Shown here in pieces: positions 1 through 64,000 of a stretch of 64,000 nucleotides of DNA (position 1 is its first letter; each line of letters begins with the position of its first letter). Position numbers and translations under genes: made by a program. This stretch comes from an uncultured Rubrobacteraceae bacterium (GTDB taxonomy: Bacteria; Actinomycetota; Rubrobacteria; Rubrobacterales; Rubrobacteraceae). Below the pieces are notes generated by a model. The model ran no database searches. It was not told where the DNA came from and saw nothing but the letters and a program-made list of their open reading frames with translations. The stretch covers positions 62,001 to 126,000 of the forward strand of contig CADCVH010000108.1 of assembly GCA_902806085.1 (NCBI GenBank), written 5' to 3'.

Positions 1-1815
1 CAGGCCGTGACCTGGATGCGCATCCTCGACCGCCTGGAGGGGCCGAACCCGCCCCATCTCGTCGTGGTGGACCCGAGGCCCACGCCCGTCGCCCGGAGGG
101 CCACCGTGCACCTGGCCGTAAAGAACGGCACCAACGTGGCCCTCCTCAACGCCCTTCTGCACGAGATCGTAAAGAACGGCTGGTACGACCGAGGGTACGT
201 GGACGCCCACACGCTGGGATTCGAGGAGCTCAAGAGCACGGTCGCGGATTGCACGCCGGAGTGGGCCGCCGGGATCTGCGGGGTCGAGGCCGGGCGTATC
301 CGGGAGGCGGCGCGCATCCTCGGGACCGCGGGGCGGCTGCTCAGTACGGCGCTCCAGGGCGTCTACCAGAGCCACCAGGCGACGGCGGCGGCCTGCGGGA
401 TCAACAACATCCACCTGCTGCGCGGGATGCTCGGTAAGCCCGGCTGCGGCGTCCTGCAGTTCAACGGCCAGCCCACCGCGCAGAACACGCGCGAAACCGG
501 TGCTAACGGGGATCTGCCCGCGTTCAGGAACTGGGACAACAAGGAGCACGTCCAGGAGCTCGCGGATCTGTGGAACGTGGACCTGATGAAGATACCGCAC
601 TGGGCCCCGCCGACCCACGCCATGCAGATCTGGCGCTACGCCGAGCAGGGCTCCATAAGGTTCCTCTGGATAAGCTGCACGAACCCCGCGGTCTCCCTCC
701 CCGAGCTGCGCCGCATCAGAAACATCCTCCATAGGGAAGACCTCTTCGTGGTCGTCCAGGACATCTTCCTGACGGAGACGGCGAGGCTCGCCGACGTGGT
801 CCTGCCCGCGGCGACCTGGGGCGAGAAGACCGGCACCTACACGAACACCGACCGCACGGTGCACCTCTCGGAGGCCGGCGTCGAGCCGCCGGGCGAGACC
901 AAACACGACATGGACATCTTTCTCGAGTACGCGAAGCGGATGGACTTCCGCGACAGGGACGGGCAGCCGCTCATAAAGTGGGAGCACCCCGAGGAGGCCT
1001 TCGAGGCGTGGAAGGAGTGCACGCGCGGGCGCCCCTGCGACTACACGCGCATCACCTACGAGAAGCTCAGGGGCGGCTCGGGCGTGCAGTGGCCCTGCAA
1101 CGAGGAGCACCCCGACGGCACCGAGCGTCTCTACGGGGACGCGGACTTCAACACCCGCACCACAGACTGCGAGACCTACGGCCACGACCTGCTCACGGGG
1201 GCCGTCAATTCCGAGGACGACCACCGCGCCATAGCCCCCGGGGGGCGGGCTTTCCTGAAGGCCGCCCCGTACACGCCGCCCCACGAGGAGCCGGGGGAGG
1301 AGTACCCCTTCCGCCTCAACACGGGGCGTACGATCTTCCACTTCCACACCCGCACCAAGACCGCCCGCGCTCCCCAACTGCAGGACGCGGCGCCCGAGGC
1401 GTGGGTCGAGATCTCCCCCACGGACGCCGGAAACCTCGGCGTCTGCGAGGGCGACACGGTGCGCGTGGAGTCCCCGCGCGGCCGGATGGAGGCGAAGGCC
1501 CGCGTGAGCGGCATCCGCGCCGGCGTCGTCTTCGCGCCGTTCCACTACGGCTACTTCGATCAGAAGGGCGGGGACGAACCCGCCGGGCGCGCCCGGGCGG
1601 CGAACGAGCTGACCATCACCGAGTGGGACCCCGTCTCCAAGCAGCCGCTCTTCAAGGCTGGGGCTGTGCGGGTGACGAAGATCGCGGACGCGGACGGTTC
1701 GCCCGCGCCGGCGCCGACGAACACCGCGTCGAGGCCTGCCGGGAACGGAGGGGTGCCGGAGACGACGGGTGGTGCCGGGGCCGGGGTGACCGAGACGACG
1801 GAAGGCGGAAGGTAG
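1..1815 (+). CDS. Molybdopterin oxidoreductase, assimilatory nitrate reductase-like catalytic subunit (5' truncated by window)
   Basis: The frame is already open at base 1, so the N-terminus and any Fe-S cysteines lie upstream; about 604 residues are visible. It belongs to the DMSO-reductase superfamily of Mo-bis-MGD enzymes. Visible signs are the helix with QSHQATAAACGINN, the QNTRETG loop, LADVVLPAATWGEKTGTYTN near residue 275, and a C-terminal dinucleotide-binding domain from about residue 430 (RTIFHFHTRTK, then HYGYFD). The last 45 residues are a Gly/Ala/Thr-rich tail. The sequence looks closest to assimilatory nitrate reductases, but formate-dehydrogenase-like enzymes share this architecture and the substrate cannot be fixed from the C-terminal part. 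The next gene starts 2 bp after the stop, so they probably share a transcript. Confidence 0.85.
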   Translation, partial: QAVTWMRILDRLEGPNPPHLVVVDPRPTPVARRATVHLAVKNGTNVALLNALLHEIVKNGWYDRGYVDAHTLGFEELKSTVADCTPEWAAGICGVEAGRIREAARILGTAGRLLSTALQGVYQSHQATAAACGINNIHLLRGMLGKPGCGVLQFNGQPTAQNTRETGANGDLPAFRNWDNKEHVQELADLWNVDLMKIPHWAPPTHAMQIWRYAEQGSIRFLWISCTNPAVSLPELRRIRNILHREDLFVVVQDIFLTETARLADVVLPAATWGEKTGTYTNTDRTVHLSEAGVEPPGETKHDMDIFLEYAKRMDFRDRDGQPLIKWEHPEEAFEAWKECTRGRPCDYTRITYEKLRGGSGVQWPCNEEHPDGTERLYGDADFNTRTTDCETYGHDLLTGAVNSEDDHRAIAPGGRAFLKAAPYTPPHEEPGEEYPFRLNTGRTIFHFHTRTKTARAPQLQDAAPEAWVEISPTDAGNLGVCEGDTVRVESPRGRMEAKARVSGIRAGVVFAPFHYGYFDQKGGDEPAGRARAANELTITEWDPVSKQPLFKAGAVRVTKIADADGSPAPAPTNTASRPAGNGGVPETTGGAGAGVTETTEGGR

Positions 1816-1816
1816 C

Positions 1817-2275
1817 GTGCATCTGGCGAACTACCTGGGGTACCTGCACCAGTCCGAGCAGTACCTGGCGGCGGGGTTTCGCAAGGTCGGCGAGGGCCAC
1901 GCCGCGGAGGTGGACGTGTTCCACACGGGCAACACGCTCGCGCAGCAGTGCGAGGCCCACGTGGAGGCGCTGGAGCCGTTCGTGGAGCGTTACGGCGAGG
2001 AGAAGCCGACGGAGCCGGACCGGCTGTACCATGAGTTCTTCGACGGGACCCGGGAGGGTGGGATCGGCCTGATCCGGGACCTACACGACCTGTACCTGAT
2101 GGCGAACGCCTGCGACATAGCCTGGATCATGATAGGCCAGGCCGCCCAGGGCATCGGGGACCGGGAGCTGCTTGAGGTCGTGAACTCCTGCGAGGGGCAG
2201 ACGGCCACGCAGATCAAATGGCTCAAGACCAGGATGAAGCAGGCCGCCCCCCAGGCGCTGATCGTGGCGCCGTAG
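1817..2275 (+). CDS. Helical protein of unknown function, ferritin-like pattern
   Basis: 152 residues with a GTG start immediately after the upstream TAG. I do not recognise a named family. The sequence is predicted mostly helical with no membrane segment or signal peptide, and has Glu/His-rich helices (HQSEQYL near residue 11, QCEAHVEAL near 44, LHDLYLMANACDIAW near 93) reminiscent of a ferritin-like four-helix bundle. It sits between a molybdoenzyme and an HPP membrane protein. Its stop overlaps the next start (TAGTG), so the three genes are probably co-translated. A structural or chaperone role for the oxidoreductase is only a guess from position. Confidence 0.7.
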   Translation: MHLANYLGYLHQSEQYLAAGFRKVGEGHAAEVDVFHTGNTLAQQCEAHVEALEPFVERYGEEKPTEPDRLYHEFFDGTREGGIGLIRDLHDLYLMANACDIAWIMIGQAAQGIGDRELLEVVNSCEGQTATQIKWLKTRMKQAAPQALIVAP

Positions 2276-2850
2276 TGCCCGGGGGCGAACGCCACGGCCT
2301 GCACGGGTGGCTGGCCGAACGCTTCGGGGGCCGGGCGGGGGAGGCGATCTACGCCTTCTTCGCGTGCCTGTTGGCCCTTATGGTCAGCGGCCTGGCGGCC
2401 TACCTCGCCAGGCAACCGCTCCTCTTTCCGAGCCTGGGACCGACCGCGCTGCTCTTCTTCGAGCGGCCGATGGCGGCGACCTCCAGCCCGCGCAACGCCC
2501 TGATCGGGCACGCCGTGGCGATCCTCGCCGGCGCCCTCTCGTTGGCCCTCTTCGGCCTGCTCGACAACCCGAGCATCCTGGTCGAGGACGCCACCCTGCC
2601 CCGCATCGGCGCCGGCGCCCTCTCGGTGGCCCTTACCGGGGCCGTCCTGCTCCTCCTGGGCGCCTCCCATCCCCCGTCGGGGGCGACCACGCTCATCGTG
2701 AGCCTCGGTTTCCTGCAGACGCCCACCGAGATGGCGGCGCTCATGGCGGGCGTCGCCGGGCTCACGGTCGCCGGCTGGCTCCTGAACCGGGCCGCCGGCG
2801 TGCCGGTGCCTGCGTGGGGCACGAAAGCCACCTCCGGGGCGCCGGGATGA
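2275..2850 (+). CDS. HPP family integral membrane protein
   Basis: 191 residues from a GTG that overlaps the preceding TAG (TAGTG); an in-frame start further upstream would lie inside the previous gene and is rejected. Several hydrophobic helices are interrupted by the family hallmarks: FPSLGPTALLFFERP near residue 45, the R-x4-GH motif in RNALIGH, and HPPSGATTLIVSLG near 130. The HPP family is named for this His-Pro-Pro motif; plant and cyanobacterial members have been linked to nitrite transport (established knowledge, from memory). Placed behind a nitrate-reductase-like enzyme, a role in moving nitrite or a related anion is a reasonable inference, not proven here. Confidence 0.85.
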   Translation: MPGGERHGLHGWLAERFGGRAGEAIYAFFACLLALMVSGLAAYLARQPLLFPSLGPTALLFFERPMAATSSPRNALIGHAVAILAGALSLALFGLLDNPSILVEDATLPRIGAGALSVALTGAVLLLLGASHPPSGATTLIVSLGFLQTPTEMAALMAGVAGLTVAGWLLNRAAGVPVPAWGTKATSGAPG

Positions 2851-2875
2851 CAACTCGCCCCGGGCGGAGGGTTCG

Positions 2876-3679
2876 GTGAGCCCCGACAGGACCGAGGCGG
2901 TCCGTTTGCGCGAGGACCCCGAGAGGCGGGAGGACCTGCGCGACCGGCTGGACCGCTACCTGGACGTGCCCCTCGCCCTCGCCTCGGTACTGATGGTGTT
3001 GCTGGCGGTCATAGAGTTGAGCGGCGAGGTCGGCGGGCCGTGGCGGGGGAAGCTCGCCTTGCTCGGCTGGTCGTTGTGGGGGCTCTTCTTCGTCGAGTTC
3101 GCGGTCAAGTTCGCCCTGGCGCCCGTGAAGCGCGCCTACCTCAGGCGCAACTGGATCGACGTTCTGGTGCTGCTGGTCCCGTTTTTGAGGTTCTTGAAAG
3201 TGTTGAGCGTGTTGCGGGCGACGCGCGCCCTGCCGCTCTTCAGGCTCGCGGTCTTCGGGGGCCGGGGCTCCGGGGCGGCGGTGGCGCTCTTGAGGCGCCG
3301 CAGGCTCGGGCAGCTCGCCCTCGTCTCGGTGCTCGTGATCCTGCTCGGCGCGGCGGCCGGCCTGTTGCTGGAGGCCGGGGCGCCCGCGTCCACCATAGAG
3401 GACTTCGGCGACGCGCTGTGGTGGTCGGGCGCCCTCGTCACGACCGTGGGCAGCGAGCTCTACCCCGTCACCACCGGCGGGCGCGTCCTCGGCTTTTTGC
3501 TCATGCTCTACGCCGTCGGGATCTTCTCCTACTTTATTGCCTCCATAGCCTCCGTCCTGGTCGGCCTCGACTCCGAACGACCGCCCGAAGGCGCCGGATG
3601 GGAAGGCGGGGGCGTGCGGCTCGACGCCGAAGAGCGGGCGACCCTGCGCCGCATCCTCGACCGGGCGGAGAAGGGCTAG
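2876..3679 (+). CDS. Voltage-gated-like ion channel with atypical selectivity filter
   Basis: 267 residues, GTG start. The order is a charged N-terminus, several transmembrane helices, an S4-like segment with basic residues every third position (FLRFLKVLSVLRATRALPLF near residue 100), then a pore module: pore helix ALWWSGALVTTVG, filter region VGSELYPVTT near residues 188-197, and a final helix YAVGIFSYFIASIASVLVG. This is the plan of six-helix cation channels. The K+ filter TVGYGD is replaced by TVGSEL, so K+ selectivity should not be assumed. The short cytoplasmic tail is acidic with no obvious ligand domain. It converges with the lactate permease gene; the two stops abut at 3679/3680. Confidence 0.8.
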   Translation: MSPDRTEAVRLREDPERREDLRDRLDRYLDVPLALASVLMVLLAVIELSGEVGGPWRGKLALLGWSLWGLFFVEFAVKFALAPVKRAYLRRNWIDVLVLLVPFLRFLKVLSVLRATRALPLFRLAVFGGRGSGAAVALLRRRRLGQLALVSVLVILLGAAAGLLLEAGAPASTIEDFGDALWWSGALVTTVGSELYPVTTGGRVLGFLLMLYAVGIFSYFIASIASVLVGLDSERPPEGAGWEGGGVRLDAEERATLRRILDRAEKG

Positions 3680-5353
3680 CTACGGAACCATGAAGTTCAG
3701 CACCGTGGCCTGGAGCACGACCAGGATGGACATGACGATCGTGAGCCCTATGGACCACTTCAGGACCAGGCGCAGGAGGTCTCCCTCCCTGCCCTGGAGG
3801 CCCGTGGCGCTCGTGCCGACGGCGAGGTTCTGCGGCGAGATCATCTTCCCCAGGACGCCGCCCGAGGAGTTGGCGCCGACGGTCAGGTTCGGGCTCACCC
3901 CGATCTGCTGCGCCGTCACCTTCTGCAGGTTCGCGAACAGCGCGTTGGACGACGTATCAGAGCCCGTCAGCGCCACCCCGAGCCACCCGATAAACGACGC
4001 GAAAAAGACGTAGAGGAAGCCCGTGGAGGCGAACGCGAGGCCGAGGGTGAACGTCATGCCGGAGTAGTTCAGCAGGTACGCGAGGCCGAGGATGGAGGCG
4101 ATGGTGAGTATGGCCCACTTGAGCTGGTTCAGGCTCTCGCCGTAGATCCGCAGCGCCCTGCCCGGGCCCACCCTCAAGAAGGCGAGGGCTATGATGTCGG
4201 CTATGAGGATGATGGTGCCCGCCGCCGAGAGCCAGTTGGTCGAGTAGGTGGCGGCGTAGGGGGCGGCCTCGGGGACGACGGGGGGCTGCTGCTGTACCTG
4301 CTCGTTCAGGCCGGGCCAGGGGATGGTCGGGGCCCCGGTCGTCTCGCTCACCTCGGCGGTCGGGAAGTTTATGGCCGTCTGGACGGAGCCCACGGCGGCT
4401 TTTATGGGCGGGATCTGGACGATAAGGAAAAGCGCCACGATGATGATGAAGGGCGACCACGCGTAGAGCGTGCGCCCGAGCGGCGGCGTCTCGTAGGACT
4501 CCCTCTCCGAGGCCGCGGGCTCGTTCTCGAAGTGCCACTCCGTCGAGGGGCGCCAGAACGAGAGGAGGCCTATGACGGCGACGACCGTGACGATGGCCGC
4601 CAGAAGGTCCGCGAGCTCGGGACCGAGGACGTTCGACACCACGAACTGCGTGCCGGCAAACGCCACGCCGCTCACCACGACCACAGGCCACACCTCGAGC
4701 ATCTTGCGGAAGCCGGCCATCACGGTGACGAGCATCCCGGGGATGATGACGGCCAGCACCGGCGTCTGGCGGCCGACCATCTGGGAGAGCTCGAGGACGT
4801 CGAGGCCGGCGACCGAGGCGCCCGTGATGATAGGTATTCCGAACCCGCCGAAGGCGACGGGCGCGGTGTTCGCCAAGAGCGCCAGCGCCGCCGCGTAGAT
4901 CGCCTCGAAGCCGAGGCCCGCCATGAGGGAGGCCGTGATCGCCACCGGCGTCCCGAAGCCCGCCGTCGCCTCCAGGAGCGCCCCGAAGACGAAGGCTATC
5001 AGGACGACCTGTATGCGCCGGTCGTTGCTCACCCCGGCCAGCGAGTCGCGGATCGTGTTGAAGAGGCCGGTGTCGACGATGACGTTGTATATAAAGATGG
5101 CGTTTATCACGATCCAGACGATGGGGAAGAGGCCGAAGCAAATACCTAGCAGCGTCGAGTTGAGCGCCAACCCGAGCGGCATCCCGTAGACGAGCACCGA
5201 GATGACGAGCGCCACGGCGAGCGTGATGAGGGCCGCCCACTGCGCCGCCACGCGCAGCCCCGCCAGAAGCACGAAGAGCACGATTATTGGGATCGCCGCG
5301 ATAAGGGTAGAGACCGCCAGGTTACCTACCGGCTCGTAAACCTGCTGGAACAA
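3680..5353 (-). CDS. lldP: L-lactate permease family transporter
   Basis: About 557 residues and 12 or more hydrophobic segments. The N-terminal FQQVYEPVGNLAVSTLIAA and the conserved stretch FGALLEATAGFGTPVAITAS match the LctP/LldP lactate:proton symporters; SDTSSNALFANLQ and GVLGKMISPQNLAVGTSA are also typical of the family. I place the start at a TTG (5353) because GGAGG lies 8 bp upstream and the protein then begins like its relatives; longer in-frame versions exist up to 5449. It probably imports lactate or glycolate into the inner-membrane proton-coupled pool. The neighbouring glyoxylate/glycolate genes make glycolate a plausible additional substrate. Confidence 0.92.
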   Translation of the reverse strand: MFQQVYEPVGNLAVSTLIAAIPIIVLFVLLAGLRVAAQWAALITLAVALVISVLVYGMPLGLALNSTLLGICFGLFPIVWIVINAIFIYNVIVDTGLFNTIRDSLAGVSNDRRIQVVLIAFVFGALLEATAGFGTPVAITASLMAGLGFEAIYAAALALLANTAPVAFGGFGIPIITGASVAGLDVLELSQMVGRQTPVLAVIIPGMLVTVMAGFRKMLEVWPVVVVSGVAFAGTQFVVSNVLGPELADLLAAIVTVVAVIGLLSFWRPSTEWHFENEPAASERESYETPPLGRTLYAWSPFIIIVALFLIVQIPPIKAAVGSVQTAINFPTAEVSETTGAPTIPWPGLNEQVQQQPPVVPEAAPYAATYSTNWLSAAGTIILIADIIALAFLRVGPGRALRIYGESLNQLKWAILTIASILGLAYLLNYSGMTFTLGLAFASTGFLYVFFASFIGWLGVALTGSDTSSNALFANLQKVTAQQIGVSPNLTVGANSSGGVLGKMISPQNLAVGTSATGLQGREGDLLRLVLKWSIGLTIVMSILVVLQATVLNFMVP

Positions 5354-5483
5354 AACCCGCACCTCCCCGTTCGACCCGACCGACGCCGTTCCCCGCGACG
5401 CATCCCCGCGCCACCCCGGCAGCATGGCACCTCCGGCGCCTCTGCGCAAACCCGAACGGTCGCACGTTTCCCGTGCCGCGCGA

Positions 5484-5517
5484 AACGGGCCGCGACCCCG
5501 AAGGATCGCGGCCCGTT
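5484..5517 (-). terminator. Strong hairpin between glycerate kinase and lactate permease
   Basis: A perfect 12-bp inverted repeat (5484-5495 with 5506-5517) around a 10-nt loop. It sits in the 316-bp gap between the glycerate kinase stop (5670) and the permease start (5353), both minus strand. There is no T-run on either side, so it is a GC-rich terminator or an attenuating hairpin rather than a classical intrinsic terminator. I see no gene in the rest of the gap 5354-5669. Confidence 0.6.
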
Positions 5518-5669
5518 CGGGACCACCTTGTCAGGGGTTCCCGTTAGTTCGCGCGGCGGACGGCCTCGCAGCCGGAACCAACGACGTCTTCGCGATCGTC
5601 GTACACTTCATCGCCTCCGTCGCCGCAGAAGACCCTGTCGGAAACACCCCGCCCCGGGCACCAGCGGCG

Positions 5670-6956
5670 CTACCCCGGGACCAGGATCACCCTCAGGTCG
5701 TTGACGTTGGTGCCGGTCGGGCCCGTGACGAGCAGGGCTCCACCCGCCTCGAGCGCCGCGCGGGCGTCGTTCTCCTCGAGCGCCCGGGCCGGGTCCGCGC
5801 CCGCCCCCCGGACCTTCGCCGCCGTCCCGCCGTCGACGAGGCCGCCCGCCGCGTCCGTCGGGCCGTCGTTGCCGTCGGTGTCCGCCGCGAGGGCCGCCCA
5901 GCCGTCGACCCCATCCAGTTCGACCGCGAGCGTGAGGGCGAACTCCTGGTTCGGGCCGCCGGTGCCGTCGCCCCTGACGACGACCGTCGCCTCGCCCCCC
6001 GAGACGACGGCGCAGGGGGGATGGGCGGGGTTGCCGCTCTCCAGCGCCTCCCGGACGATGGACGCGCAGACCGAGGCGATGGCGCGCGCGTCGCCGGTCA
6101 TGGTGGTCGAGAGGACGAGCGGTTCGTAGCCGAGATCCCGGGCTTTGCCGGCGGCGGCCTCGACCGCGTGCCTGCCCCCGCCGCAGACGACGTTCGCCAC
6201 GTTCTCGAAGACGGGATCGCCGGGTTTCGGTGTCTCCTCGGCGTTCTCCAGGTGCTCCGCGATGCTCTGCGATGGCTCTATGCCGTAGCGTTCCAGCACC
6301 GCCCGCGCCTCGTCGAGCGTGGTCGTGTCGGCGGTGGCGGGGCCCGAGGCGATGGAAGAAGGCGCGTCGCCGACCACGTCCGAGAGGAGCAGGGCGAGCA
6401 CCTTCGCGGGGGCGGCGAGGCGGGCGAGGCCGCCGCCCTTCAGCACCGAGACGTGCTTGCGCACGGTGTTTATCTCCCCGATATCCGCCCCGCTCTTGAG
6501 GAGGTCCTGCGTGAGCTTCTTGAGGTCGGCGATCCGTATCGGCGGTGACGGATCCGCGAGCAGCGCCGAAGCCCCGCCCGAGATGAGGGCGAGCAGCAGG
6601 TCGCCTTCTTCCAGCGATTCCGCCAGCTCTCGCACCTTACCCGCCGCCTCCACGCCCCTCTCGTCGGGCTCGGGGTGTGAGGCGAAGACGGTCTCGAAGC
6701 CCTCGGGCCCGGCGTCGTGGCCGTCTTTCGTTATCACGATTCCGGACGCGATGCGTCCATCGAACAGCTCCCGGGCGGCCTCCGCCATCGCCCCGGCGGC
6801 CTTGCCGGCCGCGACCACAAACACCCTCCGCGCGTCGAAGCGTTCGCCGGCGGCCAGTACGCTGTCGCCTTCTAGACGCACCGAGCGCAGCACGGCGTCC
6901 TTCGGGTCCGCCGCGGCGAGGCCCGCATCCAGGATCTCCCTAAGCTCTTTGTCCAT
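5670..6956 (-). CDS. glxK: Glycerate 2-kinase (DUF4147/MOFRL family)
   Basis: 428 residues. It matches the GckA/TtuD-type glycerate kinases: an N-terminal DUF4147 domain with FVVAAGKAAGAMA near residue 46, the glycine-rich LISGGASALL near 122, INTVRKHVSVLKGG near 158 and SDVVGD near 190; the C-terminal MOFRL domain has SGGEATV, NQEFALTLA and AADTDGNDGPTDAAGG. It phosphorylates D-glycerate with ATP to 2-phosphoglycerate in the cytoplasm. It is the last gene of the hyi-glxR-gcl-kinase operon, so it takes the glycerate made by tartronate semialdehyde reductase into lower glycolysis. A hairpin follows downstream at 5484-5517. Confidence 0.93.
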   Translation of the reverse strand: MDKELREILDAGLAAADPKDAVLRSVRLEGDSVLAAGERFDARRVFVVAAGKAAGAMAEAARELFDGRIASGIVITKDGHDAGPEGFETVFASHPEPDERGVEAAGKVRELAESLEEGDLLLALISGGASALLADPSPPIRIADLKKLTQDLLKSGADIGEINTVRKHVSVLKGGGLARLAAPAKVLALLLSDVVGDAPSSIASGPATADTTTLDEARAVLERYGIEPSQSIAEHLENAEETPKPGDPVFENVANVVCGGGRHAVEAAAGKARDLGYEPLVLSTTMTGDARAIASVCASIVREALESGNPAHPPCAVVSGGEATVVVRGDGTGGPNQEFALTLAVELDGVDGWAALAADTDGNDGPTDAAGGLVDGGTAAKVRGAGADPARALEENDARAALEAGGALLVTGPTGTNVNDLRVILVPG

Positions 6957-7015
6957 GGCGGCACTCTAATCCATGCCGGCGTCCCCCGCCGCAAGCGTGC
7001 TTACAGGTTCCGGTA

Positions 7016-8785
7016 TCAGTCCCTGTCCGGGACGCCGCCTACGACCCGGCCCGCGGTTTCTCTTGCACCGTCTAAGATGGGCTCGTACTCGTTTATCTTG
7101 TCTATGGAGAGGCCCATCGCGGCGTTGACCTCGCGCTCGCACATGATCTCGACGAGCACCGGCACCCGCCGCTCCTCGCTCGTCCTCGCCGCCCAGCCGA
7201 GGGCTTCTTGTATCTCGTCGGGCTCGCGGACCCTGCGGCCCAGGGCTCCCATCGCCTCCATGACCATGACGTTGTCTATGCCGTAGTCGCTCTCGGGGCC
7301 CTCGTAGCCGATATCCACCGCGTAGTTCATCTCGTACTTGATCTCGCCCTGGCGGATCAGGCCCATGTAGGCGTTGTTGAGCATGACGAGCACGTAGGGA
7401 ACCTTGTACTGCACCGCGACGGCTATCTCCTCCATGAGGAACTGGAAGGAGTAGTCCCCGACGACGCCGACGACCAGGTTGTCCGGCCTTCCGAGCTTCA
7501 CCCCGATGCAGGCCGGAACCTCCCACCCGAGAGGCCCCGCCTGGCCGCAGCAGAGGTAGTGGCGCGGTTTGTAGGTCTTCTGGAACTGGCCGGAGAAGAT
7601 CTGGTACAGCCCTATGGCCGTCACCACGATGGCGTCCTCGTCGAAGAACTCGTTCATCTCCTGGAACGCCCGCTGGGGCTTTACCGGGACGTTCTCGAAG
7701 TCCGTCTTGCGCAGCAGCGTCGAACGCAGCTCGTCGACCCGCTCCACCCAAGGGCCGGGCTCGCGCTCTGGTGTCATGGTGCGGGCGGTGTCCACCATCG
7801 CCTCGAGGGCGAGCTTCGCGTCGGAGACGACGGCGAGGTCCGGGGGGAAGACGCGGCCCATCTGGCGCGGGTCGACGTCCACGTGGACGAACTTCCGGTC
7901 GCCCCGGTAGACGCCGAGGTCGCCGGTGTGGCGCTCGGCCCAGCGGTTGCCGATGCCGACGACGAGGTCGCTCTCCAGGAACAGCGCGTTGGCGTAGCGC
8001 TGGCTCGTCTGGAGGCCGACTATGCCCATGAAGAGCGGGTGGTCTTCGGGGATCGTGCCCTTGCCCATGTAGGTCGGGCTGACGGGGACCTGCAGGTACT
8101 CGGCGAGCGCCACGATCTCTTCGGCGGCGTCGGCGCCGATCACGCCCCCGCCCGGCATCAGGACCGGCCTCTCGGCCTCCAGGATCATCTCGACCGCCTG
8201 CCTGATGGCGTTCGGACGCGGAGCGGGCTTCTCGAAGTGCAGCGAACCGCCCCGGTCCGCGTCGAAGTCCACCTGGAGGCCCGAGGTCTGCACGTCGAGC
8301 GGCAGATCGATGAGGACGGGACCAGGGCGTCCCTCTTGCGCGATGCGGAAGGCCTCGCGGAAGGTCCACACCAACTGGCCCGGCTCCCTCACCTGGACCG
8401 CCCACTTCGTGACGGGCTTGGCGACCTCGACGATGTCCACCGCCTGAAACGCCTCCTTGTGCAGGACGTTCGTCGGGGCCTGGCCGGTTATGCAGATCTG
8501 GGGGATGGAGTCGGCCATGCAGGTGTAGAGGCCCGTGATCATGTTCGTCCCCGCCGGCCCGCTGGTCCCTACGTTGATCCCGACCTTCCCCGTGACCCGC
8601 GTGTATCCGTCCGCCGCGTGCGTCCCGCCCTCCTCGTGGCGCACCGAGTAGTGACGTATCTGGTCCGACCCGCTCATCGCCTTGTACAAGGGCAGTATCG
8701 CCGCCCCCGGTACCCCGAAGACGACCTCGACGCCCTCGTCCTCCATCACCTTGACTACCGCGTCCATCACGTCCATGCGTGCCAC
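7016..8785 (-). CDS. gcl: Glyoxylate carboligase (tartronate-semialdehyde synthase)
   Basis: 589 residues, GTG start, ThDP-dependent acetohydroxyacid-synthase-like fold. It follows Gcl along its whole length: FGVPGAAILPLY near 23, GTSGPAGTNMITGLYT near 70, ITGQAPTNVLHKEAFQAVDI near 97, RKTDFENVPVKPQRAFQEMN, CGQAGPLGWEVPA, and the ThDP/Mg motif GDYSFQFLMEE...NNAYMGLIRQ. It condenses two glyoxylates to tartronate semialdehyde and CO2. The FAD site may be structural, as in the family. One key oddity: by direct count residue 51 is Glu (RHEEGG), where E. coli Gcl has the diagnostic Val51 (RHVEGA). Neighbours hyi, glxR and the kinase support the glyoxylate role strongly. Confidence 0.93.
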   Translation of the reverse strand: MARMDVMDAVVKVMEDEGVEVVFGVPGAAILPLYKAMSGSDQIRHYSVRHEEGGTHAADGYTRVTGKVGINVGTSGPAGTNMITGLYTCMADSIPQICITGQAPTNVLHKEAFQAVDIVEVAKPVTKWAVQVREPGQLVWTFREAFRIAQEGRPGPVLIDLPLDVQTSGLQVDFDADRGGSLHFEKPAPRPNAIRQAVEMILEAERPVLMPGGGVIGADAAEEIVALAEYLQVPVSPTYMGKGTIPEDHPLFMGIVGLQTSQRYANALFLESDLVVGIGNRWAERHTGDLGVYRGDRKFVHVDVDPRQMGRVFPPDLAVVSDAKLALEAMVDTARTMTPEREPGPWVERVDELRSTLLRKTDFENVPVKPQRAFQEMNEFFDEDAIVVTAIGLYQIFSGQFQKTYKPRHYLCCGQAGPLGWEVPACIGVKLGRPDNLVVGVVGDYSFQFLMEEIAVAVQYKVPYVLVMLNNAYMGLIRQGEIKYEMNYAVDIGYEGPESDYGIDNVMVMEAMGALGRRVREPDEIQEALGWAARTSEERRVPVLVEIMCEREVNAAMGLSIDKINEYEPILDGARETAGRVVGGVPDRD

Positions 8786-8825
8786 CGCGAAACCCGCCTT
8801 CCCCGGCCTGGAGCCGGCTACCGCA

Positions 8826-9713
8826 TCAACCTATCTCGTGCTGCGACTGGTCCTCTATGACCCTCAACAGCGCCGAATGGTCCTCGCCGCCCCAGCCCTT
8901 CCTACTCATGGTCATCAGCATCTGGTCTACGACGGCCGTGACCGGCAAGGCGACGCCGTACTCGCGGCCGGCCGCGAGCGCGATACCTAGGTCCTTGTGG
9001 TGCAGCTCGGAGCGGAAACCGGGGTCGAAGGTGTGGGAGAGGAACTTCTCGCGCTTGACCTCCATCACCTTGTTGCCCGCAAGGCCGCCGCCCAAGACGT
9101 CGAGGATCTTCTCGGGCGAGACGCCGCCCTTGGAGCCGAGCACGAGGGCTTCGGAGACGGCCTCTATGGTCAACGCCACCACGATCTGGTTTGCCGCCTT
9201 GGTGACCTGCCCGGCCCCCGTAGGACCTACGTGCGTGACGGTCTTACCCATGATCTCGAAGAGCGGCCTCGCCCGATCGAAGTCCGCCTCGCTGCCCCCG
9301 ACCATGATCGAGAGCGTTCCGTCTATTGCCCCCACGTCCCCGCCCGAGACCGGCGCGTCCAGCAGCGAGGCGCCCCTCTCTTTGGCCCCCCCGGCCAGCT
9401 CCTCGGTGACCACGGGGGAGATGGTGCTCATGTCCACGATCAGGGCGCCCTCGCGGATGCCCTCGAAGACGCCACCTTCCCCCGCGAGCACCTCCCTGAC
9501 CTGCGGCGAGTCGGGGAGCATGGTGACGACGACGTCGCACCCCTCCGCGACCTCCCTCGGGCTGCCGGCCGCCGCAGCCCCTTCTCCCGCAAGCTCCTCG
9601 GCCTTCTGTGGGCTGCGGTTGTGGACCACGAGGTCGTAACCGGCCTCCATCAGGTTCCTCGCCATCGGCCTGCCCATGATCCCGAGCCCGATGAACCCCA
9701 CCGTGTCCGCCAA
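8826..9713 (-). CDS. glxR: Tartronate semialdehyde reductase (2-hydroxy-3-oxopropionate reductase)
   Basis: 295 residues. Start is TTG with GGGAGG 6 bp upstream. Beta-hydroxyacid dehydrogenase family: Rossmann motif GFIGLGIMGRPMARNL near residue 6, substrate loop DAPVSGGDVGAIDGTLSIMV near 118, and catalytic Lys in GAGQVTKAANQIV near 172, followed by the all-helical C-terminal domain. It reduces tartronate semialdehyde to D-glycerate with NAD(P)H in the cytoplasm. It lies between gcl and hyi in one operon, with 40 bp to gcl. HIBADH-type enzymes share the fold, but the context points to glyoxylate metabolism. Confidence 0.93.
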   Translation of the reverse strand: MADTVGFIGLGIMGRPMARNLMEAGYDLVVHNRSPQKAEELAGEGAAAAGSPREVAEGCDVVVTMLPDSPQVREVLAGEGGVFEGIREGALIVDMSTISPVVTEELAGGAKERGASLLDAPVSGGDVGAIDGTLSIMVGGSEADFDRARPLFEIMGKTVTHVGPTGAGQVTKAANQIVVALTIEAVSEALVLGSKGGVSPEKILDVLGGGLAGNKVMEVKREKFLSHTFDPGFRSELHHKDLGIALAAGREYGVALPVTAVVDQMLMTMSRKGWGGEDHSALLRVIEDQSQHEIG

Positions 9714-9727
9714 GACTTCCTCCCTCG

Positions 9728-10540
9728 CTAGAGTTTCAGGTTCGAAACGGCGACGTCCCCGCCGCGCCCCTCTTCGGGCAGCCAGCCGAAGCTCTCCTCC
9801 GTGGTCCGGGTCGTCGGGTTGTACTCCAGGCCGACGTAGCCCTCGTAGCCGAGCCTCTCGAGCTCCGCGAGCACGAACGGGTAGTGGATCTCACCCGTCC
9901 CAGGCTCCCCGCGCCCCGGCGAATCCGCGACCTGGACGTGCCCTATCGTGTCTATGTTCTCCTGCAGCGTCGCCACCAGGTTCCCTTCCATCCTCTGCAT
10001 GTGATAGAAGTCGTGCTGGATCTTGACGTTCTCCCGCCCCACGCTCTCCACGAACTCGACCGCCTGCCCGGTCGTGTACAGCAGATAAGGGCCGTTCTCT
10101 AAGGTGTTCACCGCCTCGACCATGACCGTGACGCCCGCCTCTCTCGCCGCGTCCGCGGCAAAGGCGACGTTCTCCCCGGCGAGGGCCAACTGCTCCTGCC
10201 GGTCCATGCCCTCCTTCTCGTGCCCGGCGAGCACGTTCATGCGTCCGCAGCCGAGCCTCCGTGCGAGATCCAGGGCGACGGGCACGTTCTCCCGAAACCG
10301 TCCCACCCGGTCGGGATCACCGACGAGACCCCTGTCCCCGGCCGGCATGTCCCCGGCGTCGAAGTTGAAGAGCGCGACCGTGAGTCCAGCCTCCCGGATG
10401 GCCGCCTCCACCTCTCCCAAGTCCTCCCCCGAAGGCCACCAGAACTCGACCGCCGAAAAGCCTGCCTCTCCCGCCTTCCCAAAACGCTCCAGAAACGGGA
10501 CCTCCTTGAACAGGATCGAAACGTTCGCGCTGAACCTCAT
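9728..10540 (-). CDS. hyi: Hydroxypyruvate isomerase
   Basis: 270 residues, ATG start preceded by an AGGGGGAGGG Shine-Dalgarno; an ATG nine codons further upstream lacks such a site. Sugar-phosphate-isomerase-like TIM barrel: the N-terminal MRFSANVSILFKEVPFLERF is typical of Hyi, and metal/substrate residues appear in VMVEAVNT near 140 (Glu), QHDFYHMQRMEG near 175, and HVQVADSPGRGEPGTGEIHY near 211, with Glu in YVGLEYNP. It interconverts hydroxypyruvate and tartronate semialdehyde. First gene of the glyoxylate operon; a clear promoter with two dyads lies upstream at 10555-10623. Confidence 0.92.
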   Translation of the reverse strand: MRFSANVSILFKEVPFLERFGKAGEAGFSAVEFWWPSGEDLGEVEAAIREAGLTVALFNFDAGDMPAGDRGLVGDPDRVGRFRENVPVALDLARRLGCGRMNVLAGHEKEGMDRQEQLALAGENVAFAADAAREAGVTVMVEAVNTLENGPYLLYTTGQAVEFVESVGRENVKIQHDFYHMQRMEGNLVATLQENIDTIGHVQVADSPGRGEPGTGEIHYPFVLAELERLGYEGYVGLEYNPTTRTTEESFGWLPEEGRGGDVAVSNLKL

Positions 10541-10554
10541 CCCTCCCCCTTTTA

Positions 10555-10623
10555 CTCCATAATGCAAAATATAAATTTCACTTCACGGAACCAAGTATAA
10601 GTAGATACGGGGCGGGATGTCAA
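10555..10623 (-). promoter_or_regulatory. Promoter and paired operator-like dyads of the hyi-glxR-gcl-glycerate kinase operon
   Basis: On the minus strand: -35 TTGACA (10618-10623), 18-bp spacer, -10 TATACT (10594-10599). Just downstream lie two degenerate TTCC-N7-GGAA-type elements: 10576-10590 (TTTC-N7-GGAA) and 10555-10569 (CTCC-N7-AAAA), exactly 21 bp apart, i.e. two helical turns. The same layout recurs upstream of the urate permease gene. The most likely ligand is the IclR-type regulator encoded next door (inference). Confidence 0.65.
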
Positions 10624-10797
10624 GGTGAGAGAACGGGGGAGCTTTTGTCCTTCGACACGTCTGCGTCGGGTGGGGTCGATCTTGGGGGGAAAGCCACGTC
10701 GAGGGTGAAGGCGTCTTCGATCGGTGGGGGGCGCTGGCGATTAGAAGCCGGAGGCTGGTCGGCTGAAAGTCGGCGGCGCGGTTCCCGACGAATACCG

Positions 10798-11586
10798 CTA
10801 CGAGGCCGGGCCGCTCAAGGAGTAGGAGAGGTCGGCGGCTATGCGTTTTATCTGGGGGATGATCTCCTCCAGGCGTTCCCCGCCCAGCCTGCCCGCCGGC
10901 CCGGACACGCTGATGGCCGCCACGACCCTGCCCTCGGCACCCGAGACGGGCGCCGCGACGCAGCGGACGCCTTCTTCGATCTCTTCTGAGTCCGTCGCGT
11001 AGCCCTGCTCCCGGATAACCTCCAGCTCTCCGAGAAGCCGGTCCATGTCGGTGACCGTGTGCTGCGTAAACCGGGCCAGCCCGCTGCGCCCCAGAACCGC
11101 CTGGACGGCCTCCGGGGGCTGGAACGCCAGAAGCACCTTCCCGGTACCGCTCGCGTGCGGCGGCACCCGGTTGCCTGGCTCGGTAAACATCCTGACCATT
11201 CGCGGCGCCGGCACCTGCTCGATGTAGACCACTGAGTTCCGGTCCAGCGCCGCGAGGTTGGCCGACTCCTGGCTGACCTCCATCAGCTCCTGCAAAAAGG
11301 GCCGTGCCAGCGGGCCGAGACGCTCCCGCGACGAAGAAGCGAGCGTTATCGCGCGCGGACCCAGCGTGTACTTCCGGCTGTCAGAGACCTGCCGGGCGTA
11401 GCCCCGCCGCGTCAGCGTCGAGAGGAGCCGGTGGACCGTTCCGTTCGCAAGACCTACGGAGAGCCCGATCTCGCTGATCCCAAGCTCCCCCTCCGAATGT
11501 CCCAGCATCTCCAGTATGTCCAGCGCCCGCTCCAAAGACTGGACCCCACCTGCCTGCGGTGCCCCGCTGCCCGCCGCGTCCGCCAA
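10798..11586 (-). CDS. IclR-family transcriptional regulator
   Basis: 262 residues, TTG start. The N-terminal winged HTH spans residues about 14-75 (SLERALDILEML, ISEIGLSVGLANGTVHRLL, GYARQVSDSRKYTLG); the C-terminal effector domain follows (RNSVVYIEQVPAPRMVRM, PPHASGTGKVLLA, CVAAPVSGAEGRVVAAIS). Relatives such as AllR and GclR/KdgR sense glyoxylate, allantoin or similar small acids. It lies between the allantoin operon and the glyoxylate operon, all on one strand, and its own promoter carries the best TTCC-N7-GGAA dyad of the region. I infer that it controls both operons and itself. Confidence 0.92.
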   Translation of the reverse strand: MADAAGSGAPQAGGVQSLERALDILEMLGHSEGELGISEIGLSVGLANGTVHRLLSTLTRRGYARQVSDSRKYTLGPRAITLASSSRERLGPLARPFLQELMEVSQESANLAALDRNSVVYIEQVPAPRMVRMFTEPGNRVPPHASGTGKVLLAFQPPEAVQAVLGRSGLARFTQHTVTDMDRLLGELEVIREQGYATDSEEIEEGVRCVAAPVSGAEGRVVAAISVSGPAGRLGGERLEEIIPQIKRIAADLSYSLSGPAS

Positions 11587-11612
11587 AAGTCACCCGCTCT
11601 CTAGAATATCTC

Positions 11613-11641
11613 TTCCTCCAGTCGGAATTCGCCAGAGTATA
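11613..11641 (-). promoter_or_regulatory. Putative iclR-type promoter with perfect TTCC-N7-GGAA dyad
   Basis: The minus-strand -10 TATACT lies at 11636-11641; no good -35 is visible. Nine bases downstream is TTCC-TCCAGTC-GGAA (11613-11627), the cleanest copy of the dyad also found at the hyi, urate permease and xanthine dehydrogenase promoters. It suggests autoregulation of the IclR gene starting at 11586. Confidence 0.5.
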
Positions 11642-11718
11642 TACCGGTGATCGAGGTCGGGACGTCCGGGTCTAACGGCGATGCCCGAAGACGAGGACTA
11701 AACCATGGGGAACGCCGC

Positions 11719-12132
11719 TCAGGCTTTCTCGAAGACGATGTCCTGGGCGCCTTCCCAGAGGCACAGCTCGCCGAGTGGGCGGAGGTTCTCGCGGCCTTCG
11801 GTGACCGTCATCAGGTGGTTTGCGGCGAGCTCGCCGAGCTTGCTCTTGAAGACCGTGCCGTAGTAGGGGAACAGGATCTCCGTCTCCGAGTAGCCGCCGG
11901 GGTAGAACAGGATCTCCCCGGCCTGCGGCACGCTCGTCGCGTCCTCCCACGGGACCCCGAGGTCGTAGTCGCCCAGAGGTATCCAGCACGACTCCCCGCT
12001 CCACCTGACGTGAACGACCTTCTGCCGGTAGGGGAGGAGCTTCTCGAAGGCCTCCACCGTCTTCGGGCATCGCTCCCGCTCCCAACGGGCCAGAAACTCG
12101 TAAGGTCCCGCCGTTATCTTTACGTCGCTCAC
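11719..12132 (-). CDS. DUF3830 family protein in allantoin operon
   Basis: 137 residues from a GTG at 12132 with AGGGGAG upstream. The sequence fits the DUF3830 family, thought from memory to have a cyclophilin-like beta-barrel fold. Conserved-looking segments are HVRWSGESCWIPLGDYDLGV near residue 38, AGEILFYPGGYSETEILFPY near 69 and the C-terminal LCLWEGAQDIVF. It starts 4 bp after the allantoinase stop, so it is the last gene of the urate/allantoin operon. Function is unknown. No ureidoglycolate-handling enzyme or allantoin racemase is visible in the window, so this protein is a candidate for one of those missing steps (inference only). Confidence 0.8.
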   Translation of the reverse strand: MSDVKITAGPYEFLARWERERCPKTVEAFEKLLPYRQKVVHVRWSGESCWIPLGDYDLGVPWEDATSVPQAGEILFYPGGYSETEILFPYYGTVFKSKLGELAANHLMTVTEGRENLRPLGELCLWEGAQDIVFEKA

Positions 12133-12136
12133 GCGC

Positions 12137-13546
12137 CTACTCTCCCCTGATCTCGGTTTGTTCTTGCTCTCGACCGGACGGTATTCTAGCGGCCTTGCGC
12201 TCCGGTTTGACGAGCCTCCCGACCGGCTCCGAGACGACCCTGCCGTCTCGGAAGACCGTCGTCCCGCGCACGATAGTACGGACGACCCTGCCCTGGAAAG
12301 CACGTCCGACGTAGGGGCTCGTTTTGTGGCGGTAGAAGAGATCGTGCGGTTTCACGGTGGTCATCTCCCCGAGGTCCACCAGCGCGAGGTCGGCGTCGGC
12401 GCCGACTCCTATCCCGCCCTTGCCGCAGAGCCCGAACCGCCCGGCCACGTTGGCAGAGGTAAGGGCGGCGACGTTTTCGAGTGGCAGTCCGCGTCCATGG
12501 TGGCCCTCGTCCAGCATCACGTTCAGGAGGGACTGGCAACCGGCGATGCCGCCCCAGGCGCGGAACATGTCGGCGCCGACCTTCATCTCGGGTGGGCAGG
12601 GCGAGTGGTCCGAGGTGACGAAGTCTACGTTCCCGTCTAGGAGCCGGTCCCAGAGGTCTTCGAGATCTCCGCGTGGGCGGAGTGGCGGGGCGCACTTGGC
12701 GACCGCGCCGAGGGCTTCGGCGTCCTCGTCGGTGAGAATGAGGTAGTGGGCGCAGGTCTCGCAGGTGACGTCCACACCCCGGGCACGGGCTTCGGCCACG
12801 AGGGCCACGCCGCGGCCGGTGCTCACGTGGACCACGTGCAGCGGGCAGCCGGTCTCCTCGGCGAGGAGGATGGCGCGGCAGATAGCTTCCAGTTCCGCCA
12901 CCACAGGACGCGAGTCCAGGTAGTCGCGCATCGCGGTCCTGAGGGTACCGGCGGCGCGGCGGGTTAGCCCGTCCGTGATCTCCTTGTTCTCCGCGTGAAC
13001 CAGTACCGGGAGGCCGAGCCGAGCCGCCTCCCGCATCCCTTCGAAAAGCGTCAGGTCGTCCGCGGGCGCGTAGTCCAGGGTGCCGGTCGTGGACATGAAC
13101 GCCTTGAACCCGGCGACGCCCCTCTCCGCCAGTTCCTCCAGGCGTCCCAGATTGCCGGGCACGAGCCCGCCGTAGAACGCGAAGTCCACCAGGGAGGATC
13201 CTTCGGCCAGCGCGACCTTCTCGTCGAAGCCCGCCGCGTCGCAAGTGGGCGGATAGGCGTTCAGCGGCATCTCGACGTAAGAAGTGAGGCCGCCGGCGGC
13301 CAGCGCCCGGGAGCCCGTGGCAAAGCCCTCCCAATCGGTGCGCCCGGGCTCGTTGAAGTGGGCGTGGGCGTCGATGGCACCCGGGAAGACGTGCAGGCCC
13401 CGGGCGTCTATCTCCTCGGCTGCGGCGCCCTCTATGTCGGGCTCGACGGCGGAGATCCTGCCGTCAGAGACGGCGAGGTCGGCCTCGCGCGGGCCGTCCG
13501 CCCCGACGAGGGTTCCGCCGCGCAGGGTCAGGTCGTGCGCGCTCAA
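12137..13546 (-). CDS. allB: Allantoinase (cyclic amidohydrolase)
   Basis: 469 residues. Start is TTG at 13546, overlapping the allC stop (TTGA) with GGAGG 7 bp upstream; the longer open frame upstream is antiparallel noise inside allC. Amidohydrolase superfamily, dihydroorotase-like: metal ligands in DAHAHFNEPGRTDWEGF near residue 57, the carboxylated Lys in GFKAFMS near 148, His in LVHAEN near 184 and HVVHVS near 240, and catalytic Asp in TSDHSPCPP near 313. It opens allantoin to allantoate in the cytoplasm. The FNEPGR-x-DWEG signature fits allantoinase better than hydantoinase, and the uricase pathway genes upstream agree. Confidence 0.92.
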   Translation of the reverse strand: MSAHDLTLRGGTLVGADGPREADLAVSDGRISAVEPDIEGAAAEEIDARGLHVFPGAIDAHAHFNEPGRTDWEGFATGSRALAAGGLTSYVEMPLNAYPPTCDAAGFDEKVALAEGSSLVDFAFYGGLVPGNLGRLEELAERGVAGFKAFMSTTGTLDYAPADDLTLFEGMREAARLGLPVLVHAENKEITDGLTRRAAGTLRTAMRDYLDSRPVVAELEAICRAILLAEETGCPLHVVHVSTGRGVALVAEARARGVDVTCETCAHYLILTDEDAEALGAVAKCAPPLRPRGDLEDLWDRLLDGNVDFVTSDHSPCPPEMKVGADMFRAWGGIAGCQSLLNVMLDEGHHGRGLPLENVAALTSANVAGRFGLCGKGGIGVGADADLALVDLGEMTTVKPHDLFYRHKTSPYVGRAFQGRVVRTIVRGTTVFRDGRVVSEPVGRLVKPERKAARIPSGREQEQTEIRGE

Positions 13547-14769
13547 GTCCTCACCTCCGCGACCAGCCGGATAAAGCGTCCCAGCGTTCTTATGGCGACC
13601 TCCACGTCCTCTTTCGCGACCGACTCGGCCGGGTTGTGGCTGATGCCCTCCTCGCAGCGGACAAAGAGCATGGCGATGGGGGCGAGGACGGAGACCTGCG
13701 CCGCGTCGTGGCCGGCGCCGCTCGGCAGACGGTGCACGGGGAGGCCGGTGTCTTCGACGGCCCCCGCGAGCAGATCGCTGAGTCCCCGGTCGGCCGGGAC
13801 GGCGGGGGTCTCCTGGCGCAGTTGCCACTCGCAAGAGCAGCCGTTTTCCGCGGCGATCTCGGCGGCCCTGCGTTCCAGGTTGTCGCGCAGGAGTTCGCGC
13901 ACCCCATCGACCGGGTGGCGCAGGTCCAGGGAGAGACGGGCCTCGCCGGGGACCACGTTGATCGCCCCCGGGAGCGCCCGTATCTCCCCGACCGTCGCCA
14001 CCGCCGGCGGCTCCTCCCTGGCGCAACTACTAGCTTCCAGGACGAACCCCGCCGCCGCGCACAGAGCATCCTTGCGGCCCTCCATCGGCACCGTACCCGC
14101 GTGCCCGGCCTTACCCCTAAAGGCGATCCTGACGCGGCTCTGGCCGTTGATCGCCGTGACCACCCCGACGGGCAGGCCGAGGTCCTCCAGCACCGGACCC
14201 TGCTCTATGTGGACTTCGCAGTAGCCGAGGAGGTCCGCCGGGTCCCGGCCGCTCACTTCCAGGGCGAACGGGTCGCCCCCGAAGGCGCGCACCGCCTCCA
14301 TGAGGGTCACGCCGCCCCCATCCTCCAGGTCCAGACGCTTGCGGTCGAAGGCGCCGGCGTAGGCGGAACTGCCGAGAAAGGTCGTGCCAAAGCGCAGCCC
14401 CTCCTCGTCCGCGAAGGCGACGACCTCTATCGCGAACGGCAAACGTTCGCCGCGGTTGTGGAGTTGCTGGACGCAGGCGACGGCGGAGAGGACGCCCAGG
14501 ATGCCGTCGTAGCGGCCGGCGTCGCGCACGGTGTCCAGGTGGGAGCCGAGGAGGAGGGTCTTCTCTCCCGTCCCCTCGTAGCGGCCGACGAGGTTGCCTA
14601 TCTCGTCGCGGCCGGTCGTCATGCCGGCCATCCGCATCCAGCCGGCCACGATGCTGTTCGCCTCGTTCATCGCCCGGGAGCCGTAGGGGCGGACGATCAG
14701 GCCCGGCTCCCCGCTGATGTTGGCGAGCAGGTCGCACCGCTCCATCACGGTCGCCGCGGTGTCTCTCAC
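13543..14769 (-). CDS. allC: Allantoate amidohydrolase (M20 / hydantoinase-carbamoylase family)
   Basis: 408 residues, GTG start with GGGAG upstream. M20-type zinc hydrolase: metal and catalytic residues in LLGSHLDTV near residue 74, GRYDGILGV near 86 and FADEEGLRF near 118 (adjacent acid pair), His in EVHIEQGPVLE near 188, dimerisation/lid segment GKAGHAGTVPM near 220, and the C-terminal His in SGAGHDAAQ and EGISHNPAES. It releases ammonia and CO2 from allantoate to give ureidoglycine or ureidoglycolate. Beta-ureidopropionase and N-carbamoyl amino acid hydrolases are close relatives; adjacency to allantoinase decides the call. Confidence 0.88.
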   Translation of the reverse strand: MRDTAATVMERCDLLANISGEPGLIVRPYGSRAMNEANSIVAGWMRMAGMTTGRDEIGNLVGRYEGTGEKTLLLGSHLDTVRDAGRYDGILGVLSAVACVQQLHNRGERLPFAIEVVAFADEEGLRFGTTFLGSSAYAGAFDRKRLDLEDGGGVTLMEAVRAFGGDPFALEVSGRDPADLLGYCEVHIEQGPVLEDLGLPVGVVTAINGQSRVRIAFRGKAGHAGTVPMEGRKDALCAAAGFVLEASSCAREEPPAVATVGEIRALPGAINVVPGEARLSLDLRHPVDGVRELLRDNLERRAAEIAAENGCSCEWQLRQETPAVPADRGLSDLLAGAVEDTGLPVHRLPSGAGHDAAQVSVLAPIAMLFVRCEEGISHNPAESVAKEDVEVAIRTLGRFIRLVAEVRT

Positions 14770-14787
14770 GCCTTCTCCCTTCCCGCG

Positions 14788-16275
14788 CTAGCCGCGGCCT
14801 CGCACGGGCCCGTCTTCGTCCAGGACCACCGTCCTGTGGCGCCTGGCTATCGCCCAGTACATCACGGACGCGATGCCGGCCCCGACAAACCAGGAGAACG
14901 GGGCGAGGTCGCCAAACCGTGGGATCAGCGCCACGATTAGGGCGATGATCGAGGCGGGCGCGAAGGCGTAGAGGGCGTCGGGGTTCCAGCCTCGCCTGTA
15001 CCAGTACGGCCCGGCCGATCCTTCGCGGAAGAGGGCGTGGACCTCTATCCGTCCCCGCTTTATGAGGTAGTAGTCCGCGACGATGACGCCGAAGATCGGG
15101 CCAAGCAGGGCCCCAAGGCCGCCCAGGAAGTAGTTTATGGCGACGGGGCTGTTGAAGATGTACCAGGGCATCACCATCACGGCGAGGAGCGCCGTGATCA
15201 GGCCGCCGCGCCTGAAGTCTATGTATTTAGGGAACGCGTTGGCGAAGTCGTAGGAGGGCCCGACGAAGTTCGCGACGATGTTGATCCCGACCGTCGCGAG
15301 CGCGAAGGTGACGGCCCCTATGACTATGGCCAATGTACTCGGGATCTCCGCGACGAGCTCGACGGGGTCCGTGATGGCCTCGCCGTAGACGGCTATGGAC
15401 CCCGCGGTGGTGACCACGACGACCGCCGAGAACAGCATGAAGTTGACGGGCAGGCCCCAGAAGTTGCCCCGACGGACCATGCGCTCCGAGGGCGCCCAGC
15501 GCGAGAAATCGCAGAAGTTGAGCATCAGCGTGGAGAAGTAGCTCACGACGAGGGCGACGGCCGTAAAGAAGAGGAAGATCGTCTGGCCGGCAGAGAGGTC
15601 GCGGGAGCCGAGGGAGAAGTCCATGTCGGAGCCGGCCTCGTACCAGATCCAGGCCGCGAGCACGAACATGGCGACGTAGATCGCGGGGCCCGACCAGTCC
15701 ACGAGCGTGCGGATGGAGTCCATGCCGTGGCGCAGGACGAGCAACTGGACGAGCCACATCAGCAGGAAGCAGGCCCAACCCAAAGTGGAGAGCCCCAGGA
15801 TCGAGTTCTGGTTCAAAGAATCGAGCCCCGGGAAGATCTCGAGGAGGAGGATGAGCACCGCCACCGAGGCCAGCCACGTCTGGATGCCGTACCAGAACGT
15901 CGCTATGACCGCCCGCGTCAGCGCGGGGAGGTTCGCCCCGAAGACCCCGAAGCTGATCCGCGCGAGCACCGGATAAGGTATTCCCTGCCGCTGCCCCGCG
16001 ACGCTGATGAGGTTCATCAGGAAGTAGACGGCCGTTATGCCGACCATCAGCGCCAGGAATACCTGCCACCCCGTCAGCCCCAGAAAGAACAACCCGGCGG
16101 CGAACGTGTAGCCGCCGATGCTGTGCACGTCAGCCATCCACGTGGCGAAGAGGCTATAGGTGGTCCATCCCCGCTCTTCGTCCTTTAGCGGCCGGAGGTC
16201 TTCGTTGTAGAGCCGCTCGCTGTAGTCGCCCGAAACTACCCCCGCTTCGCGCCCGGACACCGTCTGCTCAGACAT
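14788..16275 (-). CDS. NCS1-family permease, probably for allantoin or a related hydantoin/purine
   Basis: 495 residues, ATG start, about 12 transmembrane helices. NCS1 signatures are RLYNEDLRPLKDEERGWTTY and WMADVHSIGGYTFAAGLFFL at the N-terminus, ARISFGVFGANLPALTRA near 105, and FWYGIQTWLAS near 127, with the family's usual length. NCS1 transporters are Na+ or H+ symporters for hydantoins, allantoin, cytosine or uracil. Placed between allC and uraH, allantoin is the best guess (PucI-like). The 155-bp gap upstream has no strong promoter, so it is probably read from the 20.1-kb promoter. Confidence 0.88.
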   Translation of the reverse strand: MSEQTVSGREAGVVSGDYSERLYNEDLRPLKDEERGWTTYSLFATWMADVHSIGGYTFAAGLFFLGLTGWQVFLALMVGITAVYFLMNLISVAGQRQGIPYPVLARISFGVFGANLPALTRAVIATFWYGIQTWLASVAVLILLLEIFPGLDSLNQNSILGLSTLGWACFLLMWLVQLLVLRHGMDSIRTLVDWSGPAIYVAMFVLAAWIWYEAGSDMDFSLGSRDLSAGQTIFLFFTAVALVVSYFSTLMLNFCDFSRWAPSERMVRRGNFWGLPVNFMLFSAVVVVTTAGSIAVYGEAITDPVELVAEIPSTLAIVIGAVTFALATVGINIVANFVGPSYDFANAFPKYIDFRRGGLITALLAVMVMPWYIFNSPVAINYFLGGLGALLGPIFGVIVADYYLIKRGRIEVHALFREGSAGPYWYRRGWNPDALYAFAPASIIALIVALIPRFGDLAPFSWFVGAGIASVMYWAIARRHRTVVLDEDGPVRGRG

Positions 16276-16430
16276 CGTTGCTCCTTCCAGTTCGCTCTCC
16301 GTCCTCGTGTTCTTTTCGTATCACGGGTCCTCCCGCCCGAGGGCGTCGGCGGGAATCTCCCCGGCCTTCCTCCAGTTGAACCCGTCCGGCTATCTCAGCC
16401 TCCTGGCTCCACCTTCATCCCTTTGCGTCC

Positions 16431-16784
16431 TCAACTCCCCCTGTAAGTGCTATAGGAGTAAGGGGAGGCGAGTAGTGGGACGTGGTAGTGGGAATCGGAG
16501 TCCGCGACACCGAACCGGACCGGGACATGCGTCAGGAAGGGCGGGTCCGGCAGGTTCGGCTCCCCGGAGAAGTACCCGGCGACGTCGAAGACGATCTCGT
16601 AGAGCCCGATGGAGAACTCCTCTGTTCCTAGCAGCGGTTCGTCCGTCCGGCCGTCGGCGTTTGTCCGAAGCGTCTTTAGGCGTTTTCGCTCCCCGTCTCC
16701 GACGGCGAACAGCTCTATAGACATGCCCGCGGCGGGCCGGCCGTTGGCGGTGTCGAGGACGTGGGTGGTGAGAAAGCCGCTCAC
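16431..16784 (-). CDS. uraH: 5-hydroxyisourate hydrolase (transthyretin-like)
   Basis: 117 residues from a GTG overlapping the uricase stop (GTGA). Transthyretin-related protein: N-terminal FLTTHVLDTANGRPAAGM (catalytic His in TTHVLD), Arg in LRTNADGRTDEPLL, His in SDSHYHVPLLASPY, and the C-terminal hallmark YRGS exactly at the end. It hydrolyses 5-hydroxyisourate, the product of uricase, to OHCU in the cytoplasm. It works directly between the two neighbouring genes of the operon. Confidence 0.95.
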   Translation of the reverse strand: MSGFLTTHVLDTANGRPAAGMSIELFAVGDGERKRLKTLRTNADGRTDEPLLGTEEFSIGLYEIVFDVAGYFSGEPNLPDPPFLTHVPVRFGVADSDSHYHVPLLASPYSYSTYRGS

Positions 16785-17650
16785 GGGCTTCGCTCTACCC
16801 AGCCTTCGATCTGGCCGTAGGGGTCTTGGGTGGCGTGCAGGATCTCGCCGTCGTTCTCGATACCGAAGCGCCCCAGGTCGTAGACGATGTGGTGCACGTT
16901 CGGGAAGGAGTACCAGATCCTCTCTATCTCCGGATACGCCTCCAACACCGCTTTGCCCATCCGGTACAGCGTGTTCTGCACCGAGGGGCTGTAGTGGTCC
17001 GTGAAGGTTTCGAGGGTGCTCCGCATAACGCCGCCCCATACCCGGTCGAAGTCCGCGTCCGGGGCGTTGTACTCCCATTTCGCGGTGACGATGGTGGCGA
17101 GGACGCGGTCGTCCGTATCCGGAAGGGTGGTGAACCGCTCCCGGTAGAACTTCTCCCAGCCGGAGTTCGTCGTCTTCAGGACGTATACGTCGTCGATGCC
17201 GGCCTCGACCTTACGGTCGCCGCTTTTGTCGCCCCAGACCTTCGCCTTGCGCTCGCCGCGCTCGCGGACGAACGAATGCTCGTGGGGTTTGCCGTCCACC
17301 TCGATCCTGCGCCACGGGAACTGCGTGATCCAGATCCAGCAGCCCGTCACGGTCGGCCCGGCCTCGAGGAAGTGGTCCACGAGCGCCAGGCCGAACTCCT
17401 CTATGTTCCCGGTGAGATGGTCTTTCGCCAGCGCGTAGACCGTGTTGCGCATCGTGTCGGTGGCGAGCAGTTGGGAGTTGTCGCCTTCGTAGTGGGCGGC
17501 GTCGAAGTCCCCTTCCAGCGATACGCGGACGTCCAGGTCCCATGCCTCGTGGACCTCGGTGTCCCGCTTCACCTTGAAGAGGCGGACCTCGGACTTGCCG
17601 TAGTTGTTCTGGCCGAGGACTATCTTCGCCTTCGCGGTCGTCTCGCTCAT
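16781..17650 (-). CDS. uox: Urate oxidase (uricase)
   Basis: 289 residues, ATG start overlapping the uraD stop (ATGA). Two T-fold (tunnelling-fold) domains. Family marks are LGQNNYGKSEVRLFKV at residues 12-27 (catalytic Lys in YGKS), SQLLATDTMRNTVYALAKDH near 59 (catalytic Thr in TDTM), KTTNSGWEKF near 160, and VQNTLYRMGKAVLE and FPNVHHIVYDLGRFG near 250 (catalytic Asn-His). It oxidises urate with O2 to 5-hydroxyisourate and H2O2, without cofactor. No peroxidase or catalase is next to it. Confidence 0.95.
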   Translation of the reverse strand: MSETTAKAKIVLGQNNYGKSEVRLFKVKRDTEVHEAWDLDVRVSLEGDFDAAHYEGDNSQLLATDTMRNTVYALAKDHLTGNIEEFGLALVDHFLEAGPTVTGCWIWITQFPWRRIEVDGKPHEHSFVRERGERKAKVWGDKSGDRKVEAGIDDVYVLKTTNSGWEKFYRERFTTLPDTDDRVLATIVTAKWEYNAPDADFDRVWGGVMRSTLETFTDHYSPSVQNTLYRMGKAVLEAYPEIERIWYSFPNVHHIVYDLGRFGIENDGEILHATQDPYGQIEGWVERSP

Positions 17651-18198
17651 GATGCATCTCCTCCGTTGGCGGGCTCCCCCACCAGGTCCTCCAGCCTGCG
17701 ACGCGAGATCCTGGCTATCTCCCCAAGGGCGGCCTCTATTTCTTCTCTACGCGAGTTCGCCAGACGTCGTCTGGCACCGGCGAAGATCGTCTCTTTGGTG
17801 TGGTCGCGGACGCAGACCACATAAGGCAAACCGAACTTCTCCCGGTACGCGGTGTTCAGGTGGTGGAACTCCGCGTACTCTTCCGGCGAGAGCCTGTCCA
17901 GGCCGGCCGACGCCTGCTCGCTCGCGGACTCGCTCGTCAACTCGCCGGCGAGCGCGGCCTTCCCGGCGAGATCCGGGTGGGCCCGGATCAGGGCTACCCG
18001 TCCCTCCATTGTGGCGCGGTGGACGGTGTCGACGAACGCCCCGTGCAGCCCGTCGAGGTCGTCGAAGGGGCGTTCTTGCCAGGCCCCTTTCGCGACCCAG
18101 GGCGAGTGCTCGAAGAGCGAACCGAAGCGGGAGATAAACTCCTCCGCGTCCATGCGGTTGACCTCTTCGATGGAGAACTTTTTCGGCATCTCTCCCAC
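17647..18198 (-). CDS. uraD: OHCU decarboxylase (stand-alone, catalytic residues intact)
   Basis: 183 residues from a GTG right after the upstream TAA; an ATG at codon 4 is an equally possible start. All-helical OHCU decarboxylase: FEHSPWVAKGAW near residue 29, the catalytic His in RAHPDLAGKAAL near 71, SASEQASAGLD near 90 with the conserved Glu-Gln, and FGLPYVVCVRDHTKETIF near 122. It decarboxylates OHCU to S-allantoin. It lies between uricase and a permease that carries a second, degenerate OHCU domain, so this copy is probably the active one. Confidence 0.93.
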   Translation of the reverse strand: MGEMPKKFSIEEVNRMDAEEFISRFGSLFEHSPWVAKGAWQERPFDDLDGLHGAFVDTVHRATMEGRVALIRAHPDLAGKAALAGELTSESASEQASAGLDRLSPEEYAEFHHLNTAYREKFGLPYVVCVRDHTKETIFAGARRRLANSRREEIEAALGEIARISRRRLEDLVGEPANGGDAS

Positions 18199-20130
18199 TT
18201 ATCTGCGCGCGCCCGTGAGGGACTCTTCGAGCAGGTCCTGCAGGCGGTAGTTGGCTATCTTGACGGTCTCCACTATAGAGATGAGGAGCTCCTGCTCCCT
18301 GCTGTGTTTGATCCTGGATGCCGCGTCTTCCAACAAGGTCTCCTTCGAGTGGTCCCGGATGGCGGTGACCAGCGGAAAGCCGAACTTCTCCTCGTAAACC
18401 CGGTTCATCTCCCCGTACCTCTCCTCTTCCTCGGGCGTGAGGCTGGTCAGCCCCACCGCCTCGCGCTCCCGGACTGAGAGCCCGGAGAGGCCTTCGCGGG
18501 CGGTCGCGCCGCCGCCGAGGGGCGGGTAGGCCCGTAGGAGTTCGGCCTGGCGTTCTGCGGGCGCGTCGTAGACGACGGTCTGGAAGGCGTGGCGCAGGTC
18601 GTGGATGCCGGAGAACGGGTGCTCCCGGTCGTAGGCCGCCTCCACCACCCAGCGCTCGCCCTGAAAGAGCGGGGCGAACCTTTCTGCGAACTCGTCCCGC
18701 ACGAGCCGGTTCGCCTCCATCACGGTCAGCTTCTCTTCGACCGTGCCCGTCTGCTCCACCAGGTCGTGGGTCTCCGGGCGGCGGCCGACGAGGTTGAAGA
18801 GCACGTTCAGGAGGATGGCCGCGATGCTCGCGGCGGTGATGCCGCTCTCGAAGACTATCCGCACACCCTCCGGAAACCCGCCGTAGAACTCGGGGAGTGC
18901 GGCCGGGATCACGCCGACGGCGATGGCGACAGCTACGATGATGAGGTTCCGGTTGTCCGTCAAGTCCACCCTCGAAAGCGTCTGGATGCCCGCCGCGGCC
19001 ACCGTCCCAAAGAGGACCAGACCCGCCCCGCCCAACACGGGAAGCGGTATCGCGGCGACCACCGCCGCGAGCTTGGGAAAGAGGCCCAGGAGCACCAGGA
19101 TCACGCCGGCCACAGCCACCACGAACCGGCTCTTGATGCCCGTGAACCTGACGAGCCCCACGTTCTGGGCGAAGGCGGTGAACGGGAAGGAGTTGAAGAG
19201 GGCGCCCAATGCCGTCGAGATGCCGTCCGCCCTGAGGCCCCGGGCCACGTCGTCCGAGCCGACGCGCTTCTCCGTGATCTCGCCTATCGCCAGGATGTCC
19301 GCCGTGGTCTCGACCATGACGATGAGCATGACCAGCGTCATGGAGAGTATGGGGACGATCTGGAACGTAGGCGCCCCGAAAAAGAAGGGGACCGAGACCC
19401 CAACCCACCCCGCGTCCGCGACCCCACCGAAGTCCGCCTCCCCGAGCACCGCCGCCACGACGGTCCCGAGGACGAGCCCCATCAAGATCGCCACCCGGCT
19501 CAAGAAACCGCCGAACAGCCCCCCGAAGAAGCGTGTGATCGCGAGTATCAAGACGAGCGTCAGGAACGCGAGCCCGATGTTGGCCGGGCTGCCGAAGTCC
19601 GGCGCATCCGGGACCCCGCCCGCCGCCCACCGGATCGCCACCGGCATCAACGAGACGCCGATGATCGTGATGATCGACCCCGTCACCACCGGCGGGAAAA
19701 AGCGCAACAACTTCCCGAAGAAAGGCGCCGCCAACACGGTCAACAGCCCCGCCACGATCACCGACCCGTAGACCCCGCGCAGCCCGTACTCGCTCCCGAT
19801 CAGGATCATCGGCGTCACCGCCGCGAACGTCGTCCCCTGCACTATCGGCAACCTTACCCCGAACTTCCAGAACCCGATGGTCTGAATCAGGGTCGCAACC
19901 CCGCACATGAGGAAGCTCGCGTTGATGATGTACACCAACTGCTCCGGTGGCAACTCCAGCGCCGTGGCCACGATCAACGGCACCGCGATGATCCCCGCGT
20001 ACATCGTCATCACGTGCTGTAACCCAAACGCCGCCATTCGTCCCGCCGGCAGCACCTCGTCCACCGGATGAACCCCGCCCGGCCTCTCTACCCGCTCCTC
20101 AACCATACCCTTTCCCCTATGTGTTTCCAT
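18199..20130 (-). CDS. NAT/NCS2 xanthine-urate permease fused to a degenerate OHCU-decarboxylase-like domain
   Basis: 643 residues. Residues about 25-470 form a nucleobase-ascorbate transporter: FGLQHVMTMYAGIIAVPLIV near 35, FGVRLPIVQGTTFAAV near 88, VETTADILAIGEI near 275, and NAT signature-like AFAQNVGLVRFTGIKSRFV near 318. The last 165 residues are OHCU-decarboxylase-like (FGFPLVTAIRDHSKETLLED) and align with the stand-alone uraD next door. The HPDLA catalytic motif reads YPPLG near residue 533 and the SxxEQ motif reads SVREREA, so catalysis is unlikely. The permease probably brings in urate or xanthine; the tail may dock UraD. First gene of the operon. Confidence 0.92.
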   Translation of the reverse strand: METHRGKGMVEERVERPGGVHPVDEVLPAGRMAAFGLQHVMTMYAGIIAVPLIVATALELPPEQLVYIINASFLMCGVATLIQTIGFWKFGVRLPIVQGTTFAAVTPMILIGSEYGLRGVYGSVIVAGLLTVLAAPFFGKLLRFFPPVVTGSIITIIGVSLMPVAIRWAAGGVPDAPDFGSPANIGLAFLTLVLILAITRFFGGLFGGFLSRVAILMGLVLGTVVAAVLGEADFGGVADAGWVGVSVPFFFGAPTFQIVPILSMTLVMLIVMVETTADILAIGEITEKRVGSDDVARGLRADGISTALGALFNSFPFTAFAQNVGLVRFTGIKSRFVVAVAGVILVLLGLFPKLAAVVAAIPLPVLGGAGLVLFGTVAAAGIQTLSRVDLTDNRNLIIVAVAIAVGVIPAALPEFYGGFPEGVRIVFESGITAASIAAILLNVLFNLVGRRPETHDLVEQTGTVEEKLTVMEANRLVRDEFAERFAPLFQGERWVVEAAYDREHPFSGIHDLRHAFQTVVYDAPAERQAELLRAYPPLGGGATAREGLSGLSVREREAVGLTSLTPEEEERYGEMNRVYEEKFGFPLVTAIRDHSKETLLEDAASRIKHSREQELLISIVETVKIANYRLQDLLEESLTGARR

Positions 20131-20187
20131 AATACGGATTCATATTTCCATAAATCGGACTATAGAGCAACTGCGGCGATGGGTCAA
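20125..20187 (-). promoter_or_regulatory. Promoter and two operator-like dyads of the urate/allantoin operon
   Basis: On the minus strand: -35 TTGACC (20182-20187), 17-bp spacer, -10 TATAGT (20159-20164). Two near-identical elements follow: TTCC-ATAAATC-GGAC (20146-20160, overlapping the -10) and TTCC-ATAATAC-GGAT (20125-20139), 21 bp apart on one face of the helix. This local AT-rich patch stands out from the GC-rich surroundings. The position over the transcription start suggests repression (inference). Confidence 0.7.
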
Positions 20188-20249
20188 GGCGTTGGGGATC
20201 TCGGGTGTGGGGAGATCCAGGGCCTCCTGGCTTCGGGTTGTGGGCGGAT

Positions 20250-21671
20250 CTAGCCGGGCGTGAGGCCGAAGACGCTCAGGGCCGAGTAGATGCCGAGCAG
20301 GACGATGGCGATGCTGCTGATTATCAGGACCGCGTTGAAGAAGCCGCTTCCGTAGAGGCGGGGGTCCACCTCGGTGCGGCGCAGGTACCAGACGGCCACC
20401 ACCACCGCGAGCAGGAAGATGCCGGTGGCGACGCCGCCGATCTGGACCATCAAGACCGGGGACTGGATGAACAGGTAGGCCGCACCCCAGAGGATCGGCA
20501 GCGCCACGGTGAAGATGCGGATCCAGCGCAGGCGGGTCTGGGTGTCCTGCCAGTCAAGGACGCCCACCGTGGACAGAAGGTTGGTGCACATCCGCGACCA
20601 GCTCGGTATCGCGGCCCACAGGGTCGAGCCGAGCACCGCGACGGCCCCGATCAGGAAGAGGATGCTGGCCCAGCTGCCTAAAGTGTCGGTGTAGATGCGC
20701 GAGAGCGTGGTGATCATCTCGTTGCCCTCGGGCACGAGGCCCTGCGGCTGGAGGACGGCGGCGCCCATGATGAAGAAGGCAAGCGTGCCGAAGGTGTAGA
20801 TGCACCAGGAGACGAAGGCGTCCTTGTACATCACCCGGATCCAGCCGTTCGCCCGCCGCGCCCACTCCTCGCTGCCGTCGTTCGGGCCGACCCAGCGGGC
20901 GTAGCCCTTCTCGACGCACCAGTAGGTGTAGAAGGTGATCTCGTCTGCCCCAACACCGGTGATCCCGAACATCGCGATGGCCGCACCCAAAGCGCCCGCC
21001 GGTATGGCGAAGGTGAGGCCGCCCAGGATGTCGCCCGTGCTGTAGGCGAACGGCGTGAACGGCAGGCCCAGCGCGATGAGGATGGTGACCGTCGAGAAGA
21101 CCACGACGAGCATGACGGCCCCGCGCTCGATGAGGCTGTAATTGTTGGAGTAGAGCAGGGCGATGCTGCCGGCGACCACGATGCCCGTCCAGATCGCGGT
21201 GGACATGAACCCGAGCGGGTCGCCCCCTAGCGGAAACAGCACGCTGAAGGCTATGGCCACACCCCCGACGATGCCGCCGATCTGGAGGATCTTGGAGAGC
21301 GCCATGAAGCTCCACAGCAGGTTGACCCAACCGATCGGGCCGAGCCTGGGCGGCACCTTGTTGTAGCCCGTGAGCGCCGGCTGGCCGGTCGAGATGGTCC
21401 AGCGGGCGAACTCTATCTGCACCGCCACCTTGACGAGGGTGCTGAAGATGACCATCCACAGGATGGCGAACCCGGCCTGGGCGCCGAGGGTCGTGGTGGC
21501 GATCAACTCGCCCGAACCGACGATGGAGGCGCTTAGGATCAAACCCGGCCCGAAGTACCGCAGGCTCGCCCCCCAACCTTTAGGAGGCTCCTGTATGCCT
21601 TCCGGCGTCAGATGGTACGCATCGTCGTCCGTAACCGACTTCAGGACCACCCCGCCCTCGTCCGCAGCCAT
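20250..21671 (-). CDS. Nramp-related transporter lacking the metal-binding DPGN motif
   Basis: 473 residues, about 11-12 transmembrane helices, Nramp (SLC11-like) layout with GPGLILSAS at residue 41. In true Nramp metal transporters the next segment is DPGN; here it reads GSGE (residues 52-55, Asp to Gly and Asn to Glu). The helix-6 Met-Pro-His motif is replaced by FGITGVGADEITFYTY near 233. The Mn2+/Fe2+ site is therefore absent. Position between the urate operon and xanthine dehydrogenase, same strand, hints at an organic or other cation substrate. Start ATG at 21671 has GGAGGAGG upstream. Confidence 0.8.
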   Translation of the reverse strand: MAADEGGVVLKSVTDDDAYHLTPEGIQEPPKGWGASLRYFGPGLILSASIVGSGELIATTTLGAQAGFAILWMVIFSTLVKVAVQIEFARWTISTGQPALTGYNKVPPRLGPIGWVNLLWSFMALSKILQIGGIVGGVAIAFSVLFPLGGDPLGFMSTAIWTGIVVAGSIALLYSNNYSLIERGAVMLVVVFSTVTILIALGLPFTPFAYSTGDILGGLTFAIPAGALGAAIAMFGITGVGADEITFYTYWCVEKGYARWVGPNDGSEEWARRANGWIRVMYKDAFVSWCIYTFGTLAFFIMGAAVLQPQGLVPEGNEMITTLSRIYTDTLGSWASILFLIGAVAVLGSTLWAAIPSWSRMCTNLLSTVGVLDWQDTQTRLRWIRIFTVALPILWGAAYLFIQSPVLMVQIGGVATGIFLLAVVVAVWYLRRTEVDPRLYGSGFFNAVLIISSIAIVLLGIYSALSVFGLTPG

Positions 21672-21803
21672 GAGCTACCTCCTCCCCGGGACCTTGCACG
21701 CCCCTATCCCCTTGCTTAATTCCTTACGAACGGCACATTAGCACAAACTGCCAAAAAAATGCAAAAGAGTGCAACGCCGGCCCAAGGGCGACGTACGGGC
21801 CCT

Positions 21804-22082
21804 TTAAGTCGGGCCGAACCTCGGCGCGTCCCCCTGGGCCTCTATCTTGAGCTCGACGCCGCTGGCCCCGGCGTCGAGGGCCGCCTCGACGACCCGCGTC
21901 GCCGCGTCGAGCACCTCCCGGCGTCCGCCCGCGAGCACCATCGTCTCGGGCCCGGCCTCGTGGGCCAGGCCCGTCTCGCCGGCGGCCGTCTTTGCCGCCT
22001 CGATCTCGCCCCGCAGGCCGTCCTCGCCGGAGGTGAGCACCTTCAGCTCGGCGGTCAGCTCCGCCCGCTCGAAGGCCGGCAC
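21804..22082 (-). CDS. Small MTH1187/YkoF-like protein at the end of the xanthine dehydrogenase operon
   Basis: 92 residues from a GTG that overlaps the xanthine dehydrogenase stop (TAGTG), so probably translationally coupled. The pattern (TAELKVL near residue 10, an amphipathic helix, a Gly-containing MVLAGGRREVLDAA near 49, a second helix, then GVELKIEAQG) looks like the MTH1187/YkoF thiamine-binding-like ferredoxin-fold proteins, but similarity is judged by eye only. No signal peptide or metal motif. A role with the dehydrogenase is suggested only by position. Confidence 0.6.
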   Translation of the reverse strand: MPAFERAELTAELKVLTSGEDGLRGEIEAAKTAAGETGLAHEAGPETMVLAGGRREVLDAATRVVEAALDAGASGVELKIEAQGDAPRFGPT

Positions 22083-24505
22083 TAGTGCTCCGGCCTCTCG
22101 TCCAGGCGGCCTATCTCCGCGTAGCCGGCGCTGCCGGGGTGCGGGGGCTCCTCCGGGGGCTTACTGGAGATGCCGACCATCTGTTCCGGCCTGACGGGGA
22201 TGCGCGTGAGGGGTTGGCCGGTGGCGTCGCGCAGGGCGGCGACTATGGCCGGGGTCGAGGAGATCGTTGGCGGTTCCCCGACGCCCTTGAGGCCGTAGGG
22301 GGCCTCAGGGTCGGCGAGCTCCAGGATCTCCATCCTTACGGAAGGCATGTCCAGGATGGTGGGGAGGAGGTAGTCCGTGAACGAGGCGTTCTGGACCTTG
22401 CCGCTCTTTACCTGGATCTCCTCCATCAGCGCCAGACCTAGGCCCTGCGCTATGCCGCCCTCGATCTGGCCTTCGAGCGCCTGCGGGTTCATGATCTTGC
22501 CGACGTCCTGCGCCGTCGCGATCTCCACCACCCGCACGAGGCCGAGCTCCGTGTCAACCTCGACGACCGCCCGGTGCGCCGCGAAGGCGAACTGCAAATG
22601 CGCGTCCCCCTGACCGTTCTCGTCCAGCGGGTGGGTCTCCTTGTGGTGGTACTCGAGGGTCTCCTCGATCTCCTCGTCCCCGAGCAGGTCAACCAGGGAT
22701 ACGATCACCCGCCCCTCGGAAAGTACCTCGTCTCCGTCCAGGGAGAGATCGCCGTTCCCACCAAGCTCCTCCCTAACGCGCTCGAAAAGGTGTTCCCGGA
22801 TCGCGGCGCAGGCTCCCTCGACGGCGGCGCCGGTGACGTAGGACTGGCGGGAGGCGGAGGTGGAGCCCGCGGAACCGACCCGCGTGTCGGCCGGTTCCAC
22901 GGCGACGCGCTCGACGCCGAGCTCGGTGCGCGCTATCTGGGCCTGCAACGTCACGAGGCCCTGCCCGACCTCGGCCGCCGCCGTGTGGACGCGGACTAAA
23001 GGCTCGCCGCCCTCGACGGCGAGCGTCACCCGCGCCGTCGAGTAGTCGTCGAAGCCGGCCGAGAAACCGATGTTCTTGAAGCCGACCGCGTAGCCGACGC
23101 CGCGCTTCACGCCCTCGCCGCGGGTGACGTTCGAGACGCCGCCGGGGAGCTCGCGCGGGTCGCGGCCGGCGAGTTCTTGCTCCTCGGGCATCGGGACGTC
23201 TTTTACCTTTTTTAGGATCTCGCGCACCGGCGCCGGGTGGGGCACCTCCTGGCCGAACGGGAAGCGCATCCCCGGCTCGATGGCGTTCTTGAGGCGCAGG
23301 TCTATGGGGTCCATCCCCAGCGCCCCGGCGAGCCTGTCCATCTGGGACTCGTGGGCGAAACAGGCCTGCACGGCGCCGAAGCCGCGCATGGCGCCGCAGG
23401 GAGGGTTGTTGGTGTAGAGCATGTGGCTCTCTATCTGCGCGTGCGGCACGTCGTAGGGGCCGCAGGCGAAGGTCGCCGCGTTCAGGCAGACGGCGTTGGA
23501 GCTCGAAGCGTAGGCGCCGCCGTCGAAGACGAGGCCCGCCCTGACGTAGACGAGCTTCCCATCGCGGGTCGCGCCGTGCTCGAAGCGCATCTTGCACGGG
23601 TGGCGGTGGACGTGGCCGTAGAACGACTCCTCGCGGTTGTAGACCATGCGCACCGGGCGGCCCGTTTCGAGGGCGAGCATGCAGGAGTGGATCTGCATGG
23701 AGAGGTCCTCCCGTCCCCCGAACGCCCCGCCCACCCCGGAGAGGGTGAGCCGGACCTCGTCGGGCGCAAGGCCCAGCGACTCGGCGACCTGATCCCGGTC
23801 GATGTGCAGCCACTGGGTCGAGATGTGGAGGTCGACCCCGCCCCGCCCGTCCGGCACCGCCAGGCCGGACTCGGGGCCGAGGAACGCCTGGTCCTGCATC
23901 CCGACCTCGTACTCGCCCGCGACCACCACCTCGGCGGTGGCCCCCGCCGGCTGGCCGTGCAGTACCTTGACGCGCCTCAGCACGTTGCCGGAGAGGTGCA
24001 GCTTCGGCGCGTCCTCGCGCATCGCTTCTTCGGCGCTCGTTACGGGATCGAGGACCTCGTACTCGACCCTTATCTTCTCCAGCGCCCGTCTGGCCGTCTC
24101 CGGGTGGTCGGCGGCGACGACGGCGACGGGCTCGCCCTGGTAGCGCACCCTCTCCCAGGCGAGCACGGGCTGGTCCGGGATCTCCATCCCGTAGACCTTG
24201 CGCCCCGGCACGTCCTCGTGGGTCAGGACCGCGTGGACCCCCGCCATCTCTTCGGCCTCGGAGGTGTCCATGCGCCGGATGTTGGCGTGCGGGTGCGGGC
24301 TCCTGAGCGTCGCGCCGTGGAGCATCCCGTCCATCCACAGGTCAGAGGAGTACTCGAACTCTCCCCTCACCTTCGGGACACCGTCGATACGCGCGCTCTC
24401 CTCGCCGACCCTCCCCGGCCTCTGCACGGGGGATCGCGGCCGTTCTCGGGTGGGGGCCGGCGGCATCGCCCCCGCCGGAACCCCGATCGGAACCCCGGAC
24501 GTCAT
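22082..24505 (-). CDS. Xanthine dehydrogenase family, molybdenum-binding large subunit
   Basis: 807 residues; the ATG at 24505 overlaps the Fe-S subunit stop (ATGA). Domain order: aldehyde oxidase/xanthine dehydrogenase a/b hammerhead (residues about 35-150), then the Mo-cofactor-binding domains. Active-site marks are GVGGAFGGREDLSMQIH near 260, the MRGFG loop in CGAMRGFGAVQACFAHE near 365, and the catalytic Glu in KGVGEPPTISSTPA near 744. It hydroxylates xanthine or hypoxanthine to urate. Other members use aldehydes, CO or nicotinate, but the uricase pathway just downstream argues for a purine substrate. Confidence 0.88.
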   Translation of the reverse strand: MTSGVPIGVPAGAMPPAPTRERPRSPVQRPGRVGEESARIDGVPKVRGEFEYSSDLWMDGMLHGATLRSPHPHANIRRMDTSEAEEMAGVHAVLTHEDVPGRKVYGMEIPDQPVLAWERVRYQGEPVAVVAADHPETARRALEKIRVEYEVLDPVTSAEEAMREDAPKLHLSGNVLRRVKVLHGQPAGATAEVVVAGEYEVGMQDQAFLGPESGLAVPDGRGGVDLHISTQWLHIDRDQVAESLGLAPDEVRLTLSGVGGAFGGREDLSMQIHSCMLALETGRPVRMVYNREESFYGHVHRHPCKMRFEHGATRDGKLVYVRAGLVFDGGAYASSSNAVCLNAATFACGPYDVPHAQIESHMLYTNNPPCGAMRGFGAVQACFAHESQMDRLAGALGMDPIDLRLKNAIEPGMRFPFGQEVPHPAPVREILKKVKDVPMPEEQELAGRDPRELPGGVSNVTRGEGVKRGVGYAVGFKNIGFSAGFDDYSTARVTLAVEGGEPLVRVHTAAAEVGQGLVTLQAQIARTELGVERVAVEPADTRVGSAGSTSASRQSYVTGAAVEGACAAIREHLFERVREELGGNGDLSLDGDEVLSEGRVIVSLVDLLGDEEIEETLEYHHKETHPLDENGQGDAHLQFAFAAHRAVVEVDTELGLVRVVEIATAQDVGKIMNPQALEGQIEGGIAQGLGLALMEEIQVKSGKVQNASFTDYLLPTILDMPSVRMEILELADPEAPYGLKGVGEPPTISSTPAIVAALRDATGQPLTRIPVRPEQMVGISSKPPEEPPHPGSAGYAEIGRLDERPEH

Positions 24506-24969
24506 CCCGTCGCCCCGCGGGCGGCGAGGCGGACGGCGTCCAGGATCTTTTCGTAGCCCGTGCACCGGCAGAGGTTGCCGGCCAGCGCCTCCCGGATATC
24601 GGCCTCGTCCGGATCGGGGTTTCTCCGCAGCAGGTCGTGCGTCGCCACGACGAAGCCGGGCGTGCAGAACCCGCACTGCACCGCCCCGGCGTCCACGAAC
24701 GCCCGCTGCACGGGGTGGAGATCGTCCCCGTCGGAGATCCCCTCGACCGTCACGACCTCGCGGCCCTCGGCCTGGCCGGCCAACACCAGGCACGAGCAGA
24801 CGAGCGAGCCGTCCACGTACACGGAGCACGACCCGCACTCGCCCTGCTCGCACGCGTTCTTGGAGCCTGGGAGCTCAAGCCGCTCGCGCAACACGTACAG
24901 GAGGCTCTCGCCCTCCCAGACGTCGTCCACCTCCCTGACCTCCCCGTTGACCACGAGCCTAAGCCGCAC
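24502..24969 (-). CDS. Xanthine dehydrogenase family, [2Fe-2S] small subunit
   Basis: 155 residues, GTG start overlapping the FAD subunit gene by 11 bp. The N-terminal plant-ferredoxin-type cluster has cysteines 40, 45, 48 and 60 (ACEQGECGSC...CSC); the C-terminal helical cluster domain has VQCGFCTPGF near 97 and NLCRCTGYEKI near 131. It carries electrons from the Mo site to FAD. Separate small, medium and large subunits is the usual bacterial layout; gene order here is FAD, Fe-S, Mo. Confidence 0.93.
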   Translation of the reverse strand: MRLRLVVNGEVREVDDVWEGESLLYVLRERLELPGSKNACEQGECGSCSVYVDGSLVCSCLVLAGQAEGREVVTVEGISDGDDLHPVQRAFVDAGAVQCGFCTPGFVVATHDLLRRNPDPDEADIREALAGNLCRCTGYEKILDAVRLAARGATG

Positions 24970-25837
24970 CCCGCACCCCCCTGTACTCGTCCCACGCCCA
25001 CCCTAGCGCCCGCCGCGCCAGCACCCCGACCGAGTGCCGCCGGTACTCCGCCGTGCCGCGCACGTCGTCTATGGGCCTCGCCGCGCCCGCAACCAGCTCC
25101 CCGAAACGCCGGAGTGCGGCCTCGGGGATGGCGCCCCGCGATTCCCAGAGTCCGCCTTCTTCGAGAACGCCGCGCATAAAACGCTCAGCCTCCTCGGCCC
25201 GGAGGGGCGTCGGGCCGGCGGAGCCCACGCACGTCCCGACCCGGCCGCTTTCGGGGTGGAGGGCCAGGGCGAAGGCGCAGACGGCTATAACCATGGCGTT
25301 CCTCGTCCCGATCTTGGAGTACTGTTGCGGGCCGCCGGCTTCTGCTACGTAGAAAGCCGAGATCAACTCCTGTGGGGCAAGGGCATTCCGTTTCGGGCCG
25401 GAGATAAAGTCCGCGACGGGTATCCGCCGGCTCCCTCTAGTTGAGACGACCTCGACCTCGGCGTCCGAGGCGTACAGGGGAGGGAGGCCGTCGCCGGCGG
25501 GGGAGGCGGTGCCGAGGTTGCCGCCGACGGTGCCCCTGTTCCGGATCTGGGGCGACCCCACCGTCCTCGAAGCCCTGGCGAGGCCCGGCAGCCTCCCCCC
25601 GATCTCCTCGATGATGCGCGTATAACTCACCCCGGCGCCAACGCGCAGGAGCCCGTCTTCGAGGCCCCACTCTTCCAGTTCTTCTACGCGGGAGAGATCC
25701 AGGACCGCCGCGGGCCGGCTGCGGGCGAAGTTCAGCCCGACCATCACGTCGGTGCCGCCGCGGATCGGGACCGCTTCGGGGTGCGCGTCCTTGGCTTCGA
25801 GCGCCTCGGCCAGGTTCAGGGGCTGGATAAACTCCAC
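24959..25837 (-). CDS. Xanthine dehydrogenase family, FAD-binding subunit
   Basis: 292 residues. I choose the GTG at 25837 because GGAGG lies 5 bp upstream and the protein then starts VEFIQPLNLAEALEA as in relatives; a GTG two codons earlier sits on the Shine-Dalgarno itself. FAD-binding motifs are IRGGTDVMVGLNF near residue 28 and TVGSPQIRNRGTVGGNLGTA near 96, followed by the CO-dehydrogenase flavoprotein C-terminal domain. It passes electrons to NAD+ or another acceptor. First gene of the three-subunit operon; promoter at 25879-25926. Confidence 0.92.
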   Translation of the reverse strand: MEFIQPLNLAEALEAKDAHPEAVPIRGGTDVMVGLNFARSRPAAVLDLSRVEELEEWGLEDGLLRVGAGVSYTRIIEEIGGRLPGLARASRTVGSPQIRNRGTVGGNLGTASPAGDGLPPLYASDAEVEVVSTRGSRRIPVADFISGPKRNALAPQELISAFYVAEAGGPQQYSKIGTRNAMVIAVCAFALALHPESGRVGTCVGSAGPTPLRAEEAERFMRGVLEEGGLWESRGAIPEAALRRFGELVAGAARPIDDVRGTAEYRRHSVGVLARRALGWAWDEYRGVRGAA

Positions 25838-25878
25838 CCGCACCTCCCTTCTGCCGGCCGTTTTGCGGCGACGGGTCG

Positions 25879-25926
25879 TTCCGTCGCCCGGTGGCAAGTA
25901 TGGTCGGCGGCGCGGCGGCGTGTCAA
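25879..25926 (-). promoter_or_regulatory. Promoter of the xanthine dehydrogenase operon with a dyad in the IclR-type position
   Basis: On the minus strand: -35 TTGACA (25921-25926, overlapping the stop codon of the MFS gene), 18-bp spacer, -10 CATACT (25897-25902). A TTCC-N7-GGTG element (25879-25893) ends 4 bp from the -10, the same distance as in the hyi promoter. The second half-site is weaker and there is no clear 21-bp partner. A perfect 8-bp inverted repeat (25867-25874 with 25881-25888) overlaps it. Confidence 0.5.
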
Positions 25927-27146
25927 GAATCGTGGGGCCTATGGGAAACGGGCTTTTTGTGGTGCCGGCGGTCCACGGCGACGAGGACGAGGGCCAACAG
26001 AAGGATTCCGGCCGAGAGGTAGAAGGCGGGGGCGAAGCCGCCCACGCCGACGAGAAAGCCGAAGAAGAAGGCGCCCGCGCCGGTGCCGGCGTCGAAGGAG
26101 ACGTTCCACAGGGTGCTGCCCAGGCCGCGCTCGTCGTCGGCCACCCGGTTCATGGTGAGCATGAGGGTCGAGTTCTGCAGCAGGCCTAACCCTGCACCGA
26201 AGAGTAACGCGCCGCCGAGGGTGGCGGGCCCGCCCTGCGGGAGGGCGGCCACGCCCGCGGCGGCGGCAAGCAGGCCGGGGGCGAGGAGGATGTGGGGATC
26301 GCGGCGATCGCCGAAGCGCCCGGCCCACAGGCGGCTCACGGTGCTAGACAGGCCGAAGAGGAGAAGGGCCACGGCCGGGGAGAAGAGGCCGGAGTTGGGC
26401 AGGGCGAGGGGGAGGAACGTCACCATCACGCCGGTCGCGGAGGTGGCGGCGGCGAAGATCAGGAACAGCCGGAGCAGCGGCCCGCGACGGAGGCCTTCGA
26501 GAAAGCCCGCGTCACCCTCGTCCGGGCGGGAGAAGGAGTCGGTGTGGATAACGGCGACGGCGAAGAGGGCGAGGAGCGGGGAGAGGCCGCCTGAAAGGAA
26601 GACTATCGTGTAGCCGGAGGCGTCCACGAGCCAGAGGCCCAGAGGGTTACTGAAGATGGTGGGGAGCGTGATCGCCACGCCGAAAAGCCCTAAAGCCTCG
26701 CCCCTTCGCCCCGGCGGGGCGAGCTCGACGAGCAGGGCGGCGAAGACGACGGTGATGATCCCGAACCCCACCCCCCTCGCCAGCGTGACGGCCAGCACCC
26801 CCGCCACGCCGCCGGCGAGCGGGTACAAGAAGGCCGGCAACCCGAGGAAGAGCAGGCCGGCCACGAGGACCCTCCGGTACCCGAAGCGGCCCAGCATCCT
26901 CGGCATCGTGACCTGCGTGAGCACGGTGGTCAGCATGAAAGCGGCGGTGGCGAGCCCCGCGCCCGAGGTCCCGCCCCCAATCGCCTCGGCGTAGAGCGGC
27001 ACGACGGAGAGCAGCAACTGGAAGCCCAGAAAGGTCGCGAAGGTCGCCAGCGCCAGTACCGCCACCGAACCGGAGAGCAGGGGGCCGCGTTTGTGGTCGA
27101 CGGCCTCCTCCGCGTGTTCCCCTCCATCTCGTTCCATGAGGTCCAT
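25923..27146 (-). CDS. MFS transporter
   Basis: 407 residues, 12 hydrophobic helices. The N-terminus is cytoplasmic and acidic/basic, then LALATFATFLGFQLLLSVVP; the loop 2-3 region reads PRMLGRFGYRRVLVAG near 83 (variant of the MFS GxLaDrxGrr motif), and a long central loop follows DSFSRPDEGD near 200. The repeat of loop 8-9 is LWAGRFGDRRDPH. This resembles drug-efflux or sugar/acid MFS types but I cannot name a substrate. It is divergent from glcDEF and upstream of xanthine dehydrogenase. Confidence 0.85.
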   Translation of the reverse strand: MDLMERDGGEHAEEAVDHKRGPLLSGSVAVLALATFATFLGFQLLLSVVPLYAEAIGGGTSGAGLATAAFMLTTVLTQVTMPRMLGRFGYRRVLVAGLLFLGLPAFLYPLAGGVAGVLAVTLARGVGFGIITVVFAALLVELAPPGRRGEALGLFGVAITLPTIFSNPLGLWLVDASGYTIVFLSGGLSPLLALFAVAVIHTDSFSRPDEGDAGFLEGLRRGPLLRLFLIFAAATSATGVMVTFLPLALPNSGLFSPAVALLLFGLSSTVSRLWAGRFGDRRDPHILLAPGLLAAAAGVAALPQGGPATLGGALLFGAGLGLLQNSTLMLTMNRVADDERGLGSTLWNVSFDAGTGAGAFFFGFLVGVGGFAPAFYLSAGILLLALVLVAVDRRHHKKPVSHRPHDS

Positions 27147-27231
27147 CTTCCCCGACGGGGAGGCGTCGGCGCAAGGCCGCGACTCCCCCGAAAGGGCGGC
27201 CCGCGGCGGGGGCTTCTGTTATAGAATGCGG

Positions 27232-27279
27232 CCCACGGGGAGACCTACGGGGAAACCCACGGGGAGACCCACGGGGAAG
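27232..27279 (+). repeat. Four tandem 12-bp repeats in the glcD leader
   Basis: Four consecutive 12-mers (27232-27243, 27244-27255, 27256-27267, 27268-27279) with consensus CCCACGGGGAGA, copies differing at one to three positions, plus a partial fifth copy. They lie between a possible -10 TATAGA (27220-27225) and the glcD Shine-Dalgarno (about 27291), so they are probably in the 5' untranslated region. Confidence 0.85.
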
Positions 27280-27303
27280 CACGGTGTCTTAGGAGGAGGT
27301 CCA

Positions 27304-28758
27304 ATGCAGCGCGACCTGCTGATACGGGGGATGCAAGACATACTCGGCCCGGAGGGGGTGATCTCCGAGCGCGAGCAGCTCCGCTCCTACGAGTGCGACG
27401 GCCTCATGAACTACCGGGTCATCCCCGAGCTCGTCGTCCTGCCAGAGACCGCAGAGCAGGTCCAGAGCGTCGTGAAGCTGTGCTACGACGAGGGCATCCC
27501 GTTCGTCGCGCGCGGCTCGGGCACGGGCCTCTCGGGCGGGGCGCTCCCGGTCGAGTCGGGCGTGCTGATCGTGCTCAGCAGGCTGCGCCGCATCCTCGAG
27601 GTGGACATCCCCAACCAGCGCGTCGTGGTCGAGCCCGGCGTCATAAACATCTGGGTCAGCCAGGAGGTCGCCGAGGAGGGCTACTATTACGCCCCAGATC
27701 CCGCGAGCCAGATCGTCTCCTCCATCGGCGGCAACCTCGCCGAGAACTCGGGCGGCGTCCACTGCCTGAAGTACGGTTTTACGACCAACCACGTGATGGG
27801 GGCCGAGATCGTGCTCCCCGACGGCACGATGGTGAACGTCGGCGGCGGCAAGGCGGCCGACGCCCCCGGCTACGAGCTGCTCGGCGCGTTCGTCGGCTCC
27901 GAGGGGACTTTAGGGATAGCGACGAAGATAACCTTACGCATCGTGCGCAAGCCCGAGGCGGTGAGGACCCTCCTCGCGGCCTTCAAGGACACCGAGGAGG
28001 CCGGGGGTGCGGTCTCGGGGATCATCGGGGGCGGGATCGTGCCCGCCGCCATCGAGATGATGGACTCCTTGTGCATCGAGGCCGTCGAAACCGCCGTCCA
28101 CCCCGGCTTCCCCCGGGCGGGCGCCATCCTTATAGTCGAGCTCGACGGCCCGGCGGCCGAGGTCGAGTACCAGTTCCAGCACACGATAAAGGTCTGCGAG
28201 GAGAACGACGCCTCTGAGGTGAGGATCGCCGAGGACGACGAGGAGCGGGCGCTGTTCTGGAAGGGCCGCAAGGCCGCGTTCGCGGCGATGGGCCGCATCG
28301 CCAACGACTACTACGTGCAGGACTCCGTGGTCCCGCGCACCGAGTTAGGCGCCGTCCTCAAGAGGATCAGCGAGCTCGGCGCGGAGTACGGGATGCGCGT
28401 GGCCAACGTCTTCCACGCGGGCGACGGCAACCTCCACCCGCTCGTGCTCTACGACAACGACGTGGAAGGCGAGGCCGAGAAGGCCGAGGCCCTGGCCGGC
28501 GACATCGTCTTTACGTGCCTGGAGCACGGCGGCTCCCTTACGGGCGAGCACGGCATCGGCGAGGACAAGAAAAAGTACATGCCAAAGATGTTCACGACCG
28601 AGGACCTGGACACCATGCAGCTCTTGCGGTGCGCCTTCGACCCGCACCAGATCTGCAACCCCGGCAAGATCTTCCCGACCCCGCGCCTCTGCGGCGAGCG
28701 GCCCGGCCCCTTCCGCATGCACCCCGTCCAGCAGGCCGGCCTGGCGGAGAACTTCTGA
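27304..28758 (+). CDS. glcD: Glycolate oxidase subunit GlcD (FAD-linked)
   Basis: 484 residues; ATG at 27304 preceded by AGGAGGAGG. VAO/PCMH-type FAD protein: FAD-binding domain with IPFVARGSGTGLSGGALPV near residue 65, SSIGGNLAENSGGVHCLKYG near 137 and GSEGTLGIATKITLRIV near 199; C-terminal substrate domain with NVFHAGDGNLHPLVLYD near 374 and LTGEHGIGEDKK near 414 (catalytic His). It oxidises glycolate (or D-lactate) to glyoxylate, feeding the gcl pathway encoded on the other strand. D-lactate dehydrogenases are close relatives; the glcE and glcF partners support glycolate oxidase. Confidence 0.93.
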   Translation: MQRDLLIRGMQDILGPEGVISEREQLRSYECDGLMNYRVIPELVVLPETAEQVQSVVKLCYDEGIPFVARGSGTGLSGGALPVESGVLIVLSRLRRILEVDIPNQRVVVEPGVINIWVSQEVAEEGYYYAPDPASQIVSSIGGNLAENSGGVHCLKYGFTTNHVMGAEIVLPDGTMVNVGGGKAADAPGYELLGAFVGSEGTLGIATKITLRIVRKPEAVRTLLAAFKDTEEAGGAVSGIIGGGIVPAAIEMMDSLCIEAVETAVHPGFPRAGAILIVELDGPAAEVEYQFQHTIKVCEENDASEVRIAEDDEERALFWKGRKAAFAAMGRIANDYYVQDSVVPRTELGAVLKRISELGAEYGMRVANVFHAGDGNLHPLVLYDNDVEGEAEKAEALAGDIVFTCLEHGGSLTGEHGIGEDKKKYMPKMFTTEDLDTMQLLRCAFDPHQICNPGKIFPTPRLCGERPGPFRMHPVQQAGLAENF

Positions 28759-30032
28759 TGGCCACGCGCACGAAGAACGTCTCCGTCGAAGACCTGCAGA
28801 ACATAGTCGGCGAGGGGCACGCCCGCGAGGCGGGCGCCGGGGACGCCGTGGACGGGGTCCCCCCTTCTTTCGTGGTCGAGCCCGGCTCCACGGAAGAGAT
28901 AGCCGGGCTGATGAAGCTCGCCAACGACCGGGACCTCGCGGTGGCCCCCAGGGGCGGTGGGACCACGATGTCCTTGGGCAACCCGCCACGGGCCCTCGAC
29001 CTGATCCTGGGCACCACCCGCATGAACGCGGTGGTCGAGCACGTCCCCGGGGACCAGGTGGTCAGGGTCCAGTCCGGGATACGGTTCGGGGACCTGCAGG
29101 AGCGGCTGGCCGGGTCCGATCAGATGCTCGGCGTGGACCCGCCCGAGGCGGGGGAGGGCGCCACGGTGGGGGGGATCGTCGCCGCGAACTCCTCGGGGCC
29201 AAGGAGGTACCGCTACGGGACCGTCCGGGACCTGATCATCGGCATCACCGTCGTCCTCGCGGACGGGACGGTGGCCAAGGCGGGCGGCAAGGTCGTCAAG
29301 AACGTCGCCGGCTACGACCTCTCCAAGCTTTTCACGGGATCTTTGGGCACCCTCGGCGTCATCGCGGAGTGCAACTTCAGGCTGCACCCGCGCCCCGAGA
29401 CGGCCCGGACGGTGGCCGTCGAGCTCCCCGATACCGCTTCCGCTGGCGCCGCGTCGCAGGCGATCCTGCACGCCCAGATCGTCCCGAGCGCCGTCGAACT
29501 CGTCTGGGACGGCGAGACGCGGCTGCTCACGATCCTCATCGAGGGGATACCTTCTGGTGTCGAGGCGCAGGCGGAGGCCGCCTCCCACATCCTCGGAGGT
29601 TTCGGGGAGGTCAGGGAGCTCGCGGACGACGAGGCGATGCCGTCCGGCCCACCGGGGGCCGGCGACGACGCGGTGGCCGTAAAGATCTCGGCCCCCCCGG
29701 CCGAGCTTACCGGCGTCCTGGACTCGACGCTCGGGGCCTCTTCGCGCCTGGGCGTAACGCCGCGAATCACCGGGCACGCCGGGACCGGCGTCACCTACGT
29801 TGGGCTCTCCGGGGGCGAGGAGGAGGCGCGGGCCGGGGTCGTGGAGGAGCTGCGCGAGATCTGGCTGCGGCGCGGCGGTAGCGTGGTCGTGCGCCAGGCG
29901 TCGCCGGCGTTCAAGGAGCGGGTCGAGGCGTGGGGGCCGATCGGGACCCGCCTCGACCTCACCCGCAGGGTAAAGGACAAATTCGATCCCCGGGGGATTC
30001 TCAACCCGGGCAGGTTCGTGGGAGGTATCTAG
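28758..30032 (+). CDS. glcE: Glycolate oxidase subunit GlcE (FAD-binding)
   Basis: 424 residues; its ATG overlaps the glcD stop (TGATG). A second, shorter PCMH-type FAD-binding protein: LAVAPRGGGTTMSLGNPP near residue 61, GATVGGIVAANSSGPRRYRY near 134, KNVAGYDLSKLFTGSLGTLG near 182. The C-terminal half is divergent, and the C-terminus ends in FDPRGILNPGRF like other family members. In E. coli GlcE is required with GlcD and GlcF for activity. Translational coupling argues for a stoichiometric complex. Confidence 0.9.
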   Translation: MATRTKNVSVEDLQNIVGEGHAREAGAGDAVDGVPPSFVVEPGSTEEIAGLMKLANDRDLAVAPRGGGTTMSLGNPPRALDLILGTTRMNAVVEHVPGDQVVRVQSGIRFGDLQERLAGSDQMLGVDPPEAGEGATVGGIVAANSSGPRRYRYGTVRDLIIGITVVLADGTVAKAGGKVVKNVAGYDLSKLFTGSLGTLGVIAECNFRLHPRPETARTVAVELPDTASAGAASQAILHAQIVPSAVELVWDGETRLLTILIEGIPSGVEAQAEAASHILGGFGEVRELADDEAMPSGPPGAGDDAVAVKISAPPAELTGVLDSTLGASSRLGVTPRITGHAGTGVTYVGLSGGEEEARAGVVEELREIWLRRGGSVVVRQASPAFKERVEAWGPIGTRLDLTRRVKDKFDPRGILNPGRFVGGI

Positions 30033-30034
30033 CA

Positions 30035-31561
30035 GTGGACAGGAACAACGATTCCCCGGACCCGCGGCAGGACGGGAACCCGTACGACGCCACCGACGCC
30101 ACCGAACGCCGGGGCGAAGCCACCCCGACAAACCAGGACGCCGCGGCCCAGAGCATCGGCGCCGGCAGCCCCGAGGACCTGCCAGACGACACCTTCGCCT
30201 CGCGCGGCGCGGTAAAGCAGACGGTGGGCATAGGCCGCAAAACGGAGAGCGGGAGCTTCGTGTTCCCGGCCTTCGACGACCACCACCCGCCGGAGAAGGA
30301 CCTAATAGACGACTGCGTCCACTGCGGCTTCTGCCTGCCTACCTGCCCGACCTACGTGCTCTTCGGCGAGGAGATGGACTCCCCGCGGGGGCGCATCTAC
30401 CTCATGAACAAGGGCCTGAACGAGGAGCCGATGAACGACCAGATGGTCCGCCACTGGGATCTCTGCCTCGGGTGCATGGCCTGCGTCACCGCCTGTCCTT
30501 CCGGCGTGCAGTACGACAAGCTTATCGAGGCGACGCGCGGGCAGGTCGAGCGCCGCTACGAGCGCACGCCCCAGGACAAGGCCTTTCGGGAGATGATCTT
30601 CCAGATCTTCCCCTACCCCAACCGGCTGCGCCTGATGGCCGCCCCCCTGAAGCTCTACCAGCGCTTCGGCATCGGCGACGCGCTGCACAAGGCCGGCGTA
30701 ATGAAGCTCCTCCCCAAGCGTATGCGCGCGATGGAGGCCCTCATGCCCATGCTCACCGAGCAGCAGGAGGTCCCCGAGGTGACCCCGGCCGTCGGCGAGA
30801 GGCGCAGGCGAGTCGGTTTCATCAAGGGCTGCGTGCAACGGGTCTTCTTCTCCGACGTCAACGCCGCCACCGTGCGCGTCCTGGCCGCCGAGGGCTGCGA
30901 GGTCGTCGCGCCGAAGCTCCAGGGCTGCTGCGGCGCTTTGAGCGTGCACGCGGGCAGGGAGCAGGAGTTCGAGGGCTTCGCCCGCCAGCTCATAGACACC
31001 TTCGAGGGTTTGGAGCTCGACAACATCATCATCAACGCCGCCGGCTGCGGCTCGACGCTCAAGGAGTACGGCTACCTCCTGCGCGACGACCCCGAGTACG
31101 CGCAGCGCGCGAGCGCGTTCGCGGAGAAGGTTATGGACGTCACCGAGTTTATCCAGCATCTCGGCCCCGTCGCCGAGCGGAGCCCGCTGCCGGTCGCGGC
31201 GGCCTACCACGACGCCTGCCACCTCGCCCACGCCCAAGGCGTGCGCCGGCAGCCGCGCCAGACCCTCAAGCAGATACCCGGGATGGAGGTCAGGGAGATA
31301 AAGGAGGCCGAGATCTGCTGCGGCTCCGCGGGCATCTACAACATGGTCGAGCCCGAGCCCGCCACCGAGCTCGGCGACCGCAAGGCGAAGAACGTCCTGA
31401 ACACGGGCGCGCGCATGATCGTCACCTCCAACCCCGGCTGCATGCTCCAAATCCAGGCGTCCCTCAAGCGGATGGGCCACTCGATGCCGATGGCCCACCC
31501 TATGGAGGTCCTGGACGCCTCGATCCGCGGCGCGGACGTGGAGACGCTGCTCGCGAAGTAG
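30035..31561 (+). CDS. glcF: Glycolate oxidase iron-sulfur subunit GlcF
   Basis: 508 residues; GTG start 2 bp after the glcE stop, with GGAGG 9 bp upstream. Two [4Fe-4S] motifs, CVHCGFCLPTCPT near residue 93 and CLGCMACVTACPS near 147, are followed by two CCG domains (LQGCCGALSVHAGRE near 295; HDACHLAHAQGVRRQP near 390 and ICCGSAGIYNMVE near 428). It transfers electrons from GlcD/E to the respiratory chain. About 90 N-terminal residues before the first cluster form a polar, low-complexity extension not usual in GlcF. Confidence 0.93.
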   Translation: MDRNNDSPDPRQDGNPYDATDATERRGEATPTNQDAAAQSIGAGSPEDLPDDTFASRGAVKQTVGIGRKTESGSFVFPAFDDHHPPEKDLIDDCVHCGFCLPTCPTYVLFGEEMDSPRGRIYLMNKGLNEEPMNDQMVRHWDLCLGCMACVTACPSGVQYDKLIEATRGQVERRYERTPQDKAFREMIFQIFPYPNRLRLMAAPLKLYQRFGIGDALHKAGVMKLLPKRMRAMEALMPMLTEQQEVPEVTPAVGERRRRVGFIKGCVQRVFFSDVNAATVRVLAAEGCEVVAPKLQGCCGALSVHAGREQEFEGFARQLIDTFEGLELDNIIINAAGCGSTLKEYGYLLRDDPEYAQRASAFAEKVMDVTEFIQHLGPVAERSPLPVAAAYHDACHLAHAQGVRRQPRQTLKQIPGMEVREIKEAEICCGSAGIYNMVEPEPATELGDRKAKNVLNTGARMIVTSNPGCMLQIQASLKRMGHSMPMAHPMEVLDASIRGADVETLLAK

Positions 31562-31690
31562 GTTCAAGGTTCTGAGGCCCTGGATTTTGAGGCTTGGGGC
31601 GGTCGGCGGAACCGGCCGTCGCCGGCCTTTGCGTCTCTCTCGAACCGCCGCTAGAGTATCCGCGGCGCACGTAACCTGAAGGGGGGCGGT

Positions 31691-32125
31691 TTGGCGCAGG
31701 TAACGGATACTGGGGCGGCCTCGCTGGCCGCCTGCGTCGCGTACGTGCTCGGCGTGGATCCTTCGGAGGTGCCCGGCGATGGGGGAGTCGGCCTACGCCA
31801 GTGGCTCGCCGGGCGCGGGCTCGGCTTGGTGCCGGTGGCGGAGCCGGTGGGTTTCGAGTGGCCGGGGCGCTTTCTCGGTCGTCGGCGGGTGTCGGCCACC
31901 TGGGCGGTATTCTTCGGGGCGCCTCCGGGAATAGTTTTCGATCCGGCCGCCGACGGGGAGGCCGAGTGCTTCGGCCAGCGGCGTTGCGAGCCGTGCGCGC
32001 ATCTCGAACGGCTCACGCGCCCCGGGGTGCTGCGAGGCCTGGTGCACCGGGGCGGGCTGCGCGCCGACGTGCTCTCGGGCGGCGAGATACGGGTCGGCGA
32101 CCGTATAGAAGCGACCGAGTCGTAG
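31691..32125 (+). CDS. Small protein with MOSC-like C-terminus (uncertain)
   Basis: 144 residues, TTG start. Two parts can be seen. Residues 8-80 (ACVAYVLGVDPSEVPG, WLAGRGLGLVPV, WAVFFGAPPGIVFDP) follow the pattern of C39-like papain-fold peptidases, but the expected His is not at the HAV-like position. Residues 95-142 (CEPCAHLERLTRPG, LVHRGGLRADVLSGGEIRVG) look like the C-terminal end of a MOSC domain (Cys plus the closing GGxIxxGD motif). No signal peptide. Both matches are by eye and the combination is unusual. It stands alone, 129 bp after glcF. Confidence 0.55.
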   Translation: MAQVTDTGAASLAACVAYVLGVDPSEVPGDGGVGLRQWLAGRGLGLVPVAEPVGFEWPGRFLGRRRVSATWAVFFGAPPGIVFDPAADGEAECFGQRRCEPCAHLERLTRPGVLRGLVHRGGLRADVLSGGEIRVGDRIEATES

Positions 32126-32390
32126 GCCGCTCGTGATCGGGGCCTCGCTTGAGGCCGCTATCCGCAGAGATCAATTAGCCCGCCGGGCGCCGGGCTCTTC
32201 TACAGCGGCTTTCATAAACGTTGAGAGGCTTGCTGGACGGGAGGACAATCTGCCAGGTCGGGGTACTCGGAGGCGCAAGGCTTCTAGGTTATAGGTTTTG
32301 GGGTTTTTGCTTATGCCTTTGGCCCGAAGCCGGGACCCTCAGGGTCATCCTTTCTGCAAGCCGCTGTAGGTGGCGGCCCTTGGCCCGGCT
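32126..32390. other. Intergenic gap with GT-rich tract
   Basis: No gene seen. It holds a T/G-rich run around 32285-32315 (GGTTTTGGGGTTTTTGC) and a 13-bp palindrome GACCCT-C-AGGGTC at 32334-32346, which may end transcription of one of the two convergent neighbours. Confidence 0.5.
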
Positions 32391-33107
32391 CTACGCGTTC
32401 TCTTGCCGGGTCCTTCTCAGCTCCATCAGCTCCCAGAAATCGCTGTCGCCGGGGTCGCCGGGCAGCCTGGCGTAGACGGCCTTCAGGGCGAAACCGACGA
32501 CGACCATGAGCGCCAGGGTTTCGGGGATGGAGATGGCGAAGCGGGCGATGGCGTTAGATTCGGCCACCTGCGCGTTGAACGCTTGCGTCCCGAACCCGGC
32601 CGTGACGACCCAGACGTTGAGAAAGAAGTTGGCGACGCCGGTGACGACCGAGAGGAGGACCATCGCAAGCGTCCCGAACCACAGCGCCCGCCGCGCCGGC
32701 CGCTCGTCGAAGAGGTCCCTAAGCGAGCGCTCCTGCTCCGGCGTGCGGGGGTCGAACGACTGCTCCAGGAAGGCCCCGATCAGGGGCCGCCCGAACACCA
32801 GCGAAGCCCCGAAGACGACCACCCACAACAAGCTCGGCACCGAGTCCTTGAAAGCGTACGCGATCCCGTCCACGAACCAGAAGGCCAGGATGCCACGCAC
32901 GACGGCGTTGAGGCCGAGAAAGCTCGTTATAAAGTTGAACCGCTTCGTAATAAACAGCAGGTCCACCGCCACCCACGTAACCGGCACGAGCGCCGAGACC
33001 ACGTAGGCGGTGACGTTCCCGAGCTCGTCGCTAAAGCGCGAGAGGATGACGATGGGGACGACGAGCCCGAACAAAAAGTCCAGGCCAAGCTTCAAAGAGC
33101 GGCTCAT
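32391..33107 (-). CDS. VC0807-family integral membrane protein
   Basis: 238 residues, ATG start, five to six predicted transmembrane helices. SRSLKLGLDFLFGLVVPIVI at the start, VPVTWVAVDLLFITKRFNFI near 42, LGLNAVVRGILAFWF, and LVFGRPLIGAFLEQSFDPRT near 103 resemble the VC0807 domain family, which is related in layout to intracellular septation protein A. Function unknown. Its C-terminus faces a 265-bp gap and its start is divergent from the CitE-like gene. Confidence 0.7.
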   Translation of the reverse strand: MSRSLKLGLDFLFGLVVPIVILSRFSDELGNVTAYVVSALVPVTWVAVDLLFITKRFNFITSFLGLNAVVRGILAFWFVDGIAYAFKDSVPSLLWVVVFGASLVFGRPLIGAFLEQSFDPRTPEQERSLRDLFDERPARRALWFGTLAMVLLSVVTGVANFFLNVWVVTAGFGTQAFNAQVAESNAIARFAISIPETLALMVVVGFALKAVYARLPGDPGDSDFWELMELRRTRQENA

Positions 33108-33264
33108 AAACCGCTCTTTCCTCGTTTATCGTGCGTATCCAACAAGCCCGATAAAAGAACGCGACGGCCGCCGTGTCAAGGGCACGGGGGGTCACGAGCC
33201 GTGGAGGAGGGCGGCCGTTGTGCGAGAATGGCCCGCGTTTGCGGGAGAGAGGGAGGTCCGGAAA

Positions 33265-34194
33265 ATGGGTGCGGCACGTTCCTTGCTGGCGGTTCCGGCT
33301 TCGAGCCGGAAGATGGTCGAGAAGGCGCTCGCTTCGGAGGCCGACACCATCTTTCTGGACCTCGAGGATGCCGTCGCCCCCGGCAGGAAGACGGGGGCGC
33401 GTCGGGACGTCGTCCGGGCCGTAAAGGAGCTGGACTGGGGCGGCAGGCCGAGGATGTTCAGGGTCAACGCGAGCGATACGCGGTGGTTCTACCGCGACGT
33501 GATCGAGGTGGCCGAAGAGGCGGGGGATGCGCTCGACGCCGTCCTGGTCCCCAAAGTGGATCGGCCAGAAGACCTCCGCGCCGTCGCCGTCCTTCTCGAC
33601 GGAATAGAGCTCGAAGTGGGGCTGGAGCCCGGCAAGATCAAGCTCGAAGCCCAGGTAGAGACCGCCGAGGGCCTGACCAACATCGACGCCGTAGCCCGCT
33701 CGACGGGCCGCCTGCGGGCCCTGCACTTCGGGCCGGGGGATTTCGCGGCGAGCCTGGGGGCGCCCCAGACGAGCCTCGGGACCAGGGACGGGTGGGACGA
33801 GGCGTACCCCGGCCACCGCTTCGGGTACGTCATGCAGCGCATCGTGGTGGCGGCGCGGGCGGCGGGACTCAGGGCCGTAGACGGTCCCGTGGCCGACCAC
33901 CGCGACGAAGAAGGGCTCGCGGAGGCCTGTCGCGTCGCCCGCTCCCTCGGCTTCGACGGCAAGTGGTGCATCCACCCGGCGCAGGTTCCCGCGGTCAACG
34001 AGATCTTCTCTCCCACGCGGGACGAGATCGAGTGGGCGCGGAGGGTTATCCGGGCCTACGAAGAGGCCGGCGCGGCCGGCTCAGGCGCGGTCAGCCTGGA
34101 CGGGCAGATGGTAGACGCCGCGTCCATCAGGATGGCCCGAAACACGCTGGACCTCGCCGGTTCGGAGGGCAGTAGAGGGCCCGAACCGGGATGA
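33265..34194 (+). CDS. HpcH/HpaI aldolase / citrate lyase beta (CitE-like) family lyase
   Basis: 309 residues; ATG at 33265 with GGGAGG 8 bp upstream. TIM-barrel lyase: RSLLAVPASSRKMVEKAL near residue 5, TIFLDLEDAVAPGRK near 27 (metal Glu/Asp region), RPRMFRVNASDT near 63, LEAQVETAEGLTNI near 129 (metal Glu), LHFGPGDFAASLGA near 152 (Asp), and GKWCIHPAQVPAVNEIF near 233. The family cleaves citryl-, malyl- or methylmalyl-CoA. No citrate lyase alpha or gamma gene is adjacent, so a malyl-CoA lyase-type reaction giving glyoxylate plus acetyl-CoA is possible but unproven. Confidence 0.85.
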   Translation: MGAARSLLAVPASSRKMVEKALASEADTIFLDLEDAVAPGRKTGARRDVVRAVKELDWGGRPRMFRVNASDTRWFYRDVIEVAEEAGDALDAVLVPKVDRPEDLRAVAVLLDGIELEVGLEPGKIKLEAQVETAEGLTNIDAVARSTGRLRALHFGPGDFAASLGAPQTSLGTRDGWDEAYPGHRFGYVMQRIVVAARAAGLRAVDGPVADHRDEEGLAEACRVARSLGFDGKWCIHPAQVPAVNEIFSPTRDEIEWARRVIRAYEEAGAAGSGAVSLDGQMVDAASIRMARNTLDLAGSEGSRGPEPG

Positions 34195-34225
34195 AACCGT
34201 GCCCCTGCGGGAACAAGTAGGGGAT

Positions 34226-34972
34226 ATGGCGAGATCTGCGAGGGTGGACGGGCGAGACGTTCGGCGGCTGCGGCTCCTCTTGCTTCTGGCCGCGGCGGGC
34301 GCCTTCGGGCTGTTGTACCTGTTCGTGGATGGTTTTCGGGTGGAGACGAACCGGGCACTCGGGATACTGGGCCGGGGGGACGTGGCGGGGCTGCGGGACT
34401 ACATCGTCTCGTTCGGGTTCTGGGCGCCGGTCGTTTCGTGCTTCTTGATGGTCTTGCAGGCGCTGGCCGCACCGGTGCCTTCGTTCCTGATCACGTTCGC
34501 CAACGGCCTCGCTTTTGGCGTCTTCTGGGGCTGGATGCTCTCCCTCTTCGGGCACGTCCTGGCCGCGGCGGTCTGCTTCGGCGTCTCGCGCGCCCTCGGG
34601 CGGGCGCCGGTCGAGGTGCTCGTCGGCAGGACGGGCCTCCAGTCCGCCGACCGCTGGTTCGAGCGCTGGGGCACGTACGCGGTCTTCGCCGGGCGCCTCG
34701 TGCCGGGCGTGGCCTTCGACGCCATAAGCTACGCTGCAGGCCTGACCCGGATGCGCTTCGGCGGCTTTATGCTCGCCACGACCTTGGGCATCTTCCCCCA
34801 GACCTTTCTCTACTCCTACCTCGGCCAACGGGCCCCGGAGTTTGTCGGCCTCTTCCTCCTCACGACCGCGCTCGCGGCCCTGGGCGTCCTCGTCTTCGCC
34901 CTCGTCAAGCGCAGGAAGGGGCGCCGCGAGCCGGAGGGTGGAGCGCCGGGAAATCCCTCTCCGGACAAGTAG
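34226..34972 (+). CDS. TVP38/TMEM64 (SNARE-associated, DedA-like) membrane protein
   Basis: About 248 residues from the ATG at 34226 (AGGGG just upstream); a GTG at 34199 would add nine residues. It has five to six hydrophobic helices with the family core: FWAPVVSCFLMVLQALAAPV, SFLITFANGLAFGVFWGW near 90, GHVLAAAVCFGVSRALGR near 115, GRLVPGVAFDAISYAAGL near 155 and GIFPQTFLYSYLGQ near 190. Members are thought to act in lipid handling across the membrane. The C-terminus is a basic tail. Tail to head with tdk, 11 bp apart. Confidence 0.85.
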   Translation: MARSARVDGRDVRRLRLLLLLAAAGAFGLLYLFVDGFRVETNRALGILGRGDVAGLRDYIVSFGFWAPVVSCFLMVLQALAAPVPSFLITFANGLAFGVFWGWMLSLFGHVLAAAVCFGVSRALGRAPVEVLVGRTGLQSADRWFERWGTYAVFAGRLVPGVAFDAISYAAGLTRMRFGGFMLATTLGIFPQTFLYSYLGQRAPEFVGLFLLTTALAALGVLVFALVKRRKGRREPEGGAPGNPSPDK

Positions 34973-34983
34973 AATAGTCGGGT

Positions 34984-35616
34984 ATGGTGCTGACCTTCAG
35001 ACCCTTGGAAAAAGATCCCACGCTCCGCACCGGTTCTTTGACCGTGATCTCGGGCTCCATGTTCTCCGGCAAGACGGAGGAGCTGATCCGGCTCTCCCGG
35101 CGCGCGCTCTACGCCCGCCGCCGCGTGCAGGTCTTCAAGCACGCCCTGGAGACCCGCTCCGAGCACGAGGAGATCCGGTCCCACAACGGCATCCCGCACG
35201 AGGCCATCCCCGTGGGCTCCAGCGAGGAGCTGCTCGAAAGAGTGGACCCTGCCACCGACGTCGTCGCCGTCGAGGAGGCCCAGTTCTTCGACGCCGGCAT
35301 CGTGGAGGCCTGCCGGCAGCTCGCCGACTGCGGCTACGAGGTGGTGGTGGCCGGCCTCGACATGGACTTCCGGGGCCAGCCCTTCGGCCCGATGCCGGAG
35401 CTGCTCGCCGAGGCCGACGAGATCGTCAAGCTCAGGGCCATCTGCGCCCGCTGCGGCCGGGACGCCGCCCGCTCCCAGCGCCTCATAGACGGCCGCCCGG
35501 CCCCCGCCTCGGCCCCGATCATCCTTGTGGGCGCCGAGGAGAGCTACGAGGCCCGCTGCCGCCACTGCCACGAGGTCCCGGAGAGCGTGTTCCAGTACGG
35601 GCTCCCGGGGGTATAG
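34984..35616 (+). CDS. tdk: Thymidine kinase (type II)
   Basis: 210 residues. P-loop GSMFSGKTEELIRLSRRAL near residue 24, VVAVEEAQFFD near 92 (catalytic Glu), GLDMDFRGQPFGP near 121 (lasso start), and the structural zinc site CARCG near 155 with CRHCH near 193. It phosphorylates thymidine to dTMP. About 15 residues precede the usual start (MVLTFRPLEKDPTLR), somewhat longer than E. coli Tdk. It fits with the nucleoside phosphorylases at 61-63 kb as pyrimidine salvage. Confidence 0.95.
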   Translation: MVLTFRPLEKDPTLRTGSLTVISGSMFSGKTEELIRLSRRALYARRRVQVFKHALETRSEHEEIRSHNGIPHEAIPVGSSEELLERVDPATDVVAVEEAQFFDAGIVEACRQLADCGYEVVVAGLDMDFRGQPFGPMPELLAEADEIVKLRAICARCGRDAARSQRLIDGRPAPASAPIILVGAEESYEARCRHCHEVPESVFQYGLPGV

Positions 35617-35654
35617 CGTGGCGGGGGCCGTGATGCGATCAGAGGGGTCTGAAT

Positions 35655-36086
35655 ATGCCGCGTAAGTGGATCATCTTGTTGATACTGGTCTGCATCGCGC
35701 TGAACGGGGCCGGCTTTATATGGCAGCTCTTCGAGCCGATACTGCTCTACGACGAGGTCGCGCACTTCCTGACGCCCCTCGTGCTCGTGGCCGTCGTAGC
35801 GGAGATCATCTACCGCAACGGGGGCGACGACGAGTTCTTTGACACGCCTCGCCACGCGATAATCACCGGCTCCGTGATCGGGCTGCTCGGCGCCGCCGGC
35901 TGGGAGGGGATAGAGGTAATACTCTCCGCCATGGGTGTCGCCATCTCGAACACCGTGCCCGACTCGCTCTTCGACGTCTTTCTCGGGGTCATCGGCGGCG
36001 CCGCGGGCGCCTACATAGCCGACCATTTCCTCGACCGGCTCTTCGGCCGCTCCCGCACGGACTCCAACCGCCCGAGGGTACGTTAG
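35655..36086 (+). CDS. DUF2238-like small integral membrane protein
   Basis: 143 residues, ATG with AGAGGGG upstream. Four hydrophobic helices. The short conserved pieces LLYDEVAHFLTPLVL near residue 30, GAAGWEGIEVILSAMG near 77 and NTVPDSLFDVFLGVIGGAAG near 97 follow the pattern of DUF2238/YjdF-like membrane proteins, with acidic residues in or near the membrane. Function unknown. Nothing nearby indicates a partner. Confidence 0.7.
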   Translation: MPRKWIILLILVCIALNGAGFIWQLFEPILLYDEVAHFLTPLVLVAVVAEIIYRNGGDDEFFDTPRHAIITGSVIGLLGAAGWEGIEVILSAMGVAISNTVPDSLFDVFLGVIGGAAGAYIADHFLDRLFGRSRTDSNRPRVR

Positions 36087-36097
36087 GGCAGAGAAAA

Positions 36098-36123
36098 GGG
36101 CCGAAACCGCGAAGCCCCGGCCC
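36098..36123. terminator. Candidate bidirectional hairpin between convergent genes
   Basis: GGGCCG (36098-36103) pairs with CGGCCC (36118-36123) in the 57-bp gap between two convergent genes. The stem is short and no T-run follows on either strand. Confidence 0.4.
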
Positions 36124-36143
36124 CGAAATCGTGCCCGTACGCT

Positions 36144-36332
36144 TTAGTCTTCCTGAGTCTTCCGCAGGTCGTCGGTCACGTTGTCTTTGACGCCCCCGCC
36201 GCCCGAGGCCCCTTCTCCCTCCACGGCGTCCGGGGTAGCGTCCTTTTTGCGGCCCTTGGAAGCCTCGTCCAGATCGTCCCTGACGTTGTCCTTGGTCTCT
36301 CCGGTTCCCTCGCGTCGTTCGCGCTCGGTCAT
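36144..36332 (-). CDS. Small hydrophilic protein with repeated KDNVxDDL motif
   Basis: 62 residues; ATG at 36332 with GAGAGGAGC 7 bp upstream gives a convincing start, so a longer open frame upstream is rejected. Almost entirely charged and Gly-rich; no membrane segment. The peptide KDNVRDDL near residue 14 recurs as KDNVTDDL near residue 50, separated by a basic and then a Gly/Glu-rich stretch. The composition resembles small stress proteins such as the CsbD group, but I see no firm family match. Single gene, convergent with the DUF2238-like gene. Confidence 0.7.
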   Translation of the reverse strand: MTERERREGTGETKDNVRDDLDEASKGRKKDATPDAVEGEGASGGGGVKDNVTDDLRKTQED

Positions 36333-36483
36333 GCGTCGCTCCTCTCGCTTGCTGGACGGCGTCGCCGCCACAAGGAATTCTACGCCACCTCGGGCCGGAT
36401 GGGAAACCACGCGATCGCAGAAGCACGTTAAACACGTTGCGTCTTGGGGAACAAAACGGGGTAAACGATGAGGAGGATACGCC

Positions 36484-37074
36484 TTGAATACTGCGCTGCT
36501 GGTGACGGTCATCGTGGTCGTCGTTGTGGTGGTCCTGTTGCTGGCGGCCTTCTTCGCCGTGAGGCGGAGCCGGGCGAGGCGGCAGGAGGCGCAGAGGGAG
36601 CGCAGCCGGGAGGAGTTCGGTTCCGAGTACGAGCGGACAGCCCGCGAGAAGGGCTCCGAGGAGGAGGCGGAAAAGGAGCTCAGGCGGCGGCGCGGGAGCG
36701 TGGAGCGGCGCGTCGAGCCGCTCTCCGATGAGCGACGGGAGCACTTCGAGGGGCGGTGGGGCGAGGTCGAGCGGGTCTTTGTGGACAACCCGGAGAGGTA
36801 CATAGAGATGGCGGACCGCACCGTCTCCGATATCCTGCACGAGCGCCGCTTTGTCGCGGACCCTTCCCAGAGCGACGAGGAGACCGAGAAGGGCCTCGCC
36901 GCCGCGCACCCCGACGTCGCCGACGACTACCGGGAGGCCCGCCGCATCCGGGCAGACGTGGTCGCCCGGTCGGGCGGAAGCTCGGGGGGAGACTCGGGAG
37001 AACAGTCCACGGAGGACCTGCGCCAGGCGATCCGCCAGTACCGGGCCGTCTACGGGCGCCTCGTAGAGCGGTAA
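36484..37074 (+). CDS. Membrane-anchored coiled-coil protein of unknown function
   Basis: 196 residues, TTG start. A single N-terminal membrane anchor (ALLVTVIVVVVVVVLLLAAF, residues 4-23) is followed by a very charged, Arg/Glu-rich helix (residues 27-75), then a helical domain with FEGRWGEVERVFVDNPERY near 88, LHERRFVADPSQSDE near 117 and DLRQAIRQYRAVYGRLVE at the end. Conserved proteins of this shape are common in actinobacteria and unassigned. Cytoplasmic domain inferred from the positive residues after the anchor. Confidence 0.75.
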   Translation: MNTALLVTVIVVVVVVVLLLAAFFAVRRSRARRQEAQRERSREEFGSEYERTAREKGSEEEAEKELRRRRGSVERRVEPLSDERREHFEGRWGEVERVFVDNPERYIEMADRTVSDILHERRFVADPSQSDEETEKGLAAAHPDVADDYREARRIRADVVARSGGSSGGDSGEQSTEDLRQAIRQYRAVYGRLVER

Positions 37075-37144
37075 GCCCGTCGCCGGGGCCCTCGAAGCGG
37101 CTCTTTGGGGTTTCGTCGGGGGCTCAGCACTCCTCGTCGGGGCC

Positions 37145-37813
37145 GTGCTCGGCCTCTACGCCGGCGCGTCGCGGCGTCTCATGGCCGTCGTCATGGCCCT
37201 CGGGGCCGGCGTGCTCGTCTCATCCGTCGCCTTCGAGCTCATGGACGAGGCGTACAGGGTCGGGGGCCTCGACGCCGCGGCGCCGGGGCTGCTGCTTGGG
37301 GCCGCGGTCTTCTACATCGCGGACCGGGAGGTCAACAGGCGGGGCGGCGAGCGCCGCAAGAACTCCGGAGAACGACAGGGCGGCTCGGCCACCGCCATCG
37401 CCATCGGGGCGTTGCTCGACGGCATCCCCGAGTCGGCGGCCATCGGGATCGGCCTGATCGAGGGCGGCAACGTCGGGATCACCCTGGTGGCGGCCGTCTT
37501 CCTCTCCAACGTCCCCGAAGGCCTCTCCTCCGCCGCCGGCATGAAGCGCGCCGGACGCTCCACGGCCCACGTCCTCGGCCTGTGGGGCGCCGTCACGCTC
37601 GCCTCGACCCTCGCCGCCCTGCTCGGCTACCTGTTCCTCGCGGGCGCCTCGGGGAACCTCGTCGCCGCCATCCAGGCCTTCGCCGCCGGCGCCATCCTCA
37701 CCATGCTCGCGAGCACCATGATGCCCGAGGCCTACGAAGAGGGGGGCCCCGTGGTCGGCGTCGTCACCACCGTCGGATTCCTCCTGGCCTTCGTCCTGAG
37801 CCGCGTGGCGTAG
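37145..37813 (+). CDS. ZIP-family metal transporter (start uncertain)
   Basis: At least 222 residues. ZIP motifs: VVMALGAGVLVSSVAFELMDEAY near residue 17, AIGALLDGIPESAAIGIGLIEGG near 85 (metal site HN/NxxE-like), FLSNVPEGLSSAAGM near 122, and FAAGAILTMLASTMMPEAYEE near 181. The first usable ATG/GTG/TTG is GTG 37145, yet the same frame upstream (37067-37144, opened by a TAG at 37064) encodes ALWGFVGGSALLVGA, the expected first helix. Either a non-standard start is used or a frameshift hides the true start. Zinc or iron transport across the cytoplasmic membrane is inferred. Confidence 0.82.
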   Translation: MLGLYAGASRRLMAVVMALGAGVLVSSVAFELMDEAYRVGGLDAAAPGLLLGAAVFYIADREVNRRGGERRKNSGERQGGSATAIAIGALLDGIPESAAIGIGLIEGGNVGITLVAAVFLSNVPEGLSSAAGMKRAGRSTAHVLGLWGAVTLASTLAALLGYLFLAGASGNLVAAIQAFAAGAILTMLASTMMPEAYEEGGPVVGVVTTVGFLLAFVLSRVA

Positions 37814-37828
37814 AAGCACGGCGCTGCG

Positions 37829-37866
37829 CGCCGAAAGCGCAGGCGAAGCCGGAGCGCGCTAACCCG
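37829..37866 (-). repeat. Dispersed hairpin-forming repeat, copy 1 (after lspA)
   Basis: The core GCCGAAAGCG-YR-GGCGAAGCCGG-R-GCG-Y-GCT matches the sequence at 63124-63170 with only transitions. It contains the small hairpin GGC-GAA-GCC inside GCG/CGC arms. Both copies abut a minus-strand stop codon (ctaacccg), here of lspA, so it is probably a 3' end element. Confidence 0.6.
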
Positions 37867-38356
37867 CGGCGTGCTGGCCGGGTCCCTCGGGACGGAACGC
37901 CGAAAGCAACAGCAGCCCCACGCCCACCGTTATCGCGGCGTCTGCGGCGTTGAAGATGTACCAGAAGGAGAAGTGGACGTAGTCGGTGACCTCGCCGGCG
38001 GTCAGGCGGTCGAGGAGGTTGCCGGCGGCGCCGCCCAGGATGAGGCCGCACCCGTAGGTGGAGGCCCGGGACCCCGGCCCCGAGAGCAGCATCCAGAGGA
38101 CGACTACGACGGCCACCGCGCTGCCGATCAGCAGCAGGACCTGGCTCCCGCCGAGGATGCCGAAGGCGCCGCCGTCGTTTTTTATGTGCGTGAGGCTCAG
38201 GAAGCCCGGCAAGAGCGGGACGCTCTCCCCGACGCGCAGCGTGCCCTCGATAAGGGCCTTTATCCCCTGGTCCACCGCGAAGACCAAAAGGGCGGTCGCG
38301 AGCGCCTGGAGCAGGCTCCGGGCGCGGCCGGTTTCGCTGTTTTTCGAACGTTCCAC
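37859..38356 (-). CDS. lspA: Lipoprotein signal peptidase (signal peptidase II)
   Basis: 165 residues, GTG start, four membrane helices. Family marks: FAVDQGIKALIEG near residue 26 (DQ-K), SLTHIKNDGGAFGIL near 54 (usually NxGAAFG), first catalytic Asp in GGAAGNLLDRLTAGEVTDYV near 108, second catalytic Asp in FNAADAAITVG near 134. It removes signal peptides of lipoproteins at the membrane; at least two predicted lipoproteins (HtrA-like, 44-aa) lie in this window. The 38393 methyltransferase is upstream on the same strand. Confidence 0.93.
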   Translation of the reverse strand: MERSKNSETGRARSLLQALATALLVFAVDQGIKALIEGTLRVGESVPLLPGFLSLTHIKNDGGAFGILGGSQVLLLIGSAVAVVVVLWMLLSGPGSRASTYGCGLILGGAAGNLLDRLTAGEVTDYVHFSFWYIFNAADAAITVGVGLLLLSAFRPEGPGQHAAG

Positions 38357-38392
38357 GAGAGGGTTGATCCTAGCACAGCCGCCCCGCTTCCC

Positions 38393-39031
38393 TCACCGGC
38401 CTGGGGGTGCTACCGCCTCGCCTTGAACGTGCGGCACGAGGCCGGCGAAAGGACCCGGGGGCAGGAAAGGTTCGAGCGTCCGGAGCCCGAACCCCGCCCC
38501 CCGGATGGAGCGCGTGGTGTCCCTGTTCGGGTGGCAACCGGCAAACAGGCGCCTCCAGACCGGCAGGATGCGGTCCTGCGCCCGCGCGAGCGAACCCTCG
38601 GCCCGCACGTGCTCGATGAACAGCAGCCGCCCGCCCGGCCGCAGCACGCGCCGGATCTCCTCAAGCGCCGCCCCCTGGTCGGGTACCGTGCACAGCACGA
38701 GCGTCGAGACGACGGCGTCGAAGCTTTCGTCGGGGAACGGCAACGCCTCGGCCCCCGCTTCGGACACCTCGACGGGGACGCGGGCCGTGCCGAGCTTCCG
38801 GCGCAGCTTCTCGCGCATGAAGGGGTCCGGCTCCGCGACGACCACACGCCCGGCCTCCCGGTAGTGGGAAAGGTTAGCGCCGGTCCCGCCGCCTATCTCC
38901 AGCACGCAGCCGGCCGCCCCGGCGAGCAGCCGGGAACGCCGCCTGCCCATCCAGCCGCGCTCCGCGGTTTTGCCGAGACGGTCGTAGAGCGCCGCGAAGA
39001 GCGGGTGCCCGTTGTCGTCGCGAGTCCTCAT
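38393..39031 (-). CDS. Class I SAM-dependent methyltransferase (UbiE/phospholipid-type)
   Basis: 212 residues from the ATG at 39031; longer in-frame starts give a low-complexity leader. Rossmann SAM motif I VLEIGGGTGANLSHY near residue 43, acidic motif VVAEPDPFMREKL near 65, motif with ALPFPDESFDAVVSTLVLC near 98, and LRPGGRLLFIEHVRAEGS near 138. The HPNRDT and IRGAGF segments near the end resemble methyltransferases acting on phosphatidylethanolamine or thiol substrates (Mtf/METTL7-like). Substrate not known. Confidence 0.85.
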   Translation of the reverse strand: MRTRDDNGHPLFAALYDRLGKTAERGWMGRRRSRLLAGAAGCVLEIGGGTGANLSHYREAGRVVVAEPDPFMREKLRRKLGTARVPVEVSEAGAEALPFPDESFDAVVSTLVLCTVPDQGAALEEIRRVLRPGGRLLFIEHVRAEGSLARAQDRILPVWRRLFAGCHPNRDTTRSIRGAGFGLRTLEPFLPPGPFAGLVPHVQGEAVAPPGR

Positions 39032-39183
39032 GGTCCCGGCCCGAGTCTGCCACACCGATCCCGTCCGCGCCGCGGGACCTCCACCCGGAGGCCTACGGCT
39101 TTTCGGTCCGGGGGCCGATGCCGGCCAGGGGCGGCGGTCGTAACTTATGTGCACGGGCCGGCAAACGACAGAGAGGAACCGGC

Positions 39184-39681
39184 ATGGAGTCCAGAGAGCA
39201 AAACTACGGGATAACCGGGGAGGCCCCCCAGGCGGGGCACGGCACCAGCGGGCACGACCCCGCGGAAGGGAACCGGGGGGATCACGATGCCCTCGGGGGA
39301 GGCGCCACGGTGATGGGTACGCGGGAGGAGAGGACGTGGTCTGTGCTCTCGCACCTGAGCGGCTTCTTGAACATCTTTACCCTGTTCCTCGGGCCGGTGG
39401 CGGCGCTGGTCGTCTGGCTCGTCTACCGGGACCGCTCGCCCAAGGTCGCGTTCAACGCGCTGCAGTCGGCGGCTTACCAGGGGGCCTGGCTCGCCGTGCT
39501 GGGTATCGGCTGGTCGCTGACAATCCTGCTGACGTTCGTGCTCGTCGGTTTCCTGCTAATCCCGGCGATGCTGATCCTCACCGTCGTGCCTTTCGCGCAC
39601 ATGGGCTACGCGGCCTACAAGGTGAGCAAGGACGGCGAGTACCGCTACCCGATAGTGGCCGACCTGATCGAGAACCGCTAG
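39184..39681 (+). CDS. DUF4870 membrane protein
   Basis: 165 residues, ATG with GAGAGG upstream. About 45 polar residues precede the DUF4870 domain: REERTWSVLSHLSGFLNIF, LGPVAALVVWLVYRDRSPKV near 70, FNALQSAAYQG near 90, then two helices and YAAYKVSKDGEYRYPIVADL near 143. The family (Tic20-like) is a small multi-helix membrane protein of unknown role, common in actinobacteria. A 13-bp stem hairpin follows at 39701-39732. Confidence 0.88.
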   Translation: MESREQNYGITGEAPQAGHGTSGHDPAEGNRGDHDALGGGATVMGTREERTWSVLSHLSGFLNIFTLFLGPVAALVVWLVYRDRSPKVAFNALQSAAYQGAWLAVLGIGWSLTILLTFVLVGFLLIPAMLILTVVPFAHMGYAAYKVSKDGEYRYPIVADLIENR

Positions 39682-39700
39682 ACGAACCCCGAACGAACCC

Positions 39701-39732
39701 GGCGCCCCCGGCTTTCCAGAGCCGGGGGCGCC
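39701..39732 (+). terminator. GC-rich terminator hairpin after DUF4870 gene
   Basis: A perfect 13-bp stem (39701-39713 with 39720-39732) and 6-nt loop begins 20 bp after the stop codon. No poly-T follows, as often in very GC-rich actinobacteria. Confidence 0.75.
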
Positions 39733-39798
39733 GCGATTGAAGCCTTTCGTCCGCCCCGTGCGTATGGTTATTATGTAACGGTAGGGAAGGAGAAGCTT

Positions 39799-40080
39799 AT
39801 GCTACACGCGAGAAGAGAAGGGCCGCCGGAAGAGGCGGCGCCCAGGCCCGCGGCGCGGACCAGGGACGGGGAGCTGACGGATTTTCTGCTGGACGTGCTG
39901 GAGAGCGCGGAGTCTTACGAGGCGCACATCCTGCAGGCGACCCGGGACGAGGACCCGGAGCTACTCGCGTTCCTGCGCGAGTTGCGGCGTCAGGACGTCG
40001 TGCGCACGAGCGGGGTGGTCCGCCTGCTGAGGCGCCCCCCCGGAGAGGGGCGACGCCACCCGGAGGAGATCGGCGCTTGA
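39799..40080 (+). CDS. Small helical protein of unknown function
   Basis: 93 residues, ATG with AAGGAG upstream. Charged and mostly helical: DFLLDVLESAESYEAHILQA near residue 28, LLAFLRELRRQDVVRTSGVV near 54. No signal peptide or membrane segment. I do not recognise the family. The stop overlaps the next start (TGATG), so it is coupled to the LURP-one-like gene. Confidence 0.65.
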   Translation: MLHARREGPPEEAAPRPAARTRDGELTDFLLDVLESAESYEAHILQATRDEDPELLAFLRELRRQDVVRTSGVVRLLRRPPGEGRRHPEEIGA

Positions 40081-40664
40081 TGGACTACCCGCTCGACCTG
40101 AGGTTCAAGATAGCGACCATCGGCACCCGGGTCAGCGTGACCGACGCCGGGGGCCGGATGGTCGCCTACGTGCGCAAGAAAAAGTTCCGGCTAAAAGAAG
40201 ACATCGGGGTCTACGCCGACGAGGACCAGAGAAAGCTCCTCTTTCGCATAAAGGCCGACAGGGTGCTGGACTTCGGCGCGAGCTACTCGGTGGCCCTCCC
40301 GGATGGCACGCCGCTCGGCGCCGTCCGGCAGGAGGGGATGCGGTCGCTCTGGAAGAGCACTTACGCCCTCACGAACGCGTCCGGCGGCGGCATCGGGTCC
40401 ATCCACGAGGAGAACCCCTGGGTGAAGGTGCTCGACGGCCTGATGGAGGCCATCCCCTTCGGCGACGCCCTGGGCGGCCTCTTCTTCAACCCGGCCTACA
40501 TCGTAGACCTGCGCGGGGGGCCGGCGCTGCGCGTGGCGAAGCAGAGGTCCGTCTTCGAGAGCAGCTTCCGGCTCGAGAAGCTCAAAGATTTCTCCGAGAC
40601 GGAGGAGGACCTGATCCTCGCGGGCGTCATCATGATGGTGCTGCTCGAACGGGACCGCGGGTAG
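40080..40664 (+). CDS. LURP-one-related / scramblase-like beta-barrel protein
   Basis: 194 residues, ATG overlapping the preceding stop. Pattern of tubby-like LOR proteins: YPLDLRFKIATIGTRVSVTD at the start, MVAYVRKKKFRLKEDIGVY near 24, LLFRIKADRVLDFGASYSV near 52, and a C-terminal hydrophobic helix (LILAGVIMMVLLE near 180). The middle contains FGDALGGLFFNPAYIV. The function of bacterial members is unknown. The GNAT gene follows on the same strand. Confidence 0.75.
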   Translation: MDYPLDLRFKIATIGTRVSVTDAGGRMVAYVRKKKFRLKEDIGVYADEDQRKLLFRIKADRVLDFGASYSVALPDGTPLGAVRQEGMRSLWKSTYALTNASGGGIGSIHEENPWVKVLDGLMEAIPFGDALGGLFFNPAYIVDLRGGPALRVAKQRSVFESSFRLEKLKDFSETEEDLILAGVIMMVLLERDRG

Positions 40665-40721
40665 GCGCACAAGATCTCCGGGATCCAGGCGCAAGAGCAC
40701 GTCCTGCCCGGCGGCGGTTCG

Positions 40722-41246
40722 CTGACCATCAGGACCGCGACCGGGGACGATGCCTCCGCGACGCTGGCGCTCTTGCGCCCGGTCGTAGAAGCGGGTCTCT
40801 ACACGGTCCGGGAGCCCCCCGAATTCGACCTTGTTGAGGCCGAGGAGCGGGAATATATCGAGGGGGACCGCCAGGCGCCGGGAAACCTGTGCCTCGTCGC
40901 GACGATGGACGGCGGGGTGGTCGGCACGGTCAGGGCTTCCGCGGGGCCTTACCGGCGCGTCCGCCACTTCGCGGACATCGACTCCCTGTGGGTCGCCGCG
41001 TCCCGCAGGCATCGCGGCGTGGCGGGCCTGTTGCTCTCCGCCGTGATCTCCTGGGCGCGCCATCACCCCGAGATAGAGAAGCTGGGGCTCTTCGTCTTCT
41101 CCACGAACAAGGGCGCGATCCACCTCTACGAGAGACACGGTTTCGTCGCGGAGGGCCCTGACCCCGGGGACATAAAGTTCGGGGACGCCGACTGCGCGGA
41201 CACGGTCGCCATGGGCCTGATGGTCAAGGGGCGCCCCTCCGAGTGA
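40722..41246 (+). CDS. GNAT-family acetyltransferase (non-canonical start likely)
   Basis: About 174 residues if translation begins at CTG 40722; the only standard start is TTG 40773, which would remove the first beta strand (LTIRTATGDDASATLAL). GNAT core: GNLCLVATMDGGVVGTVRAS, HFADIDSLWVAASRRHRGVA with the acetyl-CoA loop RRHRGVAG near residue 103, and KGAIHLYERHGFVAEG near 140. Substrate unknown. Overlaps the alpha/beta-hydrolase start by 4 bp (GTGA), so the two are coupled. Confidence 0.78.
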   Translation: MTIRTATGDDASATLALLRPVVEAGLYTVREPPEFDLVEAEEREYIEGDRQAPGNLCLVATMDGGVVGTVRASAGPYRRVRHFADIDSLWVAASRRHRGVAGLLLSAVISWARHHPEIEKLGLFVFSTNKGAIHLYERHGFVAEGPDPGDIKFGDADCADTVAMGLMVKGRPSE

Positions 41247-42112
41247 GCGAGGGCTCCATCTACCGCAGCCCGGAGGGCGAGGCCGAGCTGATGGCCCTCC
41301 ACGACGAGGCTTTCGTCCGGCTCGGCCCGGGGTGCGAGGCCCGAACGGTCGGCACGCGTTTCGGCGACACGCACGTGATCGTCGCCGGCCCCGAAGACGC
41401 GCCCCCGCTGGTGGTCCTGCAGGGCGGCAACTTCCTGAACCCGCTCTGCCTCGCGTGGTTTATGCCCCTCTCGGGCACGCACCGGCTCTACGCGCCGGGC
41501 ATCATCGGCCAACCCGGCCGCAGCGCCCAGGCCCGTCCCTCCGCCAGGGGGGACGGGCACGCGCGCTGGCTCTTGGACGTGCTCGACGGCCTCGGCCTCG
41601 AACGGCCGGCGTTCGTGGGTATCTCCTACGGCGGGGGCCTCATCTTGAGGTTGGCTGGCCTGGCGCCGGGGCGCGTCGCCCGGGCGGTCCTCGTCTCGCC
41701 GGCCGGCGTCGCCGCTGGCCCGATCTGGCCGATGGTCCGGGAGGTGGCCCTGCCCATGCTCGTCTACCGCGCCTCCCCCGGCCGGGAGCGGCTGCTCCGC
41801 GCCGCGCGGCCGATCCTGTCCGACCCGGAGGAGCCGTACGTGCGCCAGCTCGGGGCCGTCTACAGGCACGTGAAGCTGGACAGGGAGCTACCGCGGGCGG
41901 CTACGCGGGAGGAGCTCTCCGGGTACGAGGGCCCGACGCTGCTCTTCGCCGCCGAGGACGACCTGTTCTTTCCCGCGGAGAAGGTGATCCCCCGCGCCAC
42001 GGAGATCGTCTCGAACCTGCAAACCGAGGCGCTACCGGGTCGCCACGTTCCGTCGGGGGGGACCTTCGCCCACGTCAACGACCGGGCCGCCAAGTTCCTG
42101 AACACCGCCTGA
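41243..42112 (+). CDS. Alpha/beta hydrolase
   Basis: 289 residues, GTG start. Nucleophile elbow GISYGGGL near residue 123 (Ser), acid in LFAAEDDLFFPAEK near 232, His in GGTFAHVNDRAAKF near 273, and oxyanion-region LVVLQGGNFLNP near 53. Overall typical of carboxylic ester hydrolases with a short cap. Substrate not predictable. It follows the acetyltransferase in an overlapping pair. Confidence 0.85.
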   Translation: MSEGSIYRSPEGEAELMALHDEAFVRLGPGCEARTVGTRFGDTHVIVAGPEDAPPLVVLQGGNFLNPLCLAWFMPLSGTHRLYAPGIIGQPGRSAQARPSARGDGHARWLLDVLDGLGLERPAFVGISYGGGLILRLAGLAPGRVARAVLVSPAGVAAGPIWPMVREVALPMLVYRASPGRERLLRAARPILSDPEEPYVRQLGAVYRHVKLDRELPRAATREELSGYEGPTLLFAAEDDLFFPAEKVIPRATEIVSNLQTEALPGRHVPSGGTFAHVNDRAAKFLNTA

Positions 42113-42329
42113 CGGTGCCCGCGAACGCCGCTCCCCGCCAGGCCTCGGCCGACGCACCACACTGCCCGGCACCCCTCCGGTCGACCGGGCTCCGGCCGTA
42201 CTGCCGCGGACCGTTCCGGCTCCTGGTCGACGAGGCCCACGCGCGTCTCTAGGCCCGCCTTACGATGCGCGGCGGGTACTCTTTACGGTCGGGCGGGGAC
42301 AAATAGACGAAAGAGGTCCGCGGACGGAG

Positions 42330-43189
42330 TCATGGGACGTCCTCGTGCTCGGCGATCGCTCTATCGATGGTGCGTCGGGCCTTCTCTGCTTCGGAAGGGC
42401 TGGTATCGACGTGCTCGGCGAGGGTGATCAGGCCCTTCCACAATGCCCAGCCGCGGCCCCTCGCCCATGTCGCGCGGTCGACCGGAAGTGCCGCGCGGAA
42501 CGCTTCCTGTCTTTGCCCCGATAAGAACGTCCACGCGATCGTGACATCGCATCCGGGATCTCCCACGCCCGAGGTCCCGAAGTCGATTACGGCGCTCAAC
42601 CTGCCTCCCTCGACGAGCAGGTTGCCGCGGCGATGTCGCCGTGTAACCAGGCGGGCGCGCCGTGCCATTCTGCCTCCGGGGCCGCTTCCCACACCGCGCC
42701 CGCGGCGCCGGCGTCGTAGACCGTCAGCGGTCCGCCGCGGAAGAAGTCGTGCCGTCCGGGCGGCGGCCCGCCGGCGGGGTCGATCCGGTACAGGGCGGCG
42801 AGGAAGCCGGCGGGCGTCTTCGCGAACTCGACCGGATCGTCGATGCACCCAACCGCCGCGGGCTCGCCCTTGATCCACCGGTAGACGGACCAGGGGTAAG
42901 GGTAGCCCTCGTCGGGTACCCCCTTCGCGAGCGGGACCGGGAGCGGGAGGAGCGGCGCGAGCTTCGGCAACCACCGGTGTTCCTTTTCCACCTGCGGCGT
43001 GTACCCTTCGGCGCTGGGTAGCCGCACGCTCATGTCCTTGCCGAGCCGAAAGGTGGTGTTGTCCCACCCATCGAGTTCGACCGGCCGGATAGGAAGGTCC
43101 GCCCACCGCGGGAACTGCGTGGCGATCAAACGATGCACCAGGGCCGCGTCGATATACGTCCCCTCGGGACGCGGGTTACCGGCCGGCAT
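42330..43189 (-). pseudogene. Aminoglycoside phosphotransferase-like gene with a frameshift
   Basis: ATG at 43189 with GGAGG 5 bp upstream begins an APH/choline kinase-fold protein: PVELDGWDNTTFRLGKDMSV, EGYTPQVEKEHRWLPKLAP, YPWSVYRWIKGEP, and the catalytic loop WLHGDIA. Just after this loop (about 42622-42632) the frame runs on to a premature TGA at about 42596, while the expected continuation (GNLLVEGGRLSAVIDFGTSG, then DPGCDVTIAW and a helical C-terminus) is read in the next frame to 42330. Inserting a single G restores HGDIAAGNLLVEGG. It is either a broken gene or a single-base sequence error in a GC-rich run. Confidence 0.8.
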
Positions 43190-43344
43190 GAGCACCTCCT
43201 TTCGTTGTCCGGCTGCGGTCAGGAGCCCTCGGCGACCGCGTCAGGCACGCACGCCTCGGGGGCTCGAAGATCCCGCCATCAATCGATCCCTCCGAATCTC
43301 GAAACCTTAACCCCGATTCACGGGAGCGCCGATCTCCCCACGGG

Positions 43345-43731
43345 CTAGACCGGCGGACGGACCATAGTCTCCAGCAGGCGATCCAGGGCTTCCCGCGGGT
43401 CTTCGGCGAGGCCGGTGTGGACGGGACCCGGCTGCACGACCGTGCTGCGGGGAGCGGCCAGCCACCCGAAGCGTTGGACGGGGGGGAGGAGCCCGACGGC
43501 GCCGGCCCCGGGGCCGCCGGCGCAGACGCGGCGCGCGGCCTCCAGGTGGGCCTCTACGACCTCCGGGTCTACGCGGGGGTCGAGGTTGCGCAGGCGTTCC
43601 GGGTCCAGGTGGACTCGGGCGTCCAGGAAGCGCGCCTCCTGGCAGTAGAGGACCACCCCGGCGTTTATGAACTCCCCGCGTTCTACCCGGGGGACGACGC
43701 GCAGGAGGGCGTACGCGAAGGGGCTAGGCAA
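43345..43731 (-). CDS. DUF3037 protein
   Basis: 128 residues, TTG start, overlapping the end of the HipA-like gene by 8 bp. DUF3037 marks: FAYALLRVVPRVERGEFINA, GVVLYCQEARFLDARVHLD near 26 and VQRFGWLAAPRSTVVQPGPV near 84. Small soluble protein. The pair HipA_2-like kinase plus DUF3037 recurs in many bacteria (from memory), with no established function. Confidence 0.85.
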   Translation of the reverse strand: MPSPFAYALLRVVPRVERGEFINAGVVLYCQEARFLDARVHLDPERLRNLDPRVDPEVVEAHLEAARRVCAGGPGAGAVGLLPPVQRFGWLAAPRSTVVQPGPVHTGLAEDPREALDRLLETMVRPPV

Positions 43732-44521
43732 GGGTCTCTCTTCTGGCTTCTTCGAGCGCGTGGGACCACACGCGGGGTTCCCGAAGGCGCGAGGTGAGGT
43801 AGGAGACGTAGGCCGAACGGACCTCTTCGGGCCCGTCGAACCCGGCCTCCTCCGCCAGCCATTCGTCGGGGATGGAGGCCACTATCCCCGCCAGCACCCC
43901 CGCCGTGAGCCGGGGGGCGAGCGCGGCGTCGGCCTCCGCGAGGGCGGAGGCGAAGGGCAACAGGACGTGGTCGCGGGCGGCGGCGAAGGGCCTCTGGCCC
44001 ACGGCCTCGAGCGAGGGGCCGTCCCCGCCGGGCCAGTTGTGGTGGAAGTACAGGGAGGCGCCGTGGTCTATGAGCCAGAGCTTGTGGTGCCAGACGAGCA
44101 GGTTCGTGTTGCGCGGCGTTCTGTCCACGTTCTGGACGAGGGCGTCGAACCACAGGATGCGGGAGGCGAGCCCGGGGCCGGGCGGCCCCACGAGCGGGTC
44201 GAAACCCAGAGACCCCGGCAGATAGTCGAGGGCCAGGTTCAGGCCCGGGCTCGCCCGCAAGAGGTCTTGTATCTCGGGATCGGGCTCGGCCCGGCCGAGG
44301 TCGGGGTGAAGGTCCACAAGGACTATCTCCGGCACCGGCAGGCCGAGCGCCCGCCCGATCTCGCCCGAGACCAACTCCGCGATAAGCGCCTTGCGTCCCT
44401 GCCCCGCGCCGCGGAACTTCAGGACGTAGGTCCCGAGGTCGTCCGCCTCGACGATTGCCGGCAACGAGCCCCCCTCGCGCAGGGGCGTGACGTATCGTGT
44501 GGCGGTAACGGTGCGAAGCAT
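43724..44521 (-). CDS. HipA_2-like kinase-fold protein
   Basis: 265 residues, ATG. It resembles the HipA_2 family, smaller than the toxin HipA. Visible motifs: YVLKFRGAGQGRKALIAELV near residue 32 (ATP-binding Lys region), ILWFDALVQNVDRTPRNTN near 122 (catalytic Asp with NxDR and N-x-N), LWLIDHGASLYFHHN near 148 (metal-binding Asp). The pattern suggests a Ser/Thr protein kinase fold. The target is unknown. Coupled to DUF3037 and divergent from the HTH/ClpN pair. Confidence 0.82.
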   Translation of the reverse strand: MLRTVTATRYVTPLREGGSLPAIVEADDLGTYVLKFRGAGQGRKALIAELVSGEIGRALGLPVPEIVLVDLHPDLGRAEPDPEIQDLLRASPGLNLALDYLPGSLGFDPLVGPPGPGLASRILWFDALVQNVDRTPRNTNLLVWHHKLWLIDHGASLYFHHNWPGGDGPSLEAVGQRPFAAARDHVLLPFASALAEADAALAPRLTAGVLAGIVASIPDEWLAEEAGFDGPEEVRSAYVSYLTSRLREPRVWSHALEEARRETLA

Positions 44522-44619
44522 AGGGTGCGGCTATTCTCGCACCGCGCACACCACAACGCCAAGCCCACCGACCACAAGACCAAAGGACGAAGACAAAGGC
44601 GCCAGACTTGTCATCTTTG

Positions 44620-44653
44620 GTTGACAAAATACTGAATGTCAACTATAGTTGAC
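44620..44653 (+). promoter_or_regulatory. Consensus leaderless promoter covered by a perfect 16-bp palindrome
   Basis: -35 TTGACA (44621-44626), 17-bp spacer, -10 TATAGT (44644-44649). The next ATG is at 44656, about where transcription should start, so the mRNA is probably leaderless; there is no Shine-Dalgarno. The palindrome GTCAAC-TATA-GTTGAC (44638-44653) spans the -10, and a third half-site GTTGAC (44620-44625) overlaps the -35. It is well placed for autorepression by the HTH protein it precedes. Confidence 0.8.
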
Positions 44654-44655
44654 GC

Positions 44656-44913
44656 ATGGACGAGAAGACGAGGACGCGGGTTGGTGGGCCGGAAGATCCA
44701 AGGGAGGGGCTGGAAGCGGTCGTCGCCCTGAGGCGGACGCTGGAGGCGTTGGAGGCGGCGCAGGTTGAGAACGCCTTCGTGGCGGGCTGGTCGTGGGCGA
44801 GGATCGCGGAGGTGTTGGGGGTGAGCAGGCAGGCCGTGCACAAGAAGCATGCGGGGAGGATCAGGGCGAGGTACCCCGGCCAACCGCCGGGGGGGAAGGG
44901 TGGGGACGCGTGA
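44656..44913 (+). CDS. Small HTH DNA-binding protein
   Basis: 85 residues, ATG directly at the predicted transcription start. A helical N-terminal half (LEAVVALRRTLEALEAAQVE) is followed by a helix-turn-helix WSWARIAEVLGVSRQAVHKK near residues 49-68 and a basic Gly/Pro-rich tail. This sigma-like or CRP-like HTH shape is frequent in actinobacterial pairs with ClpN-domain proteins. Its stop overlaps the ClpN gene start (GTGA). It probably binds the palindrome in its own promoter (inference). Confidence 0.85.
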   Translation: MDEKTRTRVGGPEDPREGLEAVVALRRTLEALEAAQVENAFVAGWSWARIAEVLGVSRQAVHKKHAGRIRARYPGQPPGGKGGDA

Positions 44914-45419
44914 TCTTCAACCGTCTTTCGGACACGTCCCGCGGGAGCGTGCGGGCCGCCTTCGAGGAGGCCAGGATGTTGGGCCACGACTCGCTCGGCG
45001 ACGAGGACCTTCTGTTGGGCGTCCTCCGCGCCGACGAAGGCATAGGCGCCGAGGCGCTCTCCTCGCTCGGCGTGACGCTAGAAGGCGCGCGGGAGGAGTC
45101 CGAAGAGATGCTCTCCGACGCGCTGGCCTCTATCGGGATCTCCCTGGAGGACGTGCGCAGGGAGGCGGGTGACGCCTTCGACATGGGCGTTCCGGAAGGG
45201 CGCAAGATCCCGTTCTCACCCCGGGCTAAGAACGCGCTGGTGGGGGCGCGCAAAGAGATGAGGAGGCTCGGGGACGACCACCTCGGCACCGAGCACCTCC
45301 TGCTCGGGGTGCTGGCCAACGAGGACGGGATGGCCGTGCGGATGCTGGCACGTCTGGGCGTCTCGTCCGGGGTGCTGGCGGACCGGTTGCACGGGTTGCG
45401 AAGCCGGGCTGCCGGCTGA
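44910..45419 (+). CDS. Clp N-terminal double-repeat protein
   Basis: 169 residues, GTG overlapping the HTH stop. Two Clp_N repeats: AAFEEARMLGHDSLGDEDLL with VLRADEGIGAEALSSLG, and NALVGARKEMRRLGDDHLG with VLANEDGMAVRMLARLGV. No AAA+ domain follows, so it is a free-standing substrate-binding/adaptor-type domain like the N-domain of ClpC. It may modulate Clp protease choice of substrate or bind the HTH protein. Co-translated with it. Confidence 0.87.
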   Translation: MIFNRLSDTSRGSVRAAFEEARMLGHDSLGDEDLLLGVLRADEGIGAEALSSLGVTLEGAREESEEMLSDALASIGISLEDVRREAGDAFDMGVPEGRKIPFSPRAKNALVGARKEMRRLGDDHLGTEHLLLGVLANEDGMAVRMLARLGVSSGVLADRLHGLRSRAAG

Positions 45420-45594
45420 CGTTCGACCATTATCGTGGCCGTTCCTCTCTCTGCTTGACCTTCTCCCAGGGGTAGGGAGTAGGCTCCGGACGTGGGCCCA
45501 GAGGCCTACCCGGATTCAGCCTTTTGGACGATGCGGGTTCGCGGAAACCGCCGTAGGGTCCCTGCGTAGTGTGTAGGCGTCGGAGGAGGCCGGG

Positions 45595-46365
45595 GTGCTT
45601 GCCAGGAAGAAGACCGAGGCGGAAGGGCGGGGTGGATCCGTGGTAGACGGTGTTGACGGGTTGATGATCGAGGCCGCCGGCGTTCAGAAGGTGTTCGAGG
45701 CTGGCGGCCTACGGGTAAGGGCGCTCCGGGGCGTGGACCTCGGCATCCGGCGCGGGGAGATGGTCGCCATCATGGGGCCGTCGGGGTGCGGTAAGACGAC
45801 GCTCCTGAACGTGCTCTCCGGCCTCGACGAGCTCACGGCCGGCGAGGTGCGGGTCGACGGCGAGGGCATCGGGGGGATGTCGGACAAGAGGCGCACGCGG
45901 TTTCGGGCTGAGAGGATGGGCTTTATCTTCCAGTCTTACAACCTGATCCCGGTCCTCTCGGCCATCGAGAACGTGGAGCTCCCGCTCCTGGTCGCCGGCA
46001 AGAAGCCGAAGAAGGCCCGCCGCTGGGCCCTGGACGCGCTCGAGATGGTGGGGCTCCCGGAGCAGGCGAGCAAGCGCCCCGCGGAGATGAGCGGCGGCCA
46101 GCAGCAGCGCGTCACCGTCGCCCGCTCCCTCGTGAACAACCCGTCCATCGTCTGGGCCGACGAGCCGACCGGCGCCCTCGACTCCGAGACGTCCAAGGAG
46201 ATAATGGACCTTCTGGTCCGGCTGAACCGCGAGCAGCGGCAGACCTTCGTCCTCGTCACCCACGACGCGGCCGTCGCCGCCCGGGCCCACCGCACGATCC
46301 GGATGCGCGACGGCAACATCACGAGCGACGAAGCGAACGGCAGCCCGAAAGGGGAGGGCAGGTAG
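45595..46365 (+). CDS. ABC transporter ATP-binding protein (MacB/LolD type)
   Basis: 256 residues, GTG with GGAGGAGG 5 bp upstream. Walker [19 protein letters not shown] near residue 61, Q-loop [20 protein letters not shown] near 110, signature [15 protein letters not shown] near 162, Walker [19 protein letters not shown] near 182, H-loop LVTHD near 222. About 25 extra residues precede the domain. Pairs with the 1032-residue permease that starts 2 bp after its stop; such MacB/FtsX pairs move lipoproteins, peptides or lipids outward. Confidence 0.92.
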
Positions 46366-46366
46366 C

Positions 46367-49300
46367 GTGGAGGAGCTCTTCGGCGTCCCGACGGACCGCC
46401 TCATGTGGATCCTGCTCGCCGTCTGCGCCGCGGGCCTGGCCCTGCTCGCCGTAAGCGCCCTGCGCAACCGCGTCTCTTTCAGGATGGCCGCCCGCAACGT
46501 CCCGCGCCGCCGCGCCCAGACCGTGCTCGTCGTGCTCGGCCTGATGCTCGCGACCATGCTCTTCTCGGCCTCCTTCACCACGGGCGACACCCTCACCAAC
46601 TCCCTTCGCCTCCAGGCGCTGGAGAACCTCGGCCAGGTGGACGTCGAGGTGCGGGCCGGCGGCTCGGACCCCTCCGGCGGCCAGCCCTTCGGCGAGACGA
46701 CCGCCGAGCGCGCCCGCTACTTCGACGCGAGCGTGGCCGGCGAGGCGCGCGACCGGCTCTCGGGCACGGACCGCGTGGCCGGCGTCGCGCCCCTGGCCAC
46801 CGAGACCGTCCCCGTCACCGCTAAAGGCACGGACCTCAGCGAGCCGACCGTGGACGTGCTCGGCATCGAGGAGGGCTCGATGCGGGGCTTCGACCGCATC
46901 ACGACCGCCTCCGGCCGAACTTTAAGCGTCGGCGACCTCGGCGAGAACGAGGTCTACCTGAGCGCCGACGCCGCAGAAGGCCTCGACGTCTCGGGGGGCG
47001 ACGTGGTCCGCGCCACGCTCGCCCCAACCCCCGAGGCCGGAATGAACGCCGAGGCGAATGCAGGGGCGAATGCCGGTGCGAACGAGAACGCCGCCGCGGC
47101 GGCCCTGGCGGCCGGGGCGGCGCCGGCGCCGCGGCCCGCGGAGCTGACCGTGGCCGGCGTGTACGAGAAGGGGGCGAACCCTTCTGCCTCGTCATCCATG
47201 GTCATGCCGCTCGGGCGGTTGCAGGAGCGGGTGGGGGAGGAGGGGCGTATAAACTCCGTCCTCGTGACCCACGAGGGGCCCGCCGTCGAGGGCGGCGCCA
47301 GCACGGGCGCCACCGTGGACGCCTTGGGCCCGGTCCTGCGGGAGAACGACCTCGAGGCCGAGCCGGTAAAGAGGGACGCCATAGAGCAGGCCGACGAGGG
47401 TGGGGAGAGCTTCACGAGCATCTTCTTGCTCTTCGGGCAGTTCTCCGTGGCGGCGGGGGTGCTCCTGATCTTCTTGATCTTCGTCATGCTCGCCGCCGAG
47501 CGCAAGCACGAGCTCGGCATCGCCCGCGCCGTCGGGATGCGCCGGGGGCACCTCATGCGCATGTTCGCCTTCGAGGGCGCCCTCTACGCCCTGATCGCGA
47601 GCGCCATAGGCAGCGTGCTCGGCGTCGGGGTGGGGTGGTTGATGGTGCGCGTGATCGGGGAGGCCTTCGCCGGCTCCGGCTTCGACATCCGCTTCGCCAC
47701 CCGCCCCGAGAACGTCGTCATCGCTTTCTGCCTCGGCATGGTCCTGACCTTCGCCGTGGTCCTCATCTCCTCCTGGCGCGTCAGCCGCCTGAACGTCGTC
47801 CGCGCCATCCGAGATATCCCCGAACCCGACAGCAGGGGCCGCACCGTGAAGGGCGTGTTGCTCGCCTTCCTCACGCCGGTTGCCGGCGCGCTGCTGATCT
47901 TTCAAGGGCTCCAGGCCGAGCAGATGGGCCTGTACATGCTCGGCATCTCGCTCGTCGTCGTCGGGGCGGCGCTCATAGCGCGGGTCCTGCGGGCGCCGGA
48001 GCGGATCGCGTTCACCGCGGCGGGGATACTCCTGCTCGCGCTCTGGCTCTTTCCCGGTTCGCTCGGGCCGGAGGGGATGACCGAGGGGATAGACCTGTTC
48101 TTTATCTCCGGGGTGATGATCGTGCTGGCCGGGGTTTGGGTCGTCATCTACAACTCGGATGTGCTCCTCGGCGCCATCGTCGCCCTCTTCGGCCGGATAA
48201 GGGGGATGCCCCCGGTCCTGCGCGCGGCCGTCTCCTACCCGATGCAGAGCCGCTTTCGCACCGGCATGACCCTCGCCATGTTCTCCCTCGTGGTCTTCAC
48301 CATCGTCACCATGAGCTTCATCGCGGCGGCCTTCGGCTCCATCTTCTCGGACACCGACCGCCTCTCCGGCGGCTTCGACGTCCGCGCCGACGCCGGCTAC
48401 GCGGCCCCGATACCGGACATAAACGAGGCCCTGAAGAGCGCCGAAGGCGTGGACGAGAAAGACGTCGCCGCCGTGGGGACCCTTACCGGCCTTCCCCTCG
48501 ACGCGAAGCAGAAGGACACCGACCGCAGGGCCGACACCCTGTTCGTGCAGGGCGTGGACGGGGGCTACACGAAGAACGTCGGCTACGGCTTCAAGTCCAC
48601 CGTCGCCGAGTACGACACGCGCGAGGAGGTGTGGACGGCTCTGCGGGAGGAGGAGAACACGGCGGTCATCTCCGCGGATCTCGCGCCGACCAGGGAGAAC
48701 TTCGCCATCGGCGAGGGGCAGCCCTCAATAAAGCTCTCCGGCTTCTACGGGGACGACCCGGCCCTTCCCGATGACCTGTACATACGGGCCGAAAGCCCCG
48801 AGTCCGGCGAGGCGCGGGACCTTCGCGTCATCGGGGTGCTCGAAGACTCCGCCTTCTTCGCGCCGGGCGTGATGTCCTCGAAGGCGACCCTGGACGGGAT
48901 CTCCGGCTCCCCCCTACCGGCCCAGGGCTACCAGTTCCGCCTGGCCGACGGGGCGGACCCTGGCGCGGTGACGAAGGACCTCGAGAAGGCGTTTGCCGAG
49001 AACGGGCTGCAGGCGGTGGCCGTGGAGAAGGAGATCCGGGACGGCTCCGCCTCCCAAGGCCTCTTCAACAACCTGCTCATGGGCTTCATGGGCCTGGGGC
49101 TCCTCGTCGGCATCGCGGCGCTGGGCGTCATCGCGGCCCGCTCGGTCGTGGAGCGGCGGCAGCAGATCGGCATGCTGAGAGCTTTAGGTTTCCAGCGCGG
49201 GCAGGTGCGGCTCGCGTTCCTCATAGAGTCCTCGTTCGTCGCCCTGCTAGGCATCGGGCTCGGCGTGGCTCTGGGGGCCGCGCTCTCGGTCGGGATCGTG

Positions 49301-49465
49301 GACTCCTTCGCCGAGCAGATCGCCGGCATCCAGTACACGGTGCCGTGGACCACCCTCGGCGTGATCGTGGGCCTCGCCTACGTCGCCTCCCTCCTCACCA
49401 CCTTCCTCCCCGCCCGTCAGGCGAGCAAGGTCTACCCGGCGGAGGCGTTGCGGTACGCGGAGTAG
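46367..49465 (+). CDS. ABC transporter permease, double FtsX-like
   Basis: 1032 residues, GTG start. The order is N-terminal membrane helix, a large periplasmic domain (residues about 65-345) with an Asn/Ala-rich linker near 224-256, the first FtsX domain (helices near 355-480, GIARAVGMRRGHLMRMFAF), additional helices (about 485-620), a second extracytoplasmic domain (about 665-895), then the second FtsX domain (GMLRALGFQRGQVRLAFLIE near 941 and a final EALRYAE). This is the plan of large actinobacterial MacB-like exporters. Substrate unknown; no membrane-fusion gene is adjacent, consistent with a monoderm cell. Confidence 0.9.
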   Translation: MEELFGVPTDRLMWILLAVCAAGLALLAVSALRNRVSFRMAARNVPRRRAQTVLVVLGLMLATMLFSASFTTGDTLTNSLRLQALENLGQVDVEVRAGGSDPSGGQPFGETTAERARYFDASVAGEARDRLSGTDRVAGVAPLATETVPVTAKGTDLSEPTVDVLGIEEGSMRGFDRITTASGRTLSVGDLGENEVYLSADAAEGLDVSGGDVVRATLAPTPEAGMNAEANAGANAGANENAAAAALAAGAAPAPRPAELTVAGVYEKGANPSASSSMVMPLGRLQERVGEEGRINSVLVTHEGPAVEGGASTGATVDALGPVLRENDLEAEPVKRDAIEQADEGGESFTSIFLLFGQFSVAAGVLLIFLIFVMLAAERKHELGIARAVGMRRGHLMRMFAFEGALYALIASAIGSVLGVGVGWLMVRVIGEAFAGSGFDIRFATRPENVVIAFCLGMVLTFAVVLISSWRVSRLNVVRAIRDIPEPDSRGRTVKGVLLAFLTPVAGALLIFQGLQAEQMGLYMLGISLVVVGAALIARVLRAPERIAFTAAGILLLALWLFPGSLGPEGMTEGIDLFFISGVMIVLAGVWVVIYNSDVLLGAIVALFGRIRGMPPVLRAAVSYPMQSRFRTGMTLAMFSLVVFTIVTMSFIAAAFGSIFSDTDRLSGGFDVRADAGYAAPIPDINEALKSAEGVDEKDVAAVGTLTGLPLDAKQKDTDRRADTLFVQGVDGGYTKNVGYGFKSTVAEYDTREEVWTALREEENTAVISADLAPTRENFAIGEGQPSIKLSGFYGDDPALPDDLYIRAESPESGEARDLRVIGVLEDSAFFAPGVMSSKATLDGISGSPLPAQGYQFRLADGADPGAVTKDLEKAFAENGLQAVAVEKEIRDGSASQGLFNNLLMGFMGLGLLVGIAALGVIAARSVVERRQQIGMLRALGFQRGQVRLAFLIESSFVALLGIGLGVALGAALSVGIVDSFAEQIAGIQYTVPWTTLGVIVGLAYVASLLTTFLPARQASKVYPAEALRYAE

Positions 49466-49572
49466 GGCCGGACGTTTCAGATTTCGTGGGGCGATTCCCT
49501 GCCGGGGGTCGCCCCTCTTCGCCGCGGTGCACGATGGGGTTGCTGCTGGAACGCCAGGAGGAGCTTCGTAGT

Positions 49573-49612
49573 TGGTGATGATCTGCAGAGGGTGGTGATG
49601 ATCTGCAGAGGG
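49573..49612 (+). repeat. Perfect 20-bp tandem duplication
   Basis: Two identical adjacent 20-mers, TGGTGATGATCTGCAGAGGG, at 49573-49592 and 49593-49612. They sit at the 3' side of the minus-strand RNA terminator. Two copies only, so this is not a CRISPR array. Confidence 0.9.
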
Positions 49613-49769
49613 TAAAAATATTCGGGCCGGATAAGCCGCTCCTGTTAGGAGTCGGCGATCTCCGGCCCGTGCTGCAAACCCCGGTCGTGTCACGACGCCG
49701 GTGTTTGCGGCTAAGTGTGGGTCTTCCTCTTCATCGGTCCTTACCTCCTGTTCGAGGTACAACGTCACG
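49613..49769 (-). ncRNA. Putative structured RNA with 7-residue ORF and intrinsic terminator
   Basis: On the minus strand, an extended -10 TGC-TACAAT (49776-49784) predicts a start near 49769. An AGGAGG (49744-49749) precedes ATG at 49734 and the ORF MKRKTHT ending at 49711. Then a hairpin with GCAAAC/GTTTGC base (49674-49708) and a long terminator stem (9-bp base pairing 49623-49631 with 49661-49669, inner stem CTCCT/AGGAG) followed by AATATTTTTA. No gene lies downstream on this strand, so it looks like a free small RNA or an orphan leader. Confidence 0.6.
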
Positions 49770-50071
49770 GGCAGTATTGTAGCATGTATCACTAGGGTTG
49801 GTGGCGGCCCCGCGGCATTCTCCGGGCCTCGTTGGGCTTGCCTCTCCGTGGTGGCCGGTCTTGCGTGGTCCGGGCCGTTTGCGGGGCACGCGAGGGTTGG
49901 ACCTTTTGGGGGTTCGGGCCCGGCGAAAGAGCGGCGTGTCGGGTTAGGCGGGGAGCCCGGCCCGTGTTCACCCGACCCGGCGGCGGACTACTGGGAATCC
50001 GGAGGACGCCCGGTAGCGAGGAAAAGCGTACTCTTTAGGGGTCACGAGAGCGAACAGAGGAGAGAGCCGTA

Positions 50072-50326
50072 ATGGACGGGGAGAGGACTGGCGTTTCCGA
50101 AGGCAAGATCCCGGAGGCCTGGATCGGGCGTCAGGTCATGCTAGAGACCACGGAGTCCCTCTCCAGCGATCTGCGGGCCGCCGCGCCCGTGTTCCTGGAG
50201 GACGTCAACGAGCGGGGCGTCGTCATGCTGGTGACGCGCCACTCTGACCAGACCCAGTCGTCGCGCTACTTCTACCCGTGGAGCGTCGTCGGCTGGATAC
50301 GCCTGGCGGAGGAAGACGAGCGGTAA
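50072..50326 (+). CDS. Small conserved-looking protein of unknown function
   Basis: 84 residues, ATG with GGAGAGAG upstream. Predicted beta-rich with an SH3-like feel: IGRQVMLETTESLSSDLR, PVFLEDVNERGVVMLVTRH, SRYFYPWSVVGWIRLAEED. The final FYPWS-x-V pattern resembles small RNA- or protein-binding barrels (Hfq/Sm-like ends), which is only an impression. No partner genes; convergent with the RDD gene. Confidence 0.65.
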   Translation: MDGERTGVSEGKIPEAWIGRQVMLETTESLSSDLRAAAPVFLEDVNERGVVMLVTRHSDQTQSSRYFYPWSVVGWIRLAEEDER

Positions 50327-50410
50327 CAGCCGCGGCCCCCAGCTGTAGAAGGGGCGCGCTTGCCGGTGCCGTCGCGGGTCGTCGCCTCCACCTTTAGGCG
50401 GAGCACGAGA

Positions 50411-50448
50411 GGGGCGGGCGCCTCCTCTTCCGGGAGACGCCCGCCCGC
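50411..50448. terminator. GC-rich hairpin between convergent genes
   Basis: An inverted repeat (GGGCGGGCG... with ...CGCCCGCCC) around CCTCC/GGGAG lies between the stops at 50326 (+) and 50474 (-). Long stem with a mismatch, no T-run. Confidence 0.55.
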
Positions 50449-50473
50449 GTTCCGGTTGCGCCGGGGATTGGTC

Positions 50474-50938
50474 CTACGCGCGGACCACCAGCGTCTTCGC
50501 CACCATGTCGCCGAGGCGCTGGTTCTTGTCCGAGACCAGGGCGACCACGAAAGCGACGAGGTAGGAGCCTATGCCGTCCACGATCCGCATCAGGGTGCGC
50601 AGGACGGCGGCCCTGATCCCCGGCGCGAGGCCGTCGCCCTCGCGGACCACCTTGATGCCGAGGGCCATCTTGCCCAGGGTCTGGCCGTAGACGCCCTCCA
50701 TGATCGCGAAGTACGCGAACGTGGCGAGCAGGGCGGCGAGGCCTCCCAGGGAGAAGAAGATGCCCGAAGCGGCGTCGGCGAACTGGCCCGAGCCCCAGCC
50801 GCCGATCAGGGCCCCCGGGGCGGCAAACAGGCTGCCCACGATCCCGAGCAGCAACAGATCGATTATGGTCGCAAACACCCTGCGGCCGATGACCCGCGTA
50901 TCCTGTCCAACCGAAGCCCCGTAAATTCCCGCGACCAT
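50474..50938 (-). CDS. RDD-family membrane protein
   Basis: 154 residues; the ATG at 50938 has GGGGAAGG upstream, and the longer open frame upstream is not credible. RDD domain: RRVFATIIDLLLLGIVGSL near residue 19, EGVYGQTLGKMALGIKVVRE near 82, and ALVSDKNQRLGDMVAKTLV near the end, with the usual three helices. RDD proteins are small membrane proteins of mostly unknown role; some relate to Na+/H+ exchange. Confidence 0.9.
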   Translation of the reverse strand: MVAGIYGASVGQDTRVIGRRVFATIIDLLLLGIVGSLFAAPGALIGGWGSGQFADAASGIFFSLGGLAALLATFAYFAIMEGVYGQTLGKMALGIKVVREGDGLAPGIRAAVLRTLMRIVDGIGSYLVAFVVALVSDKNQRLGDMVAKTLVVRA

Positions 50939-51245
50939 GACCTTCCCCTTTCTACCGTGTTCCGTATCTACACCCGAGATGATGTCCTGGTGCGCCCGAT
51001 CCGTCATCGGTCCGTGGGCCGATCCTGGATGCGGCCTGAGGACCATTACGCCGAGACTTTTTTGCAGGCCCCTTATGGGGCTCCGGGGGACGGTGCTTGA
51101 CGGCAGAACGCGGGGCCCTCGGGCCAATCTTTACGCAGCGGGTGCTCTCGGGTAATCCCCTGGGCGTACCGCGGCTAGGACCCGGGACCGATGTGCTCCC
51201 TCTCGCGCAGGACTAAACTTCATGCACGATGGAGAGCGGGCGCGC
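50939..51245. other. Intergenic region between divergent RDD and histidine kinase genes
   Basis: No gene seen. It must hold two divergent promoters, but I find no convincing -35/-10 pair. A small hairpin GCCCC-TTAT-GGGGC (about 51069-51082) is the only clear structure. Confidence 0.5.
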
Positions 51246-52739
51246 ATGAAAGGCAGCATTTTCTCGCTGCGGCGGCTGCGGTGGAAGCTGGCGTTGAGCT
51301 ACACGCTAGTCGCCGTGGTAACGCTGCTCGCCGTCGAGTTGTTTATCGCCAGCGGCGTGACGGCCTTCTTGAGCTCGGACCTGCTGCCGAGGTCCATCGT
51401 TACCATCACGAGGGACAACTTCGCGCCGCGCCTCGAAACACACCTCGACGGGAAGGCCCCCGACGTAGAAGGCCTGCGTGATGAGCTCGACTTCCTCTCC
51501 GAGACGCCGCCGGAGGCGCCGGGTCCGGTGCCTGGCCAGCGTGAGGGCGGGGCCTCCGGCGCCGGCATAGATTCGGGCGTCGTGTTCGTGGTGGACGAGA
51601 AAGAGGAGCTGCTCGTCGCCGACCCCGAGCTTCCGGGGTTCCGCGAAGGAGAGCCCTTCGACGCGGGGCGGGTGGAGGGGTTGGCCCCGATCTTGAACGC
51701 CGCGCTTAGGGGCGAAGAGAGCTCGGAGGCGCTGTCCGAGCGGATGCCGTCCGGAAGGCTGCTTATGGCCGTGCCGCTCGAAGGCGAGAACGGTCGGGTG
51801 ACCGGGGCGCTCGTGGGGGGGTTCCGGATGCCGAACCTCGCCGGCGCCTTGTTGATCGCCGTCGGCGTCGGGGCCTTGTTGCTTCTCATACCGGCCGGTT
51901 TTCTCGGCCTGATCTTCGGCTTCTTCACGGCGTGGGGGATAACGCGCCGCATCGGCAGGCTTGCCCACGCCGCGAAAGCGTGGAGCCGCGGGGACTTCTC
52001 CGTTACCGCGAAGGACCGCTCCAAAGACGAACTCGGCCAACTCAGCCGCGAGCTGAACCAGATGGCCGCGGACCTGGAGAACCTGCTCCAGGCCCGCGGC
52101 GAGTTGGCGACCCTCGAAGCCCGCAACCGTTTTGCGCGCGACCTGCACGACTCCGTCAAGCAGCAGGTCTTCGCCACCTCGCTCCAGATCGCCGCCGCCC
52201 GGGCCCTGATCCAGAAGGACACCGATTCGGCCGAGTCCCATCTCGGCCAGGCCGACGAGCTGGTCCGCCAGGCCCAGAAGGAGCTGAACATCCTCATAGC
52301 CGAGATGCGCCCCGCCGCCCTCGAGGGGAAGGGCCTGGCGGCGGCGCTGCGCGAGTACGTCGCCCGCTGGTCCGAGGGGGCCGAGATCCCGGCGGATTTC
52401 CACGTCCGGGGCGAGCGCGAGGCGCCGCTGGAGGTGGAGCAGGCCCTCTTCCGCGTCGCCCAGGAGGCCGTGGCCAACGTCGCCCGCCACAGCGGGGCGC
52501 GGCACGCCGAGGTGGACCTCTCCTACACCGCCGACGCCGCCACGCTCCGCGTCTCGGACGACGGGCGGGGTTTCGACCCCTCCCGGGGCTCCGGCGGCGG
52601 CTTCGGCCTCCAGAGCATGCGCGAGCGCCTGATCGGGCTTGGCGGTCGCATCACCGTAGACAGCGCGCCGGGCGAGGGCACGCGCATCACCGCCGTCTGC
52701 CCGCTCGAGAACCCATCGAAGAGAGGTAAGAAACCGTGA
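51246..52739 (+). CDS. Sensor histidine kinase (NarL-type, HisKA_3)
   Basis: About 497 residues from the ATG at 51246 (GGAGAG upstream; another ATG eight codons earlier). Membrane helix LRWKLALSYTLVAVVTLLAV, extracytoplasmic sensor (residues about 45-205), second helix LLLIPAGFLGLIFGFFTAWG, HAMP (ITRRIGRLAHAAKAWSRGDF), HisKA_3 dimerisation helix with phospho-acceptor RDLHDSVKQQVFATSLQ near 303, and HATPase (VANVARHSGARHAEVDLS, SDDGRGFDPSRG, GFGLQSMRERLIGLGG). Signal unknown. Its stop overlaps the response regulator start (GTGA). Confidence 0.92.
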   Translation: MKGSIFSLRRLRWKLALSYTLVAVVTLLAVELFIASGVTAFLSSDLLPRSIVTITRDNFAPRLETHLDGKAPDVEGLRDELDFLSETPPEAPGPVPGQREGGASGAGIDSGVVFVVDEKEELLVADPELPGFREGEPFDAGRVEGLAPILNAALRGEESSEALSERMPSGRLLMAVPLEGENGRVTGALVGGFRMPNLAGALLIAVGVGALLLLIPAGFLGLIFGFFTAWGITRRIGRLAHAAKAWSRGDFSVTAKDRSKDELGQLSRELNQMAADLENLLQARGELATLEARNRFARDLHDSVKQQVFATSLQIAAARALIQKDTDSAESHLGQADELVRQAQKELNILIAEMRPAALEGKGLAAALREYVARWSEGAEIPADFHVRGEREAPLEVEQALFRVAQEAVANVARHSGARHAEVDLSYTADAATLRVSDDGRGFDPSRGSGGGFGLQSMRERLIGLGGRITVDSAPGEGTRITAVCPLENPSKRGKKP

Positions 52740-53389
52740 GCGAAGCCATAACGGTCCTTCTGGTCGACGACCATGCCCTCGTGCGCCAGGGCGTGAGGGC
52801 CTTCCTGGAGACGCAAGACGACCTGACGGTTGTCGCCGAGGCGGGGGGCGGGGAAGAGGCAGTGAAGCTGGCGGCCGATCACGCCCCCGATGTGGCGTTG
52901 ATGGACCTCATAATGCCCGGCATGGACGGCGTGGAGGCCACCCGGCGTCTTACCGCCTCGTCCCCGCGCACCAAGGTCGTCATGCTCACGAGCTACCACG
53001 ACGACGAGCACGTCTTCCCGGCCATCAGGGCCGGCGCGTTGTCCTACGTCCTCAAGGAGATAGGGCCGGAAGAGCTCGCCGACGCGGTCCGCAAGGCCGC
53101 CGCGGGCGAGGCGGTGCTCCACCCGCGCGTCGCCGCCCGCGTCGTGCGCGAGCTCCACGGCGCCCGCCGCGACGAGCCGAACGTCTTCCACGAGCTCTCC
53201 GAGCGCGAGTTGGAGGTCCTGAAGCTCATCGCCGACGGCATGAGCAACGCGCAGATAGCGGCCCGCCTCTACGTGAGCGAGAAGACCGTAAAGAGCCACG
53301 TCTCGAACATCCTCGGAAAACTGCACCTCGCGGATCGTACACAGGCCGCCGTCTACGCCTGGCGCCAGGGGGTCGTGAGGCGGGACTAG
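52736..53389 (+). CDS. NarL/LuxR-family response regulator
   Basis: 217 residues, GTG overlapping the kinase stop. Receiver domain: VLLVDDHALVRQGVRAFLET near 7, phosphorylation Asp in VALMDLIMPGMDGVEA near 54, TSYHDDEHV near 85, Lys in SYVLKEIGPEEL near 104. LuxR-type HTH: LSERELEVLKLIADGMSNAQ near 150 and YVSEKTVKSHVSNILGKL near 178. Partner of the adjacent kinase. Convergent with the DUF305 gene, stops overlapping by 4 bp. Confidence 0.95.
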   Translation: MSEAITVLLVDDHALVRQGVRAFLETQDDLTVVAEAGGGEEAVKLAADHAPDVALMDLIMPGMDGVEATRRLTASSPRTKVVMLTSYHDDEHVFPAIRAGALSYVLKEIGPEELADAVRKAAAGEAVLHPRVAARVVRELHGARRDEPNVFHELSERELEVLKLIADGMSNAQIAARLYVSEKTVKSHVSNILGKLHLADRTQAAVYAWRQGVVRRD

Positions 53390-54027
53390 TGGGAGTGCAT
53401 TCCCTCGTGGCCTTGTGAGCCCGATGGGGCTCTGGCGCCGCGTTTTTCGAGCATGTCTTTCATCACCTGGATCTCGCCTTTCTGCGTCGCCGCGATGGCC
53501 CCGGCGAGGTCCTCCACTTCGGGACGGTCCGTCTGGTCCATGACGGCCTCGGCCATCGGGACTGCGGCCTGGTGGTGCGGGATCATGAGGCGGAAGAACA
53601 TTTTGTCCGCCTCTTCGGGGGAGGCTTTTTGCAGCCTCTCTATCTCCTCCGGCGAGGCCATGCCTGGCATCCGGCCCTCAGTAGGGTGGCCCATCCAGGA
53701 CATCGCGGGCTCCGTGCCGGTGGCGGGGAGGCCCCAGACGTCGAGCCAGCCTTGCATCTGCCCGATCTGGCCCTGCTGCGTGAGCGCCATGTCCGCGGCC
53801 ATGAGCCTGACCTCCTCGCTCCCGGTCTTGTCCCGCACGATCTCGGCCATCTCCACGGCTTGGGCGTGGTGCACGGACATGTCCCTGGCGAACCCGGCCT
53901 CCGCCGAGCCGTCGTCGGGTTGCTGCCAGGAGAGGTAGAGCCACAGCGAGAGGGCCGCCAGGAGCACCGCCGCGGCGGCGAGCGCGAAGAGGAGGGGGCC
54001 GGTGTCTCGGGAGTTCTTGGGCAGCAT
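53386..54027 (-). CDS. DUF305 (CopM-like) membrane-anchored His/Met-rich protein
   Basis: 213 residues, ATG immediately after the DUF3105 stop. N-terminal anchor (LLFALAAAAVLLAALSLWLY), then two DUF305 repeats with the ferritin-like metal motif: DMSVHHAQAVEMAEIVRD near 49 and LMIPHHQAAVPMAEAVMD near 148, with Met-rich segments between and a His-rich end (GHEGMHSH). In cyanobacteria a DUF305 protein (CopM) binds copper (from memory). Outer-surface metal binding is the likely role. Confidence 0.9.
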   Translation of the reverse strand: MLPKNSRDTGPLLFALAAAAVLLAALSLWLYLSWQQPDDGSAEAGFARDMSVHHAQAVEMAEIVRDKTGSEEVRLMAADMALTQQGQIGQMQGWLDVWGLPATGTEPAMSWMGHPTEGRMPGMASPEEIERLQKASPEEADKMFFRLMIPHHQAAVPMAEAVMDQTDRPEVEDLAGAIAATQKGEIQVMKDMLEKRGARAPSGSQGHEGMHSH

Positions 54028-54621
54028 CTAGACGGTGTCGGCCGTGCCGCCGGTGCAGGAGGCGCCGGGCTCCTGGGTCTGCGGGCCCTGGCGGTAGGCC
54101 CGGACGAAGCGCTGCAGGTCGGGGCTGTCCGCGCTCTCCAGGGTCAGTTGCTTGCCCCAGGCGGAGGCGACGACCGGGGTCGGCAGGTCCTCGTGGGGGC
54201 TTGCCAGCATGCAGGTCTGGCCCTCGACGAGCTCGCGTATCTGATCCTTCTGGTCCTGGGGGAGGTCGGGGGCGTAGGTGATCCAGACCGCCCCGTGCTC
54301 CAGGGTGTGGACGGCGTTCTCGTCTCTTACGGGATCCTCGTAGAAGCCGCTGTTCTGCCAGACGGGGTTGTGCTCGCCGCCGGTCGGGGGCGTCTGATCG
54401 TATTCCACGTCCCCCTGGGTGTGCTCGTTGGCCGGGCCGACATCGTAGGTCTGAACCTCGCCCGGGGGCGTGCTCGCCGCCTGCTGGCGGGAGTCGATCA
54501 CGACCAACGCTATGAAACCGGCCACGAAGGCCAGGACCACGGCGCCGACGATGATGTAGGTCTTTCTCGACCCGCCAGAGGATGCCGTCGTCCTGACCTG
54601 CCCGCTTCTCTTGTTGCCCAA
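54028..54621 (-). CDS. DUF3105 membrane-anchored protein
   Basis: 197 residues, TTG start. One membrane anchor (TYIIVGAVVLAFVAGFIALV, about residues 21-40), then a soluble outside domain with family pattern: VEYDQTPPTGGEHNPVW near 72, GFYEDPVRDENAVHTLEHG near 91 (HxxEHG-like), VWITYAPDLPQDQ near 112, and CMLASPHEDLPTPVVASAW near 137. The two Cys may form a disulfide. It directly precedes DUF305 with no gap; the two are often neighbours in actinobacteria. Confidence 0.9.
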   Translation of the reverse strand: MGNKRSGQVRTTASSGGSRKTYIIVGAVVLAFVAGFIALVVIDSRQQAASTPPGEVQTYDVGPANEHTQGDVEYDQTPPTGGEHNPVWQNSGFYEDPVRDENAVHTLEHGAVWITYAPDLPQDQKDQIRELVEGQTCMLASPHEDLPTPVVASAWGKQLTLESADSPDLQRFVRAYRQGPQTQEPGASCTGGTADTV

Positions 54622-54757
54622 TATTCTGCCTCTTTTTAGCTTTCCGGCGGGTAGAGGTTAGCATAGCCGTCCGCTATCAGTCGTCGGTTATCGGCAACCC
54701 GGCATTCGCGGTATCCCGTTGCGCCCGCGCCGCGGTTGGTTGCCGGTAAAGAAGTCT

Positions 54758-55165
54758 TTAGAGATCCACGATCCCGGCCGTGAAGTAGACGGCCAGAGCG
54801 GCCAGCAGCAGCCAGATCCCCACGACCACAACGGCCGCGGCCGTGCCCCTGGGTCCCGCCTTGGTCGCGGCCTCGCGGGCTTTCGTCCTGCACTCCGCGA
54901 GGACTTGGGGCGGGACCATGCGGACGGCGAGGGCGATGCCCAAAGGGACCAGGATCACGTCGTCCAGGTAGCCGAGCACCGGGATAGGGTCCGGGATCAG
55001 GTCTATGGGGCTGAACGCGTAGGCCACCACCACTGCCGCGAAGACCCTCGCGTGCATCGGCACCCTCGCGTCCCCGTACGCGAGATACAACGCGTTCAGC
55101 TCGGTCTTGAGCCGCTTCGCCCACCGCTTAAGCCCCTCGAAACGGCCCACGGTACTGGAACTCAA
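54758..55165 (-). CDS. YkvA/DUF1232 small membrane protein
   Basis: 135 residues, TTG overlapping the CDF stop (TTGA). DUF1232 core YAFSPIDLIPDPIPVLGYLD near residue 49, with the usual preceding helix and a C-terminal transmembrane helix (AAAVVVVGIWLLLAALAVYF). Function of the family unknown. Confidence 0.9.
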   Translation of the reverse strand: MSSSTVGRFEGLKRWAKRLKTELNALYLAYGDARVPMHARVFAAVVVAYAFSPIDLIPDPIPVLGYLDDVILVPLGIALAVRMVPPQVLAECRTKAREAATKAGPRGTAAAVVVVGIWLLLAALAVYFTAGIVDL

Positions 55166-56100
55166 TCCTTCCGCGCGGGGAAGCGGAGGGCCTGCAGGGC
55201 GGCGAGGTGGTCGCCGACGTGGTCCATCTGGAGGGTGGTGTGCTCGATGCCGAAGTCGTGGGCGAGGACGTCTTCGAGGTCGCGGCGGCGGGCGTGGCAG
55301 TTCTCTTCCCTGCCGACGAGCACGTGGGCCGAGAGCGCCGGAAAGCCCGAGGTTATCGTCCAGATGTGGAGGTCGTGGACCTCCTCGATGCCGGGGGCCG
55401 AGGCCATCCTGCGGCCCACCTGTTCCGCGTCCACGCCTTTCGGGGTGGCTTCGAGGAGGATGTTCGTGGATTCGCGCAGGAGCTTCCAGGAGCTGGCGAG
55501 GACCAGGACCCCGATGACGGCGCTGACGAGCGGGTCCGCGTAGCGCCAGCCGGTGAGCAGGATGACGCCGGCGGCGACGATGACCCCGACGGAGCCGAGC
55601 AGGTCCGCCAGGACGTGCCGCATGGCGCCCTCGACGTTCAGGCTCTCGCCGCCCGAGCGGGAGAGCACCACGGCGCCGGCGACGTTGACCAGGAGGCCGA
55701 CGACGGCCACGGCCAGCATCCAGCCCCCGAGGATGGGCTGCGGGTCCTGCAGGCGGCGGAAAGCCTCGACGAAGATCCAGACCGAGACCGCGACGAGCGT
55801 CACCCCGTTCGCCAGGGCCGCCAGGATCTCGGCCCGCTTGTACCCGAAGCTCCGCCGCGGGGTCGCCGGACGCTCCGCGAGCCAGACGGCGAAGAGCGCG
55901 AGCCCCAAGGAGACGGCGTCCGACGCCATGTGCCCGGCGTCGGCAAGCAACGCGAGCGAGCCGGTCAGGAACCCGCCGACGACCTCGACCGCCAGAAACG
56001 CCGTCGTCAGGATAAACACGAACGTCAGGGCCCGCCGTCCCGCCCCGCGCGAATGCCCCCCGTGGTGGTGCCCCGCGTGGTCGTGATGGTCGTGGCCCAT
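55162..56100 (-). CDS. CDF-family zinc/cation efflux protein
   Basis: 312 residues, ATG. His-rich N-terminus (GHDHHDHAGHHHGGH), six transmembrane helices, metal sites in LLADAGHMASDAVSLGLALF near 50 (HxxxD) and HVLADLLGSVGVIVAAGVIL near 162 (HxxxD), and a cytoplasmic C-terminal domain (EEVHDLHIWTITSGFPALSA near 238). It exports Zn2+ or a similar ion in exchange for protons (ZitB/CzcD type). Downstream YkvA gene is coupled. Confidence 0.94.
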   Translation of the reverse strand: MGHDHHDHAGHHHGGHSRGAGRRALTFVFILTTAFLAVEVVGGFLTGSLALLADAGHMASDAVSLGLALFAVWLAERPATPRRSFGYKRAEILAALANGVTLVAVSVWIFVEAFRRLQDPQPILGGWMLAVAVVGLLVNVAGAVVLSRSGGESLNVEGAMRHVLADLLGSVGVIVAAGVILLTGWRYADPLVSAVIGVLVLASSWKLLRESTNILLEATPKGVDAEQVGRRMASAPGIEEVHDLHIWTITSGFPALSAHVLVGREENCHARRRDLEDVLAHDFGIEHTTLQMDHVGDHLAALQALRFPARKD

Positions 56101-56134
56101 GACGGTATTTTACCCCGAAGACGGCCGCTTCTCG

Positions 56135-56167
56135 CCGGCCGCCCGGGCTAACTGCCGGGGCGGCCGG
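56135..56167 (-). terminator. Hairpin after the HtrA-like operon
   Basis: A perfect 10-bp inverted repeat (56135-56144 with 56158-56167) begins 7 bp beyond the minus-strand stop at 56174. No T-run. It probably ends the htrA-like/78-aa transcript. Confidence 0.5.
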
Positions 56168-56173
56168 CCGGGC

Positions 56174-56410
56174 TTACCGCCCGCGGTACTGGCGCAGCGC
56201 GAGCCAGAGGCCGAAGGCAAGTTGGGCCGCGCCGAGGAGGCGCATGAGGTTCGGGTTCTCCGCGAAGAAGCGGGCGACCCTGCGGACCCGCTCCGGGCCG
56301 GTCTCCCAGAGGAGCGAGTGGTCCCTCGGGGAGACGAGCTCTATCACCGCGTCGCCTATGGCGAGAACGGCGAAGGTCTCGGCCGCCCTGCGCGCCCAGG
56401 GCCCCCTCAC
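56174..56410 (-). CDS. Small protein with two hydrophobic segments, unknown function
   Basis: 78 residues, GTG overlapping the protease stop (GTGA). Helices: ETFAVLAIGDAVIELVS near residue 11 and NLMRLLGAAQLAFGLWLAL near 53, basic ends. It resembles short membrane-associated proteins seen next to HtrA genes in related actinobacteria, but I cannot name a family. Confidence 0.65.
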   Translation of the reverse strand: MRGPWARRAAETFAVLAIGDAVIELVSPRDHSLLWETGPERVRRVARFFAENPNLMRLLGAAQLAFGLWLALRQYRGR

Positions 56411-57522
56411 GGGTTCTCCGGACGCTCGCCGAGGGTCACGTCCAGGGTCCTCTCGTCACCGTTTCGGACGACGGTAAGCTCCACGGTGTCGCCCGGCCGG
56501 TAATCGCGCAGGGTGCTGAAGAGGTCCCCGTAGCTCGCGATCTCCGCCCCTTCGAGGGCCGTGATGACGTCGTTCTCGCGCACCCCGGCCTCCTCGGCGC
56601 CGCTGCCTTGCGCCACCGTCTGGACCAGCGCGCCCGAGTTGACGGGGAGGTCGAACCGTTCGGCGACCTCGGGTGGCAGGGGGACCGTCCCGACGCCCAG
56701 GTAGGGGGTGGTGACCTCGCCGGTCTCTATGAGCTGGTCGGCGACGGAGACGGCCGTGTCGGCGGGGATGGCGAACCCGAGGTTCACGGCCCCCGTCTGC
56801 GAGGGCGGGAGGTAGGCGACGTTGATGCCGATGATGTTGCCGTCCCGGTCCACCAGGGCGCCCCCCGAGTTGCCCGGGGAGATGGCCGCGTCGGTCTGGA
56901 TCAGGTCCGAGAGCGCCTTGGCCGCGTTCCCGTCGTTGCCCACGAGCTCCTGGGGGAAGTCCCGCCCTATCGCGCTGACGATGCCCGAGGTCACGGTCGC
57001 CTCGAAGCCGGCCGGGCTGCCGATGGCGACGGCGAGCTGGCCCACGATGGGCAGCTCCTGCGTCTTGAACGACGCGGGGGGCAGGTTGTTGCGGTCGACC
57101 TTGAGGACCGCGATCTCGCTCGTCGGGTCGAGGCCGACGACCTTCGCGGGCTCCGTGGAGCCGTCCGCGAAGGCGACCGTGATGTCCGAGCCGCCCCTGA
57201 CGACGTGGTCGTTGGTGATGATGTAGCCGTTCTCGCGGTAGATTACGCCGCTACCCAACCCCTCGCCCTCTTGCGTCCCGAGCGGCGTCTGCTGGGAGAC
57301 CTGCACGTTGACCTGCACCACGCTCGGCCCGACGGCGGCGGCCACCCGCGCGACCGGCTCGTCTTCGGGTATCCCCGCGGGCGAGGGCGCCTCTTCCCGG
57401 GGCGCCTGGGCCGCGGCGGCGTTTTTCCGCCCGGAAGGCTCCTCCGAGCACCCCGCGAAGACGGCCGCCACGAGCACGGCCGCGAACAAGATGGAGAGGC
57501 GCGTTTTTGTTCTGAGAGTCAA
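56407..57522 (-). CDS. HtrA/DegP-like serine protease with PDZ domain, lipoprotein
   Basis: 371 residues. Lipoprotein signal with lipobox VFAGC (Cys 24), low-complexity linker to about residue 55, trypsin-like domain: His in YIITNDHVVRGG near 108, acid in LDPTSEIAVLKV near 136, Ser in ISPGNSGGALVDRDG near 217; PDZ from about 285 (TPYLGVGTVP, GSGAEEAGVRENDVITALEG, GDTVELTVVR). The catalytic acid position holds Glu (SEIAVLK) where HtrA proteases have Asp (SDIALIQ in E. coli DegP). Surface quality control is the usual role. Coupled to the 78-aa gene downstream. Confidence 0.92.
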   Translation of the reverse strand: MTLRTKTRLSILFAAVLVAAVFAGCSEEPSGRKNAAAAQAPREEAPSPAGIPEDEPVARVAAAVGPSVVQVNVQVSQQTPLGTQEGEGLGSGVIYRENGYIITNDHVVRGGSDITVAFADGSTEPAKVVGLDPTSEIAVLKVDRNNLPPASFKTQELPIVGQLAVAIGSPAGFEATVTSGIVSAIGRDFPQELVGNDGNAAKALSDLIQTDAAISPGNSGGALVDRDGNIIGINVAYLPPSQTGAVNLGFAIPADTAVSVADQLIETGEVTTPYLGVGTVPLPPEVAERFDLPVNSGALVQTVAQGSGAEEAGVRENDVITALEGAEIASYGDLFSTLRDYRPGDTVELTVVRNGDERTLDVTLGERPENP

Positions 57523-57696
57523 GACCTTCCATACCTCCTGTGGGCGCCCGACGGGCGCGTAGTTCGATACAGAGTCTATACGAAGGAGCGAAAGGTTCTG
57601 TTGCGGCGTTGACAGGCGCGGGTTCGGCCTCGCGACGATGTGAGAGAATCGTTCCGAGGGCTAGCGAGGTCCGGACGGACCCGGAAGAGGAGCAAG

Positions 57697-57831
57697 ATGC
57701 CGGATACGGAAGAGAAGATCAGCCGCGCGAGTTTCTTGAAGCTGGGCGTCCTTGGCGCCTCGGCCGCGGCGCTCGCCCTGGTCTCAGGTTGCGGCGGGGA
57801 AGAGGACGACGACGAAGGGGAAGACGACTAG
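57697..57831 (+). CDS. Very small lipoprotein with Tat-like signal
   Basis: 44 residues; ATG at 57697 with GAAGAGGAG upstream. KISRASFLKLGVLGASAAAL (residues 7-26) looks like a Tat-type signal with a single Arg, followed by lipobox LVSGC. Cleavage would leave a mature peptide of only 13 residues (CGGEEDDDEGEDD), lipid-anchored and strongly acidic. It is divergent from the HtrA-like gene. The tiny size could also mean a truncated former lipoprotein. Confidence 0.65.
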   Translation: MPDTEEKISRASFLKLGVLGASAAALALVSGCGGEEDDDEGEDD

Positions 57832-58027
57832 CGCCCGACGGCGGCTTGCGGAAGGGTCGATCCTTCCCGGGCCGGGCACGAGGCTCGGGGCCGCCTCCTT
57901 CGGAGGCTTCTCTAGGCATCGGGGGCGCGCGTCGGGAAGGAGGCCTCGCCGGGCACCCTTCGAAACCCAAGGCCTTGAACCTAAACAAAACCTGGGGCCC
58001 AACCTCTACGAACGCCGCCGTAAGGGT

Positions 58028-58306
58028 TCAGCGGTCCGCTTTGCGGGCCTCCGCCTTGACCTTCTCTTCTTCCTCGCGCAGGTAGAGGAACACGTCCTGG
58101 GCGAAGCGGAGGGCGTGCTCTTCGGGGAGGTTCACGCGCCGGTTTTTTATGACGGACTCGAGCTCCCTGACGGCGGCGTCCATCATGCCCACCATCGTCT
58201 CCGCCTCGCGCAGGATATCTTCGCGCTCGGCGTCCGTCAGTTCTGTTCCGCCGGAGAGCCGCTCCCTGTGCTCCGTCAGGTACTGGATAAAGTCTCGGAT
58301 GCCCAC
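58028..58306 (-). CDS. Small helical protein of unknown function
   Basis: 92 residues, GTG start. Highly charged, all-helical, with DFIQYLTEHRERLSG at the start, DILREAETMVGMMDAAVREL near 30 and NLPEEHALRFAQDVFLYLRE near 60. No signal or membrane segment. I do not recognise the family. It lies upstream of the tiny lipoprotein on the other strand and downstream of the BchB-like gene. Confidence 0.65.
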   Translation of the reverse strand: MGIRDFIQYLTEHRERLSGGTELTDAEREDILREAETMVGMMDAAVRELESVIKNRRVNLPEEHALRFAQDVFLYLREEEEKVKAEARKADR

Positions 58307-58349
58307 GGGCCGGCATTATACCGGCCGGGGTCGGGTATGAGGCCCGCCA

Positions 58350-59603
58350 CTAACCCAGCGCTTCGTCCAGGCGGTCGGCGAGGATGCTCGAGCCGCCGTA
58401 GCCCATGAGCGGCCTCTCGACGAAGGGGCGGTCCCCGGCGGGGTAACAGAGGGGGAGGAGGGGGACGTCCAGGGCTTCGGCGATGGGCGCCTCCAGCTCG
58501 GTGCCGACGATCAGGCCAGGCCGGACGGCCTCTATCCTGCCGGCCACCTTTTGCGGGTCGTCCTCGACGAACCCCCCCTCGGTGAAGGTCTGGGCGTGGA
58601 AGAGAAAGTCCCGCTCCAGGTGGACCAGGTACGTGCCGCAGGCGGCCACGTCGAGCCCGACTTCGCGCGCCAGGGCGTATCCGAGCCCCAAGGGGTAGGT
58701 GAAGTCCCCGAAGACGGCTGCCCTGCGGCCCGCGAAGGCCTCCGGCCTCTCCAGCCTGGCGTACCAGGGCAGCTTCGACGTGCGGGAGAGCTCGGACCAG
58801 ACCGTCCGGTCGACGAACCTCGGGTCGAGCTCGCACGCCTCGCCGACGGCCCGGAGCGCGGCCCCCGTGCCGGCTGCCCCGATCATGGGGGTGGTCACCC
58901 TGCCGATGCCGTGCTCGTCCTGCAGAAAGAGCGTGGCGGATTCGCCGACCTCCCGGTAGAGGAGCACGCTCGCCCAGGCGCGGGGGAGGCGGCGGAGGTC
59001 CTCGACCGTGGCCCCCAGCGGCACCCGCGCGTTGACCTCGACCCCGACCAGGTTCAGGAGCCGCTCCGCCTCGTCGTACTCGGCCCCGGCGCCCGGCCCG
59101 AAGACCGGCGGCCCGAAAAGGTTGACCGTCGGGTACTGGGTCCGCTCCAGTTTCGCCCCGGCGTGCGCCCGGACGAGGTCCTCGAGCGCGAGCTCCGCCG
59201 CCTCCGTCTCGCCCATGCCTGGCGTCTGCCAGTCGCAGGTGATCGGGGCCGGTCCGCCCCCGTCGGCCCCCGGGGCGGGGAATTCGGGGACGGCCTCCCC
59301 CGAGAGCAGGGCGGCCTCTGAGCGGGCCAGGATCACGGCCTCCACCCCCGGGTGCCGCCGCGCCACGCCGGAGAGGTCCCGAGGCAGATCCCCCGGCGCG
59401 TAGGACTCCCTGCGCCCCTCGTGCAAGGGGCTCAACGTGACCGGCGCCGGGCGTCCGTCCCGTTCCCGGCCCGAGTAGAGCGCGGGGAAGTACCCCTCGC
59501 CCGGGCCCGCCCGCAGCACCGCGTGCACGCCCCTCATGCTCGCCGCAAGCCTCAGGATACCGTGGCTCCCCGGCCCCTCGTAGACGCCCCCGAGGAGCCT
59601 CAC
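58350..59603 (-). CDS. BchB/ChlB-like protein (nitrogenase component-1 superfamily)
   Basis: 417 residues. The start follows light-independent protochlorophyllide reductase subunit B: YEGPGSHGILRLAASMRGVH near residue 8, then GEGYFPALYSGRERDG (BchB has Gly-Asp at the Asp36 cluster-ligand position, here Gly-Glu), TPMIGAAGTGAALRA near 234, AVFGDFTYPLGLGYALAREV near 291 (Asp equivalent of the catalytic Asp274 kept), ACGTYLVHLERDFLFH, and VGTELEAPIAEALDVPLL near 360. The C-terminal protochlorophyllide-binding tail of BchB is short or missing. It pairs with the BchN-like gene 14 bp upstream. From memory, such pairs occur in Rubrobacter without photosynthesis. Confidence 0.8.
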   Translation of the reverse strand: MRLLGGVYEGPGSHGILRLAASMRGVHAVLRAGPGEGYFPALYSGRERDGRPAPVTLSPLHEGRRESYAPGDLPRDLSGVARRHPGVEAVILARSEAALLSGEAVPEFPAPGADGGGPAPITCDWQTPGMGETEAAELALEDLVRAHAGAKLERTQYPTVNLFGPPVFGPGAGAEYDEAERLLNLVGVEVNARVPLGATVEDLRRLPRAWASVLLYREVGESATLFLQDEHGIGRVTTPMIGAAGTGAALRAVGEACELDPRFVDRTVWSELSRTSKLPWYARLERPEAFAGRRAAVFGDFTYPLGLGYALAREVGLDVAACGTYLVHLERDFLFHAQTFTEGGFVEDDPQKVAGRIEAVRPGLIVGTELEAPIAEALDVPLLPLCYPAGDRPFVERPLMGYGGSSILADRLDEALG

Positions 59604-59616
59604 GGGCCCTCCCCGC

Positions 59617-60912
59617 TCACAGGCTTAAGGCGTCGAGGGCCTCGGCCCGGTCGAAGGTCTTGGCCAGGAGCTCCAGGACGCGCCGGGCGCCCTCGTAGCC
59701 GTGGAGGCCGGCCCGGACAAAGTCCCGCGGGGGGCGGCACAGGTGGCCGCGGGCGACGAGCGGGGCGTAGAGGCCCGGGCTCGCGACCACCACGTCCGGC
59801 CTGGCCGCCTCGATGCGCTGCAACTGGCCCCGCCAGTCCGGGGAGACGACCACGTCAACCCCCGGGCCCAAGGTCTGCAGCTCCTCGGACAGGAAGCGCC
59901 GGTCCAGCCTTGGGGCGCCGACCTCGAGCACGACCGCCCCCGCGTCGGCCAGGAAGCGGGCCAGGGGGACCTCGAAACCCGTGTCGCCGGCGAAGAAGAT
60001 CCTCTTCCCCCTCACGCGGTTGCGCAACGCCCCGAGCTCCTCCCACACCGAGCGCGCCCGCACGACCTCGCTCGACCCGGCCCCGGCCTCCGCCGCCACG
60101 TCCTGCAAGAACCGCGCCGTCCCGTCCACCCCGATGGGCAAAAGCGTCCTGACGACCCTGGCCCCGCGGTCCCGCGACGCGTCCGCCGCCGTCCCCAGGT
60201 TCGGGTCGAGCACCCCCACCACCGTTCCCTCTCCCACAGGCGGCAGCCCGGCTCCCCCGACGTCCGGCACGGCCCCCGAGACCTCCACCCCGGTCCGGGC
60301 CAGCTCCGCGACGAGACCCGCGACGGAGCCCGGCGATAGGGCCGCCCCGAGGAGCACGACGGGCCGGCCCTGCCCGGTTGCCTCCTCCCGTCCCCGGCCC
60401 CGCAGCCCGAAGAGGCCGCCGCGTTTGGCCTGCGAGGCGGCCTCCACGAGCTCGGAGGTCCTGCGCTTCGGGCACAGGCCGACGAGGGCGGCGAGGACCC
60501 GGTCTTCGAGGTCGGTGGAGAGGACGCCGGGCGTGGGGTAAGGGGCGTCCGAATCCACCGCCCCTACCGGCAGGTCCAGCTTGCGGGCCGCGAGACGGGC
60601 CTCGAAGGCCGCGTCGACGCCCAGGGAGGAGGCCGTCCGCCCGCAGACCAGGAGGACCAGCTCCGTCCCGCGGCCGGCGGCCTCGACCGCGAGGCCCGCG
60701 AGCTGGCCCTGTTGCGGCGGGTCGTCGGGGTCGAGGACCGCGAAGGTCACGCGGGGGTCGGGGAGGGCGGGCGACAGGGAGCGGACCAGGTGGGCCTCCG
60801 CCCGGGTGCCCGCGACGATCACCAGGGCGCCCGGAAGCCTCTGCGCCAGGCCGTTCACGGCGTGGAGCGGGGGCAAGACGTCCGGTATCCCCGACTCGTT
60901 GAGGATCGTCAA
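59617..60912 (-). CDS. BchN/ChlN-like protein lacking cluster cysteines
   Basis: 431 residues. Near residues 28-48, LPGALVIVAGTRAEAHLVRS follows the BchN block FLVVGTRTCAHL, but the cysteine is Glu here. The first BchN Cys (FCGL) falls in a Cys-free segment (VLPPLHAVNGL) and the third block GSCP reads VCGRTASS. The nitrogenase-like Rossmann layout is otherwise kept: GARVVRTLLPIGVDGTARFL near 229, KRIFFAGDTGFEVPLARFLA near 299, and VVVASPGLYAPLVARGHLC near 370. It should form a heterotetramer with the BchB-like protein, but the shared [4Fe-4S] cluster probably cannot be built in the usual way. No BchL/NifH-like gene is next to it. Confidence 0.78.
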   Translation of the reverse strand: MTILNESGIPDVLPPLHAVNGLAQRLPGALVIVAGTRAEAHLVRSLSPALPDPRVTFAVLDPDDPPQQGQLAGLAVEAAGRGTELVLLVCGRTASSLGVDAAFEARLAARKLDLPVGAVDSDAPYPTPGVLSTDLEDRVLAALVGLCPKRRTSELVEAASQAKRGGLFGLRGRGREEATGQGRPVVLLGAALSPGSVAGLVAELARTGVEVSGAVPDVGGAGLPPVGEGTVVGVLDPNLGTAADASRDRGARVVRTLLPIGVDGTARFLQDVAAEAGAGSSEVVRARSVWEELGALRNRVRGKRIFFAGDTGFEVPLARFLADAGAVVLEVGAPRLDRRFLSEELQTLGPGVDVVVSPDWRGQLQRIEAARPDVVVASPGLYAPLVARGHLCRPPRDFVRAGLHGYEGARRVLELLAKTFDRAEALDALSL

Positions 60913-60973
60913 TGTCTCTCCCTAGGCCTCTGGTGCGGGATCCCGGCCCCCTCGCGACGTTTCGGGAAGGTTC

Positions 60974-61687
60974 CTAGTTTAAGGCGTTTAGCGTGTCGAG
61001 CGCCAGCGCCATCATGTTGTCCACCGCGCCGCGCAGCTCGTCGTCGCCTATCCTGACGACCTCGGCCCCGATGGTGTCAGAGACCGTGAGCAGGCACCCG
61101 GCCCGCACGCCCCGCATCGCCGCTATCGTGAAGATCGCCGCCGCCTCCATCTCGACGGCCAAAACCCCCAAATTACCCCACAACTCGGCCGGCTTATTCG
61201 TCGGGTCGTAGAAGAGGTCGGAGGAGACTATGGGCCCCACGGAGGTCCGCCTGCCGGCGCTTTCGGCGGCGTGGTAAGCGGCGTGCACCACGTCGAAGTG
61301 GGCCGCCGGGGCGTAGGGGACGCCCTGGGTTATGGAAGAGACCGTGCCGTCCTGCGGCGTCGCCGCCGTCGCCACGATCAGGTCGCCCAACTGCAGGTTC
61401 GGGTCGTAACCCCCGCAGGTGCCCACCCTGAGCAGGTTCTTCGCCCCGAGCCCGATCAGCTCCTCCGTCACGATGGAGGCGCTGGGGCACCCCATCCCCG
61501 TCGTCTGAACCGAGACGGGCTCCCCTTTGTAGGTCCCGGTAAACCCGAGCATCCCCCTCTCCCCGGTCACCTGCCTCGCGTCATCGAAAAAGTTCTCCGC
61601 GATGTACTTCGCCCGCATGGGGTCCCCAGGCAAGAGAACGCTCTCGGCAAAATCCCCCGGCTCCGCGCGCACATGAACAGGGCTCAA
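60974..61687 (-). CDS. deoD: Purine nucleoside phosphorylase, DeoD type
   Basis: 237 residues, TTG with GGGAG upstream. Hexameric PNP marks: LLPGDPMRAKYIAENFF near residue 19 (phosphate Gly/Arg), GMLGFTGTYKG near 45, GMGCPSASIVTEELI near 64, LLRVGTCGGYDPNLQLGD near 85, VEMEAAAIF near 180 (Met-Glu substrate site) and TVSDTIG near 202 (catalytic Asp). It splits purine nucleosides with phosphate, giving bases that can feed xanthine dehydrogenase. Deo operon with deoA upstream. Confidence 0.94.
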   Translation of the reverse strand: MSPVHVRAEPGDFAESVLLPGDPMRAKYIAENFFDDARQVTGERGMLGFTGTYKGEPVSVQTTGMGCPSASIVTEELIGLGAKNLLRVGTCGGYDPNLQLGDLIVATAATPQDGTVSSITQGVPYAPAAHFDVVHAAYHAAESAGRRTSVGPIVSSDLFYDPTNKPAELWGNLGVLAVEMEAAAIFTIAAMRGVRAGCLLTVSDTIGAEVVRIGDDELRGAVDNMMALALDTLNALN

Positions 61688-61718
61688 TTCGGCTCCCTTC
61701 GGTCGTCTAAAGGCTTCG

Positions 61719-61771
61719 GGTTCGAGGTTTTTTGGGCCCCGGATTCTTCCCCGGGCCTGCCGCCTCGAACC
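61719..61771 (-). terminator. Nested hairpin between deoA and deoD
   Basis: A perfect 9-bp outer stem (61719-61727 with 61763-61771) encloses an inner GGGCCCCGG/CCCCGGGCC stem. A T6 run lies inside the element on the plus strand. It separates the two minus-strand salvage genes and may uncouple their expression. Confidence 0.45.
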
Positions 61772-61777
61772 TCCTTT

Positions 61778-63043
61778 TCACAGGTCGTCCAGGATAGCAG
61801 GGGCGGGCTCTGGGGGCTCGTCCCGGATGTCGAGCGCTTGGAGGATCAAGCCCTCGGCCCGCCCCGCTTCGCGGTCGCCGTGCAGGCGGGCCACGGGGTC
61901 GCCTCTCTGGACGCGGTCGCCTGGCTTTGCGAGGAGTTCTACGCCGGCGGCGGGGTCTATTTTGTCCGTCTTTTTCTGGCGGCCGGCGCCCAGGGCGAGG
62001 GCGGCGCGGCCGACGTTGAGGGCGGCGAAGCGGGCGACGTAGCCGCCGCGGGGGGCCCGGACTTCCCGGGTGGTCCCCGAGGTTGGGAGGTTTTCGAGGG
62101 CGCCGGGGGGGGCGCCTTGCGCCCGGACGAACCGCTCCAGCTTCTCGTGGGCGGCGCCGGAGGAGAGGGCCCTCTCGACGGACCGGGCCGGGTCTTTGTC
62201 GCCTTTTAGCTCCAGGAGTTTGGAGGCGACGAGGCGGGCCTCGGCGGCCAGGTCTTCGGGAACGGGGTCCCCGCGCAGGAAGCCGGCGCTCTCGCGGACT
62301 TCGAGGGCGTTGCCGACGGCGCTTCCTAGCGGGGTGTCCATGCCGGTTATGACGGCGGAGGCGCGGATGCCGAGGGACTCGCTGAGGCGGACGAGGAGGC
62401 CGGCCAGCTCGCGGGCCTCCTCGTCCGTCTTCATGAAAGCGCCCGAGCCCCGCTTGACGTCGTAGAGGAGGTGACCCGCGCCCGTGGCGGCCTTTTTGGA
62501 GACGATGGAGGAGCCTATGAGGGGCAGGGAATCAACCGTGCCGGTCGTGTCGCGCAGCGCGTAGATGGCCTTGTCCGCGGGGGCCAGGTCCCCGGCCTCG
62601 ATGATGGCGAGCCCGACCTCCTCGACCTGGCGGCGGAACCGCCCTTCGGGGAGGTCCACGGAGAAGCCGGGTATCGACTCCAGTTTGTCTATCGTGCCGC
62701 CCGTTGTGCCGAGGCCGCGCCCGGAGAGCTTCGCGACCGGCGCCCCGCAGGCGGCGACGATGGGGAGGGAGATCAGGCTGATCTTGTCCCCAACCCCGCC
62801 CGTCGAGTGCTTGTCAACGCTGTCCGGGAACGAATAAGCCTCGCCCGACTCTGCCATAGCCCTCGTCAGGGCGAGCGTCTCCCCGTAGTTCATCCCCCTG
62901 ATAAAGACCGCCATCAGGAGCGCTGACATCTGGTAGTCCGGCACCGAGCCCGTGGTGTACCCCGCGACGACCTCCCGGACGACGTCCTCCGCGAGCTCCC
63001 CGCCCCTCTTCTTCGCCTCGATGGCCTCAAGCACCACGCTCAC
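61778..63043 (-). CDS. deoA: Thymidine/pyrimidine-nucleoside phosphorylase
   Basis: About 421 residues from GTG 63043, with AAAGGGG upstream; ATG 63079 has no Shine-Dalgarno. Family marks: YTTGSVPDYQMSALLMAVFI near residue 36, SVDKHSTGGVGDKISL near 77 (substrate site), KLSGRGLGTTGGTIDKLESI near 105, LRDTTGTVDSLPLIGSSIVS near 160 (Lys-Lys following), KRGSGAFMKTDEEA near 198, and the C-terminal biotinyl-like domain (AKPGDRVQRGDPVARLH). It releases thymine or uracil plus (deoxy)ribose-1-phosphate. Works with DeoD and Tdk in nucleoside salvage. Confidence 0.92.
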   Translation of the reverse strand: MSVVLEAIEAKKRGGELAEDVVREVVAGYTTGSVPDYQMSALLMAVFIRGMNYGETLALTRAMAESGEAYSFPDSVDKHSTGGVGDKISLISLPIVAACGAPVAKLSGRGLGTTGGTIDKLESIPGFSVDLPEGRFRRQVEEVGLAIIEAGDLAPADKAIYALRDTTGTVDSLPLIGSSIVSKKAATGAGHLLYDVKRGSGAFMKTDEEARELAGLLVRLSESLGIRASAVITGMDTPLGSAVGNALEVRESAGFLRGDPVPEDLAAEARLVASKLLELKGDKDPARSVERALSSGAAHEKLERFVRAQGAPPGALENLPTSGTTREVRAPRGGYVARFAALNVGRAALALGAGRQKKTDKIDPAAGVELLAKPGDRVQRGDPVARLHGDREAGRAEGLILQALDIRDEPPEPAPAILDDL

Positions 63044-63123
63044 CGCGGACCCCTTTCCAAGAAGCTCTCCTCCCGCCATTCTAGCGGGAGCCCGCCCCCC
63101 GGGCGCCGCAACGCGACGCCGGC

Positions 63124-63170
63124 GGGCCGAAAGCGTGGGCGAAGCCGGGGCGTGCTGGCGGGCTAACCCG
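63124..63170 (-). repeat. Dispersed hairpin-forming repeat, copy 2 (after phosphofructokinase)
   Basis: Matches 37829-37866 over the 30-nt core with transitions only, plus an 8-nt insertion before the shared ctaacccg that contains the phosphofructokinase stop codon. Same hairpin GGC-GAA-GCC. Confidence 0.6.
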
Positions 63171-64000
63171 GCAGGGCGGAGAGCACCCCGGCGAGGCGGT
63201 ACAGGTCCGGGTCCAGCGGGCGTTTCTGCCCGGCGACCTCGTCGAGGGGGACGCGCCGGATGTCGTCCCCGGAGAGGCCGACCATCGTGCCGGAGGCCTC
63301 GTAGGCGAGGGCGTCCACGGCGGCGGCGCCCAGGCGGGCGGCGAGGATGCGGTCGAAGGCCGAGGGGGTTCCGCCGGACTGGATGTGCCCGAGGGTCGTG
63401 AGGTCGGCCTGGTAGCTTCCGCCCGCGTCGTTGACGAAGTCGCAGAGCTCCCCGGCGGTCGGCGAGGCGCCCTCGGCCACCACGACGGTGAAGCGCGGCT
63501 TGCCCTTCTCGTAGGACTCGTTGAGCAGCTCGAGGAGCTCTTCTGGCTCCGTCTCGAACTCGGGGGTGACGGTGGCGTCCGCGCCGCCCGCTATGGCGCT
63601 CATGACGGCGAGGTAGCCGGAGTCTCGACCGAGCACCTCGACGACCATCGCCCTGCGGTGGGCGGTGGCCGTGTCCTTTATGCGGTCTATGACCGCCACG
63701 GCGGTGTTCAGGGCGGTGTCCGCGCCGATGGAGAGCTCCGTGCCGGGGATGTCGTTGTCTATCGTGGCCGGGACCCCGACGGTCGGCAGGCCGCGTTTGT
63801 CGAGTTCCAGGCCGCCCGAGAGGCTGCCGCCGCCCCCGATGACGACCATCCCCCCGACGCCGGCCTCCCGGAGCCGGTTTAGGGCCTTCTCCTTGCCCCC
63901 TTCCTCCTCCTCGAACTCCGGGGAGCGTCCCGTGCCCAGGGCCGTGCCGCCCCGCTGGACGAGGCCCCAGAGCTCGCTGCGTTTCACCGGGCGGAAGTCG
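63163..64000 (-). CDS. pfkA: 6-phosphofructokinase (5' part outside window)
   Basis: The frame remains open to the window edge, so the N-terminal nucleotide loop is missing; about 279 residues are visible. PFK-A marks: VVIGGGGSLSGGLEL, PATIDNDIPGTELSIGADTA (catalytic Asp in TIDND), RAMVVEVLGRDSGYLAVMSA, VVVAEGASP, and LGHIQSGGTPSAFDRI. ATP-dependent PFKs normally have GGDGS, where Asp binds Mg; here the visible motif is GGGGS. Whether it uses ATP or PPi cannot be judged without the N-terminus. Glycolytic step; unrelated to the deo genes by function. Confidence 0.9.
   Translation of the reverse strand, partial: DFRPVKRSELWGLVQRGGTALGTGRSPEFEEEEGGKEKALNRLREAGVGGMVVIGGGGSLSGGLELDKRGLPTVGVPATIDNDIPGTELSIGADTALNTAVAVIDRIKDTATAHRRAMVVEVLGRDSGYLAVMSAIAGGADATVTPEFETEPEELLELLNESYEKGKPRFTVVVAEGASPTAGELCDFVNDAGGSYQADLTTLGHIQSGGTPSAFDRILAARLGAAAVDALAYEASGTMVGLSGDDIRRVPLDEVAGQKRPLDPDLYRLAGVLSALPG

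What the first reader, a model, noticed from the sequence alone, without database searches (positions are those of the whole stretch)
18199..20130. Purine permease fused to a catalytically dead OHCU-decarboxylase domain beside an intact uraD
The C-terminal 165 residues of the NAT permease are an OHCU-decarboxylase paralogue with HPDLA changed to YPPLG (catalytic His lost) and SxxEQ altered to SVRER. The next gene is a normal UraD with HPDLA. UraD-type proteins often dimerise, so the tail may dock active UraD (and perhaps uricase and UraH) at the membrane, coupling uptake to degradation.
Basis: partly seen in the sequence, partly recalled or inferred. Interest (0 to 1): 0.75.

Follow-up and report, generated by a model that had tools for sequence, protein, structure and literature searches.

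The report
Purine transporter with retired-enzyme tail
A bacterial purine transporter carries, as a permanent tail, a copy of a uric-acid-breakdown enzyme whose key catalytic histidine is replaced by tyrosine or phenylalanine in every relative found, while the working enzyme is kept as a separate gene, so the tail probably controls or organises the transporter rather than doing the chemistry.

Summary
Window 18199-20130(-) encodes a PbuX-type NCS2/SLC23 purine permease fused to a complete OHCU-decarboxylase (UraD) fold, with Tyr535 at the catalytic-His position. A normal uraD, uricase and uraH follow in the same operon. It is not a one-off. I found 54 distinct permease-UraD fusions, all in Actinomycetota. 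Position 67 (zebrafish numbering) is Tyr in 47, Phe in 7 and His in none, whereas every stand-alone UraD examined keeps His and Glu. Forty-three of 44 other fusion-bearing genomes also carry a stand-alone UraD. The 52 tails tested form one branch (support 100), lie in purine-catabolism loci, evolve under purifying selection and have their own set of invariant residues. This is therefore a conserved pseudoenzyme tail, not decay. Docking of UraD through the UraD dimer interface is less likely: most hosts have only the distant HPRIG-type UraD, and the tail has changed at a published interface position. I favour a STAS-like regulatory or self-associating tail that probably still binds a purine-pathway ligand. 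That mechanism is inferred. The tail also sits on two separate permease lineages, and RefSeq calls one such fusion uraD.

The parts
18199..20130 (-). Fusion gene: NCS2/SLC23 (PbuX-type) purine permease plus C-terminal UraD-like pseudoenzyme, 643 aa
18787..20043 (-). Permease domain, aa 30-448; NAT motif QNVGLVRFTG present
   Evidence: model matches UapA/UraA/SVCT1
18724..18786 (-). Linker aa 449-469; aa 453-464 predicted disordered (pLDDT under 50)
18223..18723 (-). UraD-fold tail, aa 470-636
   Evidence: PF09349/TIGR03164; model TM 0.94 to 2o70
18526..18528 (-). Tyr535 at the catalytic His position (zebrafish H67)
   Evidence: alignments
18466..18468 (-). Glu555 (zebrafish E87), kept here and Asp in most other fusions; followed by Arg556 in place of Gln88
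18649..18669 (-). LFQGERW (aa 488-494), fused-specific motif replacing UraD EHSPW; E492 aligns with zebrafish interface residue Cys25
   Evidence: PMC5445154
17647..18189 (-). Intact stand-alone uraD (HPDLA, SASEQ); ATG at 18189, alternative GTG at 18198 directly after the fusion's stop
16781..17650 (-). Uricase (uox), overlaps the end of uraD by 4 bases
16431..16790 (-). HIU hydrolase (uraH), transthyretin family; exact start not determined
14788..16275 (-). NCS1 permease, allantoin-permease-like; part of the same catabolic cluster
13543..14769 (-). Allantoate amidohydrolase (PRK09290 type)

Best explanation
The protein imports a purine (xanthine and/or urate) by the usual SLC23 elevator mechanism. 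Its C-terminal cytoplasmic domain is a UraD paralogue that cannot perform OHCU decarboxylation the UraD way and has been repurposed as a non-catalytic module, working like the STAS domain of the structurally related SLC26/SulP transporters. Most likely it self-associates within the transporter dimer and/or binds a pathway ligand in its remodelled pocket, and so adjusts transport to the state of uric-acid catabolism, while the separate UraD does the chemistry. Shown: the fusion, the fold, universal His loss in the sample, retention of a separate UraD, common ancestry of the tails, purifying selection, purine-pathway context. Inferred: non-catalysis, cytosolic position, self-association, ligand binding and control of transport.
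For: 54 distinct fusions have Tyr (47) or Phe (7) and never His, while all stand-alone UraDs in the same data keep His and Glu. The 52 tails tested are one side of a single branch, SH-aLRT 100. The tail has its own near-invariant residues that UraD lacks (F485, R513, L587, E621, plus Q490, G491, Y/F535, D/E555) while keeping shared residues such as W494, S552, Y579, P586, R592, so the pocket region looks rebuilt, not eroded. Tail dN/dS is 0.03-0.36, like the permease part (0.05-0.27). Separate UraD in 43 of 44 genomes. Neighbours are XDH subunits (27 of 35 loci), XdhC, guanine-deaminase-like amidohydrolase, PucR regulator, uricase and glyoxylate genes. The permease fold matches UapA/UraA/SVCT1 and, more weakly, SLC26 transporters, whose C-terminal STAS domain is regulatory and affects transport (PMC6497670). 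UapA acts as a dimer (PMC4837479) and UraD is a homodimer with a large interface (PMC5445154).
Against: No ligand, activity or transport data exist. Close permeases without the tail occupy the same operon position in Rubrobacteraceae (L008-L011), so the tail is probably dispensable for transport itself. AlphaFold2 gave monomers only, with a disordered linker, so no domain-domain contact is shown. Retained Glu/Asp and pocket residues would also fit residual or altered catalysis.
Confidence: 0.45

Rival explanations
1. Docking platform: the dead tail forms a UraD-like heterodimer with active UraD, and perhaps recruits uricase and UraH, placing the unstable-intermediate pathway at the import site.
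For: Separate UraD in 43 of 44 other fusion genomes; in 11 of 45 genomes uraD follows the fusion directly on the same strand, as in the window and in Rubrobacteraceae relatives, and so also in the Rhodococcus plasmid. UraD is a homodimer (PMC5445154).
Against: Partner UraD is the distant HPRIG type in 37 of 45 genomes and the HPDLA type in only 7, yet the tail stays under purifying selection. The EHSPW to QGx(R)W change lies at a UraD interface position (Cys25 equivalent). Co-occurrence with UraD is expected for any uricolysis-linked gene.
Confidence: 0.2
2. Neo-enzyme: the remodelled pocket (Tyr for His, Asp for Glu) catalyses a different reaction on a purine-pathway compound right after uptake.
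For: Conserved Tyr/Phe, acidic residue, Ser552, Arg592 and new invariants R513 and E621; purifying selection.
Against: The catalytic-position residue varies between Tyr and Phe and the acidic one between Asp and Glu, which suits binding better than catalysis. Tail-less close relatives occupy the same operon position, so no pathway step obviously depends on it.
Confidence: 0.15
3. Mere structural extension: the tail only stabilises the transporter dimer or its insertion and has no ligand or partner.
For: UraD is a dimer and SLC23 transporters dimerise; fold fully preserved; separate from the membrane part by a flexible linker.
Against: Many of the conserved changes lie in segments around the former active site (Y535, D555, LFQG, GFPL), more than a stabiliser would need.
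Confidence: 0.12
4. Decaying remnant: an accidental read-through fusion with the neighbouring uraD, tolerated because a second uraD exists.
For: Unfused permease and uraD genes touch or overlap in Deinococcus and Priestia and are adjacent in related Rubrobacteraceae, the likely precursor state.
Against: Single old origin of the tails, low dN/dS, own invariant residues, presence on two permease lineages.
Confidence: 0.03

Closest known systems
OHCU decarboxylase UraD (PF09349, TIGR03164; 2o70, 3o7h, 2o8i)
   Same: Whole fold, family score above curated cut-offs, many shared core residues
   Different: Catalytic His is Tyr/Phe, Glu mostly Asp, EHSPW replaced by LFQGx(R)W; fused to a permease; a normal UraD coexists
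NCS2/NAT/SLC23 purine permeases (PbuX, UapA, UraA)
   Same: Full permease domain, NAT motif, UapA/UraA fold, purine-catabolism locus
   Different: Has a folded C-terminal cytoplasmic domain; [quoted passage not shown]
SLC26/SulP transporters with STAS domain
   Same: Same 7+7 transmembrane architecture with a C-terminal soluble domain (works-like analogy)
   Different: Tail is UraD fold, not STAS; not a member
Bacillus PucL (UraD-uricase) and plant TTL (UraD-HIU hydrolase) fusions
   Same: UraD domain fused to another uricolysis component
   Different: Those UraD domains are active enzymes (PMC2834698 for TTL; PucL from general knowledge); this one lacks the His and is joined to a transporter

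Membership tests
UraD / OHCU decarboxylase | Family profile match and fold | tested here: met
   PF09349 123 bits, TIGR03164 122.5 bits over cut-off; TM 0.94 to 2o70
UraD / OHCU decarboxylase | Catalytic His (zebrafish H67) | tested here: not met
   Tyr535; Tyr or Phe in 54 of 54 fusions
UraD / OHCU decarboxylase | Catalytic-site Glu in SxxEQ (zebrafish E87) | tested here: inconclusive
   Glu in the window tail, Asp in 48 of 52 fusions
UraD / OHCU decarboxylase | OHCU decarboxylase activity | not testable with these tools
   needs purified protein
NCS2/NAT/SLC23 purine permease, PbuX type | Profile above curated cut-off | tested here: met
   TIGR03173 537 bits (cut-off 414), TIGR00801 384 bits (cut-off 292)
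NCS2/NAT/SLC23 purine permease, PbuX type | UapA/UraA fold | tested here: met
   top matches 5i6c, 8omz, SVCT1
NCS2/NAT/SLC23 purine permease, PbuX type | Transport of xanthine or urate | not testable with these tools
   inferred from family model and operon only
SLC26/SulP with STAS | C-terminal STAS domain | tested here: not met
   tail is UraD fold; analogy of arrangement only

The most novel reading that the evidence does not exclude
A class of SLC23 transporters whose catabolic-enzyme-derived pseudoenzyme tail senses an intermediate or end product of uric-acid breakdown in the cytosol and gates purine import: a direct feedback link from pathway to transporter evolved from the pathway's own enzyme.
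Probability: 0.3. Interest if true: 0.8.

Novelty: new variant of a known kind. Interest (0 to 1): 0.6.

Why it matters
It would give SLC23 transporters a regulatory C-terminal domain like the STAS domain of SLC26, and a clean case of an enzyme recruited into a transporter after losing its catalytic residue. It also marks an annotation trap: automated annotation names at least one such fusion uraD (Rubrobacter radiotolerans WP_084264147.1), so UraD presence can be called from a protein that lacks the catalytic His.

Tried and rejected
Stop or sequencing artefact joining two genes: rejected, since the same fusion recurs in dozens of species and at 82% identity over its whole length in a family member. 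Random pseudogene decay: rejected by tree, dN/dS and own invariants. Fusions keeping His: looked for in 395 Actinomycetes genomes with a full-length profile that does not key on that residue; none found. Fusions outside Actinomycetota: none in 299 Pseudomonadota and 201 Chloroflexota genomes; apparent plasmid hits in Deinococcus and Priestia are adjacent unfused genes. Bacillota and Deinococcota chromosomes were not sampled systematically. Single origin of the fused permeases: rejected (AU p = 4.5e-5) although the tails are one branch, so the tail moved to a second permease lineage or was lost repeatedly. A literature search found no description of the fusion; the key UraD mechanism papers are not held, so the role of His67/Glu87 in catalysis rests on my general knowledge, with the numbering checked by alignment. 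Co-folding tail with UraD was not possible with the tools.

Full report
OBSERVATION. The 643-codon frame at 18199-20130(-) is a single protein. Residues 33-414 match the permease family PF00860 and, over 35-446, the xanthine permease model TIGR03173 (537 bits, above cut-off). Residues 474-631 match OHCU decarboxylase PF09349 end to end and exceed the TIGR03164 cut-off. Zebrafish numbering transferred by profile alignment gives H67 = Tyr535, S84 = Ser552, E87 = Glu555 and Q88 = Arg556. The next gene is a normal UraD (HPDLA), followed by overlapping uricase and then uraH, NCS1 permease, allantoate amidohydrolase and allantoinase-like genes: a uricolytic gene cluster on one strand.

STRUCTURE. 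AlphaFold2 on locus-derived alignments models the tail at pLDDT 93; its best PDB match is zebrafish OHCU decarboxylase (target-normalised TM 0.94, rmsd 1.6 A). The full protein (pLDDT 91) has a 12-residue low-confidence linker at 453-464 between permease and tail. Its permease part matches UapA, UraA and SVCT1, and more weakly SLC26/prestin.

DISTRIBUTION. In the genus (9 genomes) only the window genome has the fusion; two mates have only stand-alone UraD. In the family (39 genomes) seven genomes carry intact fusions (one carries two), and two more carry broken or cut copies. A scan of genome contigs with the tail profile added 35 named fusions in Kribbella, Nocardioides, Geodermatophilus, Klenkia, Modestobacter, Flexivirga, Pseudonocardia, Haloechinothrix, Saccharopolyspora, Microlunatus, Intrasporangiaceae and others. 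A full-length profile found 10 in 395 Actinomycetes genomes, none in 299 Pseudomonadota or 201 Chloroflexota. Plasmid records add Rhodococcus qingshengii and Rubrobacter radiotolerans.

THE DECISIVE TABLE. In 52 distinct fused tails the His column is Tyr 46, Phe 6, His 0, and the Glu column is Asp 48, Glu 4. In 94 distinct stand-alone UraDs both columns are invariant (His 94, Glu 94). The two plasmid fusions add one Tyr and one Phe, and all further stand-alone UraDs in which that column could be read keep His. Total: 54 fusions, 47 Tyr, 7 Phe. Of 44 other fusion-bearing genomes, 43 contain a separate UraD, one of them frame-broken; the exception is a metagenome-assembled genome. Sampling bias: the contig scan used fused-type motifs, but the class-wide search did not depend on the His residue.

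EVOLUTION. The 52 tails lie on one side of one branch (SH-aLRT 100), next to type-1 UraDs from Rubrobacteraceae and a Solirubrobacter, so the His loss appears ancestral to all known fusions. The permeases carrying the tail are not one clade (AU p = 4.5e-5): the window's permease groups with tail-less Rubrobacteraceae permeases. The tail thus moved between permeases or was lost several times. In Deinococcus and Priestia unfused permease and uraD genes overlap or lie 3 bases apart, a plausible precursor. Tail dN/dS in 13 pairs is 0.03-0.36, comparable to the permease (approximate counting method). Fused-specific near-invariant residues (F485, Q490, G491, R513, Y/F535, D/E555, L587, E621) point to a distinct, maintained function.

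CONTEXT. In 35 named loci the recurrent neighbours are xanthine dehydrogenase subunits (27), an amidohydrolase of guanine-deaminase type (20), glyoxylate-carboligase-like TPP enzyme (19), XdhC (16), PucR regulator (15), glycerate kinase and uricase. The fusion belongs to purine catabolism.

MECHANISM. Against it, the partner UraD differs deeply: type 1 (HPDLA/HPEL) in seven Rubrobacteraceae genomes, type 2 (HPRIG, about 20-26% identical to the tail) in 37. The tail-specific motif LFQGx(R)W also replaces EHSPW at the position of zebrafish Cys25, which PMC5445154 places in the dimer interface. uraD is directly downstream in only 11 of 45 genomes. This favours tail-tail contacts and a pocket-based role. 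The nearest working analogy is the STAS domain on SLC26 transporters, which share the 7+7 fold; PMC6497670 states that SLC23 proteins lack carboxy-terminal domains, so this group departs from that rule. Ligand sensing, self-association and transport control are inferences, not results.

VERDICT. A real, conserved, apparently undescribed (in the literature held here) pseudoenzyme-tailed purine transporter family; new variant of a known kind; mechanism open.

Noticed in passing
L213:5965-7962 (Rubrobacter radiotolerans plasmid, WP_084264147.1): A 665-aa permease-UraD fusion with Tyr in place of the catalytic His is annotated simply as uraD in RefSeq; a misannotation that could spread.
   Followed up: yes
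G061 (loci L006 and L206): One genome of the family carries both permease lineages with tails plus a separate uraD; L206 has the same tail motifs as the R. radiotolerans plasmid copy.
   Followed up: partly
L018, L117 (G127) and likewise G117, G095: Tandem arrangement: fused permease, then a tail-less permease of the window's lineage, then uraD; a possible substrate for tail transfer between permeases.
   Followed up: partly
L225 (Pseudonocardia sp. CNS-004): The stand-alone uraD next to the fusion is split by a frameshift, so this strain may lack active UraD (or the draft has an error).
   Followed up: partly
L014 and L194 (G252, G356): Interrupted fusion copies (a stop at the permease/tail border near a contig end; an internal deletion plus a stop) in draft genomes, possible fission or assembly errors.
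   Followed up: no
L016-L019: A Rubrobacteraceae subgroup of tails has an insertion of roughly 20-25 residues (IDLSDE..LTP.EYE) right after the YPPLG motif.
   Followed up: no
window 20250-21671: An NRAMP-like transporter lies upstream of the purine operon on the same strand; in a genus mate (L004) its homologue lies directly next to uraD, with no permease in between.
   Followed up: no
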